DNA of 64,000 bases, from positions 1-64,000 of the forward strand of contig NZ_CP036269.1 of NCBI RefSeq assembly GCF_007744675.1, written 5' to 3'. The first letter of the stretch is position 1, and each line of letters begins with the position of its first letter. The position numbers and the translations under genes were made by a program. Below the pieces are notes generated by a model that did no database searches, was not told the DNA's origin, and was given only the letters and a program-made list of their open reading frames with translations. Of the stretch, positions 1 to 64,000 are shown one piece after another. The stretch comes from Gimesia alba. Its GTDB lineage: Bacteria; Planctomycetota; Planctomycetia; Planctomycetales; Planctomycetaceae.

Positions 1-1038
1 ATGATGTCGAACTCTGGGAAACATCAACAGCACACCTCTGATAAGCCGTTTCTGATCTTAAAAGAGCATCAATACGCGTATACTGCCGTCTCTGAATTAT
101 TCCACGCAATCGAGTCCCCCGATCCGCAACTGGTCTATTTGTATGGCCCCTCAGGCTGTGGAAAAACCGCTCTGATTTCCGATTTACTCACGGATTTTGT
201 TGAAATTCATGCCGAAGCGGCGTTGAAAATCGTCACTGCGAGTGAATTCGCTGCCAAATTCGCAGCCGCCTCGAATCGCAACCGCATTCCCGAATTCCAG
301 CGAACCTTTCGAGAACTGGACCTGTTGATTCTGGAAGACATTCAAAGTCTGGAGAATCGGACCCAGACACAACGAGAATTATTATCGGTCCTGGACGAGA
401 TTCTCAAGTCGGAAGGCAGGGTCGTCATTTCTTCAACAAAACCACCCGGAGAACTGGCACGCTTCGATAAAAAACTGGTGAACCGATTTCATGGTGGGAT
501 CTGTGTCGCGATCAGCCCCTTGAAATATCAGAGCCGTCTTGAACTCTTGACCTTCTGGGCTAACCTCGAACAAATCCCGATCCAGAAAAAAGAACTCTCG
601 CTAATTGCTCACAAAAAAGAACTTTCGCCACGCGAGTTATATGCGATGCTGATGCAACTGCAGACCGTCAGTCGGATCAATCAGCAACGGATTGATACTT
701 CGTTTGTCAAACAGTACCTCGAAGGAAATATTGAAGGACCAAAAACCAGCGTCGCGAAAATAACGAAAGCCGTTTGTCGAGAGTTCAAAACCAGCCTGGC
801 AGAGATCCGCTCTGCCAACCGTTCTCAGCAAATTGTGCTTCCCCGACAATGTGCCATGTTTCTTTCGCGCGAACTGACCGACGAATCTTTAGCGAAAATT
901 GCAAATTATTTTAATCGCAAGAACCATAGCACGGTTATTCATGCTTGTCGTCATATTCAACACGGTCTCGAAAAATCACCCGGTTTACGCCAACAGATTT
1001 CTCGCATTAAGCAACAGCTTGGAGTATATCTCTTATAG
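1..1038 (+). CDS. dnaA: Chromosomal replication initiator DnaA (short form)
   Basis: AAA+ ATPase that binds DnaA boxes and melts the origin. Walker A is GPSGCGKT at residues 49-56. The Walker B region reads LLILEDIQ (residues 108-115), with Glu-Asp where Asp-Asp is usual. NRFHGG near residue 162 carries the box VII Arg. The C-terminal helix-turn-helix domain (about 247-345) ends with the DnaA signature NHSTVIHACRHIQ. At 345 aa it is about 100 residues shorter than typical DnaA: only about 15 residues precede the ATPase domain, so domains I and II are absent. The window starts on its ATG, so a start further upstream cannot be excluded. It is first in a plus-strand cluster with dnaN, a dciA-like gene and gyrB. 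The identity is firm; the true N-terminus is not. Confidence 0.93.
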   Translation: MMSNSGKHQQHTSDKPFLILKEHQYAYTAVSELFHAIESPDPQLVYLYGPSGCGKTALISDLLTDFVEIHAEAALKIVTASEFAAKFAAASNRNRIPEFQRTFRELDLLILEDIQSLENRTQTQRELLSVLDEILKSEGRVVISSTKPPGELARFDKKLVNRFHGGICVAISPLKYQSRLELLTFWANLEQIPIQKKELSLIAHKKELSPRELYAMLMQLQTVSRINQQRIDTSFVKQYLEGNIEGPKTSVAKITKAVCREFKTSLAEIRSANRSQQIVLPRQCAMFLSRELTDESLAKIANYFNRKNHSTVIHACRHIQHGLEKSPGLRQQISRIKQQLGVYLL

Positions 1039-1117
1039 CAGTCAGGAGAACGTGGCAGAGAAATCCAGTCAGGTGACATTTTCAGCTACGATTTATTCCA
1101 GTCCGCATGCCTCTTTT

Positions 1118-1126
1118 TGTGCATAA
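1118..1126 (-). promoter_or_regulatory. DnaA box (TTATGCACA, minus strand)
   Basis: The plus strand reads TGTGCATAA, whose complement TTATGCACA differs from the TTATCCACA consensus at one position. It lies 80 bp after the dnaA stop. Confidence 0.55.
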
Positions 1127-1252
1127 TTTGTTTAATTCGAGATGAGGAATGTCAACTTCTCTCGCGTTTTTGAACAGCGCCGGCGCGCGCAATTCAGAGT
1201 GTCATTTCTATTCACCATCAACTACTCCCATCATCAATATTAAATTCACAGG

Positions 1253-1261
1253 TTATCGACA
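1253..1261 (+). promoter_or_regulatory. DnaA box (TTATCGACA)
   Basis: One mismatch from the DnaA box consensus TTATCCACA. It is the central of three boxes in the dnaA-dnaN gap. Confidence 0.55.
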
Positions 1262-1328
1262 GCTAACTCTGCGGTCACCGATACCATAAACTATTAACCC
1301 AAAGCAGTTTACAACATATCCATCCAGG

Positions 1329-1337
1329 TAATCCACA
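1329..1337 (+). promoter_or_regulatory. DnaA box (TAATCCACA) beside the unwinding element
   Basis: One mismatch from TTATCCACA. It is the box closest to the triplet run and AT tract, 18 bp upstream of the TAC repeats, and has the same orientation as the box at 1253. Confidence 0.55.
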
Positions 1338-1355
1338 ATCAAAGTCTTCCCCTGA

Positions 1356-1392
1356 TACTACTACTACTAAATTTAAATATTTAATAGAAAAA
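1356..1392 (+). promoter_or_regulatory. DnaA-trio-like triplet run and AT-rich unwinding element
   Basis: Positions 1356-1370 are four TAC triplets followed by TAA. On the bottom strand this reads 3'-GAT-GAT-GAT-GAT, the preferred DnaA-trio sequence. It is preceded by a C-rich patch (1345-1352) and followed by an almost purely A/T tract (1369-1390), the expected DNA unwinding element. Confidence 0.6.
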
Positions 1393-1573
1393 TGACTTTG
1401 AAAATCAACCTTGATGTGCAGATTCAGAGCCTTCCAATCGTTGTGAAAACCGGTGAAACTCAATAAAATAAGATTACCAAAAAGGACGCACTTATTGACT
1501 GCCAGAAAGCCCATCATATCAGGAACAGGGCAGTCCCGATTTTCAACGAAATCTTAGAGAAATTGATTCAAAC

Positions 1574-2704
1574 ATGAAGCTCAGTTGTTCACGATCCACT
1601 CTGTTGTCCGGCTTCCAGATTATTGGCAGCGTTATCAGCTCTCGTACACCGAAAGAAGTCCTGAAGTGTGCCAAGCTCGAGGCGGCAGACGGCAAAGCAA
1701 CTTTGAGTGGGACCGATCTCGAAGTCAGTATCCGCTACGATTTCGAAGAAGTCGAAGTGATGATTCCCGGTCAGATCCTGCTCTCCGTCCACGAGCTGGT
1801 TTCCATCTTGCGGGAAGCCAAGACCGATTCGATTGAGATCGAACTGAAAAAAGACGAAGAGTCTGAACAGGATTATATTCTGATCCAGGCAGGGAAAAGT
1901 GAGTTCCGCTTGTCTGTCCACGATCCTTCGGAATTTCCGGCAGTGGAAACGTTTAACGAATCAAACTACTTCGAAGTCCCGATCCAGTCGTTTCGTGAAA
2001 TGATCCGTCGCACCGTTTTTGCGACCGATCCGGAAAGTACAAGGTACGCTCTGGGCGGGGTTCTGTTTGATGTAGAAGACGATAAACTGACTCTTGCAGC
2101 CACCGATGGTCGCCGACTGGCGATGGTAGAATCGGCCTGTTCTTACCAGGGAGAGGAAGCATACCAGAACAACCGTCCGGTGATTCCCGCGAAGGCCATG
2201 TCGTTGATTGAAAAGAGTCTGACGGGAGATGAAGGCAACATTCAGATCGCAATTCGTGCCAACGATGTCATCGTGAAAAGCGGTCGTTCGACAATCTTCG
2301 GCAGATTAGTCGAAGGGCGTTTCCCAAAATATCGGGATGTTATTCCCCCAGAGCCAACTCATAGTATCGATTTGGAAGTCGGGACTTTCTTCGCCGCAGT
2401 ACGTCAGGCACAGATTGTGACCGATGTCGAAACACGGGGCGTCGATTTTATCTTTTCCAGCGGTTTGTTGACTTTGAAAAGTGTTGCAGCCTCGGTTGGT
2501 GAATCGAAAGTGGAAATTCCAATTCCCTTTGAAGGCGAAGATATCGTGATCACTTTCGATGTGCGATATCTGGCAGATTTCCTCAAAGCTCTGGATTCGG
2601 CAGCTCATATTCAGCTCCAGCTGATCGATTCCGACAGTGCCGCGGTTCTGAAAACCGATGACGGCTACACATACGTTATCATGCCTCTTTCGCAAGCACG
2701 GTAA
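1574..2704 (+). CDS. dnaN: DNA polymerase III beta subunit (sliding clamp)
   Basis: Ring-shaped processivity clamp for the replicative polymerase. At 376 aa it has the usual length and three-domain beta-clamp layout. Typical features include an N-terminal MKLSCSRSTLL, the DGRRLAMVE segment of the middle domain, the GRLVEGRFPKYRDVIP stretch, and a C-terminal YVIMPLSQAR that matches the conserved end of the family. It is second in the origin cluster, 3 bp upstream of the DUF721 gene, so the two are probably co-transcribed. The ATG start gives the conserved N-terminus; no strong Shine-Dalgarno is visible. Confidence 0.97.
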   Translation: MKLSCSRSTLLSGFQIIGSVISSRTPKEVLKCAKLEAADGKATLSGTDLEVSIRYDFEEVEVMIPGQILLSVHELVSILREAKTDSIEIELKKDEESEQDYILIQAGKSEFRLSVHDPSEFPAVETFNESNYFEVPIQSFREMIRRTVFATDPESTRYALGGVLFDVEDDKLTLAATDGRRLAMVESACSYQGEEAYQNNRPVIPAKAMSLIEKSLTGDEGNIQIAIRANDVIVKSGRSTIFGRLVEGRFPKYRDVIPPEPTHSIDLEVGTFFAAVRQAQIVTDVETRGVDFIFSSGLLTLKSVAASVGESKVEIPIPFEGEDIVITFDVRYLADFLKALDSAAHIQLQLIDSDSAAVLKTDDGYTYVIMPLSQAR

Positions 2705-2707
2705 TTT

Positions 2708-3052
2708 ATGTCACAAAAGTACGAATTCAAAACGAGCCGTGCGATACCTTCAGCCGTTCCCATTTCTCAAGCACTCTCAGAGCTGATTGCGTTAAAGGGA
2801 CTGGGGCGGGTTCAGGGAGATCGACGCTTGTTAGACGCATGGAAACAGGCAGCAGGAGAGAAAATCGCCGGTCAGACGACGGTTCAGGGAATTAAAAATC
2901 GAATCGTGCAAATCGGGGTGGAAAACTCGGCACTGTTGAACGAACTGAATTCGTTTCATAAGGGTTCGCTACTTCAGAAATTACAAAAAGAGTATGGAAA
3001 ACAGGATGTCCGCGATATTCGATTTCGGTTGAAGTCAAAGACAAAAAAGTAA
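2708..3052 (+). CDS. dciA: DUF721 protein, probable DciA-type helicase loader/operator
   Basis: A 114-aa basic protein of the DUF721 family. The conserved core runs from LSELIALKGLGR through LLDAWKQAAGEKIAGQT to IGVENSALLNELNSFHKGSLLQKLQ, as in DciA, which acts on the DnaB helicase in bacteria lacking DnaC or DnaI. The start lies 3 bp after the dnaN stop, and the gene sits between dnaN and gyrB, a common place for this family in actinobacteria and other phyla. The family assignment is good; the helicase role is taken from characterised relatives. The symbol is by homology only. Confidence 0.8.
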   Translation: MSQKYEFKTSRAIPSAVPISQALSELIALKGLGRVQGDRRLLDAWKQAAGEKIAGQTTVQGIKNRIVQIGVENSALLNELNSFHKGSLLQKLQKEYGKQDVRDIRFRLKSKTKK

Positions 3053-3161
3053 CTCCGGCAGTTCTGGTAATGGAATGTGAAATTACTGTTGGGAGTCAAT
3101 CTAAGAGACAGAACAGCTTTCTATTTCTTAGAAGCAATCTATTAATTCACGGGAGTGATAA

Positions 3162-5660
<2,499 letters not shown>

Positions 5661-5672
5661 TATAACCCGTAT

Positions 5673-6194
5673 TTAAGCGAGATCCGTACCTTCCAGAGAC
5701 GCAATAAAGGGAAGGTGACGGTACTCGTTGTTGAAGTCCAGGCCGTATCCGACAACAAAATGGTTCGGGATTTTGAAACAATGATAGTCCGGCCCAAAGT
5801 CGACTTCGGTTGCTTCTTCTTTCCAGAGTAATACGGCCGATTTCAATGATCGTGGTTGAAGCTCGTTGATTTGTGCCAGTACCGTCTGCATTGTTTTGCC
5901 GGTATCGAAAATATCATCAATCAATAAGACATCGCGATCGGCAATATCGGGCAGGTAATCCAGATTCACGCTCAGCGTTCCCGCGGTGGTCGTTTTTCCC
6001 CGGTAACTGGATGCCTGGAGCAGACCAACCTGATGCGGCACATCGATCGCGCGAATCAAATCTGCCAGCAGGACCAGGCTGCCAGCGAGAATCCCGATAA
6101 TTGTCAGCGGCCGATCCTGATATTCATTGGCCAGTTCGCGGCCCAGAGAAATCACACGCGAGTTGATCTGTTGTTGATCAATCAGAACTTTCAC
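5673..6194 (-). CDS. hpt: Hypoxanthine phosphoribosyltransferase
   Basis: Purine salvage enzyme converting hypoxanthine or guanine plus PRPP to IMP or GMP. The PRPP-binding loop is DVLLIDDIFDTGKT (residues 88-101), with the adjacent acidic pair typical of type I PRTases. GILAGSLVLLADLIRAI near residue 34 and ASSYRGKTTTAG near 61 match HGPRTs, as does the C-terminal VVGYGLDFNNEYRHLPFIASL. Length (173 aa) is normal. It follows truD by 16 bp on the same strand and is probably co-transcribed with it. The start is the only good Met before the first strand. Confidence 0.93.
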   Translation of the reverse strand: MKVLIDQQQINSRVISLGRELANEYQDRPLTIIGILAGSLVLLADLIRAIDVPHQVGLLQASSYRGKTTTAGTLSVNLDYLPDIADRDVLLIDDIFDTGKTMQTVLAQINELQPRSLKSAVLLWKEEATEVDFGPDYHCFKIPNHFVVGYGLDFNNEYRHLPFIASLEGTDLA

Positions 6195-6210
6195 AGAAGA
6201 AATCCTTTCT

Positions 6211-7281
6211 TTAAACGTCGTCGGCTGTTTGAGCGGCCGATTCGTTTTTCATAAATTCTCTGAGCAGCATTGTCGCATACACGCCAGAAGGCAAAGTGAA
6301 ATGAAATAAAACCCCCTCACCCGTCTCTTCTATTCTAAGTTGATCGGGCCAGATAAGAAAAGGGCGTCGGGCACCTGGAGTCAGTTTTTTGAAGCGAGAA
6401 AAATGAGACATCTCCAGCTCAAATTCACTCAGAACATGCTGCTCCTGTTCCAGCACTGTATCCGTAGGCGACTTCATTTTCGGTCCAAAGATCGGTCCGG
6501 TGATGACCGTTTCTCGATTGTCAAACCGCTCTTGTTCGCGTGCTACATCTTCCACCACAAAAATGCCGCCTGTTTCACAGACCTGCATCACATCTCCCAG
6601 TTGAACGGTATGCAAGCTCTGATTCGAAACCCGTTCCGAGAGGACACGATTGAACAGACTCGATTGTGCCGCCGATAATGCCAGGCGTTTGAGCGATTTA
6701 TTGCGGAAATACTTGCTCGGAACCCGCTCGTCTTTGAGCAGCTTCAGACCCATCACAAGCGTTTCATTATCCCGGCCCATCCGTTGTGTACCGTAATAAT
6801 TGGGAAAACCTACCTGCTCAATTTTCTGCTGGATCGACGTTGCTTTCTGAAACGCATCCTCTGCCGAATCTCGGATCAAAATCGAAAATCGATTGCCTCT
6901 GAGATGTCCGGTTTTCAGTTTCCGTTCGTGCCGCGTGCTTTCCAGAATCTTGATGCCGTCGAAAGAAAAATCGGCTAACAAGGGTTCACAATCCGCTGGT
7001 ACCGAAACGAACTGTCGTGTTACCGCCCGCCGATCCTTCAACCCGGCGACCCCGATATCACGGGGATTGAGTCGCAGCAGTTGAGACAGGATTTTAACCA
7101 GAAACTGCGCCGAGACATCCCGCTTCTCCACCCAGAGGAAAAGATGATCTCCTTCCCCCGAGGGAGCATACACGGGAATTTCTTCTACGACGAAATCTTC
7201 CATCGTCGTTTTTAAAACGCCGCCGATTCCCGGTAAATCTTCAGTCAGGTAAGGCAGAAATGATTGTTCGGGATCGGGCAT
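6211..7281 (-). CDS. truD: tRNA pseudouridine(13) synthase TruD
   Basis: Isomerises uridine 13 of tRNA to pseudouridine. The family motif GLKDRRAVTRQ is at residues 80-90, with the catalytic Asp at 83. The N-terminal EDFVVEEIP and the NYYGTQRMGRDNETLVMGLKLL segment are also TruD hallmarks, and the C-terminus PSGVYATMLLREFMK matches. The 356-aa length is typical. It lies 6 bp downstream of the 560-aa secreted protein and 16 bp upstream of hpt, so the three minus-strand genes may share a transcript. Confidence 0.93.
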   Translation of the reverse strand: MPDPEQSFLPYLTEDLPGIGGVLKTTMEDFVVEEIPVYAPSGEGDHLFLWVEKRDVSAQFLVKILSQLLRLNPRDIGVAGLKDRRAVTRQFVSVPADCEPLLADFSFDGIKILESTRHERKLKTGHLRGNRFSILIRDSAEDAFQKATSIQQKIEQVGFPNYYGTQRMGRDNETLVMGLKLLKDERVPSKYFRNKSLKRLALSAAQSSLFNRVLSERVSNQSLHTVQLGDVMQVCETGGIFVVEDVAREQERFDNRETVITGPIFGPKMKSPTDTVLEQEQHVLSEFELEMSHFSRFKKLTPGARRPFLIWPDQLRIEETGEGVLFHFTLPSGVYATMLLREFMKNESAAQTADDV

Positions 7282-7287
7282 CAGGTT

Positions 7288-8970
7288 CTATTTTCGGTTG
7301 GCAATGGCTAAAGAGATCAGCCGAATAAACCCTTCCCCCAGTTCCAGGTTCAGGCTGGCTTCATCGGCTGTGATTTTAGGGTAAAAGGTCATCAAGTCGC
7401 CACCCGAAGCAAATGCAACTTTAGCAGAATCCATAAATTCCTGGTTCTTCGCATTCTCTTTCGCCAGAGGAAGCAATGAACCCAGCTTCATAGAAACCAG
7501 AAATGAAGCACCTGCTTTGTTCTGGTTTCCATTACTTTTCCGAGCAGAAATTGTTTTTTTCAACAGTTCTAACGCTTCATCTTCTCCCATTGCCAGCCAG
7601 CACTCATTTGCATCACAACCGATGAAAATCATGGGATCTTCACCAAAGAATTCTTTAGTATTTTTCTTCAGATCGTCGGGAGCAATTTTATGGATTGTAA
7701 CACCTTCCACTTCGGCAACGTGAGATTCGATTCCCTGAGTATTTTCCGCCTGCTTCATTAATTCAAACAAATCCTTCAGACCCTGTTGGAATTCTTCTCC
7801 TTCATTCAGTTTCAAAGCAGCAATCAATGTCGCTTTGCCTTTCGAAGTCTGCTGCATTTGAATATGACCATCCAACTTCCCGGCTTGGACAGTTGCTTTG
7901 GCCGACTCCAGCATTTTGGCGACGGGTCCCGGATTCGAATCGTCGCCCAACAGGATCGGCGGAACTTTTGCCTCTGATTGTTCAAGCAATTCAAGGAGTT
8001 TTTTCTGTTCGATGTCTTTTCGCAACGGAACCACCGTGTATCCCAGAAAATCAGCTGATTCAGCGTTGAGATAAGAATACTGGCTCGACTTTGATGAAAG
8101 CAGTTTTAATTCTTTCTCCAGTTCAGATCCTGGATTTGCTTTGACACCGAGGTTGAGCCGAATCTGTTTGTCTTTTTTCGAAAGCGCATAGCCAAACGTC
8201 AGGTTGTCGCCGTCTTTGGCGATGATTGCGAATTGTTTATTCACAAATAACAGCGTCTCTTTGCGGCTCATGTATTGAATGTCGTCTTCGCCCGGTTTGC
8301 GGGCCAGCTGTTCGTCCAGCTTCGCACTGGCCAGATCGACGGCCATCATTCGCATCGGTTCGGGAACATTCTTCAACAACAGAGATCCTGCGATATCGTA
8401 TTTTTTCGCCAGAGCACTGGTGTAGTCGTCCGGGTTATAAAAATAGCGGTCCAGCGCTTCACTTGTAATTTGAAGGAATGCATAACCATGGGCCATCTTG
8501 ATGTGTATCGAAAAACTGGGCAGTGCCAGCGTATACCGGTTCTCTTTTCCTTCCACGGGTGCTAACACAAAACCGACTTCGTCCAGTGTTTGTGTTAACG
8601 CATCCAGATCCTTCACAGGTACGAATCCCACCACCGTTGGCTGGGGAGAGATTCCCTCGTTCAAAAACACAAACACACCCAGCGGCTTCGTTTTATCCAG
8701 GCCTTCCAGATTCCGATATTGTGCCAGAAATCCCTTGATCATCGCCGGGTATTCGGGCTTCTGAACGGTCTCAAACAGGTAATCAATGTCTTCCAGAACC
8801 CGGTCAATGCCGGCGATCGCAGCCACCGCGATCGGCTGGTTCCAGTCCATTTTGTCCTTGCGTGGTTCCCGATTCGTATCGGACTGAGCAAAAGCAAGGA
8901 CGCCCACAGCCAGAAAACAGACCGTGAACGTAAATCGTTTGATATAAGAACTTGGAGAGACACGATACAC
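7288..8970 (-). CDS. Secreted protein of unknown function
   Basis: 560 aa, not assigned to a characterised family. A signal peptide is clear: basic YIKR, then the hydrophobic run FTVCFLAVGVLAFA, with likely cleavage at AFA-Q near residue 29. The rest is soluble and charged, with no transmembrane helix or recognisable active site. Segments such as TKPLGVFVFLN, FVPVKDLDALTQTLDEVG and GCDANECWLAMGEDEALELLKK recall DUF3352-like planctomycete exported proteins, but this is a weak resemblance. Its stop is 6 bp from the truD start, so it probably leads the truD-hpt transcript. The upstream region is long and non-coding. Confidence 0.75.
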   Translation of the reverse strand: MYRVSPSSYIKRFTFTVCFLAVGVLAFAQSDTNREPRKDKMDWNQPIAVAAIAGIDRVLEDIDYLFETVQKPEYPAMIKGFLAQYRNLEGLDKTKPLGVFVFLNEGISPQPTVVGFVPVKDLDALTQTLDEVGFVLAPVEGKENRYTLALPSFSIHIKMAHGYAFLQITSEALDRYFYNPDDYTSALAKKYDIAGSLLLKNVPEPMRMMAVDLASAKLDEQLARKPGEDDIQYMSRKETLLFVNKQFAIIAKDGDNLTFGYALSKKDKQIRLNLGVKANPGSELEKELKLLSSKSSQYSYLNAESADFLGYTVVPLRKDIEQKKLLELLEQSEAKVPPILLGDDSNPGPVAKMLESAKATVQAGKLDGHIQMQQTSKGKATLIAALKLNEGEEFQQGLKDLFELMKQAENTQGIESHVAEVEGVTIHKIAPDDLKKNTKEFFGEDPMIFIGCDANECWLAMGEDEALELLKKTISARKSNGNQNKAGASFLVSMKLGSLLPLAKENAKNQEFMDSAKVAFASGGDLMTFYPKITADEASLNLELGEGFIRLISLAIANRK

Positions 8971-9083
8971 GGGAGATCCCCTTGAAAAGAAAGACGGTTG
9001 TCAGAAAATGTGAAGTCAAAATCTTCAAAGGCACTCTCTCCGTAGAGAAACTCCCTTCGGCTAAATAGTTTACCTGATCTCTC

Positions 9084-9317
9084 CTAATCCGGTTGCAAAA
9101 AATTATTAAAATCAGCATAAAAAAGCGACTTCTGTTTAGTATCCCCAGTGAAAAAACGCCCCTTGACAGCAACGCGGCACTGGCGATGATCCCTGGTTAT
9201 GCGTCGCGCGCGGGTCAAACACTTTATGCACTGGTTATCAGCGCTCCTGTGAATCTGCTCCCCGTAAAAGTCGCTTGTTTCAGACCAATTTTTTTTCACA
9301 TCACACGTCTGATTCAT
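9084..9317 (-). CDS. Possible small Cys/Arg-rich protein
   Basis: A 77-codon frame starting ATG AAT CAG with a good Shine-Dalgarno (AGAGGTG) about 8 nt upstream, otherwise isolated in non-coding DNA. The predicted protein begins MNQTCDVKKNWSETSDFYGE and has four Cys (two in CIKC) and a basic centre (RARRITRDHRQCR). No family was recognised. The longer frame reaching back to 9701 starts inside a dispersed repeat and is not credible. Only the ribosome site and composition support this call. Confidence 0.35.
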   Translation of the reverse strand: MNQTCDVKKNWSETSDFYGEQIHRSADNQCIKCLTRARRITRDHRQCRVAVKGRFFTGDTKQKSLFYADFNNFLQPD

Positions 9318-9637
9318 AATGAGCACCTCTTTTTTATGCGGGTCGACACACTTCGAACACAATAAACCGCATATCGACACACTCTCAACACACCAGGGAC
9401 ACAAATCAACCCCCATTCCGCACCGTTTGAAACAAATTCCACTCGACACATCCATACCTCTGTAGACAATCTGCTCTACAAAACAACAAAATATTCGACA
9501 ACCAGAAATCCAAAAACACAACAATCCAGATAAACGATCCATGTCAGAACTTTCCTCAATCCATAACAAAAATGTGCGGTACGGCGTTAGCCGCGCAGCT
9601 GATCTAGTTGTTCGGAACTTACCAACTGTATTCCCTA

Positions 9638-9661
9638 TTAGCCGAAGGGCGTTAGCCCCGG
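9638..9661 (+). repeat. 24-bp dispersed repeat, copy 1
   Basis: Begins TTAGCCGAAGGGCG and ends GTTAGCCCCGG. It is identical over 24 bp to 15139-15162. A shorter related GGCGTTAGCC motif lies about 60 bp upstream near 9584. It is probably a genome-wide family; only these copies are visible here. Confidence 0.8.
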
Positions 9662-9781
9662 TTCCTCTGCCTTTATAAAAACAATTCGGTTTAAGAAACA
9701 CGACCTGGCCGCTGTTTCTACCAGGCGCAACGTCCCGAAAAAAAGCAGACGCAGCAAATCACGTCCATGAGGATTCTACCC

Positions 9782-9830
9782 GATGTCACCCAAACCGCTG
9801 CAGATGAAAATCGGGCAGTGGTTACAGGCG
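9782..9830 (+). repeat. Imperfect direct repeat upstream of marC (copy 1)
   Basis: Starts GATGTCACCCAAACCGCTGC. The first 31 bases match 10705-10735 at 28 positions, with weaker similarity for another 18-20 bases. The two copies flank marC in the same orientation about 920 bp apart. Confidence 0.7.
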
Positions 9831-10062
9831 ATGAATGTTTGAAAAGACTTGGGTAAGCAAATTAATCTGGTCGATGAACAATCAGTTTCCCACGGCTTAT
9901 GTGCTCCGATACGCGTTTTGTAGCCGACGAAAACGTGTGTTCTTTCAATCAATCCAAACACTAGCTAGAATGGAAGCTTTTTACCCCGATCGATGTACTT
10001 TCAAACCAGGGAACGTTGCAGTATTCGATCGATGTTTACACGCATAGTTTTCAAATCGTTCG

Positions 10063-10686
10063 GTGCAAAAACTTATGACTGATGTTTTCAATTCGGCAGC
10101 ACTTTTGTTAACTCTTCTAAACCCATTTCTGGTGATTATTTACCTTGTTGATGTGGTTCGAAAGCTCAATCAGAAACAGTTTCGTCTTGTATTGATCAGG
10201 GCTGGTCTGATTACCTGCGTTATTTTCTGTAGCTTTGTGATTCTGGGAGACAAGATTTTTACAGGTGTAATGCAAGTCGAATTTGCATCATTCCAGATCT
10301 TCGGAGGCATTGTGTTTCTCCTGATTGGAATTCAGTTTGTATTTCAAGGCCCCGTTGTGATTGAAGCATTAAGAGGAGAATCCGAGAACCTTTCCGGTTC
10401 GATTGCTATGCCAGTGCTGATTGGACCGGGGACAATCAGTGCCTGTGTACTGATTGGTAAAAGACATGATCCTCTAGTAGCGTGCACGATTGTTGTGACG
10501 TCTGTTTTCATCTGTCTTGCGACAATCATATTGCTGAAATTGATCCACGATATGGTGAATCAAACTCGGGAAGCGTTAATTAACAGGTATATCGAGATTA
10601 CGGGTCGCATAACAGCACTTTACGTCGGAACAGTTTCGATTGACATGATCATGCAGGGCCTCCGAACATGGGTCGATAAATTTTAA
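10063..10686 (+). CDS. MarC-family integral membrane protein
   Basis: 207 aa with about six transmembrane helices: LLLTLLNPFLVIIYLVDVV, LIRAGLITCVIFCSFVIL, FQIFGGIVFLLIGIQFVF, the MPVLIGPGTISACVLIG segment, CTIVVTSVFICLATIILL and ITALYVGTVSIDMIM. The NP near the start of helix 1 and the P-x-x-x-GPGTIS motif are MarC/UPF0056 signatures. The family has no settled function; the old link to antibiotic resistance was not upheld. The start is either GTG 10063 or ATG 10075; neither has a strong ribosome site. It stands alone, flanked by direct repeats at 9782 and 10705. Confidence 0.85.
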   Translation: MQKLMTDVFNSAALLLTLLNPFLVIIYLVDVVRKLNQKQFRLVLIRAGLITCVIFCSFVILGDKIFTGVMQVEFASFQIFGGIVFLLIGIQFVFQGPVVIEALRGESENLSGSIAMPVLIGPGTISACVLIGKRHDPLVACTIVVTSVFICLATIILLKLIHDMVNQTREALINRYIEITGRITALYVGTVSIDMIMQGLRTWVDKF

Positions 10687-10704
10687 AATCTTAAACATCC
10701 TTTT

Positions 10705-10755
10705 GATGCAACCCAAACCGCCGCAGATGAAAATCCGATAGTGCTTGTAATAGCG
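10705..10755 (+). repeat. Imperfect direct repeat downstream of marC (copy 2)
   Basis: Starts GATGCAACCCAAACCGCCGC and continues to TAGCG. It matches the copy at 9782-9830. It lies 18 bp after the marC stop. Confidence 0.7.
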
Positions 10756-10780
10756 GGTCGCTCGTATATTGAAACCAATG

Positions 10781-11617
10781 TTATTTGATTGCGACCCAGA
10801 TTTCGAAACCACCGCGTCCTGTTTGTCCATCGAATTCGGGGCCATATTTTTCGAAAGCGGGCTTTTCTACTGGCTCGTATCCAGACTTGGATAACGCCTC
10901 AGACCAAATGGCTGAGATGACTGATCGAATCTCGGAAATATGTCCCCCATGATGGAAGACGGCATACTTCTGAAGCGGTAAGTCGAACCGGACCAGTCCC
11001 AGTGGTATCTCTGCACTTTTGCTGACAGGCACTCCGGCCATGTAGTAGAATTCTCCTTTTTCTTCATCGAAGTTGAAGCAGATACCATAAGCGTTTTGAT
11101 CAATGAGGAGGGGCATGTGCTGAAGCAATGCCGAAAACCGTTGCCACTGGTTTGGGATTCCTGCCGGCGATTTACTTTGATAGCGTTCGACCAGACCTGC
11201 AAAACTCATTTCAGGTAATGTCTCTACGCGCGGCGGGTCCAGTTTCGGAAGTTGTGTTGAGGTCATGGTAATGGGCTCCATTAACGGAAGTAGGGAGAGG
11301 TCAGCCAGAGTGCGTACACTCTCAGGTGTGACTCCAAATTCTTTTTTGAAGGCACGAGAGAATGCTTCATGAGATCCGTATCCGTAATCAAGGGCGAGGG
11401 AAAGAATGTCGGATGCACCCTCAGACAGTTGTTTTGCTGCTTCTGACAGGCGACGCAGTCGCACATATCGCATTAAGGAAGTACCAAAGACTTCTGCAAA
11501 CGTTCGCGTCAGGTGGTAGGGAGAGACACAGCTAGCACGAGCCACCTGCTCAAGGCTGATTCCCTTGCGAGAATGATTTTCCACATACCAGAGCGCTTTT
11601 TGCACAGGATTCATCAC
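10781..11617 (-). CDS. AraC-family regulator with GyrI-like effector domain
   Basis: 278 aa. Residues 1-105 are an AraC-type double helix-turn-helix: ISLEQVARASCVSPYHLTRTFAEVFG is the first HTH, and ILSLALDYGYGSHEAFSRAFKKEFG carries the family signature. Residues about 135-278 form a GyrI-like (SOUL/BmrR-type) ligand domain ending in GGFEIWVAIK. This architecture resembles Rob and SbmC-linked regulators that bind small hydrophobic ligands. The gene diverges from the sigma remnant and serine hydrolase region, with 289 bp between, in which I saw no clear operator. The target is unknown. Confidence 0.88.
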   Translation of the reverse strand: MMNPVQKALWYVENHSRKGISLEQVARASCVSPYHLTRTFAEVFGTSLMRYVRLRRLSEAAKQLSEGASDILSLALDYGYGSHEAFSRAFKKEFGVTPESVRTLADLSLLPLMEPITMTSTQLPKLDPPRVETLPEMSFAGLVERYQSKSPAGIPNQWQRFSALLQHMPLLIDQNAYGICFNFDEEKGEFYYMAGVPVSKSAEIPLGLVRFDLPLQKYAVFHHGGHISEIRSVISAIWSEALSKSGYEPVEKPAFEKYGPEFDGQTGRGGFEIWVAIK

Positions 11618-11906
11618 AGTCTTCCATCATCTCAAGTCCAACAAATCTGTTGTGATGCTACTCGAATTGCGAAACAGCCGCTTGATCGTTCTTGCGGTCT
11701 TCGCAGAAATGCATGCAGTGAGAAGGTTCGCAGCTCGGTTCAAAATGGAGAGCAATCTCTGAATCCCTCCCGCGTGCATCACAACGGGTACAGAAACGAA
11801 TAGAATACGACTGCAGTTTATTTTCGCGACAAGATAACTTTTTTGCCTGTTTTTTGTAAGAAATTTCTTACTCAAGTTACTAATACTTCTGGAAAGAGTT
11901 TTTTTA

Positions 11907-12036
11907 TTGATACGAAAAGAAAATCCTAAGACACTGTTCATAAACTGGTTGGGCGAACATGGCTCGTCAGTTGCGAAGGTGGTCCGTCTATACCCTCATC
12001 AGCAAGGAAGCGTTTGTTTTAGCTTTTGCGAGGATT
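11907..12036 (+). pseudogene. Remnant of an ECF sigma factor gene (5' end only)
   Basis: The frame translates to KTLFINWLGEHGSSVAKVVR, closely matching KSLFMNWLDEHGSSVMKVAR at the start of the intact ECF sigma gene at 13496. DNA similarity is obvious from about 11930 (ACTGTTCATAAACTGG against ACTGTTCATGAACTGG) and can be followed, with gaps, to about 12036 (GCGAGGATTC against GCGCAGGAGATTC). All of sigma regions 2-4 beyond the first 30 residues is missing. The frame stays open into the following serine hydrolase gene, so automated calls may fuse the two. It is best read as a truncated duplicate. Confidence 0.72.
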
Positions 12037-12041
12037 CAAAT

Positions 12042-13445
12042 ATGAATGGTCAGCGCTGGATGTTATCCCTGCTTTCAATGGTTTTGTACTTTTCGATCGG
12101 CGTTTCGTTTTCATCGGCGCAGAACCTGACGGAGGAATGGATCAAGAAAGCGGCTGAGCCGTTGGTTCAAAAGCGAGTCGTTGATGGACTATCCATTGGT
12201 TACATCGCAGGCAAACACTCAGGCATGGTACACTTGGGAAGCTCAAACCGAGCCGGGAAAAAACCTGATGACTTGACTGTGTATGAACTCGGATCCATCA
12301 GCAAAGTTTTCACAGGGTTAATGCTGGCCGATGCGGTTGTCCGGGGCGAGATTGATCTCAATGCGACAGCGGACGTTGCCAATACTGCCGGGATTCGGTT
12401 ACCGTCGCACGAGGGGCGGTCGATCAAGTGGATTGATTTGAGTACCCACCGGTCAGGACTGCCACGACTTCCCGGCAATTTAGCGCCGACCGATTTGAAG
12501 AATCCGTATCAAAATTACGATTCAAAAAAAGCAGCGGCATTCCTGAACCAATACAAACTGCCACGTCAGCCCGGTGCTTCGCAGGAATATTCAAACTTCG
12601 GGGCGTCGGTTCTGGGATATCTGGTTGCGCAGCAGGCTGGCAGGTCCTATCAACAACTGTTGCAGAAACGCATCGCGAAGCCACTGGGCATGACCGATTG
12701 CACCGTTTCATTAAGCACAGATCAAAGGCAGCGGCTTGCCACTCCGCATGCGAAATTCGGTACCGTCACAAAGCCCTGGACGTTTTCAAATCTGCCGGGT
12801 GCTGGCGGAATTCGCGCCACAATGCAGGACATGCTGCGTTTTGCCCAGGCACAATTGAATCCGCCAACGGGCAAAATTGGCGAAGCCATCGAATTAGCCT
12901 GGAAACAACACCGTGATAAAGATGCATCAGGTCCGGCAATGGGGCTGGGCTGGGTGATTGCCGGCGATGGTCAGACGCGTTGGCACAACGGTCAGACCGG
13001 CGGATCACATTCATCACTCTTCATAAATCGCAAGTTAAACTGCGCGGTTGTTATATTATCTAATACAGCCGTGAAAAACCAAATCGATCAATTGGCGATG
13101 CAGATGGTACTCAAAGCCGCAGGTCGGGAAATCAAACCGGAACCAAAAAGAACGCCAGACCCTAAAGCCGATGACATCGTTATTGATGCGAAACATCGTC
13201 GCCGGTTGGAAGGCCGATATCAATTGACGCCGAATTTTATCTTCACGGTTCGTGATCGTGATGGGCATTTGATGGTCAGTATTACCAACCAACCCACACA
13301 GGAGGTCTTTCCCGATTCAGCGACGCGCTGGTCATACCGCGGCGTTGACGCGACGCTGGAATTCAAATTGAATAAGACGGGTCCTGCAAAAAGTTTGATT
13401 TTACATCAAAATGGTGTTAAGCAGACTGCTTACCGAATTAAGTGA
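12042..13445 (+). CDS. Secreted serine hydrolase, class C beta-lactamase/S12 family
   Basis: 467 aa from ATG 12042, chosen because GAGGA sits 7 nt upstream and the next residues form a signal peptide (LSLLSMVLYFSIGVSFSSAQ). Catalytic motifs are all present: SISK (Ser85, Lys88), YSN (Tyr183), and HNG (His315 to Gly317) in place of KTG. This pattern fits esterases, D-aminopeptidases and AmpC-like proteins; substrate cannot be told. Residues about 395-467 form an extra C-terminal beta domain often seen in this family. The upstream in-frame 45 codons derive from a broken sigma gene. The intact ECF sigma gene follows 50 bp downstream on the same strand. Confidence 0.85.
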   Translation: MNGQRWMLSLLSMVLYFSIGVSFSSAQNLTEEWIKKAAEPLVQKRVVDGLSIGYIAGKHSGMVHLGSSNRAGKKPDDLTVYELGSISKVFTGLMLADAVVRGEIDLNATADVANTAGIRLPSHEGRSIKWIDLSTHRSGLPRLPGNLAPTDLKNPYQNYDSKKAAAFLNQYKLPRQPGASQEYSNFGASVLGYLVAQQAGRSYQQLLQKRIAKPLGMTDCTVSLSTDQRQRLATPHAKFGTVTKPWTFSNLPGAGGIRATMQDMLRFAQAQLNPPTGKIGEAIELAWKQHRDKDASGPAMGLGWVIAGDGQTRWHNGQTGGSHSSLFINRKLNCAVVILSNTAVKNQIDQLAMQMVLKAAGREIKPEPKRTPDPKADDIVIDAKHRRRLEGRYQLTPNFIFTVRDRDGHLMVSITNQPTQEVFPDSATRWSYRGVDATLEFKLNKTGPAKSLILHQNGVKQTAYRIK

Positions 13446-13495
13446 GCGATCAATACGCCGGCTGTGAGCCTGATAGATTAGACCGATGAGGTTTT

Positions 13496-14023
13496 GTGTT
13501 GCAGGACGAAGAGCAAAAGTCACTGTTCATGAACTGGCTGGATGAGCATGGCTCGTCCGTCATGAAAGTGGCGCGCGCTTACACGCTCACCAGTGAGGAG
13601 TGTCAAGACCTCGCGCAGGAGATTCTACTCCAGGCCTGGCAGTCCTTGCCAAAGTTCGAGCATAAATCGAGCGTAGCGACGTGGTTTTATCGCGTGGCGT
13701 TACAGACCGCGATGAACTGGAAAAGAAAGGATAAGCCGCGGCGGGCAAGACAAAAACCGTTGTTGGAAGTCCAAACCCTCGTCACAGAGGGATGCGACAC
13801 TGCCGAGCAGGCGCAGCAACGAGACATTGTTGAGCGGCTTTACCAGGCCATTCACCAGTTACCAAAAGCCGATGCGGCACTGGTCCTGCTCTACCTGGAT
13901 GAACTCAGTTATCGGGAGATGGCCGACGTGCTGGGTATCTCTGAAAGCAACGTGGGTGTGAAATTGAATCGGGCAAAAAAAACGCTGAATGAATTGATGA
14001 AAGGAGAAACAGATGGCTCCTGA
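13496..14023 (+). CDS. ECF-type RNA polymerase sigma factor
   Basis: 175 aa. Region 2 spans about residues 18-78 (SSVMKVARAYTLTSEECQDL, then QEILLQAWQSLPKF and a WFYRVALQTAMNWKR promoter-melting segment). Region 4 spans about 115-170 (YLDELSYREMADVLGISESN, then VGVKLNRAKKTL). The start is GTG 13496 (GAGG 4 nt upstream) or TTG 13499 (7 nt). Its 3' end overlaps the next gene by 11 bp, so they are translationally coupled, as sigma and anti-sigma genes usually are. A decayed copy of its 5' end lies 1.6 kb upstream. Confidence 0.9.
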   Translation: MLQDEEQKSLFMNWLDEHGSSVMKVARAYTLTSEECQDLAQEILLQAWQSLPKFEHKSSVATWFYRVALQTAMNWKRKDKPRRARQKPLLEVQTLVTEGCDTAEQAQQRDIVERLYQAIHQLPKADAALVLLYLDELSYREMADVLGISESNVGVKLNRAKKTLNELMKGETDGS

Positions 14024-15131
14024 CGAATTTCAGCAAGCTTGGCAAGCACAATCAGCTCAGACGAGGGTCACCATTGATGCTGACTTATTGCGCCAGGAAG
14101 TCCAGCGCAACCAGCTCAATTTTCGCGCGACGATTTTCTATCGCGATTTTGGCGAAGTTCTGATCGCGCTGCTGTTAATTCCCGTCTGGTTCATTCTGGG
14201 AGCCAGGACATCTTCGCCCTGGACCTGGTATCTGACCGTGCCGGTGCTCATCTGGATGGCCGGGTTCATGCTCGTGTATCGCATGCGTCACAGGCAGAAA
14301 CCCAATGAGCCGGATGAACCGCTGCTGCATTGTGTGCAGCGTTCATTGACCGAGGTGGAGGATCAAATCTGGTTGTTGCGTAATATTTTCTGGTGGTATT
14401 TATTGCCGCCCAGTATATCCATCCTGGTATTCTTTGCGCATGTGTCCTGGTTGTCACGATCTGGGGGCTGGTTGCCTGCTCTCATCTCCTTCGCGGGACT
14501 CGCCGGCTTTTTGTTGGCGCTCTATGGTCTCATTTATTTTCTGAATCAACGTGCTGTGCGTTTACAGCTGGAACCGCGACGCCAGGAGCTATTGACGCTG
14601 CTTTCAAGCCTGGGAGATGAAACAACCGACGATGGTACCGGGAAACAAATTCCTTTGCCGGGGCTGCCCTTTGCAGAAAAGAGGCTCCAGTCATCCAGTG
14701 CTTCTCCGGCCAGATTGATCATCGTGCTTACGATCGTGATATTGTTTCTGGGATTCATGATCTTCAAAATCCAGCGGGGCGATGAATATCCCAAAATATC
14801 TCCCTTCGCGGCTGTGCGCTGGCAGGAGTCTCAGCCGGAAGTCAAACTGGGTGAGGAATGGTTTAAGCTCATCGCGCTGGACGGACTCCTCGCCTCCGAA
14901 ATCGTAGAATTCAGCAAACAAACCTATGGCGACAAATGGCAAAAACGATTCGAAGAAGACCTCGTCGAGCTGCTCACCCGCATGGGGCATCCGCCGAAAG
15001 ACAAAGTGACGCTCGAGGTACAATCACTGGACTCTTCCGAGAAGCAAATTCGAAAAGACGTCCCCATGACGAAAGAGAACCGGGCAGCGATCCGAAGGGC
15101 CGCACAACAGCGGGAACATTCAGCGCCTTGA
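14013..15131 (+). CDS. Multi-pass membrane protein, putative anti-sigma partner
   Basis: 372 aa. It starts at ATG 14013 with AGGAG at 14002-14006, inside the end of the ECF sigma gene (11-bp overlap). A short soluble N-terminus (MAPDEFQQAWQAQSAQ) is followed by two pairs of hydrophobic helices (about 44-63 and 69-89; 125-147 and 151-180) and a fifth near 236-253. The rest, to residue 372, is soluble and charged, with the tail RRAAQQREH. There is no ZAS zinc motif (HxxxCxxC), so if it is an anti-sigma factor it is not a standard one. The role is inferred from coupling only. Confidence 0.75.
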   Translation: MAPDEFQQAWQAQSAQTRVTIDADLLRQEVQRNQLNFRATIFYRDFGEVLIALLLIPVWFILGARTSSPWTWYLTVPVLIWMAGFMLVYRMRHRQKPNEPDEPLLHCVQRSLTEVEDQIWLLRNIFWWYLLPPSISILVFFAHVSWLSRSGGWLPALISFAGLAGFLLALYGLIYFLNQRAVRLQLEPRRQELLTLLSSLGDETTDDGTGKQIPLPGLPFAEKRLQSSSASPARLIIVLTIVILFLGFMIFKIQRGDEYPKISPFAAVRWQESQPEVKLGEEWFKLIALDGLLASEIVEFSKQTYGDKWQKRFEEDLVELLTRMGHPPKDKVTLEVQSLDSSEKQIRKDVPMTKENRAAIRRAAQQREHSAP

Positions 15132-15138
15132 GACAAAA

Positions 15139-15162
15139 TTAGCCGAAGGGCGTTAGCCCCGG
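15139..15162 (+). repeat. 24-bp dispersed repeat, copy 2, inside a coding 3' end
   Basis: Identical to 9638-9661. Here its complement supplies the C-terminal codons and TAA stop of the 304-aa membrane protein gene. On the plus strand it follows the sigma partner stop by 7 bp. Confidence 0.8.
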
Positions 15163-16053
15163 CTCCTGACGAATGCTTTCCTCCCGAACAGTCTCGGGTA
15201 ACATCAACATGGCTCCCAGAAAGAAACAGATCGCACCTTGTAGCGTAAACACCACCGACAAGGTCTCCCGCCAGGGGGCTGTGGAATGGGGCAGCGTTAA
15301 TGCCAACATCGCCGAAATCATAAAGCCCATGCATCCCAAGAGGTTGATCAATACAATCCACCAGGAGAGATTTCCCGGCCGCCAGGCCCAGTAGCGATGG
15401 CCGGTTTCGATAAAGGCCAGATAACCCGACGCCAGAAACAGAATCGAGCCCAGGAAGTTGGGAATCCAGACCAGCAAATCTATCTGGAACCAGGAAAGGG
15501 AGGGCAGCATGGCATCGAAAGTGTTGAAATTGAACAAAATCGTTCCCGCAAACTGCAGCGCACAACTCAGCCAGCCCACGCTCGCCGGTTTCCAGCCGAA
15601 CACGTTCAAATGTTTCTGCTCTGTCTGATCTTCATCGGGGAGCGCTCCTGAATTTGCTGCCTGAAACAGTTGCAGGTAAGCCGCCGTTGTGAAGGGGATC
15701 GACCCGGCAAAGTAAATCGCATTGACCTGCGAACCAGTCAGGGAGAGTGACGCCGCCAGATCGGGCGCGAGACTTAGAATGCTGGCAATCGCAAACAGCG
15801 ATGCACCGAGCGCGAATACAGAACCAATCCACCAGTTCAACTCGCGCGGCATCCACAGACAGCGAATCAGCAGCTTGCCAACCGCCTCGGCCAAGCCGAT
15901 TTCACGCGCGATTAAATTTTTACGATGCTTGCGCGCGAGCCATTCCCGGATCGAGCCATCGGCGTGGCGAAACAGCCGGTGCGTAATGAAAGGAGGCGGC
16001 CCCTCCTCCTTCACACATTCCCATCCTTGTAAGTTCGGAGGACTGTCTGCCAT
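15139..16053 (-). CDS. Six-helix integral membrane protein of unknown function
   Basis: 304 aa. Residues 1-70 are soluble and begin with a Trp/Pro-rich stretch (LQGWECVKEEGPPPFITHRL); six hydrophobic segments follow (for example WWIGSVFALGASLFAIASIL and IDLLVWIPNFLGSILFLASG). No transporter or enzyme family was recognised. The last eight residues (EPGLTPFG) and the stop are encoded by the complement of the 24-bp dispersed repeat at 15139-15162. The gene converges on the sigma partner gene with 7 bp between stops. Confidence 0.75.
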   Translation of the reverse strand: MADSPPNLQGWECVKEEGPPPFITHRLFRHADGSIREWLARKHRKNLIAREIGLAEAVGKLLIRCLWMPRELNWWIGSVFALGASLFAIASILSLAPDLAASLSLTGSQVNAIYFAGSIPFTTAAYLQLFQAANSGALPDEDQTEQKHLNVFGWKPASVGWLSCALQFAGTILFNFNTFDAMLPSLSWFQIDLLVWIPNFLGSILFLASGYLAFIETGHRYWAWRPGNLSWWIVLINLLGCMGFMISAMLALTLPHSTAPWRETLSVVFTLQGAICFFLGAMLMLPETVREESIRQEPGLTPFG

Positions 16054-16248
16054 GCCTATTGCCTGCTTCTGTGCAGTGAATTGATCTAAAGTGATTCATG
16101 AGATGAGAAAAAGAACTGAGTCACTTAATTTAGGTTTTAAACGGAATAATTGACAAGTAATCCTATCGATCACAGTCATACCACATAATTAATGACTCAT
16201 AGGCCGGAAAACCTGATCTGGAGAATCGACGTCAAAGATTAGTATATT

Positions 16249-16734
16249 TCATTTATTTCCCAGGCAGCTTAAAGTTATAAATTCCCAGAAATAAATTGCC
16301 GATCTTTGAACATCACAGTTCCTGAAAAGTGTATATACAGCATATTCTGTCTTATGCTTGTCAGTGATATCTTCGGGGTCGAAGAAATGATTCGACCCAA
16401 TTAAGTCAAAGCTAAAGAAAATACTCCGTTTGATTTGTGAGGCATCGGTTCCCAGTTCCGCCAACTGGTCTGCTAGTTCAATCTGCGAATTCGATAGGTA
16501 CTCTACAGAGTAAGTTGGAGATCGACCAGAGTATCCAGGTATTGCGATGTTAAAAAGATTTGCAAATTGCCCAGCACCAAACACACGACAGTATGATCGG
16601 TAGCTTGAAGGCAGCTTGATCCCCTGTTTCCTCTCGAAGGTAACCAGAGTCTCTGTACTGACGGGGGTGACTTTGTCGCCATTCGTGATGATATTGAGAT
16701 TGGCTAAAAGAGCCTTCCAGTCTTGTTCGCTCAC
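16249..16734 (-). CDS. SMI1/KNR4 (SUKH) family protein
   Basis: 161 aa. The SUKH pattern is visible: VSTETLVTFERKQGIKLPSSYRSYCRVFGAG near residues 25-55, a central SIFFSFDLIGSNHFFDPED, and a closing segment around YAVYTLFRNCD. SUKH proteins often act as immunity proteins for polymorphic toxins, but no toxin gene is adjacent. It stands alone, with about 195 bp of non-coding DNA on its 3' side and 77 bp before the sialate O-acetylesterase 3' end on the other side. Function beyond the fold is unknown. Confidence 0.75.
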   Translation of the reverse strand: MSEQDWKALLANLNIITNGDKVTPVSTETLVTFERKQGIKLPSSYRSYCRVFGAGQFANLFNIAIPGYSGRSPTYSVEYLSNSQIELADQLAELGTDASQIKRSIFFSFDLIGSNHFFDPEDITDKHKTEYAVYTLFRNCDVQRSAIYFWEFITLSCLGNK

Positions 16735-16811
16735 CGTTTCTACTCCAGTAAGTCCACCCCAATAGACCTGGTCAATTTGTATCCCTTTAACAAAAAAATA
16801 AAACTACCAGC

Positions 16812-18995
16812 CTACTTCGCCCGCACCAGTACGCGTAACCGTTTGACTTCGTATTGCGATGCGTTCGATGTAAACGTCCAGTCGCGGGTGCGGCCGGTGC
16901 TGTTGCCGATGCCGATGTCTGCTCCGGGGCCGCTTTTCCACTGGTTGACCGCGAAGATGGTCTGCTTGGCTTCAAAGTTATGCACCTGCATGCTGCCATA
17001 ACCGTCGGCGGGCGGGCCGGGCTCGTCGCCGAAGTCCCATAGCGTGGCGCTGGCATTGGGGATCTTGTTCGAATTCGCCGGGCCGTAATTACTCGACCAG
17101 AATTCGATGTTGCCTCCTGTTAGACCGGTGCCCGTTGCGATGCCGACGACGTTCGAGACGACGTTCAGATTGCCCACCTGCGTTTGAAACACGGCTTTGC
17201 TGCCGAAGGTGGGCACGCCGATCTTTGTGAGATCGTCGGTAAAGGCATCCATCGAAACATACACGAACTGCGTTTCCTCGCCAATTTTTTGCAGCTCCAG
17301 AAAGTAAGCGATCCGGTCGAACGGCGTCGAAACATCTTTGCTCAGATCGACGCTGTAATTGATCTTTGAACCCAAATTGTTCAAATCGAGATCGTAAATC
17401 AATTTAAAGTCTTTCGATTCATCGACCTTCAAAGACAGCCAGTCTCGATCGGGAACTTTGCCCGCGCGGAAGGGTGTCGCTGGCAGTCCTTCTTTGTTCG
17501 CCAGATTCGGTTCGGCCAGTTTGTGCCAGCCAAATCGCATCGCAGCCGCCTGTTTGACTTTGGGTGAGGAAAGCACGACCGAGTCTCCTTCAATCACCGC
17601 TGTCGCGGGCACGAAGTCGGTTTCTTCGCCGATGATTTCGAACCAGCTGAGCGGCTTGCCGTCGCGCGAGACCAGACCGCTGCCCACATGATCGAATGTC
17701 ACACGCAGTTTGGCGCCCTCTTTCTTCAACGATTTAAAGACCGGCCCCGAATGAACCAGATCCTTTTTTCCGTAGGTCTTCGCGAGCGCGATCAATGCCA
17801 GGCGGGCGCCCACATCCTGCTTGTTTTTGGGATGGATGTCGTTCAGGTTGCCGATATCGTGAATGACCACTTGCCCCGTGTTCGGAATCTCCAGCGACTT
17901 GTTTTGCGCTTCCCAGAAGACCGGCAGGATGCTGGGCGATTCGCTGCCATAATGATACGGGGCAATCTGCACGTACAGGAACGGAAATTCGCCCTGTTTC
18001 CAGACGTCTCGCCAGCCGCCGATCAGCGCTTTCATTTTGTCGTAATACAGCATCCCCTCACGATGATTGGACTCCCCTTGATACCAGATGGCCCCCCGCA
18101 TCGCATACGGAACCAGGGGATGAATCATGCCGTTATACAGTGTGGTCGGCGAACCGTGGCTCGTCAGCGGTTGAATGGAAGTCGGATACGCGGGGGGCGG
18201 CGTCAATGGTGTCTCTGCTTTCAAACCGGCTTTGGCTTTCGCGGCCCAGGCTTCCAGATTGTCAAGATACGCACTCAATGTTTTCTTGTAAGCGGCGTTC
18301 GCCGGGTTGGTCAGTTCCACCTGTTTGAAGATGGCCTCTAACGCCGGTTCCTGCGCAAAACCGCAAGGAGGCGTCCAGGGTTCAATGCGGGTTCCGCCCC
18401 AGGATGAATTGACCAGGCCGACGGGAACGTCGAGGTCCTTGTGCAATTTGCGACCGAAAAAGTAGCCCGCCGCGGTGAAGTTGCCTACCGTCTCAGGCGA
18501 ACAGACAGCCCAGGTGGCTTCGACATCCTCCTGCGGAAAACCGCTCGGTCGTTTCGGAATTTTGATATGACGAATTTTCGGATAGTTGGCGGCTGCTTTT
18601 TCCTTTTCGAAGTCATTACTGCGGGCCACGGTCCATTCCATGTTTGACTGTCCCGAACAAAGCCAGACCTCACCCAGCAGAACATCGGTCAGCGTGACCG
18701 TGTTCTTCCCTTTAACGATCAAGCTGACGGGATCGCCGGCCTGCTGTGCGGGAAGTTTCACGGTCCACTTGCCCGCATCATCGGCGACCGTCGAAACACG
18801 GGAGCCCCCGAGTTCCACAGTCACCTTTTCCCCCGGATCCGCCCAGCCCCAGACTGGAATGGGCATCTCCCGCTGTAAGACCATATGATCCCCGAAAATG
18901 TGAGGCAGACGCACATCCGCCTGACTTCGGGTGGTCACAGAGAACAGAATAAAACAGGTCACAGCGAGCAGTGAGATCGTTTTTAATTTCATCAT
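16812..18995 (-). CDS. Secreted sialate O-acetylesterase-like protein
   Basis: 727 aa. Signal peptide: MKLKTISLLAVTCFILFSV, with cleavage near SQA-D. The SGNH-type acetylesterase core has LCSGQSNMEW near residue 115 (nucleophile Ser in GQSNM), NSSWGGTRIEPW near 196, and WYQGESNHREG near 305. An N-terminal beta domain (VRLPHIFGDHMVLQRE) precedes it, as in bacterial SIAE homologues. The last 220 residues are an additional beta-rich domain ending in VKRLRVLVRAK that ordinary SIAEs lack. The expected role is removal of O-acetyl groups from sialic acids or other acetylated glycans outside the cytoplasm. Confidence 0.88.
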   Translation of the reverse strand: MMKLKTISLLAVTCFILFSVTTRSQADVRLPHIFGDHMVLQREMPIPVWGWADPGEKVTVELGGSRVSTVADDAGKWTVKLPAQQAGDPVSLIVKGKNTVTLTDVLLGEVWLCSGQSNMEWTVARSNDFEKEKAAANYPKIRHIKIPKRPSGFPQEDVEATWAVCSPETVGNFTAAGYFFGRKLHKDLDVPVGLVNSSWGGTRIEPWTPPCGFAQEPALEAIFKQVELTNPANAAYKKTLSAYLDNLEAWAAKAKAGLKAETPLTPPPAYPTSIQPLTSHGSPTTLYNGMIHPLVPYAMRGAIWYQGESNHREGMLYYDKMKALIGGWRDVWKQGEFPFLYVQIAPYHYGSESPSILPVFWEAQNKSLEIPNTGQVVIHDIGNLNDIHPKNKQDVGARLALIALAKTYGKKDLVHSGPVFKSLKKEGAKLRVTFDHVGSGLVSRDGKPLSWFEIIGEETDFVPATAVIEGDSVVLSSPKVKQAAAMRFGWHKLAEPNLANKEGLPATPFRAGKVPDRDWLSLKVDESKDFKLIYDLDLNNLGSKINYSVDLSKDVSTPFDRIAYFLELQKIGEETQFVYVSMDAFTDDLTKIGVPTFGSKAVFQTQVGNLNVVSNVVGIATGTGLTGGNIEFWSSNYGPANSNKIPNASATLWDFGDEPGPPADGYGSMQVHNFEAKQTIFAVNQWKSGPGADIGIGNSTGRTRDWTFTSNASQYEVKRLRVLVRAK

Positions 18996-19353
18996 CGTTT
19001 CGATTCGTTATCAAAAATTTGGTCGGGTTGCAGGATAAGCGTGGAGAGGGTCACCATTCTAATTAAAATGATCCATAACTTCAGCAGACGATGCAAGGAA
19101 ATACAATATCCGGGAGAGGAGAATTTAAAAGAGTCTTGCGCTAAACGGAATGACTTCTCTGATTCATTCACAGGGCATGCTGCTGCCACCATGTCGCACA
19201 TTCAGCACAATGGAACATTTCCGCCGCCTCGCTCAATAATTTTCTTGACTCCCAATTTGATGTTATCAAAAATGAACTTCAAAATCGAAACTGCAGCTGA
19301 GTGAATGTACCGAATTGATGATTTAGTTTACTCTAACAAGAGCTGGAACTTCC
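18996..19353. other. Intergenic region, nothing recognised
   Basis: 358 bp between two divergent genes, presumably carrying both promoters. I saw no convincing ORF, repeat or hairpin. Confidence 0.5.
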
Positions 19354-20070
19354 ATGAATGACGCTCACGATTCCGATGAACTCTCTCCCTCCGATTCTGT
19401 TTCTTTTGATTCGTCGAATGAAAACGGCACCCTGGTGGCATGGACTGCCAATACGGGCGACAGCGTCAAATCGCATGTGGTGCATATCGACTCAACGGGA
19501 ATTTCCTGGTCTCTGAATATCAAAAAGCCGGAAACATTTCACCAACTCCTGACGAAAGTCAGCCAACAACCCGACGAAGCCGCCGCGATTATCCGGGCCG
19601 AGCCCAAAGCGGCCTGTCTGCCGCGCGAACGTCTGACACGTGTCACCTTTGCTCCGGATTTGAACCAGCTCTCCCTTTTCGATGCGGAGGGAAAGAAGCA
19701 GAAGATCCCCGATGGCAAGGAAGGCGAGCAGAAACAGGTCTATGAAGCGGTGCAACAACACCTGGGTGGGACGTACAGCCAGGAAGACGCCGACGCCTGG
19801 TCTGTAATGCAGGGCCCGCTCTTCGCTCTGGCGGTTACCGCGGCCATTGGTGGGCTCTTCATTTTCCTCGCAGCCGACGCCGATCCCAATTATGAACCCA
19901 CGGGCCGTCGTAGCGGGATGAAGCGACTGATCAACTGGCTGGGCTACACCATCGGCCCTGTCTGGACATCGGTCTTCGTCGGCGCCATCGCCCTAGCCAT
20001 ATTTTCGTTCATGATCTTTCTACTCGTCAAACGCCCCCAGCGCGATGTCCTGTCGTTTAAGCTGATTTGA
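19354..20070 (+). CDS. Membrane protein of unknown function
   Basis: 238 aa, no recognised family. An acidic Ser-rich start (residues 1-25) leads into a soluble domain of about 130 residues (VVHIDSTGISWSLNIKKPETFHQLL). Two transmembrane helices follow, GPLFALAVTAAIGGLFIFLA (about 153-172) and VWTSVFVGAIALAIFSFMIFLL (about 203-224), and the protein ends in KRPQRDVLSFKLI. The arrangement suggests an N-terminal cytoplasmic domain tethered to the membrane by a hairpin. It stands alone on the plus strand. Confidence 0.7.
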   Translation: MNDAHDSDELSPSDSVSFDSSNENGTLVAWTANTGDSVKSHVVHIDSTGISWSLNIKKPETFHQLLTKVSQQPDEAAAIIRAEPKAACLPRERLTRVTFAPDLNQLSLFDAEGKKQKIPDGKEGEQKQVYEAVQQHLGGTYSQEDADAWSVMQGPLFALAVTAAIGGLFIFLAADADPNYEPTGRRSGMKRLINWLGYTIGPVWTSVFVGAIALAIFSFMIFLLVKRPQRDVLSFKLI

Positions 20071-20209
20071 AGCAAATGCTTTGAGTCAGGTTTGCTTTAT
20101 ATAAGCAACGAAACAGATATTTTCCGTTCGTTGGTTGATCCCCGTATTCCCTCCAGTCATTACTACGTTCCTTTCCTTGGATCTCTTGGATAGAGCAGAA
20201 ATACTAAAA

Positions 20210-20743
20210 ATGAATCAACTCGACAAGCTGGTACTGGACACATTGCATGCTCGAAGATGTAAGCGCCAGGGCTGTTTCGTTACTAACGAAGCGGGCATAG
20301 AATTACTCAAATGCGATCAAAGCGCGCTGCCTGTGATTGAATCCATTTTATGTGAAGTCGTCGAACCTGAATTAAAAAATCTCACCGATCAACAAGCCAT
20401 TGACTTGGCAAAGCAACTGAAAGTCGATGTGGAAAACGTGAGCATCATCCCGTTTCATAGTTTAGACTATGTTCTCGGCGCTTACTTCGTTATTGGAATC
20501 AAATGCGCACAAGAAGCAAGAATCTATCAGTTTCTTAATCAGCGTGGTGATCGACTTCTCGCCAAAGCCCTTGCAACGAGTCCGGTGTTTTTAACAAAAA
20601 TGGAGTCCGGTTACAACTTTGGCGTCGCACCAACGCAATCGTTAGCTGCTTTCATAGAACAACATTGCAGCAGCGACAGTGAACGAATCCGCAAAGCAGC
20701 GACGCGGGCACTTCGATTTCTGGAGATGCCTACGGAAAAATAA
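20210..20743 (+). CDS. Protein of unknown function
   Basis: 177 aa from ATG 20210; the in-frame extension back to 20135 lacks a ribosome site and has no protein-like composition. The sequence starts MNQLDKLVLDTLHARRCKRQ, has a central IPFHSLDYVLGAYFVIGIKCA, and ends in a helical stretch SERIRKAATRALRFLEMP that resembles one HEAT-type helix. It is soluble with no signal peptide, and no family was recognised. It converges on the S9 peptidase gene with 13 bp between stops. Confidence 0.65.
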   Translation: MNQLDKLVLDTLHARRCKRQGCFVTNEAGIELLKCDQSALPVIESILCEVVEPELKNLTDQQAIDLAKQLKVDVENVSIIPFHSLDYVLGAYFVIGIKCAQEARIYQFLNQRGDRLLAKALATSPVFLTKMESGYNFGVAPTQSLAAFIEQHCSSDSERIRKAATRALRFLEMPTEK

Positions 20744-20756
20744 ATCGGTGTCTGAA

Positions 20757-22790
20757 CTACTCAGATTGAGAGTCTCCTTGAACATCATGTTTCTCAAACC
20801 AGTCGAGAGTTCGTAGTAAGACGTCTTCGCGATGCGGCAGCTGTCTGATCGGATGGCCTTCATCGGGGTAGAGCACCATCTGCGTATCGACGTCCGTTTC
20901 TTTCAACGCGCGATAAAACATCTTACCCATCGCCACCGTGCAACGGCGGTCGTTGGTAGAGTGCAGAATCAGCGTCGGTGTCTTGACTTTGTGGGCGTAG
21001 GTCAGCGGGCTGTGCTTGCGCATCCGCTCGGGGACTTCCCAGGGATAGCCGCTCATATCGTATTCCGTCCAGCTCTGCAGATCGCTTAAGTGCCACATCA
21101 CGTTGAGATCGGTTACCGCGTTTTGCGCGACCGCGGCCCGGAACTGATGTGTCTGCCCCACGAGCCAACTCGTCATGTAACCGCCGTAACTGACGCCATA
21201 TACAAACTGCCGTTTCGGATCAGCGATGCCCTGTTTTACCAGGTAGTCGACTCCTGTGAGAATGTCTTGCATATCGCCGCCACCGAAGTCATTCCGGTCG
21301 GCATTGAGAAAATTCAAGCCGTAACCGGTCGAACCGCGAAAGTTCGGCTGGAAGACGGCATAACCCCGGGTGGCGAAAAACTGCGTCGTAAAACCGTAGC
21401 CGCTCCCCGCGCGATGATGCGGCCCGCCGTGAGGCATCACCAGCAGCTTATACGGTGGCTTCGCGACCGAAGCGGGTGGTGTGGTCACGACGCCTTCGAT
21501 TTCCAGACCATCGAAACTCTTCCAGTGAATCACAGCCACGTCCCCGCGCAGCCGCTTGCCGATCTGCGGGTTGCTGGCCGGCAGTAGAGGACTCCGTCTG
21601 GGAGCCGGCGGGTACTCGACCTCGATTGCTTCGGGACCGGCATCCAGATTCACCGCCTGCCGCACCGTTTTCAGACCTTGCAGGGAGTTGAATGTCACAC
21701 GCGAATTATCGAGCCAGCACGTTTCAGAGAGCGTATATTCCGGCGAACCGTGCGGCGGCTTGCCGTTATAAGGCTGATGAAAATCAAACAGCACCCGCGA
21801 CGTTGCTCCGTTCTCGTTGAGTTCCACGACCGTCAGATTATACACATCCCGGTGCGGTCCCTTATAACGGGGCGAACTCAGACAGACCAGCCGTTTCCCG
21901 TCGGGCGAAATCCGCGGCGAAAACTCGGGCCCCGGCCCCTTCGTCAACTGTGTCAGCCTGTTATCGTTCAGAGTGATTTTCCAGAGATCGTAATTGTGAT
22001 TGATGCTGTAACGGACCGACTCCTGCTCGGGCGTTCGATTGGCGTGCACGACGACGAACGAACCATCGGGCGACCACTGCGGATCGCCGTACCAGAAATC
22101 GCCGGGTGTGATACGGGTGATAGATTTCGCGGCCACGTTCCCTGGTTCAGCAAGCAAATCCGCTACCCAGACCTGTGTGGGACCATAGCCTTCATAACCT
22201 TCGCCCTGATCTTCCCGCACGATCAGCACGTTGTTGCGGCGTTCCTGTTCGGTGCGGGGATCTTTGCCTTCATCGGCGACGAACATCAGCCGTTTCCCGT
22301 CTGGCGAAAAACAGACGCGGCCATAAAACCGATCCGTAATCACCCGCCCATACGGTTTCCCGGGACCAGCCAGTGGAACAGCCGTGCCCCCTGCAGTCGG
22401 AATCAACCAGATGTCTGCGGCCGTATCAGTATAAGGCGGAACTGGCGCGAATGCAGGCGTCCCATCAGGAAACGGCCGGGTCGAAAGAAACAGAATCCAT
22501 TTTCCATCGGGAGAAAGCTGCAGCCCAAACGCATCCGGCTCCCCCGCTTCCAGCGCCCGCGGCTCCTGTCCCTGATCCACACGCCAGAGAGACCGCTTCA
22601 GCGAACGCGTTTTGGGATCGACGCGCTGTCGCACGTAAACGACACTTTTGCCCTCATCAAGCGTGATCGGCTCCAGCGCCACATCAGTCAGATACAGATC
22701 TCCCACCTGAGGCGGAATCAGCTCCTCGGCAACAGCAGCCTGAACCATCACCAGCAAGCAGAGAAAAACGATTCCAGATAAACGAACCAT
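20757..22790 (-). CDS. Secreted S9-family serine peptidase
   Basis: 677 aa. Signal peptide: VFLCLLVMVQAAVAEE. Residues about 30-400 form a WD40-like beta-propeller with repeated LSPDGKW, FSPDGKR, WSPDGSF and ISPDGKR motifs, as in dipeptidyl aminopeptidase/acylaminoacyl peptidases. The C-terminal alpha/beta hydrolase has the nucleophile in GVSYGGYM (Ser near 533), Asp in STNDRRC (near 613) and His in DEGHPIRQ (near 643). The catalytic triad is complete. It probably degrades peptides in the periplasm. It diverges from the 827-aa propeller gene. Confidence 0.92.
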   Translation of the reverse strand: MVRLSGIVFLCLLVMVQAAVAEELIPPQVGDLYLTDVALEPITLDEGKSVVYVRQRVDPKTRSLKRSLWRVDQGQEPRALEAGEPDAFGLQLSPDGKWILFLSTRPFPDGTPAFAPVPPYTDTAADIWLIPTAGGTAVPLAGPGKPYGRVITDRFYGRVCFSPDGKRLMFVADEGKDPRTEQERRNNVLIVREDQGEGYEGYGPTQVWVADLLAEPGNVAAKSITRITPGDFWYGDPQWSPDGSFVVVHANRTPEQESVRYSINHNYDLWKITLNDNRLTQLTKGPGPEFSPRISPDGKRLVCLSSPRYKGPHRDVYNLTVVELNENGATSRVLFDFHQPYNGKPPHGSPEYTLSETCWLDNSRVTFNSLQGLKTVRQAVNLDAGPEAIEVEYPPAPRRSPLLPASNPQIGKRLRGDVAVIHWKSFDGLEIEGVVTTPPASVAKPPYKLLVMPHGGPHHRAGSGYGFTTQFFATRGYAVFQPNFRGSTGYGLNFLNADRNDFGGGDMQDILTGVDYLVKQGIADPKRQFVYGVSYGGYMTSWLVGQTHQFRAAVAQNAVTDLNVMWHLSDLQSWTEYDMSGYPWEVPERMRKHSPLTYAHKVKTPTLILHSTNDRRCTVAMGKMFYRALKETDVDTQMVLYPDEGHPIRQLPHREDVLLRTLDWFEKHDVQGDSQSE

Positions 22791-23056
22791 AACGAGTCTC
22801 CCAGGAAGGCATCAGTAAAAACAGAGTGCACTTTCCATGCTATCCAGCCCGAATTCGAATCACAACAGAAACCACACACTCAAAGAAAACAACAATAGAA
22901 CATGAACGCTCCGACTTGCCTCCTAACGAGAAATCCGCGAGGTGGTGAGAAAATCGAAGAATGATCACGGAAATCGAAAATCAAACATGGTAGAATTCAA
23001 GTGATGGCACATCTGAAAAATATAACGCTTACATCGTCCGGTCAGTGAGGCAATCC

Positions 23057-25540
23057 ATGTTCGCAAAAATCATGCACATGAATTTCGGTCCCGAGGTTTT
23101 CAGCAAAGTCATCGTCTGTCTGTTGTTGTTTTGCCTGACAAAACCAGCTCCCGCGATCGAAGCGCAGAAACCGGAAATCAGTCTGGCTGACCGAATCCAA
23201 CAGGAAAACAAAATTCACCGTGAAGAGTTTTACGGCGATGTCAAATTACTGCATGCGCCTTATCCAATTGATGTCCAGTTTTCTGCTGATGGTTCTGTTC
23301 TGTTTTCCTTAGCAGAAACGGTACGGCTTTGGCGAAGTGATACAGGAGCGTATTTAGGAAGTATCGCTGGCCCTGTCCGATTCGATGATTTTGCGCAACT
23401 CAACAATTCTCGCTGGATTGTCACACTTGATGATTCAGAAAATGTTTGGGAACGCGGTTTGTATTCTGGAATTCCTCAATATCTCCCCAGACTAAGAATC
23501 TGGGACGTGATCACTGGAGCCTGTCTGGGAGTCCGTAAACTAGAATTTCCAGGGGATGCCAAGACATTATCAATTTCAACGATAGAAACCGCAGAGCAGT
23601 CTCAGACGACTTACCTCTTGTTAGAAACTCATTTGGAGCGCTCTAAGTCCGATGAAGGCCGGCAGTGGGGCTGGACTCGCTGTCAATTACTGGGCTTTCA
23701 GGGCCCAAGCCTGATTCCCTCATGCCAGCTTGAATTAGAAGACTTTCAGATCAGATTAGAATCCCCGAAAGATTCCTTAACTTGGGATCCCCACACCAGA
23801 CAGCTTTACATCTTCGGAGAGTACCATATATCGTGTTTTGATCCAGTATCCAAGACAATCTTAAGAACGATCGTTCTTAAAGATTTTATGAATCAAAAGA
23901 AATCCATTGATGAACTGTTCGTTATCGATCAGCCATTTCATGGCAATACAGGCTTACCTGGAAAGAATCAACCTACTAGTACGATCCTTGTGACATTTGA
24001 TCCCAGTCGAGAAGAGAATCTTCAAGGTCGAGAAAAATCGACATTACCGCAATGGGCATTAATCGATTCTCTTTCAGGTAAGTTAATTAAAAGTGGGGTC
24101 GTTAACACCCATTTAAAACCGATCAACAAGCAGCTGAAAAATAATAAAGAAGAACTCATTCACTGGCTTTATGACGACCGTCATTATTCTATTAAAGCCA
24201 TCAATCTGCTCAAGAACCAGACTCTACTGAGAATCCCTTGGATCATAGACGATTTTGCTACCAGATCACGATACCAATTAACGTATGATGATTGGCATTT
24301 AAACCGGGATGATTCCAGAGACATTAATCAAAAAATCGCATACAGCCAGTCGGCCAATCGTGTTTGTATCATTGGAGGTGTGTTGGAAGAAATCTTTCTC
24401 TACGACTCACAAACCGGGAAACGAGTCACACCAGAAACTGGCATGGTGAATGACCTCTCACCAATTTCGGCAAATAAATTTTCTGGCTCTTTCGACTATC
24501 ACGACGCATCCGTGTTTCAATTGAAAGCGCGTGATCAGATTCGTCGTACTTTTAATACGGAAGTGCCTGAGAATTCTTGTGTAGCGATTTCTGCGGATGC
24601 AAAACGAATAGTCGTAGGCGAAACTTCTGGAAAAGCGACAGTATGGAACCTTTCCAATCACAAAAAACTCTTCACACTGACAGGTGTGTCAAACGAACTG
24701 CTGTGTATTGCGGCAGACACGTCTCAAAATCGAATCGTTGCTGGTGATAGTAATGGAGTCTTCTGGCGATGGAATTACCCCACTCCATTAAAGGCAACTC
24801 CTGAAAAAGTTCAACGGCTCATCGCAGAACGAAATGGGAAACAAACGAAATCACATTTTCCGGAAAAACGATCAAAAGAAAAATTAACGAACTCGCTTTG
24901 TGCACTCTCTCCCGATGGTTTATGTTCTTTGTGCTTTCAACCAATAGAGGAAAAAATGGCTTCCCCACTATTTTCCCAAGATGGAGAGAATTTACTCCCA
25001 GTTCCAGGTATCGCTTTAGTTGTAAAGCTACAGAATGAACAGAAATTTGGAGAAGTGATTGCGACAGAAAACGCAAAAAAGCAAACCATACTGACGCCTG
25101 CGGTCCATACGAAGTCGGTATTGATACAGATTAAAAACTCAACAAGCGGTCGCTTCGCTTTATTTGTGTTTAATACAGGGCAAGTAACGATTGTCGACTC
25201 ACAAACAGGAATCCTCGAGTCCATCATCCAGACCGGCAATCGCGAAATTGTCGACGTCGACTTTCACCCTGACCAGAAAACGCTTTTAGTCGCCTCGTAT
25301 CGAGGGGCCGTTAAAGCCTGGAATACAGATACTTATTTGAAAACCGGCTCGCTGCAACTGTATGACGCGCGGTTGAATCAGATAAGTTCATGTGTTGCCG
25401 AACAAGGTTTTGATCTGGTAATAGGAACACGGGATACCGGCCTGATCGTCAAACGAGGCGTCTTTCCAAAGTCAGCACAACAACCAGAGCGACCGGCGGC
25501 ACTCAACCTGCCCTTTGGTGGCCCGCTTCCGGAAGATTGA
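23057..25540 (+). CDS. Large secreted WD40-like repeat protein
   Basis: 827 aa from ATG 23057, chosen because GAGG lies 6 nt upstream; GTG 23045 is the first possible codon. Hydrophobic FSKVIVCLLLFCLTKPAPAI near the N-terminus is a signal peptide. The body has degenerate WD-type blades: VQFSADGSVLFSLAETVRLW near residue 65, VAISADAKRIVVGETSGKA near 510, VDFHPDQKTLLVASYRGAVKAW near 735. The blades are best preserved in the last 320 residues. No catalytic motif is visible. It may be an exported scaffold or binding protein. It ends in a Pro-rich tail. Confidence 0.75.
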   Translation: MFAKIMHMNFGPEVFSKVIVCLLLFCLTKPAPAIEAQKPEISLADRIQQENKIHREEFYGDVKLLHAPYPIDVQFSADGSVLFSLAETVRLWRSDTGAYLGSIAGPVRFDDFAQLNNSRWIVTLDDSENVWERGLYSGIPQYLPRLRIWDVITGACLGVRKLEFPGDAKTLSISTIETAEQSQTTYLLLETHLERSKSDEGRQWGWTRCQLLGFQGPSLIPSCQLELEDFQIRLESPKDSLTWDPHTRQLYIFGEYHISCFDPVSKTILRTIVLKDFMNQKKSIDELFVIDQPFHGNTGLPGKNQPTSTILVTFDPSREENLQGREKSTLPQWALIDSLSGKLIKSGVVNTHLKPINKQLKNNKEELIHWLYDDRHYSIKAINLLKNQTLLRIPWIIDDFATRSRYQLTYDDWHLNRDDSRDINQKIAYSQSANRVCIIGGVLEEIFLYDSQTGKRVTPETGMVNDLSPISANKFSGSFDYHDASVFQLKARDQIRRTFNTEVPENSCVAISADAKRIVVGETSGKATVWNLSNHKKLFTLTGVSNELLCIAADTSQNRIVAGDSNGVFWRWNYPTPLKATPEKVQRLIAERNGKQTKSHFPEKRSKEKLTNSLCALSPDGLCSLCFQPIEEKMASPLFSQDGENLLPVPGIALVVKLQNEQKFGEVIATENAKKQTILTPAVHTKSVLIQIKNSTSGRFALFVFNTGQVTIVDSQTGILESIIQTGNREIVDVDFHPDQKTLLVASYRGAVKAWNTDTYLKTGSLQLYDARLNQISSCVAEQGFDLVIGTRDTGLIVKRGVFPKSAQQPERPAALNLPFGGPLPED

Positions 25541-25705
25541 ATTAGCTTCCGTTTGAGAAGAAGATACGATGATGTAAAACCACTTTTCCGTCTTTGTTAC
25601 ATTGTCCTCAAAGATCGGAACGAGCTTGGTGTACTTTCCGTGTCGATTTAGAGCTCTGTTTCTGGTAACGTAATTAGTGCGCTTTTTAACCAGAAATGAA
25701 AGACA

Positions 25706-26638
25706 ATGACGCTCCTCTATTCTGATCCCATTTTTCTGAAATATGAAACGGGTCACCAGCCTGAGAATCCGGCGCGGATTCTTCCCGCCGTGCATCGGGT
25801 GAATCAGATCGCCATGCATGCCGGTTGTCCTCGGAGATCGTGGAACGAGGTGACAGATTCGCGTCTGGAGCGCGTTCATGCGCGTGAGTACATCGACTTC
25901 GTTAAAACGTTTTCTCTCAAAGGGGGCGGCTTCATTGCCGATGATACGGTGGTTGGTCCCCAATCGTATCACGTTGCCCGCATGGCTGTGGGTGCTGTCT
26001 GTGATGCGGTAGAGCAGGTGATTCAAGGCATTGATGAGCGGGCCTTCTGTCTGGTGCGGCCGCCCGGCCATCATGCGACCGCCGATGCGGCGCTGGGATT
26101 CTGCCTGTTTAATAACGTGGCCGTGGGCGCGCGACTGGCGATTGAAGAGCTGGGGCTGGAGCGCGTTATGATTGTCGACTGGGATGTCCATCATGGAGAC
26201 GGGACGCAGGAGATCTTCTGGGAAGACGGGCAGGTTGGTTTCTTGTCGATTCATCGTGCGTCGTTTTGTGATGAAACGGGAACCGCCGCCGAAACGGGGG
26301 CGGGCGCGGGGCTGGGAACGACCGTCAATGTACCGGTGGAATTCGGTACGTCCCGGGAAGACTATCTTGCGATGTTCAAATCTGCCGTGGAAGGATTGGC
26401 AGAGAAGATCAGGCCACAACTGGTTTTGATCAGTGCCGGCTTTGACAGTCATAAAGATGACCCGATCGGTTCGCTCGGGTTGGAGAGCGAAGATTTCGGG
26501 TGTCTGACCCGGATTGTGCTGGATGTCGCAGCCGTGCATGCCGGCGGTCGTGTGGTCAGCGCGCTGGAAGGGGGATATAATCCTCTTGCGCTGGCTGAGA
26601 GTATCGAACATCATTTACTGGAGCTGACGGCGGCTTGA
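25706..26638 (+). CDS. Histone deacetylase/AcuC-family zinc deacetylase
   Basis: 310 aa, class II-like HDAC fold. The tandem active-site His pair is in RPPGHHATADAALGFCLFNN (His122, His123). Zinc ligands are in VDWDVHHGDGTQ (Asp160, His162) and SAGFDSHKDDP (Asp near 248). The catalytic Tyr motif LEGGYN is near residue 290. All key residues are present, so it should be active on acetyl-lysine or small acetylated amines. It is followed 48 bp downstream by a Pat-like acetyltransferase fusion on the same strand, as acuC lies near acuA in Bacillus. This supports a protein-lysine deacetylase role by context. Confidence 0.9.
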   Translation: MTLLYSDPIFLKYETGHQPENPARILPAVHRVNQIAMHAGCPRRSWNEVTDSRLERVHAREYIDFVKTFSLKGGGFIADDTVVGPQSYHVARMAVGAVCDAVEQVIQGIDERAFCLVRPPGHHATADAALGFCLFNNVAVGARLAIEELGLERVMIVDWDVHHGDGTQEIFWEDGQVGFLSIHRASFCDETGTAAETGAGAGLGTTVNVPVEFGTSREDYLAMFKSAVEGLAEKIRPQLVLISAGFDSHKDDPIGSLGLESEDFGCLTRIVLDVAAVHAGGRVVSALEGGYNPLALAESIEHHLLELTAA

Positions 26639-26686
26639 ATCGGCCGAGAGGGCCGGAGCTGGAACTCCGATCAGAGGCGAATCAAC

Positions 26687-29377
26687 ATGCCCATTCGAAA
26701 CCTCGAAAAAATATTTCACCCCCGGAAGATCGCAGTCATCGGTGCCAGTTCGCGTCCGCTGAGTGTGGGACAGACCGTTTTTCAGAATCTGCTCTTAGGC
26801 GGGTTTGAGGGTGCCGTCTATCCCGTGAATCCCAAGTATGACAGGCTGGACGAACACGTCTGTTATCCCCGTGTGACGGACGTGCCGGAAACCGTCGACC
26901 TGGCGGTGATTTGTACCCCCGCGCGCACGATTCCCGAAATCATGCAACAATGCGGCGCAGCAGGCATCCGGGGAATTGTGATCTTGTCGGCCGGTTTTCG
27001 TGAATCTGGTTCGGCAGGCAAAGAGTTGGAACAGCAGGTACTGAAGATCGCCAGAACGTTCCCCGGTCTGCGGATTGTCGGGCCAAACTGTCTGGGGGTG
27101 ATGGCCCCGTATGCTAAATTGAACGCCAGCTTTGCCTCGGATATGCCGTTGTCAGGGAATATTGCCTTTATCTCTCAGTCGGGTGCGCTGTGCACTTCGG
27201 TGCTGGATTGGTCGCTGCAGGAAAAGATTGGCTTTTCGCACTTTGTTTCGGTGGGGAATATGCTCGATGTGGGCATTGCCGACCTGATCGACTACTTCGC
27301 GCTGGATCATCACACGACGGCCATCATTCTGTATGTCGAGTCGATCACGGAAGCACGGCAATTCATGTCGGCAGCGCGGGCCTTCACAAAAAAGAAACCA
27401 ATCATCGCGTACAAGGCGGGTCGCTTTACGGAATCTGCCAAAGCGGCTGCTTCACATACAGGGGCCATGGCGGGAGTCGACGCCGTGTATGAAGCGGCGT
27501 TTGCACGGGCGGGTGTGGTACGCGTCTTTGAGCTTGATGATTTATTTGAATGTGCCGAGTTGCTCGCGCGGCAGAAATGTCCCAAAGGTGATCGTCTGGC
27601 GATTGTAACCAACGCCGGCGGTCCGGGCGTGATGGCCACCGATGCGTTGCTGGCCCGGCAGGGTGTGCTGGCCGCGTTTTCTGAGGAGACGATTGAGAAA
27701 CTGAACGCCGTACTGCCCAGTGCGTGGTCGCATGGAAATCCGCTGGATCTTCTGGGAGATGCCCCACCAGAGCGGTTTGGCAAAGCGGTTGAGATTGTGC
27801 TCGCCGATCCGCAAGTGGATGGCCTGCTTGTGATCCTGTCGCCGCAGGCAATGACCGATCCACCTGGGGCCGCCACGGCGGTGATCGAAGCGGCTCGTTC
27901 GACACAAAAGCCCGTGCTCACAGCCTGGATGGGAGGCGAGAAAGTCCGTGCGGGAATTGAACGTTTTAACAACGCCGGCATCCCCACTTATACCTCACCA
28001 GAGCAAGCCGTCCGCGCGTTTATGTATCTGGTTTCCTACGCGCGGAATCGGGAGTTCCTTTATGAAACCCCGCACCCCATGCCCGTTGATGATTCCATTG
28101 ATCGTGCCGGGATACGCGCCCTGTTTGATGCGGCGCTCACAGAGGGGCAGGAGATCCTGCCTGAGAGCACATCCAAAAAAATGCTGGCAGCGTATGGAAT
28201 TCCCATCACAAAAACAGAGGTCGCACGCACCGCCGACGCAGCGGTGGCTTTCGCGCAGGAGATGGGGCAACCCGTTGTGCTCAAAGTCTATTCAGAGCAG
28301 ATCACGCACAAGACAGACGTGGGTGGCGTCGAGCTGGACCTTACGAATGAAACAGAAATTCGCGCTGCCTTCGAGCGGATTTTGAGTCGTGTTAAAGAAA
28401 AACGTCCTGATGCGCAGGTCGAAGGCGTGACCGTACAACCGATGGTATCAGACTCAGAAGGCCACGAGCTGATCGTCGGGGCGAAACGGGATCCCGTGTT
28501 TGGGATGGTCCTGCTGGTGGGGGCAGGGGGGACTGCTGCGGAATTATATCAGGACCGTGCACTGGTGTTGCCACCCCTCAATGAACGGCAGGCACGCGGG
28601 GCTCTGGAGTCGCTGCGTTCCTGGCCCCTCTTAGAGGGATACCGAGGCCATCCTGCTGTCAAAATTGAGCAACTGATCGAATTCCTGATTCGGCTCTCGT
28701 ATTTTGTTTCTGATTTTCCCGAGATTGTCGAACTGGATGTCAATCCGCTGCTCGCCACGCCTGAGAAGGTGATTGCCCTGGATGCCCGGATTGTGATCGA
28801 TCAGGCAAATTCGAAACAACCGCTGCGTCCGTATTCGCATCTGGCGATTCGCCCGTATCCGGAAGAATTTATTAAAAGCGTGACGCTCAAAGACGGGACC
28901 GCGGTACTGCTGCGCCCGATCAAACCCGAAGACGAATTGATGTGGCATGATCTGTTGGGAAAATGTTCGTCGGCATCCATTCACGCGCGGTTTCGTTACT
29001 CATTTCAGGCAACCACCCACGACATGGCAACGCGGTTCTGTTTTGTCGATTATGACCGCGAGATTGCGATTGTCGCAGAAATCACAAAACAGGATCAGCG
29101 TCAGCTGATCGGCGTGGGAAGACTCGTTGCCGACGTCGACCATCGCGAAGCCGAGTATGCGGTTCTGGTGGCAGATCAATGGCATGGCTTCGGGCTGGGC
29201 ACGTTCCTGACGGATCACTGTCTGGAGGTCTGCCGCGAGTGGGGCATCCAGCGCGTCGTTGCAGAAACGGCACCGGATAACCATATCATGCTGGACATGT
29301 TCCGAAAGCGGAAATTCCAAAAAGACGCCTCAGCTCAGACGGATAGTGTGCTGCTGGTAAAGGAACTGACAAAATAA
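26687..29377 (+). CDS. ADP-forming acyl-CoA synthetase-GNAT fusion (Pat-type)
   Basis: 896 aa. Domains in order: CoA-binding Rossmann (about 10-105, KIAVIGASSRPLSVGQ); succinyl-CoA-ligase-like domains (about 150-450, with FISQSGALCTSV and ASHTGAMAG); ATP-grasp (about 490-705, with KKMLAAYGIP and VGGVELDL); and C-terminal GNAT acetyltransferase (about 735-885, with the acetyl-CoA loop DQWHGFGLGTFL). This is the architecture of bacterial Pat/PatZ, which acetylates metabolic enzymes. His257 in SHTGA corresponds to the phosphorylated His of active ADP-forming synthetases, so the ligase half may still work. AGAGG precedes the ATG. It lies 48 bp after the deacetylase gene, probably in one operon. 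Confidence 0.9.
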   Translation: MPIRNLEKIFHPRKIAVIGASSRPLSVGQTVFQNLLLGGFEGAVYPVNPKYDRLDEHVCYPRVTDVPETVDLAVICTPARTIPEIMQQCGAAGIRGIVILSAGFRESGSAGKELEQQVLKIARTFPGLRIVGPNCLGVMAPYAKLNASFASDMPLSGNIAFISQSGALCTSVLDWSLQEKIGFSHFVSVGNMLDVGIADLIDYFALDHHTTAIILYVESITEARQFMSAARAFTKKKPIIAYKAGRFTESAKAAASHTGAMAGVDAVYEAAFARAGVVRVFELDDLFECAELLARQKCPKGDRLAIVTNAGGPGVMATDALLARQGVLAAFSEETIEKLNAVLPSAWSHGNPLDLLGDAPPERFGKAVEIVLADPQVDGLLVILSPQAMTDPPGAATAVIEAARSTQKPVLTAWMGGEKVRAGIERFNNAGIPTYTSPEQAVRAFMYLVSYARNREFLYETPHPMPVDDSIDRAGIRALFDAALTEGQEILPESTSKKMLAAYGIPITKTEVARTADAAVAFAQEMGQPVVLKVYSEQITHKTDVGGVELDLTNETEIRAAFERILSRVKEKRPDAQVEGVTVQPMVSDSEGHELIVGAKRDPVFGMVLLVGAGGTAAELYQDRALVLPPLNERQARGALESLRSWPLLEGYRGHPAVKIEQLIEFLIRLSYFVSDFPEIVELDVNPLLATPEKVIALDARIVIDQANSKQPLRPYSHLAIRPYPEEFIKSVTLKDGTAVLLRPIKPEDELMWHDLLGKCSSASIHARFRYSFQATTHDMATRFCFVDYDREIAIVAEITKQDQRQLIGVGRLVADVDHREAEYAVLVADQWHGFGLGTFLTDHCLEVCREWGIQRVVAETAPDNHIMLDMFRKRKFQKDASAQTDSVLLVKELTK

Positions 29378-29425
29378 AAAGCGCAATCACTCTCTTGATT
29401 GCAATCACAGTATGCAGGATTTCAG

Positions 29426-29690
29426 ATGATCTTCCGACTCTCACATACATTGAACCAGAAAATTAAAACCGGCAAGCTTACGGCATTGCCGTTGCATCAG
29501 AGCCCTTTTGGTGATTGGTCTTGCCATCTTTTTTATGGCAATCGTAGTCCGTACATTCTTCTTTGTAACTCAAAATCGCTTTACTCCTGTGTGATGCCCG
29601 GCAACTAGCGTTTCGAAAATTCATCGCCCCTGAAAGAAACTCGGTTCAGTTTGCGAAAACCTTGAATCGTTCCGTGACGGGTTGTATGAA
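29426..29690 (+). pseudogene. Broken DUF6933-like gene with internal deletion and frameshift
   Basis: Frame 1 from ATG 29426 reads MIFRLSHTLNQKIKTG, then LPLHQSPFGDWSCHLFYGNR and NSKSLYSCVM, and stops at 29608. From 29611 a different frame reads FRKFIAPERNSVQFAKTLNR followed by SVTGCMNQ. Together these match, from memory, the start and the late-middle of a family of about 160 aa (DUF6933, with a typical NRSVTGSMND). The 40-50 residues that should lie between are missing, and the C-terminus is cut where the GIY-YIG frame begins. I read this as a decayed gene; the family name is my recollection. Confidence 0.6.
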
Positions 29691-29954
29691 TCAGCAGGAG
29701 AATCCACTAACTGGTTTGTCTACATCCTTCGATGTGTCGATGGTTCGTTCTACACAGGTATCACAACAGACTTGGTCCGAAGATGTGAGCAGCACAACGC
29801 GGGAACAGGAGCACGCTATACGCGCAGTCGGCTTCTTGTTAGCATTGTGTATCACGAAATGCAGACTACCCGCAGTTCAGCATTAAAACTTGAATTGGCG
29901 ATAAAGGCACTGTTGCGAACAGAAAAAGAAACGCTCATCGAATCGATAATTTGA
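29682..29954 (+). CDS. GIY-YIG domain protein (UPF0213/YhbQ-like)
   Basis: 90 aa. The single-domain GIY-YIG nuclease fold shows WFVYILRCVDGSFYTGITTD (residues 11-30), the conserved Arg and His-Asn in LVRRCEQHNAGTGARYTR, and the closing LELAIKALLRTEKETLI. The frame has no ATG; TTG 29682 is the best start, and it remains open back to 29634. The start overlaps the remnant of the DUF6933-like gene, so the original 5' end may have been lost or replaced. Proteins of this class are small structure-specific nucleases of uncertain role. Confidence 0.8.
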   Translation: MYESAGESTNWFVYILRCVDGSFYTGITTDLVRRCEQHNAGTGARYTRSRLLVSIVYHEMQTTRSSALKLELAIKALLRTEKETLIESII

Positions 29955-30046
29955 ATTAGCACATCGCCACAAAAATCGTTAACATTGAGTCATATTCAAA
30001 TTTCCCAAAGGGTTTTTCTTTCACAGAATCAACCAGGAGTCGAACC

Positions 30047-30430
30047 ATGAAGTGGACTTGCACCGTTGCTTTGCTTGCGCTGATGACATCCATCAGTTTT
30101 GCTGTGGATCATACTAAAGATTCTCCTGCGATGATTAAAATGAATATCGAAAGCAAAAAGGCCGTTCTTGTGGATGTCAGAGAACAAAGCGAATGGAATA
30201 ATGGACATATCAAAGGGGCCATTTTTCTGCCGTTAAGCAGCTTGCGGGATGGTGTCTCGAAAGCAGAACAAAAGCAGTTGCCTAAAGGGAAAATTATTTA
30301 TCTTCACTGTGCTGCCGGCTTTCGGGCAAAAGTCGCCGCAGATCTGCTAAAAAAACACAACGACAAAATTCAACCCGTCAAACAAGGATACGATGAACTG
30401 CTTGATGCCGGTTTTCAAAAAGCAAAATGA
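30047..30430 (+). CDS. Exported single-domain rhodanese
   Basis: 127 aa, ATG preceded by AGGAG (8 nt). The signal peptide is TVALLALMTSISFA, with cleavage near FA-V19. The rhodanese domain has VLVDVREQSEWNNGHIKGAI (residues 40-59) and the active-site loop LHCAAGFRA with catalytic Cys88, ending in GYDELLDAGF. It transfers sulfur (or binds thiols) in the periplasm. It shares an ATGA overlap with a downstream two-helix protein frame (30427), suggesting co-translation. Confidence 0.9.
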   Translation: MKWTCTVALLALMTSISFAVDHTKDSPAMIKMNIESKKAVLVDVREQSEWNNGHIKGAIFLPLSSLRDGVSKAEQKQLPKGKIIYLHCAAGFRAKVAADLLKKHNDKIQPVKQGYDELLDAGFQKAK

Positions 30431-30483
30431 TCTCCTGGCATCAGAATTTTATTTTCGCGATGTCGCAAATAGAGAGCTGTTAC

Positions 30484-30816
30484 ATGACAACGAAAATAAA
30501 AATTATTGCAATTTTGACTTCTGCTCTGCTCTGTCTCGTTGTGCTATTTCCGCCGCGAATTATCGGTACGACAATGATAAGATCCGTTTCGCGCGGATTT
30601 TTATTGGGTGATGTATACCACACCAAGATTCCGAGTGGATATCGATCAAACGGTAAGGGCCATCATGTCACGACTTTTTCCATCTCTTCTTGTCGGATCG
30701 ACGTGACCCGAATGATTATGGAAATGATCGTCGTAATTTCGGCAGCCACGGCGTTTGCGTTGTGTTTGAATCTGCGTTCGGGCAAACCGTCGGAGAATAG
30801 TGAAGGATCCGAATAG
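30484..30816 (+). CDS. Small two-helix membrane protein
   Basis: 110 aa from ATG 30484; the frame can also start at ATG 30427, which overlaps the rhodanese stop as ATGA. TTKIKIIAILTSALLCLVVLF is an N-terminal helix, and MIMEMIVVISAATAFALCLNL forms a second one near residue 90; the loop between holds a basic stretch (RSNGKGHHV). No family was recognised. The inner start gives a normal membrane protein N-terminus, the outer one gives coupling to the rhodanese. Same-strand spacing suggests an operon with it. Confidence 0.6.
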   Translation: MTTKIKIIAILTSALLCLVVLFPPRIIGTTMIRSVSRGFLLGDVYHTKIPSGYRSNGKGHHVTTFSISSCRIDVTRMIMEMIVVISAATAFALCLNLRSGKPSENSEGSE

Positions 30817-30867
30817 CGACCTCAATTCAAGGTCTTCACTTAATAAAAAACCTTTCTGGAAACAGCA

Positions 30868-31860
30868 ATGTCTATCAAATTCCAATGCAAAAAATGCGGC
30901 AAAAATTATAAAGTCAGCGATGACAAAGCGGGTAAAAAAATCAAGTGTCGTGAATGCGCTGCGCCCGTGAAGATACCAGAGTTAGAGGTAGATGACTTTA
31001 ACGAAGATTGGGAGGAAGAGGACGAAGATACTCCGCCACCGCCACGGCGTCGTGCCAAGAGTGTGAGTAAAAAGAAGTCTAAATCGAAAGCCAGGAAAAA
31101 ATCATCATCTGGTTCGAATCAGGGTTTATTGATTGTGGGTTGCGTTGTTGGTGTCATGATTATGGGAGGAGTAGGTTATTTTCTGTTCTCTTCTGGTAAA
31201 CCGGGAGGAGGGTTGGCAAAGTCCATCGCCGACAAAGTAGACTCTGTGACAAATTCTACTGGTCAGGCTGAGACGGTTTCGGATGTCGAGAATATGAAAA
31301 AGATAGGCCGGGCCTTTCATGATTTTCATGATTCCTTCACGCGTTTTCCTCCTGCAGACGCGCATCTTGTAGATGGAAAACCGCTCTTAAGCTGGCGCGT
31401 CCATATGCTGCCCTTTCTTGGTCAGGCGGAACTTTACAAAGAATTCAACTTGCAAGAACCCTGGGACAGCCCGCAGAACAAAGCACTACTCGAGAAGATG
31501 CCTGCTGTTTTCAAGTGTGAAGGAGTCAGTCAGCCTGGCTCTACTTCGATCATGACCTTTTCCGGTGATGGGACTCCTTTTAAAGGCGGCCAAGGTCCCC
31601 GATTGCGGAAATTCACAGACGGCTCATCCAACACGATTCTCGTTGTTTTAGCAGGTCCCGACAAAGCGGTTCCCTGGACTCAACCGATTGATATTCCCTT
31701 GAATGCTTCCAACCCAATCAGTGCATTAGGACAAGCTCCTAGAGGCGCCTTTCTCTGTACGATGGCAGATGGTTCGCTTAAAAAAATCTCCGTGGGAATT
31801 TCCCCGCAAATACTCAAAAATGCCATCCAGATGGATGATGGAAATCCATCACCTCTATAA
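30868..31860 (+). CDS. DUF1559-type protein with N-terminal zinc ribbon
   Basis: 330 aa. Residues 1-36 are an MJ0042-like zinc ribbon (FQCKKCGKNYKVSDDKAG, then CREC; Cys7, 10, 27, 30). An acidic then Lys/Arg/Ser-rich linker follows, then one transmembrane helix GLLIVGCVVGVMIMGGVGYFLF (about 86-107). The outer part (about 135-330) is a DUF1559-like domain with LLSWRVHMLPFLGQAELYKEF and FTDGSSNTILVV, and a C-terminal LCTMADGSLKKIS. DUF1559 proteins are greatly expanded in planctomycetes. The zinc ribbon and basic linker should lie in the cytoplasm. Function is unknown. Confidence 0.88.
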   Translation: MSIKFQCKKCGKNYKVSDDKAGKKIKCRECAAPVKIPELEVDDFNEDWEEEDEDTPPPPRRRAKSVSKKKSKSKARKKSSSGSNQGLLIVGCVVGVMIMGGVGYFLFSSGKPGGGLAKSIADKVDSVTNSTGQAETVSDVENMKKIGRAFHDFHDSFTRFPPADAHLVDGKPLLSWRVHMLPFLGQAELYKEFNLQEPWDSPQNKALLEKMPAVFKCEGVSQPGSTSIMTFSGDGTPFKGGQGPRLRKFTDGSSNTILVVLAGPDKAVPWTQPIDIPLNASNPISALGQAPRGAFLCTMADGSLKKISVGISPQILKNAIQMDDGNPSPL

Positions 31861-31956
31861 CCAGTTCAAAAAAGTAGAAAAAACGCCGTACCTCTGTTAA
31901 AAGAAATCTGGTACACGTACGACAAAGCAGAAGCGGCCTTAATCAATGACCACGTT

Positions 31957-33279
31957 TCAGATCAATTCGGTAATCAATTCCCGGCGTTCCAGAATATAAC
32001 GGGGTCTGCCGCTATGATCCGGGAACGTTGTGGCAGGGTCGATGCCCAGATGGCGATACAGCATTGCCAGCACATTTTCGGGACGATAGGGGGCGTCTGC
32101 CGGCGTGCCACCCTGGTCATCGGAAGCCCCAATCACCTGACCGGTTTTGATTCCGCCCCCCGCCAGGGCGACGCTCATCACGCGTCCCCAATGGTCGCGA
32201 CCGGCAGTCCGATTGAATTTCGGTGTCCGGCCAAATTCGCCCATCGCTACGACCATCACTTGTTTGTCGAGACCACGTTCATGCAGGTCTTCCACGAGCG
32301 CCGCAAACGCACGGTCATAAGGGATGCCCTTGTCCCGCATGCGTTTGACCAGATCGCGATGATCGTCCCAACTGGGTCCGGTCACGCGCACGGAAGCCAC
32401 AGTCACACCATGTTCCACCAGCCTGCGTGCGAGCAGGATATTCTGGCCAAAGGCAGTCCTTCCATAGCGATCGCGCGTTTTCGGATCTTCCTGGGAGAGA
32501 TCAAAGGCATTGCGGGCAGAATCACCCGACACCATCTCGAACGCTTCTTTCGTGTATTGATCGATGGCGTCGCCGATGCCGTTGTTGTCTATAATTTCGC
32601 GAGTCGCATCAAAGCCCTTCAGCAGAGCCTTGCGGTCCTGCAGACGCTCTGCTGTCAGTCCGCGTAACAGAGTAAGGTTGGGAACCGTAAAGTTTTTGGC
32701 ATCCGCATCGCGGGCGGTGATGAAGGGATTATACCCCTTACCCAGCCAGGCGGCTCGACCATAACGCATATCGCGTGGCAAAGAGACATACGCGGGAATG
32801 CCGTCTGCATTACTCCCACGGACTTTGGATGTAATACAGCCGATGCTCGGCATCTCGTTTTCTCTGTTCTGGCGATCGCGCAGGTAATATCCGGTTTGGG
32901 TCAAGTGGCTGCTGGTGCCATGGCTGCCGGAATCGTGATGAATCGAACGAATGATCGCCATTTTATCGAGCACCCGCGCCTGCTCTTTCATGAACTCGCT
33001 AAACTGCACTCCCGGGACGGCGGTGCTGATCGGACTGAGCGGCCCCCGGTATTCGGAAGGCGCGTGCGGTTTCGGATCATAAGTTTCATGCTGTGCCGGC
33101 CCACCCGCCAGTTCCAGAAAGATAATGGCCGTGTCCTGCTTGGAACGTCCCCCTTCCGCAGCGTGTGCCTTCAGGCGGAGAATCTCGGGGAGAGAGAGGC
33201 CCATTAAGCCGGTCAGACCCGCTTTCACAACGGACCGTCGGGAGATGCCATCACAAAATTCTGCAGTGTGTCGAGACAT
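31957..33279 (-). CDS. DUF1501 protein with Tat signal (1)
   Basis: 440 aa, sulfatase/alkaline-phosphatase-fold family DUF1501. The twin-arginine signal is GISRRSVVKAGLTGLMGLSL, with cleavage near AHA-AE. Family motifs: IFLELAGGPAQHETYDPKP, IRSIHHDSGSHGTSSHLTQTGY, VAMGEFGRTPKFNRTAGRDHWG. This is a typical planctomycete exported protein of unknown activity. These genes usually sit beside a DUF1549/DUF1553 cytochrome-type partner; none is adjacent here. Two diverged 24-bp repeats lie 90-150 bp upstream of its start. Confidence 0.92.
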   Translation of the reverse strand: MSRHTAEFCDGISRRSVVKAGLTGLMGLSLPEILRLKAHAAEGGRSKQDTAIIFLELAGGPAQHETYDPKPHAPSEYRGPLSPISTAVPGVQFSEFMKEQARVLDKMAIIRSIHHDSGSHGTSSHLTQTGYYLRDRQNRENEMPSIGCITSKVRGSNADGIPAYVSLPRDMRYGRAAWLGKGYNPFITARDADAKNFTVPNLTLLRGLTAERLQDRKALLKGFDATREIIDNNGIGDAIDQYTKEAFEMVSGDSARNAFDLSQEDPKTRDRYGRTAFGQNILLARRLVEHGVTVASVRVTGPSWDDHRDLVKRMRDKGIPYDRAFAALVEDLHERGLDKQVMVVAMGEFGRTPKFNRTAGRDHWGRVMSVALAGGGIKTGQVIGASDDQGGTPADAPYRPENVLAMLYRHLGIDPATTFPDHSGRPRYILERRELITELI

Positions 33280-33622
33280 TCCTGCTCCTTTCCCTGGGGA
33301 GTGTGGCGGGATTGATTCGGGGTCAGCAATCAGTGCCTGTCGGTGGGAGAATTATAGATCTATGTTTATCAATATATCGAAATCGGGACTTCATATCAAC
33401 ACTTGTTAATATATCTAAGGCGGGATTGCCTGTCTAAATTGAGCCAGAAACCGCTACAGGCCTGAATAGTTCGTTATTTTAACATCACTGAACACGTTGA
33501 TTACCCGACGATGATTCTCCATTTTTACTCCGTCTGATGCTGGGATGAGGAACGAGTACTACAATAATCCGAATAAGAATTCGACAATCTATAAGACGCT
33601 GATAATCAGCAGGTGAACAGAG
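33280..33622. other. Intergenic region with a tandem 24-bp motif
   Basis: 343 bp between the sialidase 3' end and the DUF1501 start, both on minus. It contains the repeat pair at 33367-33427, otherwise nothing recognised. Confidence 0.5.
33367..33427. repeat. Two imperfect 24-bp direct repeats upstream of DUF1501
   Basis: 33367-33390 and 33404-33427 share the core AATATATC followed five bases later by CGGGA; 18 of 24 positions match. Their centre-to-centre spacing is 37 bp. The placement upstream of the DUF1501 start would suit a regulator binding as two dimers, but this is a guess. Confidence 0.45.
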
Positions 33623-34807
33623 TCAGGCATAAAACTGATCGACCTGATAAATCCTTAGCGTGACTTCGGAATCCCGTTTCCATTTCGTGGAACGCGAGTA
33701 ATACGCGATCAATGCTTCATCGCCGACGAAGGTTAGCGACGGATAGGCGGCATCCACTGTTGTACGGTTTTCGATATCTTTGAAATGGGTCCAGGTCGCT
33801 CCTTCGTCTTTTGAGATCGCCGCCGTCAAAGGCGTGCGCGGCCAGTTGGTGGGAGAGGCCACGTTATTCCACAACAGGAGTAGATCGCCCGTTTGCGGAA
33901 TGCGCTTGACGATGGCCGGGGATTCGGGTGCCGGCAGCTTGGTCGGTTCGGGCGTACTCCAATGTGCGCCGCCGTCTTGGGAAATACTTTGATAAATCCG
34001 CTCGTTCGTGTTCCGCAACAGGCAGAGCAGCCGACCATCTTTCAATTCAACAATCGTTGGTTCATGACAGCCGCGCCCTTTGGCCGTCATGCTGTTCGCA
34101 CTCCGTTTCCAGGTGCGGAAGCCGTCGTCTGAATAAAAAACGAAGGAATGCAACGCGCCCCCCTTGTACGCGGTGCCCCCAATATACTGTTTCGCATACG
34201 GTCCGTGTGCCGGCAGGATGATGCGGCCCGTGCTCAGTCGCAGCGCCCGATCGGCGTTGCAGCAATACCAGCCCGGCTCGGAAACCTGCCGCTGTTCCCC
34301 CCACGTCAGGCCGTTATCCGTCGAACGCCTGAGGTAGACGTTTCGCTGCCTCTGATCGTCCCAGCCGACGTAAAAGAACAGAATTTCTTTGTCGGAAAGC
34401 CGCACCAGATTGGGATGCTTCACATTCTGCTTCCATTCATTCGGCTGAAGTACCCGCCGGTTGCCCCACGTTCGTCCCCGATCGCTGGAAATCATCGACG
34501 TGATCTGGCAGGCGACATGATCGCCGATACCCGAGTGTCCTTTCTTCTGAGCCGGCTGCTTTGACTGACTGTAATATTCCGACCAGACCAGCATCAGCCG
34601 ATTCTCGTCCAGCGGAAGAATCAATTGATGATCATGGCGCGGATGCTGCGGAGACCAGGGACAGACGATCTGATCATGCACCGGTTTCAACAAAGGACGC
34701 TTTCCGCCAATGGATTCCCCTTTGGCCAGCAGTAATGAAGCTGGGGACATCCCACTCAGCGAGAGTGCCAGTGAGGACTTTAAAAACGAGCGACGTGGAA
34801 GTTGCAT
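33623..34807 (-). CDS. Exported BNR-repeat sialidase-like protein
   Basis: 394 aa. Tat-type signal: PRRSFLKSSLALSLSGM. Five Asp-box (BNR) motifs mark a six-bladed propeller: SSDRGRTWG, STDNGLTWG, SDDGFRTW, SQDGGAHWS, SKDEGATW. Family members include exo-alpha-sialidases; an FGRR-like or FRIP motif was not obvious, so sialic acid specificity is not proven. It is the last gene of the glycan-related minus-strand cluster and is 33 bp after the PQQ-like propeller gene. Confidence 0.88.
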   Translation of the reverse strand: MQLPRRSFLKSSLALSLSGMSPASLLLAKGESIGGKRPLLKPVHDQIVCPWSPQHPRHDHQLILPLDENRLMLVWSEYYSQSKQPAQKKGHSGIGDHVACQITSMISSDRGRTWGNRRVLQPNEWKQNVKHPNLVRLSDKEILFFYVGWDDQRQRNVYLRRSTDNGLTWGEQRQVSEPGWYCCNADRALRLSTGRIILPAHGPYAKQYIGGTAYKGGALHSFVFYSDDGFRTWKRSANSMTAKGRGCHEPTIVELKDGRLLCLLRNTNERIYQSISQDGGAHWSTPEPTKLPAPESPAIVKRIPQTGDLLLLWNNVASPTNWPRTPLTAAISKDEGATWTHFKDIENRTTVDAAYPSLTFVGDEALIAYYSRSTKWKRDSEVTLRIYQVDQFYA

Positions 34808-34840
34808 GGTGATAAAACCTTTTTTGAAATAATTGTGTCG

Positions 34841-35818
34841 CTACTTCAACCCCTCCGGCTCGCCCAGGACTTGAATACTCAGCAGGTGATGCGAGGGCAT
34901 TTTGGTGCCGCGTTCGACGACGGAGGTTTTGCCGTTTTTCTCAAGGTCGGCTTTGGTTAACGTCCAGAGTATTTTTTTGTCGCGGGTGATTTCGAACGCC
35001 TGTACGTCGTTGTTCATGCCTTTCCGATGGTGATAGTCGGAATTGATCACGACCAGATTTCCGTTTTTGCGGACCTGCACGCCAACGGGGTAGAGGAGTT
35101 CGAAACCCAGGTCGTCGCTCTTGTCGAGTTCCCAGGTAATCTTGCCGTCCGGGTCGACTTCAATGATGCGGTACGATGTGATGCAGGGGATCAGCGTGCG
35201 GCCGTTCGCCAGGCGAATCGCGGTGAAGGGGCGGTCGTTTTCGTTCAGTTTAAACCGCCAGACTTCCTTGCCGTCGGCATTCAGTTCGAGAATGACTTTG
35301 TTATCGCGATACGAAATCAGATACGTCCCCTGCGGCGTTTTGCGGGCCTGCATATAGCGGTTGTGCGGGTTCTTGCCGCCATCGGGCAGATCAATCGACA
35401 GTGTCACCTGCTTGTCGCGGTTGACCTCCAGCAGCTTTTGGTTGCCGCAATCCAGAATCAGCACCTTGCCGTCCGCCAGTGGTTGGCAGGAGTTGATTTC
35501 CTGCTTTCCCTTTTCGTGAGGCACGTTGAAATCCCAGACGGTTTCTTTCGCCGGGTTCACTTCCCGCACGCCAAACCGGTGACAAAACAGCACGTTCCCG
35601 TTCTCCAATTTCCAGGCATCATAAACCGTTTCAATGTCCGGCTGCTGATAGTGCCAGACGATGTCGTTCTTTTCATCCAGCTCCATCACTCCTTCACCAT
35701 AGCCGATCAACAGGCGATGCCCGGCTGTTTGGTTTGGTGTCTCTGCGCCGGCGACCGTGCCCCCTTGCAGCAGGACGCAGGCCAGTAAGGTGATCCAGAG
35801 GGAGTTGTGAAATTTCAT
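34841..35818 (-). CDS. Secreted PQQ-like beta-propeller protein
   Basis: 325 aa. Signal peptide: LWITLLACVLLQGGTVAGAE. The rest is a repeated propeller pattern: GVMELDEKNDIVWHYQQP, AWKLENGNVLFCH, PLADGKVLILDCGNQKLLEV, KTPQGTYLISYRDNKVILEL, RLANGRTLIPC. These blades resemble PQQ-like or arylsulfotransferase-type proteins, but no catalytic residue set was identified. It is probably a binding or sensor protein rather than an enzyme. It lies 50 bp downstream of the NHL gene and 33 bp upstream of the sialidase. Confidence 0.8.
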   Translation of the reverse strand: MKFHNSLWITLLACVLLQGGTVAGAETPNQTAGHRLLIGYGEGVMELDEKNDIVWHYQQPDIETVYDAWKLENGNVLFCHRFGVREVNPAKETVWDFNVPHEKGKQEINSCQPLADGKVLILDCGNQKLLEVNRDKQVTLSIDLPDGGKNPHNRYMQARKTPQGTYLISYRDNKVILELNADGKEVWRFKLNENDRPFTAIRLANGRTLIPCITSYRIIEVDPDGKITWELDKSDDLGFELLYPVGVQVRKNGNLVVINSDYHHRKGMNNDVQAFEITRDKKILWTLTKADLEKNGKTSVVERGTKMPSHHLLSIQVLGEPEGLK

Positions 35819-35868
35819 GGTGCGCTTTCTATTTTTCGTTGTCTGTGAATCAGGTTGAAACAGAAATC

Positions 35869-36921
35869 TCAGGTGGAAGACACGGGAACCAGCTTGACCG
35901 GGTACGTATTTCCCGAAGCAAACTGCGGCACATAAATCGCGCCGTCGGCAGCCACGACCAGATCGTGCGGATGGCGGAAGAAGCCCCCCTGCTGGTGCAT
36001 CGGTTGCAGCTTTCCGTCGACATATTGAGGCGCGGTGCCGCCAATGTTCGAGACGATTCGGTAATCGCGATCGAGGACCGAGATATAGCCTTTACTCTGT
36101 CGGTCTTTGGGCCAGTTATCCGCCAGATGCGGCACGAACATATACTCGCCGACAATCTGAATCATGCGTGGATTTGAGCCAGGCAGCGAAATTTCCTGAA
36201 TCAGTTTGCCGTCCAAAGTCAGGCGTTTGATCGTCTGCTGGTCGCTCATCGCGATGACCAGTTCGGGTTCGCCGGGACCGCGTGTATCAATGATTCCTCC
36301 ATGCGGCCCCCAGTGTGCGATGCCCCCTTCCGGGCCGCCGAAGTAGTGCAGCAGCTTGCCTTCCCTGTTATAGCGCATGATGTAATCTTTGCCGTAGCCG
36401 TCCAGCACAAAGAAATCGCCGTTGGGCAGGTGCAGTGTCCAGGCGGGACGATACTCTTTCTCGCTGGCGTACTTGCCCGTCGATTCGGGATAAGTCAACT
36501 CCATCAGAATTTCGCCGTCCAGCGTCGTTTTGAAGACCCGATTCAAATTGAGATCGGTAATAAACAACACCTCCCGATGGCCTTCGTTCACAATCTCCAG
36601 ACCATGCGCGCCGGGAAAACGCGTGCCCCACTTCTTCAGCAGTTGCCCCTCTTTGTTGTAGATGATGACATTGTTCGTCGTCTCATCCGTCAGCAGAAAG
36701 ATGCGCCCTTTCGAATCAACGACCATCGCACTGCAGTTCTTCACCGGCGTTTTTTCATCGAGCACACCCCAGCCGGCAACGGGCCGATACCGAAACTTCC
36801 CCTGACCTAAAACAGGCAGCTTCTCTTCACTCGCCATCAGTTGACCGGCTCCCAGAGCGCAGGCTCCCGTGAACATGGTCTGATATAAAAAATCGCGTCG
36901 ATGCAGCCAGTGGTCGGACAT
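35869..36921 (-). CDS. Exported NHL/six-bladed beta-propeller protein
   Basis: 350 aa. Tat-like signal: HRRDFLYQTMFTGACALGAG. NHL-type blades: MVVDSKGRIFLLTDETTNNV, HLPNGDFFVLDGYGKDYIM with NREGKLLHYFG, and PHDLVVAADGAIYVPQFASG. It has the same general fold as the downstream gene, but with a different signal type and sequence. No active site is recognisable. It lies in the middle of the sulfatase/sialidase cluster, 60 bp below the HEAT-like gene. Confidence 0.82.
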   Translation of the reverse strand: MSDHWLHRRDFLYQTMFTGACALGAGQLMASEEKLPVLGQGKFRYRPVAGWGVLDEKTPVKNCSAMVVDSKGRIFLLTDETTNNVIIYNKEGQLLKKWGTRFPGAHGLEIVNEGHREVLFITDLNLNRVFKTTLDGEILMELTYPESTGKYASEKEYRPAWTLHLPNGDFFVLDGYGKDYIMRYNREGKLLHYFGGPEGGIAHWGPHGGIIDTRGPGEPELVIAMSDQQTIKRLTLDGKLIQEISLPGSNPRMIQIVGEYMFVPHLADNWPKDRQSKGYISVLDRDYRIVSNIGGTAPQYVDGKLQPMHQQGGFFRHPHDLVVAADGAIYVPQFASGNTYPVKLVPVSST

Positions 36922-36981
36922 GGTCTACTCCTGTGGAGTTGTTGAGAGTGGTATCAGGTCTGTTATTGTTTACTCGGTTTG

Positions 36982-37527
36982 TTATGCTGAAGTATTTCGC
37001 TCATTTAAAAATTCCATAATAAACGAATACCTGTCGAGGACCAGTCTATTTGAATGATTCGCCATGAGATGAAGAAGTTCATCGCAATCTTCCGGATCAA
37101 CCAGACTTGACCATAAGAGTTGATCTACAATACCCGCAGCCCAGCTTTGTACTCCTTCATCAGGATCTTCTAAGAAACCTCTGATCCATGGCAAGACCCT
37201 TCTGTCAGCTACAACTCGCAGAAGTTCGATTGCCTCGCGTCGCACGTCAGGATCTTCTTCGTTCTGGTAGATCTCATAGCACCGCTCCATCGCAGACCAC
37301 GGACGGAGCAGCCAGAGAACATGGCGAACCAGTTCGGCCCCTTTCTTTTGAGTAACGTAATGGTCAACGGCAGCACGCAAATGCGTTGGTCCTATAATCA
37401 TCGCAACGGCTTCACGTGCATCAATACTACTACCGTGTTCGCGTCCGTCGTCATCCAGTGCTCCAAGAGTTCGGGCAATCTCCGTCCAATCGATTTCTCC
37501 CTCGTTCATTTTCTCTGGCGGTACCAT
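36982..37527 (-). CDS. HEAT-like repeat protein, cytoplasmic
   Basis: 181 aa with no signal peptide. Paired helices typical of HEAT/armadillo repeats run from about residue 55 to 150: ELVRHVLWLLRPWSAMERCY, EEDPDVRREAIELLRVVADR, LPWIRGFLEDPDEGVQSWAA. The N-terminal 50 residues are acidic. It is a scaffold-type protein, of a kind often seen beside SUKH or other immunity-type genes. It starts at ATG 37527 (GGGAG 12 nt upstream) or ATG 37509. It sits between propeller and sulfatase genes, 20 bp below a sulfatase. Confidence 0.75.
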   Translation of the reverse strand: MVPPEKMNEGEIDWTEIARTLGALDDDGREHGSSIDAREAVAMIIGPTHLRAAVDHYVTQKKGAELVRHVLWLLRPWSAMERCYEIYQNEEDPDVRREAIELLRVVADRRVLPWIRGFLEDPDEGVQSWAAGIVDQLLWSSLVDPEDCDELLHLMANHSNRLVLDRYSFIMEFLNERNTSA

Positions 37528-37547
37528 TCAGGCAGGCTCCCTTCTAT

Positions 37548-39041
37548 TTACTTCCCTGCAGCGTGCCAGCGTTTCATCTGCTTAATATTCGCTTCCAGAA
37601 TCGCGGCGGCTGTGGGATCTCGCTTACGGGACTTGTCCAGGTACGGTTTCATATCGCTGTCGTACATCGCCTCCGATTCGGGGAAGCGGCCGCGGTCGTC
37701 TGTTTCGAGCTCCCAGTTGGTAAGCAATCCTCGAAATTCTCTGAGTTGCTTCTGGCGGGCAGGGTCGTCAGCCAGGTTGTGAATCTCCCAGGGATCGCTG
37801 GTTAAGTCATACAGTTCCTCTTCAGGCCGCGTCTCGGCGAGATGCAGTGACTGGGCGGCGTTCAATTTACCGGCGGCGTATAATTCGCGCAATACAGGCA
37901 TGAACGGTTTACCATCCTTGTACTTGCAGGGCTGCAGATAGGGGCGCTGGGGCAGGTAATTGCGAATGTATTTGAAATTACCCTTGCGGACGCTGCGAAT
38001 ATGATCGACGGTTTCATCACAGCGATCGCGGGCCGACACCACATAGGTGCGCGGCTTGGCTGCAGGCCCGAACAGGGGACGTCCCTGCATCGTCTTCGGA
38101 ATCTCAATGCCTGCGAGAGCCAGGCTGGTTGCGGCGAGGTCGATGTGGGCAATCAGTTCATCGCGTACCGATTTTGATCCGATGAACCTGGGTCCCCAGA
38201 CGACGAACGGAATCTTCAACCCCTCTTCATAGAGAAACTGTTTACCGCGTGCGTGACTGATGCCGTGATCGGTCAGAAAAAAAACGATGGTATTGTCTAG
38301 CACGTTTTCTTTTTTCAGTTTGTCGAGGATACGACCGACCTGCAGATCGGTATAAGAGACGGAATTCAAATAGGCGGCCCAGTCTTCGCGTATGACCGGA
38401 TGATCCGGGTAATACGGGGGCAGCGTTACTTCCTCCGCGGTGATCAAAGTCTCCAAACCGGTTTTCACTTCATCATACCAGCGACCGACGTTGCGCAGTT
38501 TTCCGCCCTGCAGTTGATATTGCGCAAAGAAGGGTTGGCCTTTCGCGCGCTTTGTCCAGTCCACGCCGTCATAGAGATCGGACTTTTGATAGACGAAGTT
38601 GTAATCTTCTTTACCGGGCCGTGTCTCTTCGGGGTTTGCGTTCGTCGTATAATAGCCGGCGTTCCGAAAGAGTTCGGGAACGGTCTGTACTCCTTTGGGC
38701 AAGTGAATCTTCAACGCACCGCGCCCGCTGCGATGATGGTGGGCGCCGATGGTGGTCTGATACATGCCCGTGATCAGAGCCGAGCGAAACGTGGAGCAGA
38801 CCGGCGCCGTCGCGTACGCGTGATTGAATACGGTGCCTTCCCGTGCAAGTTGATCGACGTGAGGCGTTTTGACCAGGGGCTCTCCCTGATAGCCGAAGTG
38901 ACACGACATATCGTCGACCAGAATCCAGACAATGTTCGGTCGCTCTGCGTTTGCGGGTGTCTCTGCTGCTGCGCTTCGAGCGGACAGATTCAGTGTCAGG
39001 ACCAGCAGGAGTATTGAGAGTTTGAGCGACTTCAGTTTCAC
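37548..39041 (-). CDS. Secreted sulfatase with variant active-site motif
   Basis: 497 aa from GTG 39041, which gives a proper signal peptide ([20 protein letters not shown]); an in-frame GTG 39074 adds 11 residues. Sulfatase fold: [13 protein letters not shown] (metal site), [19 protein letters not shown] with Cys82, [16 protein letters not shown], and [15 protein letters not shown]. The formylglycine motif reads C-S-T-F-R rather than C-x-P/A-x-R: Cys and Arg are kept but Pro/Ala is Thr. No formylglycine-generating enzyme gene is in the window. It is the most downstream of three sulfatases in the cluster, 36 bp from the next. Confidence 0.9.
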
Positions 39042-39077
39042 GGTGGCTACTTTCGGATTGTGTGTGCGAAGCACAGC

Positions 39078-40508
39078 TTAGTCATTGGGATTCACGATAT
39101 TTTTCCAGTTGGGATAAACGGGGCGCGTATTGGAATCTTTCCCCCCTTGTATCGGCGGAGCAGGGGGAACGGTAGAAAGTGTCTGCTGCAACATCCGCCG
39201 AATCTGTTCTCCCTGGTCGCTCGCCTGACCGGTGGTCAGATTCTGACTCTCTTTGAGATCCTGAGGCACGTTGAAGAAGCGGCCATCGCGATAGAGTTTG
39301 AATTGCCCGTCACGAACATATTGGCTCCCCTGGAAGCGGCCCCAGTAGGGTTGATAGTGACACAGCACCCAGTCGCGGGGCTGGCCCGGTTGCCCGTTCA
39401 ATTGCGGTAGGAAACTGCGACCGTCGATGGGGTCGTTCTTCCCAAGTTGCACGCCCGCCATGGCGGCGAATGTGGTATAGAAATCGGTGAAGTCGATCAG
39501 GTCATCCAGCACCTTGCCCTTCGGCGTGTGCCCTTTCCAGTAGGCGACCAGAGGCACATGTGTGCCCATGTCGGTGGTGGAACCTTTGCCGCCGTGGATG
39601 GTCTGGCCGTTCCACTGGGAGGTAATTTGCACGTTCGTCCCGTTGTCAGCCGTGAAGAGAATGAGCGTGTTCTCCAGTTGTCCGACCTCTTCCACTTTGT
39701 CGACCAGCTTGCCCACGATTTTATCGAGGTAGTTGACCATCGCCACGAAGTTCGCTTTGCGGGCCTTTTTGCCTTTGGGCTGTTTGTTCGCGGCTTGTGT
39801 GCGCGGTGCGTCGCCAATCGTATCGGGCGTCGGCACAAACGGATTGTGAACCAGCACCGAGGGATAATAGACAAAGAACGGTTCATCTTTATTGCGCTGG
39901 ATAAAGTCACACAGAAAGTCCGACATGATGTCGGGGCCGTATTTCCCCTGATTGTCTTTGACCGACAGATACTTGCCGTTCTGTTCCAGCGGCGGGCTCC
40001 AGAAACGCTCGCCGCCTCCTGATTTGCGATCGTGTACCGTCCGGGTCACCTGCCACAGACAATATTCATCAAAGCCCGCTTTGAAGGGCCGCGTGTTGTC
40101 GGCGTGGCCTTCCGCACCGTGATAGAGTCCGTTGAGCTGCCACTTGCCGGCGATGGCGGTTTTATAACCGGCGGCCTGCAGCATCTGTCCGAACGTCTTT
40201 TCTTTGGGATTGAGATAACCAAAATGCGTGTAGTTACGGAAATTATATTTCCCCGTCATCAGCTTGACCCGCGACGGCGTGCAGAGGGGCGTGGAATAAC
40301 AGTTGGAAAATCGAATGCCCTGTTTCGCCAGCGCATCGATGTGCGGCGTTTTGTAATCCTCCGCGCCGTACGAGCCGAAACACTCCCAACTCACATCATC
40401 GGCCATGATCAGAATGATATTGGGTTTGCGCATTTCCTTTGATGCGGCGTCCGCTTCAAGCAGACCTGCCGAGAAAACGAATATCAGGATGAATGCGAGC
40501 TGCTTCAT
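39078..40508 (-). CDS. Secreted sulfatase with canonical motif
   Basis: 476 aa. Signal peptide: QLAFILIFVFSAGLLEADA. The canonical formylglycine motif C-T-P-S-R begins at Cys76 (STPLCTPSRVKLMTG). Metal-binding Asp residues are in MADDVSWECFG and LFTADNGTN. A GKWQLNG catalytic Lys motif is near residue 120, and a HYQPYWGR stretch lies near the C-terminus. The long C-terminal domain is typical of S1 family sulfatases acting on carbohydrate sulfate esters. It is preceded by the 348-aa propeller gene by 47 bp. Confidence 0.93.
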   Translation of the reverse strand: MKQLAFILIFVFSAGLLEADAASKEMRKPNIILIMADDVSWECFGSYGAEDYKTPHIDALAKQGIRFSNCYSTPLCTPSRVKLMTGKYNFRNYTHFGYLNPKEKTFGQMLQAAGYKTAIAGKWQLNGLYHGAEGHADNTRPFKAGFDEYCLWQVTRTVHDRKSGGGERFWSPPLEQNGKYLSVKDNQGKYGPDIMSDFLCDFIQRNKDEPFFVYYPSVLVHNPFVPTPDTIGDAPRTQAANKQPKGKKARKANFVAMVNYLDKIVGKLVDKVEEVGQLENTLILFTADNGTNVQITSQWNGQTIHGGKGSTTDMGTHVPLVAYWKGHTPKGKVLDDLIDFTDFYTTFAAMAGVQLGKNDPIDGRSFLPQLNGQPGQPRDWVLCHYQPYWGRFQGSQYVRDGQFKLYRDGRFFNVPQDLKESQNLTTGQASDQGEQIRRMLQQTLSTVPPAPPIQGGKDSNTRPVYPNWKNIVNPND

Positions 40509-40555
40509 TATTTTCCCCTTGGTTTTTTTCTGCCACTTATGAAGAGCGGTCTGAA

Positions 40556-41602
40556 TCAGAAATCAGTGTCAGCAATCCATGTTCCTTGTTCTTTTCGAAC
40601 GATTCCTGAGATACCATCATAAGTGACCCAGATACAAAAATCGTTCGTTTCTGAACAACGCACCTGAGTCATGTTAGCCTTTGAACCTCGATTTAAAAAG
40701 GAGCTGCAGTCGACTAAGGATACTTGGAATCCGGCGTCTGCTTTTTCGACGAGATTCAGAGTCTGCTGGTCTGTCATGTAAACCACAAAGAATGAGCCAT
40801 CGTCTGTGCTGTGAATTCTGGCCATTTCTACCATGCTGAACGGTTGGATGTTGGGAAGATCAATCAGATGTTTTCGTACTGGTTCTGCCTTGTCAGCCGA
40901 GAACATCACGAGAAAACAGGAACCTGCCTGATCCACTACGAGCACTTGTTCATTTTTCAGAGCACAGAGGCAGGCAACCCCCTTTTGAACGGAAACAGCC
41001 TGACTACTATTGTCTGCCATACTATAAATACGAAAGAAATCATCTTCAATCGCATACATGTTCGCAACAGCGATGATTTTACCGTCAGGGGCAATGGAAT
41101 AACGGGACCCTGGCAGATGAACTTCAGGAGTCGCTTCCAGAGCCCCCGTCGCTTTTCCATGACTCCATTCCCCTTTTGTGTCTACAGCAAAGACTTCACC
41201 ATTGACCATTTTGGCATCGGCAATGACACCATCAGCAATGGTATCTATTTTTCGAGACACATTTCCCTTCAAATCGAATCCAATATAAGTTCCTTCAACG
41301 AGAACAATGCCAGGTGAATCTTCCGAAAAAAACAAAGGTAGTTTGCCTGGTTTAGCCAAGTCACTGGAAGTCCAGAGTGTTCGCTGTTGCCTGAGATCAT
41401 ATAACGATACTTTGTTGCAGAAACGGGCCCCAAAGTTGATACCCTTCTGATGCGTCATAAGTAAGTGAGTCCCTACAGGAGAGATAGCGACTCCTAAAGT
41501 ACTATAACGCCAGTTTTTCATGTAACTCTGGTAAATGATGACTGGACAGAGTATGAGAGCGACTGGGAATAATAATAACAGATACTTGGGATTCAGTTTC
41601 AT
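40556..41602 (-). CDS. Membrane-anchored propeller-like protein
   Basis: 348 aa. A single N-terminal helix KYLLLLFPVALILCPVIIYQ anchors a periplasmic domain with WD/PQQ-like segments: STLGVAISPVGTHLLMTHQK, SIAPDGKIIAVANMY, STDDGSFFVVYMTDQQTLNL. No catalytic motif was recognised. Its ATG overlaps the TGA of the upstream sulfatase gene as ATGA (41599-41602), so the two are translationally coupled. Codon use and composition look like those of its neighbours. Confidence 0.75.
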   Translation of the reverse strand: MKLNPKYLLLLFPVALILCPVIIYQSYMKNWRYSTLGVAISPVGTHLLMTHQKGINFGARFCNKVSLYDLRQQRTLWTSSDLAKPGKLPLFFSEDSPGIVLVEGTYIGFDLKGNVSRKIDTIADGVIADAKMVNGEVFAVDTKGEWSHGKATGALEATPEVHLPGSRYSIAPDGKIIAVANMYAIEDDFFRIYSMADNSSQAVSVQKGVACLCALKNEQVLVVDQAGSCFLVMFSADKAEPVRKHLIDLPNIQPFSMVEMARIHSTDDGSFFVVYMTDQQTLNLVEKADAGFQVSLVDCSSFLNRGSKANMTQVRCSETNDFCIWVTYDGISGIVRKEQGTWIADTDF

Positions 41603-42975
41603 TTCTGCTTTCTTTTGTTTTTCTTACCGCCACCTCTGGTGTGTTGGTCGGCTTCGAGTTCGGTCTGTTGGCCTTTATCGCCGCAGTGTTTCATCCAGGC
41701 GTCCAGTTCTGCTTTCAGCGTGGCCTGCACCGACGCGTATTCCGGTTTGCCGGCCAGATTATGCCACTCGGTTGGATCTTTGGTGATATCGTAGAGTTCA
41801 ATCGCGGGACGATTTTTATAGCGACGGACTTTTTCGGCGGCGTCCGCATCACCGGCGGCGGCTTTCCTTTCCCAGCTCTCGAATTCAGGCGATTTCATAC
41901 AGATGTTGCGAAATTCGATTTCCGGCGTGAAATTCCAGATGTATTTGAATTTGTCCGACCGCACGGAACGGATGCCGAACGTCTCGGAGCCGTTGAGAAT
42001 GCCCCGTGTCGTCATTTCACCGAACACATATTTCTTATGCTCCTGTTTCCCGGCAAAAACGGGCAGCAGGCTCTTGCCGTCCAGTGCCGGGTCGGGTGTA
42101 CCTCCCGCGGCTGTGACATACGTGGGAACCAGATCAACATATTCGACCATCGCGTGGTTGATGCTTCCGGGTTGGATCTTGCCGGGCCAACGGGCAATCA
42201 ACGCGGATTGCAGGCCGGAATCGTAACAGGTCCATTTGGCAAACGGCATGCTGCTGCCCTGTTCGCTGACGACGATCACCAGCGTGTTGTCGCGAAGCCC
42301 GTGTTTGTCGAGTTCCCCGAGGATGCCTCCTACCTCACCGTCGAAATAGGTAATTTCCGCCAGATAGCGCGTCATGGCTTCGCGCGTTTCGGGAGTATCG
42401 ACGAAGTAGGGCGGTAGCTTCAGTTTGCTGGCCTCGTAGCGCGACGGATCGCCTTTGTCCCAGGGCGTGTGCGGTTCTTTGGAACAAAAGAAGATACAGA
42501 ACGAATCGTTGCCCTGTTCGCAGTCTGAAAAAAAGTTTCCGGCTGCTTCCACAAGGTCCGCACCCTTTGGATTTTCGAAAGGAAAGACCGACCGGGGGCC
42601 GATATGTTTCTTTCCGCTGAGCGCCACCCGATAGCCGAGCGGCTTCAGATAGTGCACGATACTTTTGACGCCGGGGTTGGCACTGGTGTGATTGGGATAC
42701 GCCCCGATTTTGACCGGATATTGGCCGGTATAAATATTATGCCGCGTGGGTGAGCACATCGGCGCCGCCTGAAAGCAACGCGTAAAACGCATTCCCTCTG
42801 TCGCCAGTCGATCGATATGCGGCGTATGTGCCTGTCCGCCGTAACAGCCGATGTCGCGGAAGGTACAGTCGTCTGCCATGATAAACACAAAGTTAGGCTG
42901 TTTCGCTTCCGCCTGAACCGAGAACACGCAGCAGACCAGTGCCGTCAGGGTTTGAACCCAGTTTCGCATACGCAT
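41599..42975 (-). CDS. Secreted sulfatase
   Basis: 458 aa from ATG 42975 (MRMRNW); the frame extends to 43206, but those 77 codons include a TTCGTG repeat and read as non-coding. Signal peptide: WVQTLTALVCCVFSVQAEA. The formylglycine motif C-S-P-T-R is at Cys74 (APMCSPTRHNIYTG). Metal motif: PNFVFIMADDCTFRDIGCYG. ALSGKKHIGP carries the catalytic Lys and His. The C-terminus is Lys-rich (KKNKRKQK). It resembles N-sulfoglucosamine-type sulfohydrolases (heparan-like) but substrate is not settled. It overlaps the next gene by four bases. Confidence 0.92.
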   Translation of the reverse strand: MRMRNWVQTLTALVCCVFSVQAEAKQPNFVFIMADDCTFRDIGCYGGQAHTPHIDRLATEGMRFTRCFQAAPMCSPTRHNIYTGQYPVKIGAYPNHTSANPGVKSIVHYLKPLGYRVALSGKKHIGPRSVFPFENPKGADLVEAAGNFFSDCEQGNDSFCIFFCSKEPHTPWDKGDPSRYEASKLKLPPYFVDTPETREAMTRYLAEITYFDGEVGGILGELDKHGLRDNTLVIVVSEQGSSMPFAKWTCYDSGLQSALIARWPGKIQPGSINHAMVEYVDLVPTYVTAAGGTPDPALDGKSLLPVFAGKQEHKKYVFGEMTTRGILNGSETFGIRSVRSDKFKYIWNFTPEIEFRNICMKSPEFESWERKAAAGDADAAEKVRRYKNRPAIELYDITKDPTEWHNLAGKPEYASVQATLKAELDAWMKHCGDKGQQTELEADQHTRGGGKKNKRKQK

Positions 42976-43209
42976 AAATTTCACTTTCTTGATGAGCGTC
43001 TTAGAGGTCAGACCACGATCCACAGTCAGTACTTTTAAAGCCAGGTTCGCTTGTAACGGCTCCCAGGATCTCGAAACCAAATTGGGCAAGAAGTTCGGCA
43101 GGCCTGCACTCATCATGCTACCTTGTAAAGCAGGTTGCGAACAAGGTATTTCGTGGAATTCGTGAGGTTCGTGGTGAGTAATCCGGATGAAATTGCCCGT
43201 AAGCAAGAT
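42976..43209. other. Non-coding leader of the sulfatase gene
   Basis: 234 bp between the SUKH-like gene stop and the proposed sulfatase start. It contains the TTCGTG repeat at 43150-43177. The in-frame extension of the sulfatase through here has no signal sequence or conserved residues. Confidence 0.5.
43150..43177 (+). repeat. Tandem TTCGTG repeat (three 9-bp units)
   Basis: Reads TTCGTGGAA, TTCGTGAGG, TTCGTGGTG, then A. The complement encodes the low-complexity HHEPHEFHE in the falsely extended sulfatase frame. Similar TTCGTG-type strings occur between genes in many planctomycetes and other bacteria, as I recall. Confidence 0.65.
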
Positions 43210-43785
43210 TTATTCGCAATCCAGAAAGATGATTTCGCTCATCAGGTCTCGAACTGAGTTCCAGCGTTGCCAGTGCTCTCCGATTTTGGACTGACACAAT
43301 ATGGCTTCATGTTCAAACTGAAGAATCGGGCAGTCGCGTTGTGCCGTCATGGCGTTCAAATCAAAGCAGATCGGATCATAGTTGATTGACGAACGGGCAA
43401 AGGGAATAAAGCCGGCCGGAATCAGAGTGTCTGCCATGATTTGATCCGGAAAGATTTCCATAGTCAGGCCAGTGAAATCAGGGCCAGGGGGATTGGCGAA
43501 TAATCGGATGAGTTTTAAGTCCACTTCCAGCCAGCGAAATGAGAGGACAAGCCGCTCATACAAAAGCGGAAAGACACCTCCCATTCGCGAATAGAGGGGT
43601 GTCAATGTTTCGAGGCTTGTCTCAAACTGTTGGGGCCGCCATGGTTTCAGATCAGCCTGCCAATGATCCCACTCATCCACATCCTGTTCGACGAGGAGTT
43701 CCGGAGGTGCTCCGTCAGGCGCGATCAGATCATCGAGCCGCTGAAATGATGCTACAAATTGCTGGAGAAGTTGCTGGTCAGACAT
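43210..43785 (-). CDS. SMI1/KNR4 (SUKH)-like protein
   Basis: 191 aa, cytoplasmic. SUKH-type features: LFANPPGPDFTGLTMEIFPD in the middle, then IPFARSSINYDPICFDLNAM near residue 130, QRDCPILQFEHEAILC, and an aromatic/acidic tail SVRDLMSEIIFLD. The N-terminal third is a helical acidic stretch with DDLIAPDGAPPELL. It is the first gene of the tightly spaced minus-strand cluster leading into the sulfatases, although its stop is 234 bp from the likely sulfatase start. The family assignment is moderate. Confidence 0.65.
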   Translation of the reverse strand: MSDQQLLQQFVASFQRLDDLIAPDGAPPELLVEQDVDEWDHWQADLKPWRPQQFETSLETLTPLYSRMGGVFPLLYERLVLSFRWLEVDLKLIRLFANPPGPDFTGLTMEIFPDQIMADTLIPAGFIPFARSSINYDPICFDLNAMTAQRDCPILQFEHEAILCQSKIGEHWQRWNSVRDLMSEIIFLDCE

Positions 43786-43857
43786 AAGGCCATGATACTA
43801 AACGATTGAAGTCCGAATCAAAATAAATCAGGTTCAATCGGCTTCGACACGCGAGCC

Positions 43858-44475
43858 TCAAAATGGTTCGTCAACCAGAAAGACCGTCAGTGAGCGGGCG
43901 CCGTGGGCGCCGATGACCAGGGATTGTTCGATGTCGGCGGTTTTGGAGGGGCCGGACATGAAGGTGCCGAAGCTGGGGGTTTCGAACGAGAGACGTTCGT
44001 AGGCGGCATGCATGTGTGTCACGATTTCGCTAGCGGGAACCAAAAGTGACACGTGTTGTGAGAGGAAATAGAGGGTGCGGGCGGGGCCGCCGTCGTTGGT
44101 GATCCAGACGGCGCCGTTTTCGGCAACCGCGAATTCGCCGGGAAGAATTGCGAAGTCGATGTCTTCGAAATCATGCGGGTCGGTGATGTTGCTGATCTCG
44201 ACGTTCGGCGTACCACAGTTTGTAACCTGCGAACAGATTTTTTTCGCTTCCTGATACGCGGGGATTTCGCTTAACTTCTGATTGACCTCGTCTACGTTTT
44301 TGACGCGGGCGCAGACTCCGCCGACTGATGCCAGCATGGTGGCAAACTGCTCCGCGGGATCATCGTAGCTGATCCACTGCTGTGTCAACTCGGGCGCAGA
44401 GAGATCGGGGCGCTCTGTTTTGGGAACAGACTGGCTGCGGAGCCGATTCAAAATCTCATCTCTACTTGTTGTCAT
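43858..44475 (-). CDS. lutC: Lactate utilization protein C (LUD domain)
   Basis: 205 aa, LUD (DUF162) domain. Motifs: NRLRSQSVPKTERPD near the N-terminus, DIDFAILPGEFAVAENGAVWITNDGG (about 105-130) and LIVGAHGARSLTVFLVDE-like closing residues (VIGAHGARSLTVFL). It is a subunit of the LutABC L-lactate dehydrogenase complex, oxidising L-lactate to pyruvate. Its start overlaps lutB by 14 bp. The order lutA-lutB-lutC is conserved with Bacillus. Confidence 0.9.
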   Translation of the reverse strand: MTTSRDEILNRLRSQSVPKTERPDLSAPELTQQWISYDDPAEQFATMLASVGGVCARVKNVDEVNQKLSEIPAYQEAKKICSQVTNCGTPNVEISNITDPHDFEDIDFAILPGEFAVAENGAVWITNDGGPARTLYFLSQHVSLLVPASEIVTHMHAAYERLSFETPSFGTFMSGPSKTADIEQSLVIGAHGARSLTVFLVDEPF

Positions 44476-45850
44476 GATTTTTTTTCATCCACTCGCGAAA
44501 ACTCTGTTTGGGGAAGTCAGGCAGCTCCCGTTGTTTGCCCCAGGCATTGAAGCGATTGTAAAGTAAAAAGCGGGGCAGCCGTGGCACAATGGCCCGGGCG
44601 CACTTGCCGACGAAGCGATACAGCCGCGGGGCCTGCATCATCCAGCCCATCATTTTCATCGAGATCCGTTTGGAAAACGGCAACAGCCCGCGCACGCGAA
44701 TCTCTTTCCGCCAGGTGAGTAACTGATGATGCAGGTCGATCTTGACTGGACAGACATCGGTGCAGGAACCACACAGGCTGCAGGCGAACGGCAGGCTGGA
44801 ATACTTTTTCGCATCCTTTGAAGGACTTAATGTTGACCCGATGGGGCCGGGCACGGTTGCTTCGTAACTGTAACCGCCGCTGCGCCGATAGACGGGGCAA
44901 GTATTCATGCAGGCGGCACAACGGATGCAGTTCAGCGAGCGACGAAATTCATCGCTGCCCGAAATCTCGCTACGGCCGTTATCCAGCAGCACCACGTGCA
45001 TCTCGGCTCTGGGAGCCGGGCCATGAAAGTGAGAGGAATAAGTGGTAATCGGTTGCCCGGTTGCCGAACGTGCCAACAGTCGCAGGAAGACGCTCAAGTC
45101 GTTGGCGCGGGGAATCAGTTTCTCGATACCCATGCAGGCGATGTGCAGTTTGTTCAACGAGGTTCCGAGGTCAGCGTTGCCTTCATTGGTGCAGACGACA
45201 AAGCCACCCGTTTCGGCGATTGCGAAGTTCACGCCCGTGATGCCGGCTTCGGCGCCGATGAATTTCTGTCGTAAGTGTTGTCGGGCGGCTTCCGTTAAGT
45301 ATTGCGGATCGGTGGCCCCTTTTTCGGTGCCCAGTTTTTCGTGGAAGAGTTCGCCGATTTCTTCTTTCTTGATATGAATGGCGGGCATCACCAGATGGCT
45401 CGGCGGTTTGTTCTGCAGCTGCACGATGCGTTCGCCGAGGTCAGTGTCGATGACTTCAATACCGTGCCGTTCGAGGTAGGGATTGAGATGACACTCTTCG
45501 GTGAGCATCGATTTGCTCTTCACCACCTTTGTGACTTCGTGCTGTTTCAGAATGCCATGCACAATTTCATTGTGCTCTTTCGCGTCGCGGGCCCAGTGAA
45601 CGTGGACCCCTTTGGCGGTCGCGTTCTTTTCGAAATCTTCGAGCAGGTCGGGCAGATGCGAGACGGTATACGATTTGATTTTCGAAGCCTGCTCGCGGAG
45701 TAGTTCCCATTCGGGAATCTGTTGGCTCGCGGCGTCGCGTTTGGAACGCACAAACCAGAGCGACTGATCGTGCCAGTGCGCACGCTCTTTATTCTTGACG
45801 AATTCGGTTGCTAATTTTGGATGTGCTGGCATGTTATAAAGACTCGGCAA
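44462..45850 (-). CDS. lutB: Lactate utilization iron-sulfur protein LutB
   Basis: 462 aa. An N-terminal LUD-like domain (about 70-290, with KSKSMLTEECHLNPYLERHG and NFAIAETGGFVVCTNEGNAD) is followed by a ferredoxin-like domain with two 4Fe-4S motifs, CIRCAACMNTCPVYR and CSLCGSCTDVCPVKI, and a C-terminal DUF3390-type helical region (WGKQRELPDFPKQSFREW). It passes electrons from lactate within LutABC. It overlaps lutA by 17 bp and lutC by 14 bp, so the three genes are one translationally coupled unit. Confidence 0.93.
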   Translation of the reverse strand: MPSLYNMPAHPKLATEFVKNKERAHWHDQSLWFVRSKRDAASQQIPEWELLREQASKIKSYTVSHLPDLLEDFEKNATAKGVHVHWARDAKEHNEIVHGILKQHEVTKVVKSKSMLTEECHLNPYLERHGIEVIDTDLGERIVQLQNKPPSHLVMPAIHIKKEEIGELFHEKLGTEKGATDPQYLTEAARQHLRQKFIGAEAGITGVNFAIAETGGFVVCTNEGNADLGTSLNKLHIACMGIEKLIPRANDLSVFLRLLARSATGQPITTYSSHFHGPAPRAEMHVVLLDNGRSEISGSDEFRRSLNCIRCAACMNTCPVYRRSGGYSYEATVPGPIGSTLSPSKDAKKYSSLPFACSLCGSCTDVCPVKIDLHHQLLTWRKEIRVRGLLPFSKRISMKMMGWMMQAPRLYRFVGKCARAIVPRLPRFLLYNRFNAWGKQRELPDFPKQSFREWMKKNHDNK

Positions 45851-46580
45851 AAATTTCTGAGATATGCATCACACGGATCGGCTTCTGCTGGCGGCGAATG
45901 ATGCCGCTCATGTGCATCAGGCAGGACATGTCGAGGGCCGTCAGGACTTCGGTGCCCGCTTGCTCATGATCACTCACGCGGTCTTCGCCCATCATACAGG
46001 AGACGGCTTCTTCGGCGACGGCAAACGTGCCCCCAAAACCGCAGCATTCATCGGGCCGTTTGAGCGTGGTGACTTCGACGCCGTCGATGCTTTCGAGCAG
46101 CGCCCGCGCGGGGCCGAACGGTTCGATTCGGAGTTCGCTGGCGCTGGCCAGCCTGAGTTCGCGTAAGCCGTGACAACTCTGATGCAGGCCGACTTTGTGG
46201 GGAAATCGTCCCGCCAGTTTATCGATGCCCAGTACGTTGGTCAGATACTCGCAGAACTCAAAGGTTTTCGCTTTGAGGGCCTCGTATTCCGGGTTATCGG
46301 TGAAATATTCATCGTAATGATGTTTGACCATCGAGACACAACTGCCGGAGGGACAGACGACGGCATCGTACGATTTGAAGATATCCAGAAAGCGTTTGGC
46401 CAGTGGGCCAACGTCGTTTGTGCAGCCGGTGTTCGCCATGGGCTGGCCGCAACAGGTCTGGCTTTCGGGATATTCGACGTCGCACCCGAAATGTTCCAGT
46501 GTTTTCAGCGTCGCAATTCCCACCTGTGGGTACAACTGATCAATATAACAGGGAATAAACAAGCCGACTTTGGGCGCCAT
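45834..46580 (-). CDS. lutA: Lactate utilization protein LutA (CCG domains)
   Basis: 248 aa, of the heterodisulfide-reductase-like CCG family. Two cysteine-rich CCG motifs: ESQTCCGQPMANTGC near residue 40 and RPDECCGFGGTFAV near 177. PSGSCVSMVKHHY near 100 and DMSCLMHMSGI near the C-terminus complete the ligand set. It is the first gene of the operon. The 193-bp gap upstream (46581-46773) is the likely promoter region; no regulator gene such as lutR is visible. Confidence 0.92.
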   Translation of the reverse strand: MAPKVGLFIPCYIDQLYPQVGIATLKTLEHFGCDVEYPESQTCCGQPMANTGCTNDVGPLAKRFLDIFKSYDAVVCPSGSCVSMVKHHYDEYFTDNPEYEALKAKTFEFCEYLTNVLGIDKLAGRFPHKVGLHQSCHGLRELRLASASELRIEPFGPARALLESIDGVEVTTLKRPDECCGFGGTFAVAEEAVSCMMGEDRVSDHEQAGTEVLTALDMSCLMHMSGIIRRQQKPIRVMHISEIFAESL

Positions 46581-46773
46581 AGTGCAGGACTCAAACAGGA
46601 TGCCAGAGAATAAACGGTAAAAACAATCTTGATCTTCATCTCCTTTATAGTCCCCTTCATGCCGATTGCCAAGCCGACGAAGGGGGAAGAAAGTTCAGAC
46701 TGTGCTGCAGGGATTCCACAGATTACGTAACGTTCTTGCGGAATCGGTGCGGTTTTTGAGTCCGTTCAACGCA

Positions 46774-47550
46774 CTAAGCGGCTGGTGAGATCGCAACCGC
46801 GGCGGCGGTTTCCCAGTTGGTCCGGATGTGATCCAGATTTAATCCGCCGACCACGAGATTACTGACGCCGGGATTGCGCAGCACGAATGAAATCGCATCT
46901 GCGGCGGGAAGATGACCCGAGGCGAGCCCTTTTTTCACGATCACACCAATGCCCTGTTCCGCGGCAGTCTGAATGACGGCTGCGTGCGAACAATCTTCCA
47001 GATGATATTCGAGCATCAGGATATCAGCCCAGTCAAGTGCCGCCGTGGCACCGGCGGGCGTCTTACCGGAAAGTCCGATCCAGCGAATCTGGCCCGCCTG
47101 TTGACAGGACTGCAGAATTTCGACGGCGTCGGTCTGGTTCAGGATCGCTTCATCGTTGCCGTTCGAATGAATCAGCACGATATCGAGTACATCGGTTTTC
47201 AATCGTTGTAGACTGCGCTCGATGCTGGCCTGCAAACTGTCGCGAGAAAAGTCGTACGTGGATGTTCCATTTTCAAAAGTCTCGCCGATTTTGGTAGAGA
47301 GCAGAAACTCAGAGCGGCGGTGCGCAATGAACTGGCCGATTCGCTCTTCACTGATGCCATAAGCGGGCGCAGTATCAATATGATTGATGCCCAGATCGAC
47401 AACTGCATTCAGCAGACGTTCGGTCGTCGCATCGTCGGGAAGATCATATGTCTTGCTGTATTTGATCTGCTGGTTGCGGCCGATTTTAAACGCGCCAAAT
47501 CCCAGCGCGCTAATCGAAGCACCGGTGTTTCCTAAAGGGCGGTATTGCAT
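46774..47550 (-). CDS. Aldo/keto reductase
   Basis: 258 aa from ATG 47550 (MQYRPLGNTGASISALGFGAF), the conserved family N-terminus; the longer frame back to 47679 would overlap the oxidoreductase gene. NADPH-dependent TIM-barrel enzyme with Asp59 and Tyr64 (HIDTAPAYG), Lys87 (LLSTKIGE) and His near 124 (IVLIHSNG). At 258 aa it is shorter than the usual 300-330, matching compact AKRs with NPGVSNLVVGGLNLDHI near the end. It follows the FAD oxidoreductase by 22 bp on the same strand, so it is likely co-transcribed. Confidence 0.9.
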   Translation of the reverse strand: MQYRPLGNTGASISALGFGAFKIGRNQQIKYSKTYDLPDDATTERLLNAVVDLGINHIDTAPAYGISEERIGQFIAHRRSEFLLSTKIGETFENGTSTYDFSRDSLQASIERSLQRLKTDVLDIVLIHSNGNDEAILNQTDAVEILQSCQQAGQIRWIGLSGKTPAGATAALDWADILMLEYHLEDCSHAAVIQTAAEQGIGVIVKKGLASGHLPAADAISFVLRNPGVSNLVVGGLNLDHIRTNWETAAAVAISPAA

Positions 47551-47572
47551 AGTTCCGTTTCCAAAAAGCCGT

Positions 47573-48820
47573 TCAGGCTGCTTCTTCATTCGATTGAATC
47601 TCATTGAGCGTGACCCAGTTCTCTGCGGTTTCCCACGGCGGCTGTGCCACCTCGGGTGTGGGAAGTGAAGAAAACACATCCAACCAGGATGTATCGACGG
47701 CGGTCGGCACGACGTTCATCAGAGACAAATTCTGGCAGACCTCTTCGGCCAGTCGGGGTGCCAATGCCAGTTTCGCCGGCCACGCGGTCAGCAGGTTGCC
47801 TTCTTTGAGGATCTGGGGAGTTTCCGGTCGGAGTCCCGATTTGGTGACGCCTTCAGCGCGATCGACGGCGTACGTATTCCATTCGAGTCCCGTCAGATCA
47901 ATGCCGGGAACACAGGCGGCGAGTTCACTAGCGGCATGCGTGATCAATTCGCGTCGCGTTAAATTCACGCCGACTTCCGCAACCTGGCCTCCCAGCTGCC
48001 AGACGGTGCGCCCTGTTGAATCGGTGTCTGATGTGATCGTGACTCTGGTTTTGGCGCCATCCACACAATGCCCGCTGAACGCAGGTAGGTCGCCTCGAAC
48101 CAGTGCCATGTGCAACGGCCGGGTTTGCATGCAGGGACTGCTGTTAGAATCCGCTTGTCGTCGCGCCTGTATTCGTAGCCTTTCGTTGCCGCGTCCTGCG
48201 GTCAGCAGGACCGCCTCGGTTTCGATGCTGAGTGGTTCTCCGGATGCATTTTGTATCTGGACCGCTGTGATGTTTCCGTTGGAATCGAGTTGAAATTTCA
48301 ACTGCTCCGGATCGTATTTGAAAATCTGGTTCCGAATTGAATCGGCAAAATTGGAGATCAGGCTATATGGAGAGATCACCTGTTCTTCCATCACGCCGAT
48401 CGAGCCGGGGCAATTTGCCAGTACTTCGGGTGCGTCTTCCGGCGCGAGGTTCTGGGGCACGACTTGCAGACCCATTTTGGCGCCGAACATACCCAGCCGT
48501 GAGGACAGCGATTCTGTGCGCCAGAGATAACAGTGGTGAGAACGGATTTCGGTCTGTGACAGATCGGGACGTTGTTCGCCGGCCAGCGACTTTCTCCAGA
48601 TCAGCGGCATTTCGCGGATGCGGCGTGCGGAGCCGGTCATCATACCCTGCAGTGTGTACTTCAAACCGCCGTGGATAATGCCTTGTGAAGCGATCGTCTG
48701 ACCGCTGCCCAGCGTGAATGCTTCGAGCAGGACAGCGCGATATCCCAGCCGGCTGGCTTCGCTGAGTGTCCAGAGACCAGCGATGCCTCCTCCAAAAATG
48801 ATCAAATCAGCGCTTGGCAC
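47573..48820 (-). CDS. FAD-dependent oxidoreductase (DAO family)
   Basis: 415 aa. N-terminal Rossmann FAD motif: DLIIFGGGIAGLWTLSEA, with LLEA at the end of strand 2. SQGIIHGGLKYTLQG is a DAO-type flavin contact. AVLLTAGRGNERL near residue 207 and LLTAWPAKLALAPRLAEE near the C-terminus continue the family pattern. It is related to glycerol-3-phosphate or 2-hydroxyglutarate oxidases, but the substrate is not settled. The neighbouring aldo/keto reductase and lutABC suggest a hydroxy-acid or carbonyl pathway. Confidence 0.82.
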   Translation of the reverse strand: MPSADLIIFGGGIAGLWTLSEASRLGYRAVLLEAFTLGSGQTIASQGIIHGGLKYTLQGMMTGSARRIREMPLIWRKSLAGEQRPDLSQTEIRSHHCYLWRTESLSSRLGMFGAKMGLQVVPQNLAPEDAPEVLANCPGSIGVMEEQVISPYSLISNFADSIRNQIFKYDPEQLKFQLDSNGNITAVQIQNASGEPLSIETEAVLLTAGRGNERLRIQARRQADSNSSPCMQTRPLHMALVRGDLPAFSGHCVDGAKTRVTITSDTDSTGRTVWQLGGQVAEVGVNLTRRELITHAASELAACVPGIDLTGLEWNTYAVDRAEGVTKSGLRPETPQILKEGNLLTAWPAKLALAPRLAEEVCQNLSLMNVVPTAVDTSWLDVFSSLPTPEVAQPPWETAENWVTLNEIQSNEEAA

Positions 48821-48870
48821 ACCGAGAATCCTTTCTCCGTTTAATACCAGAGTGGCCTTCTATTAACACA

Positions 48871-48901
48871 ATAGAGGCGGTTTCAAACCGCCTCTATTTT
48901 T
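48871..48901. terminator. Hairpin with T-run, terminator-like
   Basis: Thirteen-base arms (ATAGAGGCGGTTT and its complement) separated by one C, followed on plus by TTTT. It lies between two minus-strand genes: on minus it is downstream of the RidA gene (stop at 49028) and upstream of the FAD gene, and the T tract is weaker on that strand. It could terminate transcription from either direction. Confidence 0.55.
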
Positions 48902-49027
48902 ACAGGTCTGCCTGGATTCGAAAAGACAAATCAGCGTGAATGCACTGACCAAACAGTCAGTTTTATGGAAAAAGCAGCGGAAGTCTGCCAATCCAGTCTG
49001 TTGCGTAAGAAATTACGTTCAGAGCGA

Positions 49028-49489
49028 TCATTCTTTGATTTGCACAATGGCTTCGACTTCGACGGTGATATTGCCGGGGAGAGAGCCCATGCCAACGGCA
49101 CTGCGGGCGGCCCGTCCATTTTCTCCAAAGATTTGCACGAGCAGTTCGCTGAAGCCATTAATGACCTGGGGGTGACGTTTAAAATCGGGGGCCGCATTCA
49201 CCATGCCCAGCACTTTCACGAAACGTTCGATCCGATCGAGATCGCCCAGATATTGTTTGAGCGTTGCCAGCATGGTCAGGCCAACGGCGCGAGCGGCTTC
49301 AACCCCTTGTTCTTCGGTTAAATCGTCACCAACGCGACCGGTGTGCATGCTGCCATCCAGCTTGACGGGGCCATGACCGGAGACATACAGCAGATCATCC
49401 ACCTGAACCACAGGATTATAAATTCCGCCCGGTTTCGGAGCTTCGGGGAGCTCCAGTTTCAGTTCCTGAATTTTTGCTTCAATACTCAT
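49028..49489 (-). CDS. RidA/YjgF-family protein
   Basis: 153 aa from ATG 49489, preceded by AGGAA (7 nt); the frame extends to 49573 without a better start. Family motif: RSAVGMGSLPGNITVEVEAIV at the C-terminus, with the Arg that binds carboxylates. The middle reads YVSGHGPVKLDGSMHTGRVG. Members with this longer N-terminus belong to YjgF subgroups of unclear substrate; RidA itself hydrolyses 2-aminoacrylate imines. It is minus strand and separated from the FAD gene by a hairpin. Confidence 0.88.
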   Translation of the reverse strand: MSIEAKIQELKLELPEAPKPGGIYNPVVQVDDLLYVSGHGPVKLDGSMHTGRVGDDLTEEQGVEAARAVGLTMLATLKQYLGDLDRIERFVKVLGMVNAAPDFKRHPQVINGFSELLVQIFGENGRAARSAVGMGSLPGNITVEVEAIVQIKE

Positions 49490-49864
49490 GGTGGGTTCCT
49501 GTTTTGATTCGTGGTTGATGTCAATCGCCTGGGAGGTGACCTTGCGCGATGTCCTCGCCGAAAAAAGCCCCATTCTTAGTGATTCATGCCCCCCTCAATG
49601 TGGGATGGTCTTGGTCTGGCCTATTTCTTAAGTTTGTTACTTCCCAGAATAAATACCCGAAAACAGATTTCCAATCGTAGGAAGGGCACTCTTTTGAAAA
49701 ACAGAATGATCCAAAACGATGAAATTTGCGTTTTACTGAATGATCTACAATGAAATTTACAAAAACGGGGTAAAAAATACTTTTTGTTTTTACTCTGAGA
49801 CAGTTATGATGTTTGAGAGACGCTGGTCTCAAAACCAATTACTTATCAGGGAGTTAAGCAGACT
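49490..49864. other. Intergenic region, divergent promoters expected
   Basis: 375 bp between the RidA and floA genes, which diverge. It is A/T-rich toward floA (long T and A runs near 49755-49800). No repeat or ORF is convincing. Confidence 0.45.
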
Positions 49865-50800
49865 ATGGACGATCTATGGCCTATTTTGGTAGTTGTGGTT
49901 GTCGGCATTGGTGTCCTCATTGGTATCGTCTTCGTGGCATTATTTGCCCGTTACTTCAAATTGTGGATTCAGGCGTTTAGTTCCCGAGCGAAAATCGGCC
50001 CACTTGCTCTGGTCATTATGTCTCTCCAAAAAGTAAAGCCCTCGGTAATTGTTGATACCAAGATCATGGCCGTACAGGCGGGATTAACCGATATTCCAAC
50101 CTATGCCTATGTCGCACATTATCTGGCAGGCGGCAACGTGCATCGAGTGGTGCATGCCTTGATTGTGGCCCATCGTGCTCGAATTGATCTGGACTGGGAT
50201 ACGGCCGCAGCGATTGATCTGGCTGGCCGAAACATCATTTCCGCTGTAGAAACCAGTGTAGACCCGAAAGTCATTGATTGTCCTGATCCCAAGAAAAGCG
50301 GCCGACCGACTCTGGATGGCGTGGCCAAAGATGGCATTCAATTGAAAGCCCGTGCTCGCGTCACCGTGCGTACCAACTTGAAACAGTTGGTCGGGGGAGC
50401 AACTGAGGACACTGTCATTGCCCGCGTGGGTGAAGGAATTGTGTCAGCCATCGGTTCGTGTGAAAGTCATAAGGAAGTGCTGGCCAATCCATCAGTGATT
50501 GCCCGAAACGTATTGGCTCGTGGATTGGACTCCCAGACGGCGTTTTCGATAGTCTCAATCGATATCGCTGATATTGATGTTGGTGACAACATCGGTGCTC
50601 GTTTGAGAGCAGATCAGGCAGACGCCGACGTGCGCGTGGCCCAGGCCCGCGCAGAAGAGCGTCGTGCCGAAGCGGTCGCTTCCGAACAGGAAATGTTAGC
50701 GCGGACTCAGGAAAACCAGGCCAAAGTGGTTCTGGCGGAAGCCGAGATTCCTCTGGCGATGGCAGAAGCCTTCTCGGAAGGTAACCTGAGAGCAGTTTAA
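49865..50800 (+). CDS. floA: Flotillin-like protein FloA
   Basis: 311 aa, the UPF0365/YqfA family of bacterial flotillin-like membrane scaffold proteins. A hydrophobic N-terminus ([22 protein letters not shown], about 6-27) inserts in the membrane. The SPFH-like core contains the characteristic [31 protein letters not shown] and [20 protein letters not shown]-terminal coiled-coil of EA repeats ([18 protein letters not shown]) ends [10 protein letters not shown], as usual. It organises membrane microdomains in Bacillus. The usual NfeD-type partner gene is not adjacent. Confidence 0.95.
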
Positions 50801-50989
50801 ACAGTGTACATATAGATGCTTGTTGGAAAAAATGTCGATCGATTCAATCAGTCCGTCTGTGAGGGATTCAACAGCACGGGAAATGGTTTCAAAGCAAACT
50901 TCACTGATGAGTCGATAGATAAAAAAGGCCAGACAGGATGTGTTTTTGGAAAAACTGGTTGAAATTTTGTTTGGTGATTGACTAATATT

Positions 50990-51271
50990 ATGTCAGTAAC
51001 AGCAGCAGGAGGTTGTTGTGGACTGAATTCTCCGGATCACCTCGAGAGACTTCGTTTACCTATGACTGATTTAGCAACAATAAATATTACGGAAAAACAA
51101 CTGGACCTCCTGTTGTCAGGTTTACGCTACGTAAAAAGTGCGGAAAAGCTGCGTGTGGAAGAGCCGACTCCCGAATACGTTCGGTCTCGTTCAGAGAAGC
51201 TGGAAGAGATTAAAACTCTGGAGAACACTCTGAACTCTTCACCCCGCAATCAAAGTGCTGCTCAGATTTGA
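50990..51271 (+). CDS. Small protein of unknown function
   Basis: 93 aa from ATG 50990, or 69 aa from ATG 51062, where the sequence (MTDLATINITEKQLDLLLSG) becomes clearly protein-like and GAGAG precedes it. It is charged and helical, with YVRSRSEKLEEIKTLENTLN near the end. No Cys motif or helix-turn-helix is visible in the core; the longer start adds AAGGCCG. No family was recognised. It lies on plus between floA and the ketoacyl-synthase gene. Confidence 0.5.
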   Translation: MSVTAAGGCCGLNSPDHLERLRLPMTDLATINITEKQLDLLLSGLRYVKSAEKLRVEEPTPEYVRSRSEKLEEIKTLENTLNSSPRNQSAAQI

Positions 51272-51412
51272 GATTTATCAGCGCTTAGGTTGAGTTTACT
51301 TCCCAGATTCAATTCAATAGGACGTCCTTCTTGCGCGCAGGCCACCTGATGTCTTTGCGCAGTGATGTTGTCTATTTGATCTGCCTGTTGAAATGGGAAT
51401 TCTAAACCGCTT

Positions 51413-52459
51413 ATGCGTTATGAGCATGTTTGCGTCGAAGCCGTTAGTTGTACTCTACCTCCCCACGTTGTGACTTCCGATGAAATCGAAGCACAACTGG
51501 CGCCCGTTTATGAACGGTTAGGCCTGCCTGCAGGCAGGCTGGAGCTGATGACGGGGATCCAGGAGCGTCGATTTTTCGAGCGAGGGACTCTGCCAGGTAC
51601 GATTAGCGCGCAAACCGTCAATCAGCTGATTGATCAGGCGGGCTTTGATCGCAAGTATGTCGGTGCGTTGATTCATGGTTCTGTCTGCCGCGATCAACTG
51701 GAACCGGCGACCGCCAGCGGCGTACATCATGCGGCAGGTTTATCACAAAATGCCCTGGTGCTCGATATCAGTAATGCCTGTCTCGGTTTGCTGAACGGGA
51801 TGGTCTTTCTGGCGAACATGATTGAAATGGGCCAGATTCGTGCAGGCGTGGTTGTAGGAACGGAAGTCGGCCGCGATCTGGTTGAAGGCACGATCGAAGA
51901 CCTGCTGAATGATGATACCCTGACCCGCAAATCCATTAAAAACGATTTTGCTTCACTTACGATTGGTAGCGGCTCGGCTGCAATTCTGTTGTGTGATCGT
52001 CGTCTTAGTCGAACCGGACACCGATTACTGGGGGGGAGTTTTCAAACCGATACTTCCAGCCATGAACTCTGTGCCGGAGGGGTCGAGGCACAAAAACACG
52101 GCGATCACCGTCCCCGAATGCAGACGGATTCCGAATCGTTGCTGGTGGCAGGCGTCAATCTGGCAATCCCCACTTGGGAACAGACAAAACGCACACTCAG
52201 CTGGCAGAATGCAGACGTCACTCGTGTCTTCACGCATCAGGTAGGAAAAGCACACCGCAAGTTACTGCTCGAAAAACTGGGACTCGATCCGGGCCTGGAT
52301 TATCCGACGGTAGAAACGCTCGGTAATACCGGAGCCGCCGCCTTGCCGATGGCCTGGGCACTGGGCATTCAGAATCAGGCACTCAAAGCAGACGATCGCG
52401 TGGCATTATTGGGGATCGGCAGCGGTCTCAATTCTCTCATGCTGGGTGTCCAATGGTAA
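51413..52459 (+). CDS. 3-oxoacyl-ACP synthase III/OleA-like thiolase-fold enzyme
   Basis: 348 aa. Ketoacyl-synthase-III fold with the Cys-His-Asn triad: Cys123 in [13 protein letters not shown], His near 274 in [10 protein letters not shown], Asn near 305 in [12 protein letters not shown]. The closing [19 protein letters not shown] is a KASIII signature. Related proteins are FabH and the head-to-head condensing enzyme OleA; the absence of other fatty-acid genes here makes FabH itself less likely. The substrate is unknown. ATG 51413 gives the normal N-terminus ([16 protein letters not shown]). Confidence 0.85.
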
Positions 52460-52867
52460 TGGTGCCACACATCGGCGTTGGCTGACACAAATTTGTTGGC
52501 GTACCCGGAATAGTTTCTTTCAGTTCTCTTTCATACCCTAGTTAACATATTCCCGGATCAACGATCTTACATATGTTAAGCTTTGCTGGTTATGCGACCT
52601 GGCGAGGGCTGTCTGGTTGTAGTGCTGGTTTGGGTTTTGACTGAATTAGCCCCGGATCATTTCTAAGTTCTGTTTATTACTGCAAATCCGGCTGAACGCT
52701 ATGATTGGCTTGAGCGTTACGATCCGATCCAGCTTAAAGGAGATCGATTGTGATCATCATATAGAGGAGTGAGGCGCGCTTGTCTCATGATTTCTCAGAT
52801 TGTTCAAGCGAACGATGCGAGAGGTTCGAAGTTCCTCATCCAGGTACGTATCAGCAAGGAATGTCAA
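52460..52867. other. Leader region of the porin gene
   Basis: 408 bp with no long ORF. Near its end AAAGGAG (52736-52742) is placed to serve a five-codon frame GTG ATC ATC ATA TAG at 52750-52764. The in-frame extension of the porin back to 52769 has no signal features and is rejected as the start. Confidence 0.5.
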
Positions 52868-54523
52868 ATGCGTCTGCTCGTTCTCTTTTCTCTAGGGCTT
52901 GTTACTTCGTCAATGACAGCGGCGCATGTCAGTGCGGAAACAGAACTGACAGCCATTCCTCCAGCACCTGCCGCTCAAGCTGACTACGACGGAACCGGTT
53001 CCGAACTCACGGAAGTCAACGAGGTCTTCCAGCCAGCCCCTGAGCAGTCGACAGAGCAGTCTGCCGATCAGCCGATGACGGATCAGGTTCCCGGAATTGA
53101 CGGAGAAGAAACAGAAGACGAGATTATCTTTGATGATCCCACACCGGCAAAACCAGCTCCTAACCCATACAAAGGGCTCTTTTTTGATAATACCTTCGGC
53201 GCTTATCTGAGTAATCCCAACAGCCCCTGGTTGCTGGGCGAGCGTTTCAAGATGATGCCTCTGGGAGATGAATGCTCTCCTTATACATTGTCCGCCGGTG
53301 GTGAGTTGCGTCATCGTTATATGCACGAACAAAACCGGCTCCGCCCTGGTGGTCCGATCAATACCGATTATAATTTGTGGCGCTGGCGTCAGTACTTTGA
53401 TTTGCAGATCAGCGATGTGGCACGCGTCTATTTCGAAATGCTGGATGGCTCGATTTTTGATAATGAACTGGCACCCCTGGCAATCGATATCAACCGCTGG
53501 AATGTTCAAAACGCATTTGTGGATGTCAAACTGCACGAGTGGGACGGTGCTCCCGGCTGGTTCCGATATGGTCGACAGGAAATGCTCTACGGGGCACAGC
53601 GTCTGGTATCACCTTTAGACTGGTCGAATACCCGACGGAACTTTGAAGGCTTCAAATATTTCCATCATTCCGATTCGGTCCACATTGATGCCTTCATTAC
53701 GAACCCGGTGAATGCAGCCGCGGGGAATACACCGCTCAGTTATTATGATAATGGAGCCGATAAACCGGATACCTCTGTGACGTTCAGCGGGATCTATATG
53801 ACGTTTCTGTCAGACGAGCCGCATGTCCTGGACCTGTATTACCTCTGGTTGCGGGATGAAACCGTCACGCCAAATCGTCCCGATGGTTCACGCCATACGA
53901 TCGGTAGCCGCTTCAAAACCACGTCGGAAGTACAGGATGCCTGCTGTGAAGTCACGGGAATCTGGGACTTCGAAACCGAAGGCGCCTATCAGTTTGGTAA
54001 CGATAACGGACAGCGGGTTTCTGCCGGCTTCTTTACTTCTGTCTTAGGACATACCTGGACCAAGCTGCCCTGGAGTCCTCGTTTAAGCGGTCTGTTTTAT
54101 TACGGTTCGGGTAACCATGATCCGAACGGCAGCACCAACAATACGTTCAACACACTCTATCCTTTGGGGCACGCTTACTGGGGGATTATCGATAACCTGA
54201 CGGGGCAGAACCTATACGATTACAGCCTGCAGTTGAACGCGAAACCATCGAAAAAAGTCGGTCTGGTGGGTGCGTTCCACTGGTTCGAAAAAGCCACCGC
54301 CAACGACTATCTGTATAACGTCGCCGGTGCTCCGATCGGCACCACGGGCGGCAGCCGGGACATTGGTCAGGAACTCGACCTGATCGGCACTTACACCTTC
54401 AACCCGAACTTCAATATTCAGGCCGGCTATTCCTGGTTCTGGTATGGTTCATTCGTCGGCACGAATATTCCGCCTCGCAACACAGCGACACAGTTCTATG
54501 TGCAAACCACAATTCGATACTAA
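52868..54523 (+). CDS. Alginate-export-type outer membrane porin
   Basis: 551 aa from ATG 52868 (AGGA 7 nt upstream), where a signal peptide begins: LLVLFSLGLVTSSMTAAHVSA. A Pro/Gln/Glu-rich linker (about 25-95) follows. The C-terminal 400 residues are beta-barrel in character, with an Alginate_exp-type pattern: AGGELRHRYMHEQNRLR, NAFVDVKLHEWDGAPGWFRY, YGRQEMLYGAQRLVSPLDWS, and a C-terminal aromatic ATQFYVQTTIRY. The expected role is outer-membrane passage of small acidic or sugar compounds, or polysaccharide export. It is followed by a strong terminator. Confidence 0.85.
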   Translation: MRLLVLFSLGLVTSSMTAAHVSAETELTAIPPAPAAQADYDGTGSELTEVNEVFQPAPEQSTEQSADQPMTDQVPGIDGEETEDEIIFDDPTPAKPAPNPYKGLFFDNTFGAYLSNPNSPWLLGERFKMMPLGDECSPYTLSAGGELRHRYMHEQNRLRPGGPINTDYNLWRWRQYFDLQISDVARVYFEMLDGSIFDNELAPLAIDINRWNVQNAFVDVKLHEWDGAPGWFRYGRQEMLYGAQRLVSPLDWSNTRRNFEGFKYFHHSDSVHIDAFITNPVNAAAGNTPLSYYDNGADKPDTSVTFSGIYMTFLSDEPHVLDLYYLWLRDETVTPNRPDGSRHTIGSRFKTTSEVQDACCEVTGIWDFETEGAYQFGNDNGQRVSAGFFTSVLGHTWTKLPWSPRLSGLFYYGSGNHDPNGSTNNTFNTLYPLGHAYWGIIDNLTGQNLYDYSLQLNAKPSKKVGLVGAFHWFEKATANDYLYNVAGAPIGTTGGSRDIGQELDLIGTYTFNPNFNIQAGYSWFWYGSFVGTNIPPRNTATQFYVQTTIRY

Positions 54524-54551
54524 ATTGCGACGAGATAAATGTCTCAATTTT

Positions 54552-54585
54552 ACAGGACGGTTATCCGATAACCGTCCTGTTTTTT
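54552..54585 (+). terminator. Rho-independent terminator of the porin gene
   Basis: Perfect 13-bp arms ACAGGACGGTTAT and ATAACCGTCCTGT (54568-54580) around a CCG loop, directly followed by TTTTT. It starts 28 bp after the porin stop on plus. Confidence 0.92.
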
Positions 54586-54623
54586 ATGTATTCAGAGTAT
54601 CACACGGGAACCCAATGTGTGTT

Positions 54624-54660
54624 GTAGGGGTCGGTCTATGTGCCGACCCGCCTGGAGAGA
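54624..54660 (+). repeat. 37-bp repeat, copy 1 of an inverted pair
   Basis: Begins GTAGGGGTCGG and ends CCGCCTGGAGAGA; the inner part GGTCGG...CCGACC can fold. Identical over 37 bp to the complement of 59315-59351. Confidence 0.85.
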
Positions 54661-54785
54661 GACCATTTGTTAATACCGTGCAAACGGAACACGTAAAATT
54701 ATTCGCACGACTAACACAGAAGCAACCCGAACCCAGCATTCGGACACATGAGTAACACCTCTGACCAGAGAAGAGAATGGGTAAG

Positions 54786-54802
54786 CCCGAATGTAATTCG
54801 GG
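54786..54802. repeat. 17-bp palindrome CCCGAATGTAATTCGGG
   Basis: Seven-base arms around TGT-like centre. A second copy with two changes lies at 54943-54959. It is followed by GCCGAGCGCAGCGAGC, another short repeat-like string. Confidence 0.7.
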
Positions 54803-54942
54803 CCGAGCGCAGCGAGCAGGAAACTGACGGTGTCACCAATCGAACAAGAAAAACCGTAGATACACATCTCGTTTCGATCTGCCAGGTCATCTCATGCTGA
54901 TTTGGATGAATGAACTGTCTGTTTCCTGTTGTTTCCAACAAC

Positions 54943-54959
54943 CCCGAGTGCAATTCGGG
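54943..54959. repeat. 17-bp palindrome CCCGAGTGCAATTCGGG
   Basis: Second member of the pair; it differs from 54786-54802 at two positions. It lies 10 bp from the 3' end of the lipoprotein gene. Confidence 0.7.
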
Positions 54960-54968
54960 TCTACCTGT

Positions 54969-55373
54969 TCAATATTGCGGTGCGGCAACATCAGCCCAAT
55001 AAATGATTTTATCTGACTTCTGTACTTTTACAAACATAATTGGAACACCTTCTTCTTCCACTTCCTTATACGGTCGTGGAAAGCCACATAGCTGAAACAG
55101 GTATGTAATGGATTTGGGACGATAGATGATTTGCTGTGCTGCATCGAGCAACCCTTGATAGTCAGTGGCTTTGGAACCCGTCAGCGAGCCGTCCAGAAGG
55201 TGATCGTATAATTGGCGCGTTTTTGCCGGCAGGGCATCGACGTCGATCTGATCCTTATAAGAGTCACGTGTGGCAAGTGTGGGTTGAATTTCATACGGTT
55301 GGTCACAGCCCACAAATGTAGTCACGGCAACCAACATAATTATTTTTCCCATGTTTAGCGATTGTAGTCGCAT
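54969..55373 (-). CDS. Small lipoprotein of unknown function
   Basis: 134 aa. Lipoprotein signal: MGKIIMLVAVTTFVGC, with the lipobox Cys at residue 23. The mature part is soluble: ALPAKTRQLYDHLLDG, then YQGLLDAAQQIIYRPKSITY and FVKVQKSDKIIYWADVAAPQY. No family was recognised. It follows the alpha/beta hydrolase gene by 4 bp on minus, so it is likely co-transcribed with it. ATG 55373 or 55352 are both possible starts. Confidence 0.7.
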   Translation of the reverse strand: MRLQSLNMGKIIMLVAVTTFVGCDQPYEIQPTLATRDSYKDQIDVDALPAKTRQLYDHLLDGSLTGSKATDYQGLLDAAQQIIYRPKSITYLFQLCGFPRPYKEVEEEGVPIMFVKVQKSDKIIYWADVAAPQY

Positions 55374-55377
55374 GTGT

Positions 55378-56304
55378 TCATTCCTGTTGAGATTCGCTTC
55401 CTGTTTTCAACTGCCCGTCAATCCAGTCCGCCATCTTTTCGACTTCTTCATGAATGGTCGGCCAGGGATGTCCGCCCCCTTCTTTGATGATGAACTTCAC
55501 GGGGACGTCAGCTTTCTGCAGGGCAGCGACCATCGTGCGCGACTGTTGAATCGGCACCATGAAATCGGCCGTTCCATGGATGATTAGAAACGGGGGCAGG
55601 CCCGGCTTCACCAGTCGTGCGGGGGAGAAGGCGGTTCGTAATTCATCCAGTTTTTCTGCGTCGATTGTTTCGGCACCTTGGGGGGTGATCAGCCTGCGAA
55701 TCGACTGGGCCAGTCGATCTTCGCCGCTGATGTCGATTTTGAAACCACCGTAATTCATCAGATCGGTGGGCGGAAAAAAGACGGCCACTGCTTTCATGCG
55801 CGTTTTCGATTGCGGGTCGGCTGCAGACACCGCCGCCATACAGGCCAGGTGCCCGCCCGCAGACGCGCCCAACAGCGCCAGCCGATCGGGGTCGATCTGG
55901 TATTCTTTCGCGTGCTGCTTAACCCAGAGGATACCCCGATTTACATTTTCCAGCATTTCGGGGCCGTTAAATTTGGCAATTGAACCCGGACGAATCGCGA
56001 ATACGGTATAGCCGCGACTGCAGAAGATATCGAACATTTGGGCCCGCTTGTGATCCCGGATTTTTCCCCGATCCGAGTGGTAGGCACCTGAAGCGACATC
56101 AACGATGCCGAGTCCGTTCGGCTGACCCGCAGGCGTGAAAATATCCAGCAAGAGCCCGACGCCATGCACTTCCGCATAGACCACGTTTTTTTGCTGATGA
56201 TAGGGGAGCGTCGGTTTTTCTGCGGCTGTAACCGGTTGCAGGAACAGGAGTAAACAAAAGCAGCAAGACAGTGGGGTACATCGGGAAAGAGCAGCCATCA
56301 ACAT
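55378..56304 (-). CDS. Secreted alpha/beta hydrolase (esterase/lipase type)
   Basis: 308 aa. Signal peptide: LSCCFCLLLFLQPVTAAE. Active-site Ser148 in LLGASAGGHLACMAAV (G-x-S-x-G). The Asp lies in IIHGTADFMVPIQQS and the His in EGGGHPWPTIHEEV near the C-terminus. A possible oxyanion region lies near residue 70 (VASGAY). The fold resembles BD-FAE and carboxylesterase-type enzymes that often deacetylate plant polysaccharides. It lies just upstream of the lipoprotein gene on minus. Confidence 0.88.
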   Translation of the reverse strand: MLMAALSRCTPLSCCFCLLLFLQPVTAAEKPTLPYHQQKNVVYAEVHGVGLLLDIFTPAGQPNGLGIVDVASGAYHSDRGKIRDHKRAQMFDIFCSRGYTVFAIRPGSIAKFNGPEMLENVNRGILWVKQHAKEYQIDPDRLALLGASAGGHLACMAAVSAADPQSKTRMKAVAVFFPPTDLMNYGGFKIDISGEDRLAQSIRRLITPQGAETIDAEKLDELRTAFSPARLVKPGLPPFLIIHGTADFMVPIQQSRTMVAALQKADVPVKFIIKEGGGHPWPTIHEEVEKMADWIDGQLKTGSESQQE

Positions 56305-56545
56305 AAAATCAGACCTGAATGCAGTGAAATAATGAATGAAATCAATCGAATTGAGAATTCGTTAAATAAAACAGTCTCGTTGCCCGTATCTTAACAAAAG
56401 AGCCTTCTCAATCGAAACAAAAAGTGGCGAAAGACACGCAGCGGAACGGACTCTGACCAGAGATTCTTACCAGAAAAGGCTCGCAATTGTTTCAAAAATC
56501 CGTCTAAAATAGAGTGAAAACCACATTTTCCAGAGGATGTTCGTC

Positions 56546-57910
56546 ATGAGGAACGCAAACCAGATTCGAAACCGGGGACTTTCCCGCCGCGATTTTATGC
56601 GGCTCTCCGCGATGGGAGTACTGGGTACGGGAATGTCCGGCTGGTTACGTCGTCTGGCTGCCGAGACCGCGAATAATCCAGAGCGCAAACGCACCTGCAT
56701 TCTGCTCTGGATGTCGGGCGGTCCCAGTCAGTGTGATACGTTCGACTTGAAACCCGAGCACGAAAACGGCGGCCCCTTCAAACCGATCGATACCGATGTC
56801 GCCGGCATTCAGATTTCAGAGCATCTGCCCAAGCTGGCCAGCGTGATGAAGCATCTGGCTCCCATTCGTTCGATGAGTACGAAAGAAGGCGACCATACAC
56901 GGGCCACGTATTTACTCCGCACCGGATATCTGCCAACCGGGCCGCTGACCTATCCCACGATGGGGTCGTTATTCAGCAAAGAACTGGGAAACACAGATTC
57001 GGAACTTCCCAATTTTGTCAGTATCTCGCCGAACCGCACGCTTAGCCCGAACGCCTACGGTCCCGGTTTTCTGGGGCCGCAATTTGCACCCCTGGTGGTG
57101 GGTGAAGGAGCCGGCTTTGTCCAGATGGACGATCAAAATGTCGACGCCGCCTTGAAGGTCAAAAACCTGGAACTGCCGCAAGGCATCACCCGCAAGCAGG
57201 CAGATAACCGGCTGTCGATCTTGAAAGATCTTGAGAACGACTTTTCCGCCACGCATCCGGGCGTTCCCACCAACAGTCATCGCACAGCCTACGAAGCCGC
57301 AGTGCGGATGATGCGTTCGAAAGCCATTGAAGCCTTTCAACTCGATCAGGAGCCGGACACTCTGCGCGATGCTTACGGCCGCAATCGATTCGGGCAAGGT
57401 TGTTTACTCGCACGACGTTTGATCGAGCAGGGCGTGCCCTTCGTGGAAGTCTCTTTGAACGGCGTTCAAGGTTCGAACTCGTTTGGCTGGGATACCCATC
57501 AACAAAACTTCGAAGCGGTCCAGAGTTTGAGTGAAGTCCTCGATCCTGCCTGGGGAACGTTGATGACTGACCTCGAACAGCGGGGACTGTTAGATTCGAC
57601 GCTCGTTATCTGGATGGGAGAATTTGGCCGTACGCCCAAGATCAACCAGAATACGGGCCGCGACCATTTTCCCACAGCCTGGACCACTGTACTGGGCGGT
57701 GGCGGCATTCGCGGCGGACAGGTCGTCGGAAAAACGAGCGACGACGGTATGAAAGTCACCGATCAACCCATTGCCGTTCCCGATCTCCTGGCAACGATCT
57801 GCAAAGCACTGGGTCTCGACCCGGAAAAACAGAACATGTCCAACATCGGCCGCCCGATTCCCCTCGCCGACCACGGTGCCAAACCGATCGAAACGATTTT
57901 AAAGAGCTAA
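56546..57910 (+). CDS. DUF1501 protein with Tat signal (2)
   Basis: 454 aa from ATG 56546, which has AGAGG 9 nt upstream; ATG 56537 lies too close to it. Tat signal: LSRRDFMRLSAMGVLGTGM. Family motifs: CILLWMSGGPSQCDTFDLKP, KEGDHTRATYLLRTGY, VEVSLNGVQGSNSFGWDTHQ, WMGEFGRTPKINQNTGRDHF. It differs from the first DUF1501 protein mainly in the middle and has no DUF1549/1553 partner beside it. It is the only long plus-strand gene between the 37-bp inverted repeats besides the 365-aa protein. Confidence 0.92.
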   Translation: MRNANQIRNRGLSRRDFMRLSAMGVLGTGMSGWLRRLAAETANNPERKRTCILLWMSGGPSQCDTFDLKPEHENGGPFKPIDTDVAGIQISEHLPKLASVMKHLAPIRSMSTKEGDHTRATYLLRTGYLPTGPLTYPTMGSLFSKELGNTDSELPNFVSISPNRTLSPNAYGPGFLGPQFAPLVVGEGAGFVQMDDQNVDAALKVKNLELPQGITRKQADNRLSILKDLENDFSATHPGVPTNSHRTAYEAAVRMMRSKAIEAFQLDQEPDTLRDAYGRNRFGQGCLLARRLIEQGVPFVEVSLNGVQGSNSFGWDTHQQNFEAVQSLSEVLDPAWGTLMTDLEQRGLLDSTLVIWMGEFGRTPKINQNTGRDHFPTAWTTVLGGGGIRGGQVVGKTSDDGMKVTDQPIAVPDLLATICKALGLDPEKQNMSNIGRPIPLADHGAKPIETILKS

Positions 57911-57937
57911 TAACAAGTTTATCCCGTTCCCGTGTGC

Positions 57938-57960
57938 CACTGTCGGCTTGCCCGACAGTG
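57938..57960. repeat. 23-bp hairpin repeat (CACTGTCGG ... CCGACAGTG)
   Basis: Nine-base arms around CTTGC, 28 bp after the DUF1501 stop, without a T-run. It looks like a dispersed palindrome more than a factor-independent terminator. Confidence 0.65.
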
Positions 57961-58074
57961 CTGCTAAGACTTCCAAATAAGATGACCGGAACGTTTTAAG
58001 AGCACGGAAAATGACGCATTAAAATCTACCAACCCAGTTCGCCAGCCATCAGTGCCACTCAACGCGGAGAGAGT

Positions 58075-59172
58075 GTGGTTAAATCCATGTTGTTAGAAAA
58101 CAAAATTACGACGTCTGAGAAACGGTCTCTCCGCGTGCTTTTCTCTATCAGCTTTGTTTTCGGATGCTGCATCACCACGGTTCACAGCGAAGAGGCCGAA
58201 AATTCTCAACAACTCCAGCTCGACGAGGTGATTAAGAACATTCAAAGCACGAAAGAGAAATTATTGCGGGATCCTCGTGGCATCGCGATGGAATATACTT
58301 TCAGTGCCTTTAAAGATCCGACAGGCGATTTTGGATTCCAGGGTGATCACAGGGTCAAGAATGTCATCAAGTGGCCTCAATTATATATTGATGCAACGGG
58401 CGTGAACGTAGAAGATGGCAGTCTGTTTCATCGAACTTCTGTTTATGATTTTATGCGTCACAGGACTATAGCATTAGATCGGCCGCAGCAAAAAGCCGTC
58501 ATCTATCCCGCACGATTTCTATTTTCTTCAGCCCATTCAATCTATTATAAAAATCTTCACTACGCTGAAGGTCATCAGTTGTATCGTTTCGGACTACCAT
58601 TCTCGCAAGTGCCAACCATACCCGAGTGCTTTTCCAGTGGAAATTATCAAGTAGTGGGAATCGAAGACGTCGACGGAGAAACGTGTATTCATATTCAACA
58701 TGCAGGCTTTGATGATATCTGGATTTCAAAGGAGCATGGGTTTCACGTACATCAAAGAGTGGTGACGTATGGCCCAGATCAGCCCCGTCAATTTGAGACG
58801 CTCGTGCTTAGTTATCAACTCATCGATCAAAAAAAGAATTTATGGGTTCCGATGAAAATCCAGCGAAAGGAATATTTTGGAATTGATAGTGAAGCAGAGT
58901 TACATAATCAGGTAAGACTGGGACTGGAAATCAACGTCACCAAAATTTCAATCGGTAACATTGATGAATCGGTATTCGCGTTACATATTCCCAACGGTTT
59001 TCATGTCTCTGATTTACTGGTTGAAGAGAAATATTACGTTAAGAACCCTCCTTTTGACGGTGCTGTGGGCATGTCAACCTGGATCGCGTTCGGGCTGATC
59101 TTCGTGGGCTTCATTGTTGTTTTTCTGGTAATCAGTTTGTCACTCTTTAAAAGAAACCGAACAAAACTCTAA
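58075..59172 (+). CDS. Membrane-anchored secreted protein of unknown function
   Basis: 365 aa from GTG 58075 (GGAG 5 nt upstream); ATG 58087 is an alternative. N-terminal signal or anchor: VLFSISFVFGCCITTVHS. A large extracytoplasmic domain follows (HRVKNVIKWPQLYIDATGVN, YQVVGIEDVDGETCIHIQHA, QFETLVLSYQLIDQKKNLWV). A C-terminal helix STWIAFGLIFVGFIVVFLVISL is followed by basic KRNRTKL. The two ends suggest one domain between two membrane passes. No family was recognised; outer-membrane lipoprotein-sorting-like features are weak. Confidence 0.75.
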   Translation: MVKSMLLENKITTSEKRSLRVLFSISFVFGCCITTVHSEEAENSQQLQLDEVIKNIQSTKEKLLRDPRGIAMEYTFSAFKDPTGDFGFQGDHRVKNVIKWPQLYIDATGVNVEDGSLFHRTSVYDFMRHRTIALDRPQQKAVIYPARFLFSSAHSIYYKNLHYAEGHQLYRFGLPFSQVPTIPECFSSGNYQVVGIEDVDGETCIHIQHAGFDDIWISKEHGFHVHQRVVTYGPDQPRQFETLVLSYQLIDQKKNLWVPMKIQRKEYFGIDSEAELHNQVRLGLEINVTKISIGNIDESVFALHIPNGFHVSDLLVEEKYYVKNPPFDGAVGMSTWIAFGLIFVGFIVVFLVISLSLFKRNRTKL

Positions 59173-59314
59173 GTGTATCATATGCTGCTGCAACGTTCTT
59201 ATTCTGTTAAATGTCGGGCGGGACCCATGTGTCCGCCCGTGTGGTTTGATTCGTTTGTGTTTTGACTAACGAATGATTCTTACGGATCCAGTGGAACGAC
59301 TATACCAGTCTGGA

Positions 59315-59351
59315 TCTCTCCAGGCGGGTCGGCACATAGACCGACCCCTAC
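59315..59351 (-). repeat. 37-bp repeat, copy 2 of an inverted pair
   Basis: Complement identical to 54624-54660. It lies 24 bp downstream of the small membrane protein's 3' end on minus. A related GGGCGG...CCGCCC hairpin lies near 59217-59240. Confidence 0.85.
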
Positions 59352-59375
59352 GACTGTTCGGGTTTCCCGCAACAT

Positions 59376-59606
59376 TCAGAAAACACTATAAATCACGATC
59401 TGAATCGCCAGCGCCAGACAGGCCCAGATTTTCAGATTCTGATACCAGGGAGCGGTTTCGGAGGGTGTGGCGTTTTCTTTAGGCAGCCGTACGACCCAGA
59501 TCAGAACGGCGATCAGCGTTCCCAGAAACAGGCCGCGCACACACCACAGCGGAATCGGAACCACCAGCTCACGAATGAAATTGCCAATGTGATGTAGCGG
59601 CGTCAT
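59376..59606 (-). CDS. Small two-helix membrane protein coupled to SSS symporter
   Basis: 76 aa. Helices: VRGLFLGTLIAVLIWVVRLP (about 24-42) and LKIWACLALAIQIVIYSVF (58-76). It begins MTPLHHIGNFIRELV. Its ATG overlaps the TGA of the symporter gene as ATGA (59603-59606), indicating coupled translation. The size and placement recall the small partner subunits found with some solute:sodium symporters, but no named family was recognised. It is the last gene of the minus-strand unit. Confidence 0.75.
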   Translation of the reverse strand: MTPLHHIGNFIRELVVPIPLWCVRGLFLGTLIAVLIWVVRLPKENATPSETAPWYQNLKIWACLALAIQIVIYSVF

Positions 59607-61183
59607 GCTTGCCCCCTGTTTGGTTTGAGGCTGAAGACCAGGCCTTCAATTTTTTCGGCCGGCTCTGGTTTAGTAAGAAAACTGATGATGACAATCAACG
59701 AGAACGAGACCACAAAAGCCCAGATCGAAAAGTACAGAAACGGTTCGGAAATCTGGAACAGCGGATCGATTCCCAGCGCGGTATAAACGGGTTCCTGATT
59801 CAATGTAAACAGAGAAATCGAAAAACAGACGCCCACAATGAAGCCGATGAAAGCGGCAATGCCGGTGGCCCGTTTCCATAACAGTCCCGTTAATAAAATT
59901 GCAAACGCGGGTCCCTGGAAGAACGCCATCAAGGTCTGGAAGATCGTATAAATACCTTCGCTGCGCGTCATCAGGAAAAACGAAAACCCAATCGCCCAGA
60001 TCACTAGCAGAAACGTGACACCACGTCCAATTTTCAATAACGATTCATCTGTCGCATCTCGGCGATAAAAGCGTTTGTAAAAATCATTCGTGACAATAGT
60101 CGATGCCGAGTTCAGATAGGAGTCGATGCTCGACATCAGCGCCGCTAGAAACGCCGCCAGGAACAGGCCTTTCAAACCGACGGGCAGCAGGTGCGAAATC
60201 AACTCGGGAAACGCCTGATCGCCGTCAGTCAATTCCGGGAATTTCACAAACGCGATCAAGCCGGGTACAGCTACGATGACGGGAATCAGATTCTTCAATA
60301 ACGCCCCCCAGACGTAGGCGGCTTTCGCGTCGAACTCACTCTTTGCCCCCAGCGAGCGTTGGACAATCGCCTGATTACCAATCCAGTAGGCGGGGCTCAA
60401 AATCAAAGCCAGGCCGAAGAAGATCCCCGTCCAGGGGAACGGCGTATCCGCATCCGCGGGCAAGATGAGTGAAGTATGCGAGACCTGCTCCGCCTCTCCG
60501 TTCTCCGCGAGTTCTTTCTGTTGCTGTATCTGTTCCTGCTGTTCGATGGCCGCCTGAAATTCTTTGACGCCTCCCAGGTCAATGATGCCCAACACCAGGA
60601 CCAGCAGACAGCCGCCAATCATGATCACGCATTGAATCATGTCGGTATACACGACGGCCGCGAGTCCCCCGGAAATCGTGTAGACGCCCACCAGAAACGC
60701 GGTCAGATAAATGCAGGCATTGACGGTCATTCCCAGATGCACGTGCATCATTTTAGCCGACGCCAGCAGCATGATGCCCAGGTTACACGCCATGAAGATG
60801 ATCCAGCAGATTGCGAGCGCCGAACGCACGGCGACGTTAAAGCGGCGTTCCATATATTCGGGAATCGTCGTCACCCCACTCCGCCAGAAAAAGGGGATGA
60901 AAACAAACGCGGCGATGATCATCGCGGGCACGCAACCGATCCATTCAAAATTCGCAACCGCCAGGCCATGCTGATGGGCGGCACCACCAGTTCCCACAAT
61001 ATCGACGGCACCAATGTCGGTCGCCACCAGCGACATGCCGATGGCCCACCAGGGGAGACGTCGCCCGGCCAGAAAGTAATCCGAGCCGGTTTTGATTTTG
61101 GAACCGATATAAAGTCCCAGTGCTAATGTTCCAATCAGATATGCAGCGATGACGGCAAAATCAAGGAACGACAGGGTCTGCAT
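59603..61183 (-). CDS. Solute:sodium symporter (SSS family)
   Basis: 526 aa from ATG 61183; the frame extends to 61318, but the added 45 residues are not membrane-like. About 13 transmembrane helices are present. Family features: FLAGRRLPWWAIGMSLVATDIGAVDIVGTG in the first quarter, GGLAAVVYTDMIQ (SSS signature) near residue 160, and LAAFLAALMSSIDSYLNSAST near 345 with sodium-site Ser residues. A loop with a Gln/Glu-rich stretch (EQQEQIQQQKELAENG) is unusual. Sugar, sialate or carboxylate are possible substrates. It is coupled to the small 76-aa protein. Confidence 0.92.
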   Translation of the reverse strand: MQTLSFLDFAVIAAYLIGTLALGLYIGSKIKTGSDYFLAGRRLPWWAIGMSLVATDIGAVDIVGTGGAAHQHGLAVANFEWIGCVPAMIIAAFVFIPFFWRSGVTTIPEYMERRFNVAVRSALAICWIIFMACNLGIMLLASAKMMHVHLGMTVNACIYLTAFLVGVYTISGGLAAVVYTDMIQCVIMIGGCLLVLVLGIIDLGGVKEFQAAIEQQEQIQQQKELAENGEAEQVSHTSLILPADADTPFPWTGIFFGLALILSPAYWIGNQAIVQRSLGAKSEFDAKAAYVWGALLKNLIPVIVAVPGLIAFVKFPELTDGDQAFPELISHLLPVGLKGLFLAAFLAALMSSIDSYLNSASTIVTNDFYKRFYRRDATDESLLKIGRGVTFLLVIWAIGFSFFLMTRSEGIYTIFQTLMAFFQGPAFAILLTGLLWKRATGIAAFIGFIVGVCFSISLFTLNQEPVYTALGIDPLFQISEPFLYFSIWAFVVSFSLIVIISFLTKPEPAEKIEGLVFSLKPNRGQA

Positions 61184-61333
61184 GGTGAATGAACCTTTAA
61201 AGACATTCCGGTTTAAGGGAAAGAATGAGATTTCACAGACAGAGAGTACGAGCGACTTCGATCCCACCATACAGCGCACGTCAGAAAAAATCGACTCTGC
61301 CTGCGAAAAACAAAACACGGCCGATGCAGGCGT

Positions 61334-62095
61334 TCATTTTTTCTGAGTCGAGAGGACCTGCTTGATCTGGGGCATCAACAGATCGGCCACCATTCGCTGC
61401 CCCTTGGTATTGGGGTGAATGCCATCCAGTAACAGATCATGGGCCGACTGACCGGGTTGTTTCGCATACGTTTCAAAGGCGGCGTAGATATCGACCAGGG
61501 GCACGTTGGTTTCTTTGGCGATCTGTCGCACCGTTTCGGCATACGCCTTCAAAAACAGATTGAAGCCGTCCGGATCATCGGGGTCATAAGGCGGTTTGCC
61601 ATACAGTTTTTGAATGCGGGGAATCCATCGCAGAGAATTTGGCGTCATCAGAACCATTGCGATCTGTTTCTCTTTGAGTTGTTTGATCAACGAACGCAGA
61701 TTGGCCTCGTATTGATCTTTCGACACGCGTGATTTCGTAGCCGGCGGATCTTTCCAGACATCGACGGCGGAATCGTTAATACCATATTGAATCACCACCA
61801 GATCTGGTTCATGCTGCAGCACATCTTTTTCAAAGCGGGTGACTGCCTGCCGCGTGTTGTTGCCACCAATGCCCGCGTTGATCACTTTGACCGGGATTCC
61901 CTGCTGCGGCAATTCTTTCTCCAGAATCATCGAATACACCACCAGCGGTCCCCTTGTCGCCGTGGTCGAGTCGCCGAACGTGACGATGGTGAATGGTTCT
62001 GCCGATTCTTTTTCCGCAGCAGAGAGAGATGTGTCGAGCAAACTGCCTGTTAACAGTGAGCAACAGAAGAGGAAAAACGCAACACGGTGAACCAT
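61334..62095 (-). CDS. Secreted SGNH/GDSL hydrolase
   Basis: 253 aa. Signal peptide: VAFFLFCCSLLTGSLLDTSLSAAE. Block I: VTFGDSTTATRG with catalytic Ser43. Block II: NAGIGGNNTR. Block III: IQYGINDSAV. Block V: LLLDGIHPNTKGQ with catalytic Asp and His. All four SGNH residues are present. It probably deacylates a carbohydrate or lipid outside the cytoplasm. It lies 150 bp upstream of the symporter on the same strand, so it may share its regulation. Confidence 0.92.
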   Translation of the reverse strand: MVHRVAFFLFCCSLLTGSLLDTSLSAAEKESAEPFTIVTFGDSTTATRGPLVVYSMILEKELPQQGIPVKVINAGIGGNNTRQAVTRFEKDVLQHEPDLVVIQYGINDSAVDVWKDPPATKSRVSKDQYEANLRSLIKQLKEKQIAMVLMTPNSLRWIPRIQKLYGKPPYDPDDPDGFNLFLKAYAETVRQIAKETNVPLVDIYAAFETYAKQPGQSAHDLLLDGIHPNTKGQRMVADLLMPQIKQVLSTQKK

Positions 62096-62430
62096 GGAAA
62101 TAACCTTGTCTGTGATGCCGAATCAATGAAGAAAGCTGAGTGCTATCGAACTAGTTTAGACTAAACGATGACAGCCGGGCTCGCAATTGTGATTCCGCAG
62201 GTAAATCAGGGGGATGCTGAATATGATTGGGAGACACACTGTCCGGTAAGCAGCACCTCAGTTGATTCCGTCGATAACCGAAAGGTTCAGGTATGGACAT
62301 AGCACCAGACTGCTGTTACAAATGATTTTTCCAGACAAACATAAAACCCTGTTTCAACCACCGATATTTCCATTGAAAAAGCGATCAAACCAGATGGAAT
62401 TCCAGTACGTTCTTTTTGCCCGGAAATTCG
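62096..62430. other. Intergenic region, nothing recognised
   Basis: 335 bp between divergent genes. No repeat, ORF or hairpin was noticed. Confidence 0.45.
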
Positions 62431-63993
62431 ATGCTTGACCAAAATCCCCCAGAGCCGTCTCAATTAGAGAACCGGTGCCTGCAGAATGTGGGGCGGGGTT
62501 TACTGGGCCTGTCTGTCGTCAGCTGGTTCGTACTGATGTGGCCCATGTGGTCAGGTGGTCCGCTCGTAATGGATGAGCATGGTTCATACTGGATCATCGA
62601 TTCCGGCTTGCCCGGTACCTCTCTGATGCGCAGCCTGGACTACGCTGCCATTCCACCTCTTTCCAGTTGGATTCAACAGGTGTTTCTGACGGTGTTGGGG
62701 AAATCGGAATTCACGTTTCGTCTTTCCTCCGCCCTTTGCGCACTGGGGGCCATCTTCGTCAGTTATCTGGCTGGTAAGGAGCTGGGGTCTCCACTGACCG
62801 GGGGCTTGGCTGCGCTCCTGGTTGCCTGGCACCCGGAAGCGATGGATGAGGTGCGCATTGCCCGTTGTTATGGACTGGTGTTATTGCTGGGTGCAACTGT
62901 GATTTGGGCAACAATTCGCTGGCATCGCACTCCGGGTTCGCTGCGGGTGGCGCTGTTCTGGAGCCTGGCCTCGGCTGCTTTACTGTGGACGCATTATACC
63001 TCGGCTTTGCTGGTGATTCTTTCTGGTCTGTCGGTCGCGGTTTCCTCTTTTGTCCGTCGTGATCTCAGTCGTGCGACTCTTTCCCGGCTGTTGGTTGCCG
63101 CCTTACTCGTCAGCGTGTTGTGCGTACCTTTAATACCCTCCATTTTCCGTCTCAAGGAATGGGGGCCGATCTTGAATTTCAGCGACAGCAGCACTTCCAT
63201 CTGGAACGTAATTGGTCCGTTCTGGTGGGTCGGATTACCGGTGGGAGTTGTCGCGGTGATCGCGTTGGCGCGCAGTCGTCCTCAGCAGGAAATCTCACGA
63301 TCGGGACTGTGGATCACCGGCGCCTGTTCGCTGCTGCCGCTATTGATTTTAGCCGCGCTGGCTTCGAGTGACATGTCGAGCCTGGCGAACCCCCGCTATC
63401 GGGTGGCCTATGCACCGGCAGGTGCCTGCTTTCTGGCGCTACTGCTGACATCTTCCCGGTACTGGAAAGTTTCTATCGGTGCAGCGCTCGTGGTGTTAGT
63501 TGCCTCCTGGTCACTCACTCCACTGGGACCCTGGGAACTGGGCAGGCTCGGGTCTGCTACGGAACAGGAGTGGCGGGAACTCAATGCCTACGTTGCGGAT
63601 AACGCGAAACCCGGCGAACCGATTCTCGTGCAAAGTGGTTTAACAGAGAGTTATCTGGTTCCGTTTTATACGGAGGATCGGGTCTTTCTGGAATATGTGG
63701 CTTGCCGCGTGAGTCGGTTTTATGTGGAAACAGCGCATCCGCGTTACGCCCTGCCTTATGTCTGGAATCCGCAAACGGGCGTGATCGACTTCTTTCGCGA
63801 GCTGTTACAGAGCTGGCATTCCGATCCCGGTTCGTTCTGGGTCGCCTGTGCCACCGATACGGACCTGAATCAAAGTTCTCTGAATGGAATCCAGGCCATT
63901 GCACGGGAGACCGGCTTCGTTCCGCTGGAAACGCAAACGTGGCCCAGTGCGACGCTCATCCATTTTCAGCGACAACCAGGAAGCAGCAAATGA
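62431..63993 (+). CDS. GT-C-type integral membrane glycosyltransferase (GT39/ArnT-like)
   Basis: 520 aa from ATG 62431 (GGAA 6 nt upstream); TTG 62416 is a weaker alternative. Around 10 membrane helices follow a short cytosolic N-terminus. The first periplasmic loop has VMDEHGSYW with Asp48-Glu49, the acidic pair of GT-C enzymes; PPLSSWIQQVFLTVLGKSEF and FRLSSALCALGAIFVSYLAG are typical of the PMT/ArnT family. WHPEAMDEVRIARCYGLVLL gives the second loop. The C-terminal 130 residues are periplasmic. Lipid-linked sugar donor and acceptor are unknown. Its stop overlaps the next ATG. Confidence 0.82.
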   Translation: MLDQNPPEPSQLENRCLQNVGRGLLGLSVVSWFVLMWPMWSGGPLVMDEHGSYWIIDSGLPGTSLMRSLDYAAIPPLSSWIQQVFLTVLGKSEFTFRLSSALCALGAIFVSYLAGKELGSPLTGGLAALLVAWHPEAMDEVRIARCYGLVLLLGATVIWATIRWHRTPGSLRVALFWSLASAALLWTHYTSALLVILSGLSVAVSSFVRRDLSRATLSRLLVAALLVSVLCVPLIPSIFRLKEWGPILNFSDSSTSIWNVIGPFWWVGLPVGVVAVIALARSRPQQEISRSGLWITGACSLLPLLILAALASSDMSSLANPRYRVAYAPAGACFLALLLTSSRYWKVSIGAALVVLVASWSLTPLGPWELGRLGSATEQEWRELNAYVADNAKPGEPILVQSGLTESYLVPFYTEDRVFLEYVACRVSRFYVETAHPRYALPYVWNPQTGVIDFFRELLQSWHSDPGSFWVACATDTDLNQSSLNGIQAIARETGFVPLETQTWPSATLIHFQRQPGSSK

Positions 63994-64000
63994 GCGAGTT
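63990..64000 (+). CDS. Start of a further gene, cut by the window end
   Basis: ATG AGC GAG begins at 63990, overlapping the TGA of the glycosyltransferase gene as ATGA. Only three codons (Met-Ser-Glu) are visible, so nothing can be said of the product. Confidence 0.4.

Follow-up and report, generated by a model that had tools for sequence, protein, structure and literature searches.

In bacteria other than the one considered here, Pat and AcuA acetylate acetyl-CoA synthetase (Acs) in the region of its lysine motif PKTRSGK, and in Bacillus subtilis acsA adjoins acuABC. AcuA sets the acetyl mark of B. subtilis Acs and AcuC removes it (PMC11910552, PMC11255334); AcuC of both B. subtilis and Staphylococcus aureus is a class I deacetylase (PMC8556138). 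Characterised Pat enzymes join synthetase domains to a GNAT domain, and the synthetase domains of this architecture are described as inactive (PMC8556138). In Nmar_0206, an ADP-forming acyl-CoA synthetase (ACD), H535 takes a phosphate from ATP and then passes it to H256 of a swinging loop (PMC11494057).

The window, a stretch of 64,000 nucleotides from the complete 7.77 Mb genome of Gimesia alba, carries a deacetylase gene and a Pat-type fusion gene one after the other on the same strand (Table 1). The preliminary description placed them 48 bp apart, and the coordinates of the open reading frames agree. Promoter-like and terminator-like sites are no more frequent in the region than in shuffled sequence, and no terminator-like site falls in the gap. 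The RNA of the 48-bp gap shows no unusual fold and gives no sign of an RNA element. Comparison with the closest relative, G378, gives dN/dS of about 0.12 for the deacetylase and about 0.08 for the fusion, so both genes are under purifying selection. Their third-position G+C is like that of the older neighbouring gene at 20757-22790; that of the genes directly beside them is lower. A search for plasmid carriage returned short, weak matches only. In G378 the same flanks enclose neither of two blocks present here, 22820-25604 (WD-repeat protein) and 29380-34837 (GIY-YIG, rhodanese, a 330-aa protein, DUF1501-like and sialidase-like), so the pair stands between two gains or losses. The WD, GIY-YIG and rhodanese genes of these blocks have 43-45% G+C, against 56-57% for the pair.

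Table 1. Features of the deacetylase and Pat-type fusion locus (positions in the window)
Feature	Position	Strand	Details or basis
Deacetylase gene, class II-type Zn-dependent (HDAH/HDAC6-like), predicted	25706..26638	+	310 aa; H122/H123, D158, D160/H162/D247, Y291
Intergenic gap, 48 bp	26639..26686	+	no terminator-like site; GAGG element 5' of the fusion start codon
Pat-type fusion gene, 896 aa (ACD alpha-like, ATP-grasp and GNAT domains)	26687..29377	+	Pfam, model
CoA-binding/CoA-ligase part of fusion, with E218 and predicted phospho-acceptor H257	26687..28081	+	Pfam, alignment
His257 codon (swinging-loop phospho-histidine)	27455..27457	+	equivalent of Nmar_0206 H256
ATP-grasp part of fusion, with H541 and D684	28124..28804	+	Pfam, alignment
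GNAT acetyltransferase domain of fusion, with E823	28814..29377	+	Pfam, alignment

The sequence of the upstream product identifies it as a predicted class II Zn-dependent deacetylase, with the zinc ligands, histidine pair, tyrosine and class II relationship all present. PF00850 spans residues 19-305 (290 bits, Pfam). The active-site residues and zinc ligands assigned by homology to HDAC6 and HDAC8 are invariant in an alignment of 16 sequences, and with all seven located the earlier statement that the HDAC gene has every active-site residue is correct. HDAC10, a polyamine deacetylase, carries a Glu gatekeeper seven residues past its last Zn-ligand Asp, where HDAC6 CD2 has Leu; the residue at that position here is Ile254, which speaks against a polyamine deacetylase of the HDAC10 type. 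Among solved sequences, HDAC6 and bacterial HDAH come closest, and the folds matched by the AlphaFold model (pLDDT 93) are those of Pseudomonas aeruginosa HDAH, Acinetobacter baumannii Kdac1, HDAC6 and HDAC7. No class I chain occurs among the best 60 matches by sequence or the best 50 by fold; all are class II, HDAH, amidohydrolase or unclassified lysine-deacylase chains. Since AcuC is class I (PMC8556138), this ranking speaks against an AcuC orthologue, and the label 'AcuC-type' previously given to the gene is not supported. The genome encodes a second deacetylase of the HDAC family, at 4.99 Mb and 54% identical, and one sirtuin.

The downstream product contains the Pfam domains CoA_binding_2, Succ_CoA_lig (190 bits), Ligase_CoA_2, ATP-grasp_5 (285 bits) and GNAT, which confirm the ACD-ATP-grasp-GNAT fusion first described from the sequence; their order (CoA-binding, CoA-ligase, ATP-grasp, GNAT) is that of Pat. 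The score against TIGR02717 is 565, just under the cut-off of 567. The model of the fusion (pLDDT 88) superposes on the whole length of E. coli PatZ (TM 0.90, 36% identity) and its ligase part superposes on Nmar_0206. The GNAT domain is similar to that of Streptomyces lividans PatA, solved together with the Acs C-terminal domain (4u5y), and E823 aligns with the Glu of E. coli Pat and S. lividans PatA, so that the GNAT catalytic glutamate is present.

The fusion was compared, on its Pfam domains, their order and the PatZ fold, with Type I (class I-alpha) Pat-like KATs as defined from PMC6456759. It departs from them in the ligase site. Residue 257 of the fusion is exactly the histidine of SHTGA, and H257 and H541 are the equivalents of Nmar_0206 H256 and H535. 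E. coli Pat has the ATP-grasp histidine and lacks an H257 equivalent (a four-residue gap and other residues stand there), in line with the original contrast to enterobacterial Pat. Besides H257, the ligase-site residues E218, H541 and D684 and the GNAT residue E823, which had gone unlisted, are also present; the fusion thus has the two phospho-histidines of an ACD with their Glu and Asp partners (rows L024, L025, L028 and L032, on the wrong strand or in the wrong frame, were left out of this comparison). The loop 247-255 ahead of H257 has pLDDT < 50 in the model, which fits a mobile loop. With H257 kept, the ligase site is complete.

The same residues were surveyed in 86 relatives, which come from planctomycetes, Aminicenantes and Beijerinckiaceae. 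Each of the histidines H257 and H541 occurs in 86/86, and E218 in 85/86; the D684 position holds Asp in 81, Glu in 4 and a gap in 1. Loss of the catalytic His, by which the synthetase half of Pat is held to be inactive (PMC8556138), is therefore found neither here nor in any of the 86, which makes the fusion a variant of the Pat-like KATs and not a plain member. The kept His257 is a true feature of this fusion and no peculiarity of this gene; judged by alignment, an intact H257 is the rule for the whole fusion group. At the GNAT glutamate position 81 rows have a residue (73 Glu, 5 Asp and 3 others), and the other five rows have none. Column identity averages 0.66 and 0.63 over the two ligase parts, against 0.53 over the GNAT part, a value slightly depressed by the five gapped rows. 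Together, column identities and residue counts indicate that conservation of the ligase half is no weaker than that of the transferase half.

Four of the five rows without the GNAT residue are proteins of 714-740 aa, ACD without GNAT by Pfam. These (L180, L181, L183 and L184) are close relatives, about 50% identical, that keep the ligase residues, with Glu for D684 in two. That they do so suggests that the ligase half of the fusion is probably active. In the fifth row, G508 (L127:5305-8006), the fusion gene is broken into two ORFs of 648 and 273 aa that overlap, with an intact deacetylase alongside; the break is a frameshift or sequencing error. The Aminicenantes fusions (L094, L095 and L096) are about 55% identical and group in the tree with G124, a genome of the planctomycete phylum, possibly through transfer between phyla. 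A literature search found no paper describing an intact-His fusion of this kind.

The deacetylase and the fusion form what comparison of genomes identifies as a real conserved two-gene unit. Ten of 13 sampled genomes of the genus have the fusion, and in each the deacetylase lies directly upstream; in the other three (G048, G069, G227) no fusion was detected and only the other deacetylase is present. A Gimesia MAG (L093, 83% protein identity) has the same arrangement, giving 11 Gimesia-group loci, as does G502, a genome of another genus. Synteny in relatives, proposed at the outset as a check, bears out the unit: these loci keep the pair while most flanks differ, and reversed and convergent arrangements occur elsewhere. 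Flanking genes are common within sub-groups only (the window and G378; G181, G238 and G508; G374 and G514), which leaves the two genes themselves as the conserved part. None of the acs, WD-repeat, GIY-YIG or rhodanese genes travels with the pair, and G378 lacks both flanking blocks, which rules out a wider conserved operon of these genes. The sulfatase adjoining the G181 pair has its counterpart here at 5.94 Mb, far from the pair.

The reverse order, Pat-then-HDAC, occurs at three loci (G024, G342 and the second pair of G496), where the called ORFs range from overlapping by 26 bp to lying 46 bp apart. G496 (L126:4683-8341 and L104) has both orders in one genome. Convergent pairs lie within 200 bp in G516 and G507 and at 2.3 kb in G340. 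In G332 (L142:3973-7672) the fusion overlaps, tail to tail, a distant PF00850 gene whose product is 26% identical to the deacetylase at 25706-26638. In the deacetylase tree the Pat-then-HDAC clade (99/99) is separate from the HDAC-then-Pat clade of the Gimesia genus (100/100), G502 falling near the latter in an unresolved group; the fusions of these same-strand pairs also split by order, and unpaired fusions fall between them (quick method). We read the trees as two or three independent pairing events; one old pair, many times lost since, is conceivable. An adjacent deacetylase is absent for most planctomycete fusion genes, which makes the pairing optional and not obligatory. Absence is less certain than presence in these counts, as the whole-genome search for the long fusion protein scored no more than three candidates per genome, and some loci stop at contig ends, where a neighbouring deacetylase could be missed.

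One AMP-forming Acs in the genome scores above the curated cut-off. Its gene lies at 191-193 kb, unlinked to the pair, and the protein keeps the PKTRSGK motif. By analogy with the described systems, this single Acs would be the likely target of the pair, with K635 as the expected site. An acetate kinase gene is also present, so besides Acs the cell may activate acetate by a route other than the ligase half of the fusion. No acuA, acuB or adjacent acsA was found at the locus, which is accordingly not an acuABC system. The literature search found no paper on lysine acetylation in planctomycetes.

We propose, with a probability of roughly 0.55, that the two genes encode a writer and an eraser for reversible lysine acetylation, the writer being a Pat whose ACD half probably still works as an ADP-forming ligase. 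The GNAT domain would use acetyl-CoA to acetylate target lysines, most likely K635, the catalytic lysine of Acs, switching Acs off; the neighbouring class II-type Zn deacetylase would strip the acetyl mark independently of NAD+. The ACD half would bind CoA or acyl-CoA and may interconvert acetate (or another short acid), ATP and CoA with acyl-CoA, ADP and Pi via phospho-H541 and phospho-H257. As the genes stay together across related genomes, the pair is likely to act as an on/off switch for acetate metabolism. That the logic of AcuA and AcuC would be carried out here by a writer of the Pat type and an eraser of class II is, by analogy, the best-supported reading. In its favour are the conserved pair, the complete ligase residues, the whole-length PatZ match, the PKTRSGK motif of Acs and the PatA-like GNAT domain. 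Against it, pairing is not obligatory, acs lies apart from the pair, conserved residues are no proof of catalysis, and the sirtuin and the second HDAC could do the deacetylation.

Alternatively, the fusion could be a Pat of enterobacterial type only, its ACD half sensing CoA or acyl-CoA without ligase turnover in a plain Acs acetylation switch. The PatZ fold along the whole length, and the inactive synthetase domains described for characterised Pat enzymes of the same architecture (PMC8556138), would fit; we consider it unlikely, because no known ligase residue is missing, both histidines occur in 86/86 relatives, those without GNAT included, and the H257 equivalent is missing from the E. coli protein. 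Quite unlikely, too, is the opposite emphasis, a mainly metabolic ADP-forming acyl-CoA ligase whose GNAT domain would acetylate the ligase itself or a small molecule, with a deacetylase that controls the ligase or hydrolyses an amide metabolite. In its favour, conservation of the ligase residues equals or exceeds that of the GNAT glutamate, some relatives have no GNAT domain, and small amides are the substrates of several enzymes of the HDAC fold, among them dimethoate and propanil hydrolases; but most fusions have the GNAT glutamate (73 Glu and 5 Asp of 81), the domain is similar to that of the Acs-acetylating PatA, and Ile254 replaces the Glu gatekeeper of HDAC10.

That the two genes are neighbours through chance or shared inheritance, without joint function, would accord with most fusion genes of the class having no adjacent deacetylase. 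The pair, however, is kept amid changing flanks, and it recurs in reversed and convergent arrangements with deacetylases from separate clades. Given 2-3 deacetylase genes in each genome, chance would produce about 0.04-0.1 adjacencies in such a sample, and the probability of at least three independent adjacencies is about 1e-5 to 2e-4 (at least two, about 1e-3 to 6e-3). We consider it very improbable that the neighbours lack a joint function. The proposed writer-eraser pair may be extended, as a tentative idea, to a self-contained acetyl cycle in which the deacetylase would free acetate from protein lysine, the ligase half turn this acetate back into acetyl-CoA and the GNAT half return the acetyl group to protein. 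If true, one bifunctional enzyme would make lysine acetylation respond directly to the status of ATP and acetate, and a lysine acetyltransferase would produce its own acetyl donor.

The fusion resembles enterobacterial Pat/PatZ/YfiQ (type I, class I-alpha lysine acetyltransferase) in domain order, length, fold and GNAT glutamate, and differs in keeping H257, missing in E. coli Pat, and in having a class II Zn deacetylase encoded next to it. While the synthetase half of Pat is usually described as dead, here a large Pat-like fusion group has the ligase site intact (86/86 relatives), which suggests that the regulatory domain of enterobacterial Pat descended from an active ligase. With ACDs (Ca. 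Korarchaeum ACD1 and the 4-hydroxybutyryl-CoA synthetase Nmar_0206) it has in common the CoA-binding, ligase and ATP-grasp domains, both phospho-histidines, the Glu and the Asp; the C-terminal GNAT domain sets it apart, and it becomes testable whether acetyl-CoA synthesis and protein acetylation can reside in a single protein. The deacetylase is like the bacterial class II HDACs P. aeruginosa HDAH and A. baumannii Kdac1 in fold and active site, but only about 31-36% identical to them, and is paired here with a Pat-type fusion; some Pat-like fusions have a Zn deacetylase gene as their genetic partner, and the arrangement of the two varies. As in Bacillus acuABC/acsA, a writer and a Zn-dependent eraser are encoded together, with Acs a plausible common target; here, however, the writer is a Pat-type fusion and not AcuA, and the eraser is of class II and not the class I AcuC. 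The pair thus poses the testable question of an NAD-independent acetylation switch in planctomycetes, built from parts other than those of Bacillus acuABC.
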